Positions 1 through 6,428 of a DNA stretch of 6,428 bases are shown here, piece after piece; position 1 is the stretch's first letter, and every line of letters begins with the position of its first letter. The stretch spans positions 1 through 6,428 of the forward strand of contig JARDZO010000301.1 of assembly GCA_029240815.1 (NCBI GenBank), given 5' to 3'. The notes beneath the pieces were generated by a model. The model did no database searches and had not been told where the DNA came from. It saw nothing but the letters and a program-made list of their open reading frames with translations. The translations under genes and the position numbers were made by a program. This stretch comes from Brevibacillus sp. GTDB lineage: Bacteria > Bacillota > Bacilli > Brevibacillales > Brevibacillaceae.

Positions 1-135
1 CAGGACGATCTGCTCCCCTTGAACGAAAACTTCCACCGGATCGCCTTCTTTAATTCCAAGCGTCCTCCGCAATTCTTTCGGAAGAACAATCCGACCAAGC
101 TCGTCAATTCGTCTCACAATGCCTGTTGCTTTCAT
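1..135 (-). CDS. AbrB/SpoVT-family transcriptional regulator (partial, N-terminal 45 residues)
   Basis: The gene starts with ATG at 135 and runs off the left edge, so only 45 codons are visible. They read MKATGIVRRIDELGRIVLPK, then ELRRTLGIKEGDPVEV. This is the swapped-hairpin DNA-binding fold of the AbrB/SpoVT family: the pattern R-x-(I/V)-D-x-L-G-R-(I/V)-x-(I/L)-P-K-E-(L/I)-R is nearly complete. Such proteins bind AT-rich DNA as dimers or tetramers and act as transition-state or phage-encoded regulators. An AAGGAGGA ribosome site lies at 147-154, 11 bases before the ATG and immediately after the stop codon of the 58-aa gene upstream, so the two are co-transcribed. The C-terminal half is outside the window, so AbrB, Abh, SpoVT or a shorter phage homologue cannot be told apart. 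The family call is firm; the regulatory target is unknown. Confidence 0.88.
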   Translation of the reverse strand, partial: MKATGIVRRIDELGRIVLPKELRRTLGIKEGDPVEVFVQGEQIVL

Positions 136-156
136 ATTGATAGGATTCCTCCTTGA

Positions 157-333
157 TTAGTTGTCTTCCGCGCTTACTTTCTTGGCGCCGATCCCCTCGG
201 CCAGATGCTGCAACGTGCAATACACGTCACAGCCGAACTTCCAAACCTTCTCACCGGGGTAAATCGGCTGCTGACAGCTGTTGAGCGCACACTCGTCGAT
301 TTGCTCATACGTCTCACCATTTTTCGGAAACAT
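157..333 (-). CDS. Small cysteine-cluster protein, possible zinc-binding phage protein (58 aa)
   Basis: A 58-codon gene with ATG at 333 and TAA at 157-159. An AAGGAGG ribosome site at 339-345 is spaced 5 bases from the start. The protein begins MFPKNGETYEQIDECALNSC and carries Cys15, Cys20, Cys35 and Cys39, with His42 close behind. The layout Cys-x4-Cys, 14 residues, Cys-x3-Cys-x2-His resembles the small zinc-ribbon or treble-clef proteins common in phage early regions, where a 'C..C..PIY.GE..' segment precedes a second Cys pair. It sits between the 50-aa gene and the AbrB-like gene in the leftward operon, and its stop codon abuts the next ribosome site. Metal binding is inferred from the cysteine spacing. 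No specific function is recognised. Confidence 0.75.
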   Translation of the reverse strand: MFPKNGETYEQIDECALNSCQQPIYPGEKVWKFGCDVYCTLQHLAEGIGAKKVSAEDN

Positions 334-401
334 ACGTTCCTCCTTGCTCCATTGAAGCGTTGTGCGTTACAATGAAGCTAACAATTTTATTCTTTTCTGA
401 A

Positions 402-554
402 TTAGCTGCCCTGGCCGGCGGCTTTTTCGTTTTCCCCATAAAATACTTCGTAGTCCTCGACTGCATCCCCGATCGAAATCACCCGGGCTTCGTCCTGGCG
501 ATCGCCGTCACAAGCATCGGCAATCCATTTAACCGTTTGCTGAGCCTCGCGCAT
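402..554 (-). CDS. Small acidic protein of unknown function (50 aa)
   Basis: The start is placed at ATG 554 because a near-perfect ribosome site (AAGGAGGTGA, 563-572) lies 8 bases before it. The open frame extends further upstream to a TTG at 590, but that start has no ribosome site and would put the AAGGAGGTGA inside the coding region. The protein begins MREAQQTVKWIADACDG and is rich in Asp and Glu; no membrane segment, HTH or metal motif is visible. It follows the Spo11-like gene, whose stop codon overlaps the ribosome site, so both are in one leftward transcript. About 68 bases without a clear promoter separate it from the next gene. I do not recognise the family; it is probably one of the small phage early proteins. 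Confidence 0.65.
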   Translation of the reverse strand: MREAQQTVKWIADACDGDRQDEARVISIGDAVEDYEVFYGENEKAAGQGS

Positions 555-562
555 CTGCTGTA

Positions 563-572
563 TCACCTCCTT
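563..572 (-). promoter_or_regulatory. Strong ribosome binding site that decides the start of the 50-aa gene
   Basis: On the minus strand AAGGAGGTGA lies 8 bases before the ATG at 554 and overlaps the TAA stop (571-573) of the Spo11-like gene. This is close to the full anti-16S complement and argues for the ATG at 554 rather than the TTG at 590. Confidence 0.8.
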
Positions 573-1461
573 AACCATACTTTTCTTCAATCTCTGACCA
601 ATTCGTTGCGGCAGCTCGCAGAGTCACTTTTGCTGATTCCTCTCGCTCTTTCGCCGCTTCAAAGGCTTCCAAGTCGCAATATTGGAGCACTTTCTCCCGA
701 ATCAGATCTTCGATGACTTCAGGTTTCAAAGCGTCCAGTTCCCAGCACTCATGGCCAAATTCTTCGATATATTTGGTTGCACGGCTGTCGGTAAGTTTCG
801 TCGGATTCGGCGGCGGGCTGTACTGCTCGATCTGATTGAAATTTAAGGCGATTCGTTCAAACTCCACGCTTACCCCGAACAATTCAAGTCGGTCTACGAT
901 ATCCCGGCTCATGTCTTTGCCACTTGGATCATGGTCGCCAAGGTGGATAATGTGAATTTCCTTCTGCCCGGCTACATCTTCGAGCCGTTGCGCCGCACTC
1001 CACATTTCGGATTGGCTGACGTAGCCACGGCAGCTAAAGTACGGTACATCGAGTTTCTCGCATATCTGACCGACTATGCCAACGAGAGCATCCTTCTCGA
1101 CCCATACCTCGACGTAGTTGTCCTGGTCCTCCCATTTGTCGATCGCATAGCTGTAGGCAGCCGAGTGGATAATGCTTCCCGGTGAAGACCAATGGCTGTT
1201 TTTCCGAAGATTTCGCGTCCGGTCTTCTATGGCGTCCCAGTCAATAAGCCCGGACATCCGGCCGTCTGAAATTAGATTTCCGAGGTTCTTATAAGACCGC
1301 TCATTGTTTGGAATCACGTCCCGAGCCACAAGCTGATAATATACCTGCCGGAGCGTGAGGCTGTACCCTTTCGCCTGGTATTCGGCGATTATCCCGTTGA
1401 CGCGTTCGATTAACCGTAAGCTTTCTGGTCGAAAGTTAATTTCCCGGTAGCAGATTTTCAT
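571..1461 (-). CDS. Spo11/topoisomerase VI subunit A-like Toprim protein (phage)
   Basis: A 296-aa protein. Residues 36-48 (TLRQVYYQLVARD) resemble the winged-helix motif that carries the DNA-cleaving tyrosine in Spo11 and TopoVI-A; Tyr41 or Tyr42 would be the nucleophile. Residues 117-190 look like a Toprim fold: VEVWVEKDAL supplies Glu122, matching the TopoVI-A 'VEK' motif, and LGDHDPSGKD supplies Asp176 and Asp178 in the DxDPxG arrangement that binds magnesium. The C-terminal end (about 260-290) is charged and helical, possibly coiled. At 296 residues it is shorter than typical TopoVI-A (about 360-390) and no ATPase B subunit is visible in the window, so it resembles stand-alone 'mini-A' proteins. 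ATG 1461 follows a GGGGGAGGG site 10 bases upstream. Role inferred: making or processing DNA breaks in phage replication or recombination. A Toprim nuclease without topoisomerase activity is the alternative. Confidence 0.72.
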   Translation of the reverse strand: MKICYREINFRPESLRLIERVNGIIAEYQAKGYSLTLRQVYYQLVARDVIPNNERSYKNLGNLISDGRMSGLIDWDAIEDRTRNLRKNSHWSSPGSIIHSAAYSYAIDKWEDQDNYVEVWVEKDALVGIVGQICEKLDVPYFSCRGYVSQSEMWSAAQRLEDVAGQKEIHIIHLGDHDPSGKDMSRDIVDRLELFGVSVEFERIALNFNQIEQYSPPPNPTKLTDSRATKYIEEFGHECWELDALKPEVIEDLIREKVLQYCDLEAFEAAKEREESAKVTLRAAATNWSEIEEKYG

Positions 1462-1482
1462 GGTCTTTGTTCCCTCCCCCTC

Positions 1483-1710
1483 TCAATACAGCTTCATAAC
1501 CTTGTCGTACTCAGGCATCAGCTGCTCGAACCATGCCCAGTCCCTCGTTTGCCTGGCCAAGTGGAGTTTGTTCAAAACTGCCGCGTATCGCCACTCCCGG
1601 TACACAATAAACTTGTGCGACTCGCGCAGCTCGTGAGCCTCCGTTGGGGTTAGCTCCCGTTCAAACATGACGCCTACGATCTCCAGCAGCCGCTTGTCGA
1701 CGGTGCTCAT
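1483..1710 (-). CDS. Small helical phage protein of unknown function (75 aa)
   Basis: The ATG at 1710 overlaps the TGA of the excisionase-like gene (ATGA, 1707-1710), so translation is probably coupled; its own ribosome site is weak. The protein begins MSTVDKRLLEIVGVMFEREL and continues with a TPTEAHELRESHKFIV segment, then a Trp- and Tyr-rich stretch (YREWRYAAVLNKL) and a C-terminal WFEQLMPEYDKV helix. The pattern (short N-terminal helix, 'LT..E..EL', aromatic middle helix) reminds me of small proteins annotated only as domains of unknown function in Paenibacillus and Brevibacillus phages (a DUF7667-like pattern, from memory and unverified). The gene lies 21 bases upstream of the Spo11-like gene. 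No catalytic or metal motif is visible and no function is assigned. Confidence 0.78.
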   Translation of the reverse strand: MSTVDKRLLEIVGVMFERELTPTEAHELRESHKFIVYREWRYAAVLNKLHLARQTRDWAWFEQLMPEYDKVMKLY

Positions 1711-2009
1711 TTGGCAGCACCCGCATAGTTTTCTGCTTCTCGATCCTTAATCCATTTGTCCAAGCTGCTGGAACTGAATAGGTAACGCGGGTTTCTGCTT
1801 CCGTCAGATCCAACCGTCCGATAAGGAACTTTCTTAGTACGACAAAGATTCCGGAGTGTGTAATCACTCATTCCCAGGTAGTCACAAGCTTCTTGAAATG
1901 TCAGCGTTACATCGGACTGGACGTTCAAACTTTCACGAATCCGACGTTCTGCTGCGGCGACTTCCTCGACAATGATGGCTCGAATGGCGGCTTCGATTGA
2001 AACGTTCAT
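1707..2009 (-). CDS. Excisionase/MerR-like helix-turn-helix protein (100 aa)
   Basis: Residues 36-89 form a compact winged HTH of the excisionase (HTH_17) type. LTFQEACDYLGMSDYTLRNL is the HTH, followed by CRTKKVPYRTVG and a wing that ends with RYLFSSSSLDKWIKDRE. Residues 1-34 are a predicted amphipathic helix rich in Ala and Glu, which could mediate dimerisation. ATG 2009 overlaps the stop of the Rha-like gene by 4 bases (2006-2009), and the stop overlaps the next ATG by 4 bases, so it is tightly coupled. It could be a recombination directionality factor (Xis) for the integrase at 4453-5736, or a transcription factor of the early operon. Fold and DNA binding are well supported; the Xis role is only inferred, since Xis genes are often closer to int. 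Confidence 0.8.
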   Translation of the reverse strand: MNVSIEAAIRAIIVEEVAAAERRIRESLNVQSDVTLTFQEACDYLGMSDYTLRNLCRTKKVPYRTVGSDGSRNPRYLFSSSSLDKWIKDREAENYAGAAK

Positions 2010-2785
2010 GACGCTACACCGTCCATATCAACTTTGTTTTGAATCGCCATTTCTTTCACGATTGCAAAATAAATCTCTGTGAGTCTGCTGTCATCGAAAA
2101 TAACGTCGATCTTACTTACCTTGTCGATCTTGGATTTCGCAACACCTTCCAGCGCCATCTTCTTGCGCTTGTTGGTCTGCCGGATCGAAAGATTGCAGTC
2201 GGCTCTGCTCTCTAAACGTTGGTAGCTATCTGAGCGAACATCTTGGTACGAACTCCCGCCGCCAAGCTGCTGAGCGATCTTGTTCAAAAGTGCTGTAACC
2301 TTTTTCCGGCCGTCGATCGTATTTAGGCTCATGATCTCTACCGCGTCGTCGAATTTCTTTTCGACCGCCGAAAGCCGTTTTGCTTGTTCGGCCTGTTCAC
2401 GTTCGATATTGACCAGGTGAGCGATCGAAGCCTGCAAGATTTCGAGCTGTGTTTGCGGCGACTTGGATTGCTCCCTTTCCATTTCCTCAAAACGAGTAAC
2501 ATATGCTGCGGTGAACAAAACGCCTTTTTCTCCGGTCATCTTATTTGCTACCATGTCGCAGCCTTTTCGGGTGAGCAGGTAGCATGGTTTAACCCGATTT
2601 AGGTTGTCTTGATAGGTGCTTTCAATGAAGAAATCAGATGAACGGAATTCTCCGTTTAACAAATACTGGATATACCCCTTAATCTTTTCAAGAAGATCGG
2701 AATGGCGAACATCGGTCATTTCAGCAACGTTTCGGCTATCTACGAGAAGTTGACCGCTTTGATTGACGATTTGCAAGTGGGCCAA
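2006..2785 (-). CDS. Rha-family phage regulatory/anti-repressor protein with ORF6C-like C-terminus
   Basis: A 259-aa protein that starts at TTG 2785, behind GGAGGGG a few bases upstream. Residues about 12-102 match the Rha (pRha) domain: LVDSRNVAEMTDVRHSDLLE, the RSSDFFIESTY segment, the YLLTRKGCDMVANKMTGEKG signature, and FTAAYVTRFEEME. Residues about 110-150 look like a coiled-coil linker. Residues about 158-245 (GRKKVTALLNKIAQQLGGGS onward) resemble the ORF6C domain found at the C-terminus of many phage anti-repressors. Rha proteins are phage DNA-binding regulators, and Rha-ORF6C fusions are typical early anti-repressor-type proteins. The gene is second in the leftward operon, with an 87-base gap after the Cro-like gene that holds a possible internal promoter. 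Its stop overlaps the next gene by 4 bases. Domain call is strong for Rha and moderate for ORF6C. Confidence 0.85.
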   Translation of the reverse strand: MAHLQIVNQSGQLLVDSRNVAEMTDVRHSDLLEKIKGYIQYLLNGEFRSSDFFIESTYQDNLNRVKPCYLLTRKGCDMVANKMTGEKGVLFTAAYVTRFEEMEREQSKSPQTQLEILQASIAHLVNIEREQAEQAKRLSAVEKKFDDAVEIMSLNTIDGRKKVTALLNKIAQQLGGGSSYQDVRSDSYQRLESRADCNLSIRQTNKRKKMALEGVAKSKIDKVSKIDVIFDDSRLTEIYFAIVKEMAIQNKVDMDGVAS

Positions 2786-2805
2786 TGAATTCCCCTCCTA
2801 TAGTT

Positions 2806-2835
2806 TTTTAAGGATCGCTAAATAAACGCTGTCAA
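2806..2835 (-). promoter_or_regulatory. Weak candidate promoter for the Rha-like gene
   Basis: On the minus strand TTGACA (2830-2835) is followed after 18 bases by TTAAAA (2806-2811). The -35 side shares CTAAATAAACG (2818-2828, plus-strand reading) with the main leftward promoter (3204-3214), which suggests a duplicated and decayed promoter. The predicted transcript start would lie almost on the ribosome site, giving a very short leader, so I hold this loosely. Confidence 0.3.
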
Positions 2836-2841
2836 TTTCTA

Positions 2842-2870
2842 TTGCGTTAATTTAGATAACGGTATATAAT
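2842..2870 (+). promoter_or_regulatory. Rightward sigma-A promoter antisense to the Cro-like gene, with operator in its spacer
   Basis: TTGCGT (2842-2847), a 17-base spacer and a perfect TATAAT (2865-2870) form a good vegetative promoter reading rightward. The spacer contains TTTAGATAACG (2851-2861), one base different from the operator in the leftward promoter. Transcription would start near 2877, run antisense through the whole Cro-like gene and could continue into the repressor gene at 3254. The position is that of lambda PRE. That transcription occurs is inferred. Confidence 0.5.
2851..2861 (+). promoter_or_regulatory. Degenerate repressor operator copy (TTTAGATAACG)
   Basis: Ten of eleven bases match the TTTAGATTACG arms at 3174-3184 and 3198-3208. 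It lies between the -35 and -10 boxes of the rightward promoter, as the main operator does in the leftward promoter. Confidence 0.5.
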
Positions 2871-2872
2871 GG

Positions 2873-3145
2873 TTATTGTTGGTGGACGGGCTGGACAACA
2901 CTCTCTGCCATCAATACCAAGTCCGGAAAAAGCTCTTCTGGCGGTGCGTCAAAGAACTTTGCTAGTTTGAAAAGCAGTTCAGCACTTGGGTTACTACGAG
3001 CCGCTTCAATCTGGCGGACCTGGCCTTCGCTTACACCAAGGGCAAGAGAGACATCCCTTTGAGAAACGTTAAATTTCTTTCTATAAAGCTGGAACCTCTC
3101 CCGCCGTGGATTGACCCGGGTTTGCTGATTTGATTGGGGCAACAT
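2873..3145 (-). CDS. Cro-like HTH (XRE family) transcriptional regulator (90 aa)
   Basis: ATG 3145 follows an AAAGGAGGACC ribosome site. Residues about 19-73 are a classic XRE/HTH_3 domain: QLYRKKFNVSQRDVSLALGV holds the first HTH helices, EGQVRQIEAARSNPSAELLF holds the recognition helix and the 'E..R..PS...L' turn, and LAKFFDAPPEELF closes the fold. Residues 1-18 are a basic tail and 77-90 a short C-terminal extension. There is no cleavage or oligomerisation domain, as expected for Cro-type proteins. It is the first gene of the leftward operon, transcribed divergently from the double-HTH repressor and controlled by the promoter at 3190-3218. It probably opposes the repressor by binding the same intergenic operators. 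It could instead be a second repressor; the position favours Cro. Confidence 0.85.
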   Translation of the reverse strand: MLPQSNQQTRVNPRRERFQLYRKKFNVSQRDVSLALGVSEGQVRQIEAARSNPSAELLFKLAKFFDAPPEELFPDLVLMAESVVQPVHQQ

Positions 3146-3173
3146 TGACTGGTCCTCCTTTCCTTTTGTTTTG

Positions 3174-3235
3174 TTTAGATTACGTACTCAGTATATTCGT
3201 AATCTAAATAAACGTCAAGGGTTATTTTAGATTAC
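3174..3235. promoter_or_regulatory. Operator array: three TTTAGATTAC sites in the divergent repressor/Cro control region
   Basis: TTTAGATTACG at 3174-3184 and its exact reverse complement CGTAATCTAAA at 3198-3208 form a perfect inverted repeat with 11-bp arms and a 13-base spacer. A third copy, TTTAGATTAC, lies at 3226-3235, just before the repressor's ribosome site. The middle copy sits in the spacer of the leftward promoter, so binding would block RNA polymerase; the third may give autoregulation. The array is the natural target of the double-HTH repressor and/or the Cro-like protein. Confidence 0.78.
3190..3218 (-). promoter_or_regulatory. Main leftward early promoter (Cro-like operon)
   Basis: On the minus strand TTGACG (3213-3218), a 17-base spacer and TATACT (3190-3195) make a strong sigma-A promoter. 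The spacer contains the operator copy at 3198-3208. Transcription should start near 3183, giving a leader of about 38 bases before the ATG at 3145. The rightward repressor promoter is less clear: TATATT at 3192-3197 overlaps this -10, with only a weak TTGTTT at 3171-3176 ahead of it at short spacing. Confidence 0.75.
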
Positions 3236-3253
3236 TTTTTTCGGAGGTTATTT

Positions 3254-3889
3254 ATGAACGTCGAAGAAAAGAAGGAAATGGGCCGGAGAATACGCGCAGC
3301 GCGGGAAGAAAAAGGGCTGACTCAAGACGAGCTCGCCAATAAACTCGGGGTGAAAAACAGGGCTAGCGTGGCTAATTATGAAGCCGGTAGAACAGTTCCT
3401 CCAGGAGATGTTATTCGTGAATTAGCTAATATCTTGAATATCGATTCTGACTACATTCTCGCTAGGGACTATGCATCAAAAAGTCATATAGATATTAGTG
3501 ACGCCATAAAAGAAGAACGGTTAAAACATGGATATTCTCAACAGCAATTAGCGCAGATAGTTGGTGTAAGCCAAAAACAGATATCTAATTATGAGGCTGG
3601 ACTGGTAATGGTCCCCTTTGATGTAATTGATAAATTAATGGACGCTTTTGACATATCGTATCAGGCATTTTTGAACAGGTATAATATGTGGGACGGATAC
3701 GTCCATCCGGAATTCGATGGTGATGTAGATAAACAAATCGCATTCGAGAAAGCACGGGATGAGGATGCTATGAGCGAATCTCCGCCTCAAACCATAGCGG
3801 CCCATTTTGACGGGGACGATCTGACCCCCGAAGAGTTGGAAGAGATTAGAGAATACGCAAAATATTTAAAATCCAAGCGAAAGGAATGA
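3254..3889 (+). CDS. ImmR/CI-type phage repressor with two tandem HTH domains
   Basis: A 211-aa protein that starts at ATG 3254 behind CGGAGGT (3242-3248). It has two XRE-type HTH domains. Residues 10-69 hold RIRAAREEKGLTQDELANKL and a recognition segment with NYEAG at 41-45. Residues 81-140 hold AIKEERLKHGYSQQQLAQIV and NYEAG at 112-116. The 71-residue offset and shared NYEAG point to internal duplication. The C-terminal part (about 178-211: PQTIAAHFDGDDL, then TPEELEEIREYAKYLKSKRK) matches the tail of Bacillales phage repressors that are paired with an ImmA protease. No LexA/CI-type S24 self-cleavage domain is present, which fits proteolysis by a partner. The metallopeptidase gene follows after 7 bases. 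It is expected to repress the leftward promoter and probably itself through the TTTAGATTAC sites. Confidence 0.86.
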   Translation: MNVEEKKEMGRRIRAAREEKGLTQDELANKLGVKNRASVANYEAGRTVPPGDVIRELANILNIDSDYILARDYASKSHIDISDAIKEERLKHGYSQQQLAQIVGVSQKQISNYEAGLVMVPFDVIDKLMDAFDISYQAFLNRYNMWDGYVHPEFDGDVDKQIAFEKARDEDAMSESPPQTIAAHFDGDDLTPEELEEIREYAKYLKSKRKE

Positions 3890-3896
3890 GCTATTA

Positions 3897-4376
3897 TTGA
3901 CGTTACCGCTCGATAATTTACTAGCAGAAGCTGAGCAAGAAGGCGTAGAAATTGTTGATAGACGCTTAAAAGGGCGTTACCGCGCCCTTTATATAGACAG
4001 TACTATTACGATTAATACGCGCTTCCGACGAACGCGGAAGAAGCTTACAGAGTTAATTGCGGAGGAGCTCGGTCACCATTACACTAGTAGCGGCAATATA
4101 CTTGACCAGCGAGATATACGCAAACGAAAACAAGAGCTGGTTGCCAGAGCATGGGCATACCAACGCCTCATCCCCCTATCTGGACTAATAAACGCTTACT
4201 GCGATCGTATTTCTGGGCGCACCGATCTTGCAGATTACTTTGACGTTCCAGAAAAGTTTTTTCAAGAGGCCATAGATTACTATAAGAGCAAATATGGAGT
4301 GTATAAACTTTACGGGGAAAGATTCTTAATCCGCTTCGATCCTCTAGGAGTTGTAGAGATGCGACACTTCGAATAA
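3897..4376 (+). CDS. ImmA/IrrE-like metallopeptidase (anti-repressor)
   Basis: A 159-aa protein that starts at TTG 3897, 7 bases after the repressor stop; AAGGA at 3881-3885 serves as ribosome site. The nearby ATG at 3886 is out of frame and stops after four codons. Residues 52-62 (ELIAEELGHHY) hold the metallopeptidase helix: Glu57 is the catalytic position and His60 a zinc ligand, but the first His of HExxH is Glu56. Other parts fit the phage ImmA family well: LLAEAEQEGVEIVDRRLKGR near the start, SSGNILDQ, and the conserved 'QE..A..WAY..L.P' helix at 79-93, where Glu80 is the likely third ligand. In ICEBs1, ImmA cleaves ImmR after RecA-dependent DNA damage signalling; the adjacency here suggests the same job. 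Active-site chemistry with the missing His is uncertain, though AEELGH variants seem common in this subgroup. Confidence 0.85.
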   Translation: MTLPLDNLLAEAEQEGVEIVDRRLKGRYRALYIDSTITINTRFRRTRKKLTELIAEELGHHYTSSGNILDQRDIRKRKQELVARAWAYQRLIPLSGLINAYCDRISGRTDLADYFDVPEKFFQEAIDYYKSKYGVYKLYGERFLIRFDPLGVVEMRHFE

Positions 4377-4420
4377 CTTTGCGCTTTCCAGCTGCAAGGC
4401 TGTTTATCATACATAAAAAT

Positions 4421-4434
4421 AGAACATATGTTCC
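4421..4434. promoter_or_regulatory. LexA (DinR/SOS) box upstream of the integrase
   Basis: AGAACATATGTTCC matches the B. subtilis LexA consensus CGAACRNRYGTTYC at 13 of 14 positions (first base A, not C) and has the perfect palindrome GAAC-ATAT-GTTC. It lies in the 76-base gap between the ImmA-like and integrase genes, 19 bases before the integrase start codon. No unambiguous -35/-10 pair is visible; TATGTT within the box could act as -10 with TTATCA at 4404-4409. Confidence 0.72.
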
Positions 4435-4452
4435 CAGTAGGAGGGTGACAAC

Positions 4453-5736
4453 TTGGCAAAAGGTAGTATTGAAAAACGAGGCGAAAATTCTTGGAGGCTA
4501 CGGGTTGATCTCGGCTACCACAGCGACGGCAGCCGAAACCGACCATCAAAGACGATTACGGTAGACGATCCGGCTTTGCTCCGGACGACGAAAAAATTGC
4601 GAGAATACCTTGAGGACCAACTACACGAATACAAGCGAGAAGTCGAGTCAGGCGAATACATAAAGCCGACCAAAATGACATTCAAGGAATTTTATGAAAA
4701 TGAATGGAAACCAAAACATGCTAAAATTGAGTATAAAAACAGCACAACCTTGAAAACGCACTGTTCAAAAATCGACAATCATGTGCTTCCAAAAATCGGA
4801 CACAAAGTTTTAGAAGAAATCACTACCATGGCTCTTGTCGAATTATTTGCGAACATGCACAAACCGGGGCACAGGGTTGATAAGCGCGGCGGGAAAGAGA
4901 CTTTAAAAACCCGTACAATTCAGTACACTTACGATGTTACGATGAATATTTTTAAACGCGCTGTTGAATGGAATGTACTTAAAAATAATCCGTTAGACGG
5001 AGTTAAACGCCCCCAGATCAGCAAGGAGGATAAGAAGGCCCGTAAGGACCGCAAGAACTATTTCGATGAAGATGAAGCCGCCCAAGTGATCGAGGCGCTC
5101 CTTAAGACAACATCGAAGTGGAGGCTATATTTTCTTGGGGCAATTATAGGCGGATTCCGGCGCGGAGAATTAATCGCTTTGGATGAGGACGATTGCGATT
5201 TTGAAAATTACAGGTTACGGATCGATGAAAGTATATCGGGTACCGAGAATGGGAAAGCAGACATATCAGACACAAAAAATGAAGCATCGAATGATTATGT
5301 TGATATGCCCAAATGGTACATGGATGAGCTTCACATACACATAAAGAACCAACGGAAACAAAATCTCAAGATCAAGGCCGAGGGGGTGTGGAAAGGCGGG
5401 GATCGAAATTTTGTCTTCCATTCGGGGTACGGGAAACCATACTACCACACTTCGCCGACGCAAATGTGGAAGGAATGGTGCGAGAAAAACGAATTCAGAT
5501 ATGTAACGCTTCATGGTCTGCGTCATACGAATGCAACATTCTTATTGGGTCAAGGAGTGTCCATCAAGGAGATTCAGCATCGACTCCGTCACTCAACAGC
5601 TCAAGTTACTTCGGATACCTATGCGCACGTTACTAAGAAGCTGAGTCGAAAGACGACCTCCCACCTCGATATGTTCGATCCGAAATCTCGTCCCCAATCC
5701 GTCCCCAATGAGAAGAACAGCACTCAATCGTCGTAA
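4453..5736 (+). CDS. int: Phage tyrosine recombinase (integrase)
   Basis: A 427-aa protein that starts at TTG 4453 behind AGGAGGGTGA. Residues 1-70 form the arm-type DNA-binding domain, beginning MAKGSIEKRGENSWRLRVDL. Residues about 72-175 are the SAM-like core-binding domain. Residues about 205-400 are the catalytic domain. The active site is complete: Arg236 (GGFRRGEL), Lys275 (DTKNEAS), His354 and Arg357 (HGLRHT), His380 (RLRHS) and the nucleophile Tyr390 (SDTYAHV). It is close in design to Tn916/ICE- and phage-type integrases of Bacillales. The end of the gene (5689-5709) carries two CGTCCCCAAT repeats that look like arm-binding sites, and the attP core lies 77 bases downstream. A LexA box precedes it. 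It should integrate the phage into a tRNA-Leu(UAA) gene. Confidence 0.95.
   Translation: MAKGSIEKRGENSWRLRVDLGYHSDGSRNRPSKTITVDDPALLRTTKKLREYLEDQLHEYKREVESGEYIKPTKMTFKEFYENEWKPKHAKIEYKNSTTLKTHCSKIDNHVLPKIGHKVLEEITTMALVELFANMHKPGHRVDKRGGKETLKTRTIQYTYDVTMNIFKRAVEWNVLKNNPLDGVKRPQISKEDKKARKDRKNYFDEDEAAQVIEALLKTTSKWRLYFLGAIIGGFRRGELIALDEDDCDFENYRLRIDESISGTENGKADISDTKNEASNDYVDMPKWYMDELHIHIKNQRKQNLKIKAEGVWKGGDRNFVFHSGYGKPYYHTSPTQMWKEWCEKNEFRYVTLHGLRHTNATFLLGQGVSIKEIQHRLRHSTAQVTSDTYAHVTKKLSRKTTSHLDMFDPKSRPQSVPNEKNSTQSS
5689..5709 (+). repeat. Left-arm integrase binding sites: two CGTCCCCAAT repeats
   Basis: CGTCCCCAAT occurs at 5689-5698 and again at 5700-5709, offset by 11 bases (about one helical turn), inside the 3' end of the integrase gene. 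The pair recurs right of the att core at 5982-6002. Phased direct repeats on both sides of a core are typical of arm-type integrase or Xis sites. Confidence 0.62.
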
Positions 5737-5770
5737 ATTTGCCGAAGTAAAACTGTTTGTAAAAATAACA

Positions 5771-5795
5771 AAAACCCTTGCGTATCAAGGGCTTT
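5771..5795 (-). terminator. Terminator for leftward transcription next to the attP core
   Basis: CCCTTG (5775-5780) and CAAGGG (5786-5791) form a 6-bp stem with a 5-base loop. Read leftward, the stem is followed by TTTTTGTTATTTTT; read rightward, it has only a poor T tract. It lies just past the tRNA-Leu fragment in that fragment's own direction, so after integration it would terminate the rebuilt tRNA gene. It also stops leftward transcription entering the integrase gene antisense. Confidence 0.65.
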
Positions 5796-5812
5796 CGCTG
5801 TTCTTCTTATAC

Positions 5813-5865
5813 TGCCGAGGACGAGACTCGAACTCGTACGGGGTTGCCCCCGCAGGATTTTAAGT
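5813..5865 (-). other. attP core: 3' half of tRNA-Leu(UAA), no 5' half
   Basis: Read on the minus strand, this is the 3' half of a class II leucine tRNA. The anticodon loop CTTAAAA (5858-5864) has anticodon TAA (5860-5862). It is followed by a GGGG-GCAA-CCCC variable arm, a perfect T arm (ACGAG, loop TTCGAGT, CTCGT; 5821-5837), the acceptor strand CCTCGGC and discriminator A (5813). CCA is not encoded: GTA follows. Upstream of the anticodon loop the bases do not pair to form the anticodon stem and no D arm or 5' acceptor strand exists, so this is not a functional tRNA gene. It is the phage attachment core, with identity likely from the anticodon loop to the tRNA end. The crossover point inside it cannot be placed. 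Confidence 0.8.
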
Positions 5866-5894
5866 CACATTCAACGCACTATGCATATACTTGC

Positions 5895-5939
5895 AAATCC
5901 TCAAAACACTTGATAGATAAGGGTTTTGAGGATTTTTTT
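5895..5939 (+). terminator. Rho-independent terminator right of attP
   Basis: AAATCCTCAAAAC (5895-5907) pairs perfectly with GTTTTGAGGATTT (5923-5935), a 13-bp stem with a 15-base loop. A run of T follows to 5939. It would stop rightward transcription from the integrase gene before it runs antisense into the stalk-domain gene. Confidence 0.75.
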
Positions 5940-5960
5940 CTTTGTACTTGCGAATCAATT

Positions 5961-6002
5961 CTTGGGGACAGGAATAACGAACGTCCCCAATTCGTCCCCG
6001 TA
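5961..6002. repeat. Right-arm integrase binding sites: CGTCCCC repeats and an inverted copy
   Basis: CGTCCCCAAT (5982-5991) and CGTCCCCGTA (5993-6002) repeat the left-arm pair with the same 11-base offset. The 18-base blocks 5689-5706 and 5982-5999 differ at one base. An inverted copy, TTGGGGAC (5962-5969), can pair with GTCCCCAA (5983-5990). The site lies about 120 bases right of the core. Confidence 0.6.
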
Positions 6003-6034
6003 CGATTATGCGTTGAAATGCTGGTACGGTTAGA

Positions 6035-6428
6035 TTAATATTGTAGGTCGACCTGAAACTTCATCGACTTATACTTCTCTACCCCATCATCTGAAGTCAT
6101 AAACTGTAGTGTCTTGGACTCTCCAGATTTGAGGTTCTGAACGCTTCCCATAGCCGTTCCGATCCTCTTATCGTCTGCACCGTAGAAAGTAATTGTGAAT
6201 GTCGCACCTTTTACATCCTTAGAGGATTTTACTTCTGCAGCAATTTCTGGACCAATAATCCCACTTTTTACGGTTACATCAGTAAAGGTAAAATCCCCCA
6301 CCTTATAAGATCCTTCTGGAACCTTTTCAGCAGGCTGCCCCTCACCAAGCACTACCGTCTGCGTTTCAGCGTTCCAGCCGACCTTCAGGCCAACAGCTTC
6401 ACCAACGGCACGAACCGGAAGATATGTA
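6035..6428 (-). CDS. Secreted stalk-domain/FxLYD protein (partial, N-terminus outside window)
   Basis: The open frame enters from the right edge with no start codon in the window; the ATG at 6352 is internal because homology continues upstream of it. The first residues, TYLPVRAVGEAVGLKVGWNA followed by ETQTVVLGEG, are the end of a copper amine oxidase N-terminal-like ('stalk') domain, which is very common in secreted Paenibacillus and Brevibacillus proteins. The rest, from KVPEGSYKVGDFTFTDVTVK to TFTITFYGADDKRIGTAMGS and NLKSGESKTLQF, is an FxLYD-type beta-sandwich. No enzymatic motif is seen. It probably acts outside the cell or at the envelope. It lies right of attP in the opposite direction to int, a usual place for lysogenic-conversion genes. 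A signal peptide would be expected beyond the edge but cannot be seen. Confidence 0.8.
   Translation of the reverse strand, partial: TYLPVRAVGEAVGLKVGWNAETQTVVLGEGQPAEKVPEGSYKVGDFTFTDVTVKSGIIGPEIAAEVKSSKDVKGATFTITFYGADDKRIGTAMGSVQNLKSGESKTLQFMTSDDGVEKYKSMKFQVDLQY

What the first reader, a model, noticed from the sequence alone, without database searches (positions are those of the whole stretch)
571..1461. Spo11/TopoVI-A-like protein in a phage early operon
Residues 36-48 carry an R-x-V-Y-Y motif like the catalytic tyrosine motif of Spo11/TopoVI-A. A Toprim-like region has Glu122 in 'VEK' and Asp176/Asp178 in DHDPSG. Both halves of a type IIB topoisomerase A subunit seem present in 296 residues, with no B subunit in the window. 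Stand-alone A-type proteins are known on mobile elements, but their role in phages is poorly described. It may make breaks for replication or recombination, or act in phage competition.
Basis: partly seen in the sequence, partly recalled or inferred. Interest (0 to 1): 0.7.

Follow-up and report, generated by a model that had tools for sequence, protein, structure and literature searches.

The report
Phage-borne stand-alone topoisomerase-VI-A-like enzyme
A temperate phage of a Paenibacillus-like bacterium carries a small predicted DNA-breaking enzyme related to the cutting half of topoisomerase VI and to Spo11; it belongs to an already named family, Mini-A, whose job in phages is still unknown.

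Summary
It is an ordinary member of Mini-A, a known family of stand-alone Top6A/Spo11-like proteins of phages and plasmids: PHROG 6247 'DNA topoisomerase' at 6.7e-115, and 47.8% identity to the Pseudomonas phage NP1 protein, a review's Mini-A example.

No Top6B transducer or HATPase_c_3 domain was found in 12 records: nine complete phage genomes, two plasmids, this phage's partial record.

Most likely it is a homodimeric, metal-dependent tyrosine transesterase that breaks phage DNA for replication or recombination; dimer, chemistry and role are inferred. One lead: 117 of 120 actinobacterial rows have Gln at position 241, perhaps where Glu restrains cleavage in Top6A; my sequence tests did not support that equivalence.

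The parts
571..1461 (-). Mini-A gene, 296 aa, stand-alone Top6A/Spo11-like protein
   Evidence: ORF; PHROG 6247 6.7e-115; 47.8% to phage NP1 protein over residues 10-275
1216..1431 (-). winged-helix domain, residues 11-82
1336..1338 (-). codon of Tyr42, predicted nucleophile
   Evidence: Y in 377 of 379 rows, two fragments lack it; ungapped profile register on Top6A Tyr106 is the best by far (10.6, next 2.5)
679..1119 (-). Toprim domain, residues 115-261
1096..1098 (-). codon of Glu122, predicted metal ligand
   Evidence: E in 379 of 379 rows; paired with Top6A E202 by hhalign but not best in the ungapped scan
928..936 (-). codons of Asp176-His177-Asp178, predicted DxD metal site
   Evidence: D176 and D178 in 379 of 379 rows; paired with Top6A D254/D256
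739..741 (-). codon of Glu241, Gln in most actinobacterial relatives; possible counterpart of Top6A Glu342 (not supported by my sequence tests)
   Evidence: E or Q counts; negative register tests
1483..1710 (-). DUF7667 protein, gene just before Mini-A
   Evidence: PF24704 1.6e-06, 28.7 bits against cut-off 27
1707..2009 (-). HTH_17, excisionase/regulator-like protein
   Evidence: PF12728 4.9e-11; phrog_66 5e-08
2006..2785 (-). Rha / antirepressor-like protein, start of the early operon as read here
   Evidence: PF09669 7e-24; phrog_373 1.1e-58
402..590 (-). small ORF of unknown function right after Mini-A (start overlaps its end)
   Evidence: no Pfam or PHROG hit
157..333 (-). small ORF of unknown function
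   Evidence: only a sub-threshold Pfam hit
1..135 (-). start of a MazE/AbrB-like DNA-binding protein, followed outside the window by DUF2800, DNA polymerase A and AAA genes

Best explanation
The gene encodes a Mini-A protein. Two copies probably pair so that Tyr42 of one winged helix faces the metal site (Glu122, Asp176, Asp178) in the Toprim domain of the other. Together they cut both strands of bent DNA and stay joined to the 5' ends through Tyr42, as Top6A and Spo11 do, but with no ATPase subunit. It lies in an early operon that goes on to an exonuclease-like DUF2800 protein and a family A DNA polymerase, so its breaks most likely serve replication or recombination of the phage's own DNA. 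Shown here: family membership, predicted fold, conservation and register of the tyrosine and acidic residues, no B subunit found, genomic setting. Inferred: the dimer, the covalent chemistry, independence of ATP, early expression, and the role.
For: PHROG 6247 at 6.7e-115; 47.8% identity to the NP1 protein, which PMC7614492 draws as its Mini-A example. Winged helix and Toprim both rank Top6A first. Tyr42 register on Top6A Tyr106 is the clear best in an ungapped profile scan. Tyr42 in all 377 rows that reach it, acidic triad in 379 of 379. No Top6B transducer (controls 4 of 14) and no HATPase_c_3 (controls 14 of 14) in 12 records. Neighbouring genes in this phage: DUF2800 PD-(D/E)XK, DNA polymerase A; in NP1: ligase, Sak4-like annealing protein, Cas4 exonuclease, helicase. 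Mouse SPO11 breaks DNA with no partner in vitro (PMC11922746, abstract seen in the listing), so an A-type dimer alone can suffice.
Confidence: 0.55

Rival explanations
1. A reversible, ATP-independent topoisomerase: the same tyrosine chemistry, but the enzyme breaks and reseals phage DNA to relax supercoils or unlink replicating molecules instead of leaving breaks for recombination.
For: Same fold and active-site evidence. [quoted passage not shown] PHROG names the family DNA topoisomerase.
Against: No ATPase subunit or GHKL domain was found in the 12 records, so the strand-passage machinery of Topo VI is missing.
Confidence: 0.25
2. A weapon: the enzyme breaks host or competing phage or plasmid DNA.
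Against: No PADLOC family matches; the gene sits in an operon with the phage's own replication genes and recurs beside helicases, RusA and Erf proteins.
Confidence: 0.12
3. A hydrolytic Toprim nuclease that makes no use of the tyrosine.
Against: Tyr42 does not vary in 377 rows while its neighbour Tyr41 does; R38 and Tyr42 have the spacing of Top6A R102 and Tyr106.
Confidence: 0.05

Closest known systems
Mini-A (Takahashi et al. 2020, paper not held; Pseudomonas phage NP1 is the example in PMC7614492)
   Same: Size, one-chain winged helix plus Toprim, phage or plasmid location, no B subunit found; 47.8% identity to the NP1 protein.
   Different: Nothing that I found separates it from the family.
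Topoisomerase VI A subunit (Top6A)
   Same: Predicted fold of both domains, R-x-x-x-Y and E...DxD residues.
   Different: 296 aa against 369 in a Methanosarcina Top6A; no Top6B; Pfam TP6A_N and Top6A-Toprim models do not reach the window protein.
Spo11
   Different: Phage protein, no meiotic setting, no Top6B-like partner found.
Topoisomerase VIII
   Same: Type IIB kinship, mobile elements (PMC8185306 and PMC7614492, passages).
   Different: No ATPase part in the chain; no HATPase_c_3 in the records tested.
JetD / MksG (Wadjet)
   Different: No PADLOC hit and no SMC-type gene among the neighbours scanned.

Membership tests
Mini-A | sequence kinship with the named example (phage NP1) and with records annotated Mini-A | tested here: met
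   47.8% over residues 10-275; 32.1% to an archaeal plasmid protein annotated Topo Mini-A; all 15 records tested match PHROG 6247
Mini-A | truncated Top6A homologue: winged helix and Toprim in one short chain | tested here: met
   models and rankings, with small margins over unrelated folds; sequence link to Top6A weak
Mini-A | encoded by phages or other mobile elements | tested here: met
   window with integrase and repressor in a virus record
Mini-A | no B subunit | tested here: met
   0 of 12 records for PF09239 and for PF13589; this phage's own record is partial
Mini-A | DNA cleavage or topoisomerase activity | not testable with these tools
   no assay possible; no Mini-A assay seen in the passages or listings
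Topoisomerase VI | catalytic tyrosine in a winged helix plus E...DxD Toprim | tested here: met
Topoisomerase VI | B subunit with GHKL ATPase (A2B2 enzyme) | tested here: not met
Spo11 | Top6B-like partner and role in meiosis | tested here: not met
   phage gene; no Top6B transducer in 12 records; divergent Top6B-like partners would escape this profile
Topoisomerase VIII | type IIB enzyme that includes the ATPase part, mostly as one chain | tested here: not met
   296-aa chain with no Pfam ATPase match; no HATPase_c_3 in the records
Wadjet/MksBEFG nuclease (JetD/MksG) | JetD-type profile and SMC partner genes | tested here: not met
   PADLOC 0 families; no SMC-type hit among the neighbours scanned
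Wadjet/MksBEFG nuclease (JetD/MksG) | DUF2399 / JetD-like Toprim | tested here: inconclusive
   0 hits for the window protein, 5 of 23 relatives weakly; Toprim Z ties with Top6A
OLD or DnaG-type Toprim proteins | Toprim without a Top6A-type winged helix | tested here: inconclusive

The most novel reading that the evidence does not exclude
Mini-A has split into two regulatory types. Phage-type and archaeal rows keep Glu241; an actinobacterial type, which includes Streptomyces plasmid proteins, has Gln there in nature. If position 241 is the counterpart of Top6A Glu342, whose published change to Gln made M. mazei Top6 prone to cut (PMC13040014), that clade is a naturally unrestrained, ATPase-free DNA breaker, and the family would be a prokaryotic Spo11: a programmed break-maker for phage and plasmid recombination.
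Probability: 0.12. Interest if true: 0.65.

Novelty: new member of a known kind. Interest (0 to 1): 0.3.

Why it matters
Spo11 likely evolved from the A subunit of topoisomerase VI (PMC12203943, passages). Mini-A shows that A-only relatives are common in phages and plasmids. If they cut DNA alone, they would be a simple model of how a topoisomerase core becomes a break-making nuclease. This member adds a strictly conserved active site and searches that found no ATPase, but no function.

Tried and rejected
Searches that led nowhere: Pfam, NCBIfam (best E 0.11) and PADLOC gave no family for the window protein. PDB sequence searches gave seven CCA-adding-enzyme rows at E about 0.3 for the single sequence and none for the profile. 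Foldseek against the PDB gave nothing at E <= 0.001 for either model; for the whole model M. mazei Top6A ranked second (8.6e-3) behind a designed Rossmann protein, for the N-domain Top6A entries ranked 10 and 15 at E 3-4. The viral structure library gave two rows at E <= 0.001, a packaging ATPase at TM 0.17 and an unnamed 152-residue protein, neither followed. OLD was not among the listed rows. ARAGORN found no tRNA in the window.

Ideas rejected: that Y41 and Y42 act as a pair (Y41 varies); that a B subunit lies elsewhere in the phage (the record is partial); that a fixed partner gene exists (largest shared neighbour cluster 19 of 105 loci). The equivalence Glu241 = Top6A Glu342 was tested twice: it was not among the five best registers in any of four segments, nor in the reverse scan, and hhalign on the C-terminal part did not pair them. 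It stays a motif-level guess (ELDAL here; EQQAF, or EQDAL in L133 and L143, in Top6A). Residue-level structural superposition was not possible, as no coordinates were given.

Biases: viral loci were found with patterns that include parts of the catalytic motifs, so the 63-row counts lean towards conservation. The counts that I rely on include 310 proteins found by shared words; the genome-contig patterns did not include the catalytic residues. Rows are not de-duplicated. Neighbour counts have no random control.

Rows dropped: L020 (broken match) and L056 (a stop codon); L021 and L023 as pieces of the window's own record; of 79 viral loci 5 as near-duplicates, then 10 of 113 adjacent genes, short ones, before the family scan; of 30 Top6A loci 11 that the script read as reversed, and 2 of the other 19 (L132, L148), leaving 17; 20 of 120 actinobacterial proteins were chosen for A5.

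Full report
What is there. The gene is on the minus strand, 571-1461, 296 codons. The window is the early region of a temperate phage: a repressor with two HTH domains, an ImmA/IrrE-like protease and a tyrosine integrase on the plus strand; on the minus strand a Cro-like HTH protein, an Rha/antirepressor, an HTH_17 excisionase-like protein, DUF7667 and the gene in question, then two small ORFs and the start of a MazE/AbrB-like gene. The window lies at 5694-12121 of a 29,074-base virus record. Further along the same strand come a DUF2800 PD-(D/E)XK protein, a family A DNA polymerase and an AAA ATPase; the other arm looks like lysis, tail and head genes by eye.

Family. No Pfam family matches, but PHROG 6247, 'DNA topoisomerase', matches almost end to end at 6.7e-115. 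By tblastn 71 of 50,697 phage records and 48 of 72,556 plasmid records hold a relative. The protein search hit its limit, with 8000 of 8000 scored candidates positive. The NP1 relative is 47.8% identical over residues 10-275, and NP1 Mini-A is the example in a figure legend of PMC7614492 (passages). An archaeal plasmid protein, 32.1% identical, is annotated Topo Mini-A. The founding paper (Takahashi et al. 2020) is not held; I know it through passages of PMC7614492, PMC8185306, PMC8084294 and PMC11302465. PMC8084294 calls the function unknown and supposes a part in plasmid upkeep and spread. Some database names for homologues instead read DUF2399 or Wadjet JetD C-terminal domain, and 5 of 23 relatives hit Pfam DUF2399 weakly, 4 TP6A_N and 1 the Top6A-Spo11 Toprim model, the last two no better than 0.036 and 0.0092.

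Active site. PMC13040014 (abstract and passages) names Y106, E202, D254, D256 and the R102/E342 clasp in M. mazei Top6A. A Top6A from a Methanosarcina MAG has R102, Y106 and E342 at the same numbers. Hhalign pairs R38/Y42 with R102/Y106, E122 with E202 and D176/D178 with D254/D256, but at low to middling probability: 31.7%, 80.3% and, for the actinobacterial set, 8.4%. In an ungapped profile scan over the whole Top6A the Y42-Y106 register is the clear best (10.6, next 2.5); D176-D254 is best by little (4.3, next 3.3); E122-E202 is not in the top four.

Conservation. Of 379 rows, Y42 is present in 377 (two fragments lack the region), E122, D176 and D178 in 379, R38 in 376. Position 241 is Glu in 120 of 121 Bacillota-type rows, 68 of 70 archaeal-query rows and 67 of 68 locus rows, but Gln in 117 of 120 actinobacterial rows. 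The actinobacterial set is still the same family (hhalign 100%).

Setting. Neither the Top6B transducer (PF09239) nor HATPase_c_3 (PF13589) was found in 12 records, nine of them complete phage genomes; the controls rang in 4 of 14 and 14 of 14 genomes. In 105 loci the largest neighbour clusters are an HTH-like family by eye (19 loci), SNF2-type helicases (16), integrase-like proteins by eye (16), polymerase A (11), a family without Pfam hit that I take for VRR-NUC (9), and DUF2800 (8). Of 113 adjacent same-strand genes kept within 400 bases, 84 overlap Mini-A or lie within 30 bases of it. Among 103 of these, the largest named PHROG tallies are HTH regulators (7), DNA helicase phrog_62 (5), RusA resolvase (4) and Erf annealing protein (2); 25 of 131 matched families were shown (Pfam agrees). 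Without a random control this describes the setting and does not show enrichment.

Verdict. The protein is an ordinary Mini-A. The most likely mechanism is Spo11-like cleavage by a homodimer without ATPase. Mouse SPO11 can break DNA with no partner (PMC11922746, abstract in the listing) and needs dimerisation and metal (PMC11922745, abstract and passages), which makes this plausible. What the breaks are for is unknown. No report of a Mini-A assay appeared in what I saw of searches; most subscription journals are not held.

Noticed in passing
L029 and 38 other Streptomyces records: 39 of the 48 plasmid records with a Mini-A relative are Streptomyces (those listed are about 26-30% identical); this actinobacterial clade has Phe41 and Gln241 where phage-type rows mostly have Tyr and Glu.
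   Followed up: partly
L027 (Paenibacillus durus 15,151-base plasmid): Small circular plasmid with Mini-A (69.6% identical) and a Zot-domain ATPase, a type known from filamentous phages (recalled), so it may be a phage-like element.
   Followed up: no
L024 (8,776-base archaeal plasmid): Mini-A on a very small circular archaeal plasmid whose other 15 annotated genes are hypothetical except one zinc-finger protein.
   Followed up: no
G015, G025, G035, G045: A second, weaker Top6A-Toprim match (E 1e-24 to 1e-26) in open frames of 428-444 aa beside the normal Top6A; perhaps another type IIB protein.
   Followed up: no
window 3170-3235: Two overlapping inverted repeats with the core GTAATCTAAA between the divergent repressor and Cro-like genes, likely operators.
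   Followed up: no
window 5815-5870: By eye this stretch after the integrase resembles the 3' part of a tRNA gene, so it may be an attachment site; ARAGORN found no tRNA in the window.
   Followed up: partly
L056 8001-8879, L020 1326-1822: Two relatives are interrupted (a stop codon; a broken match), so some copies seem to be decaying.
   Followed up: no
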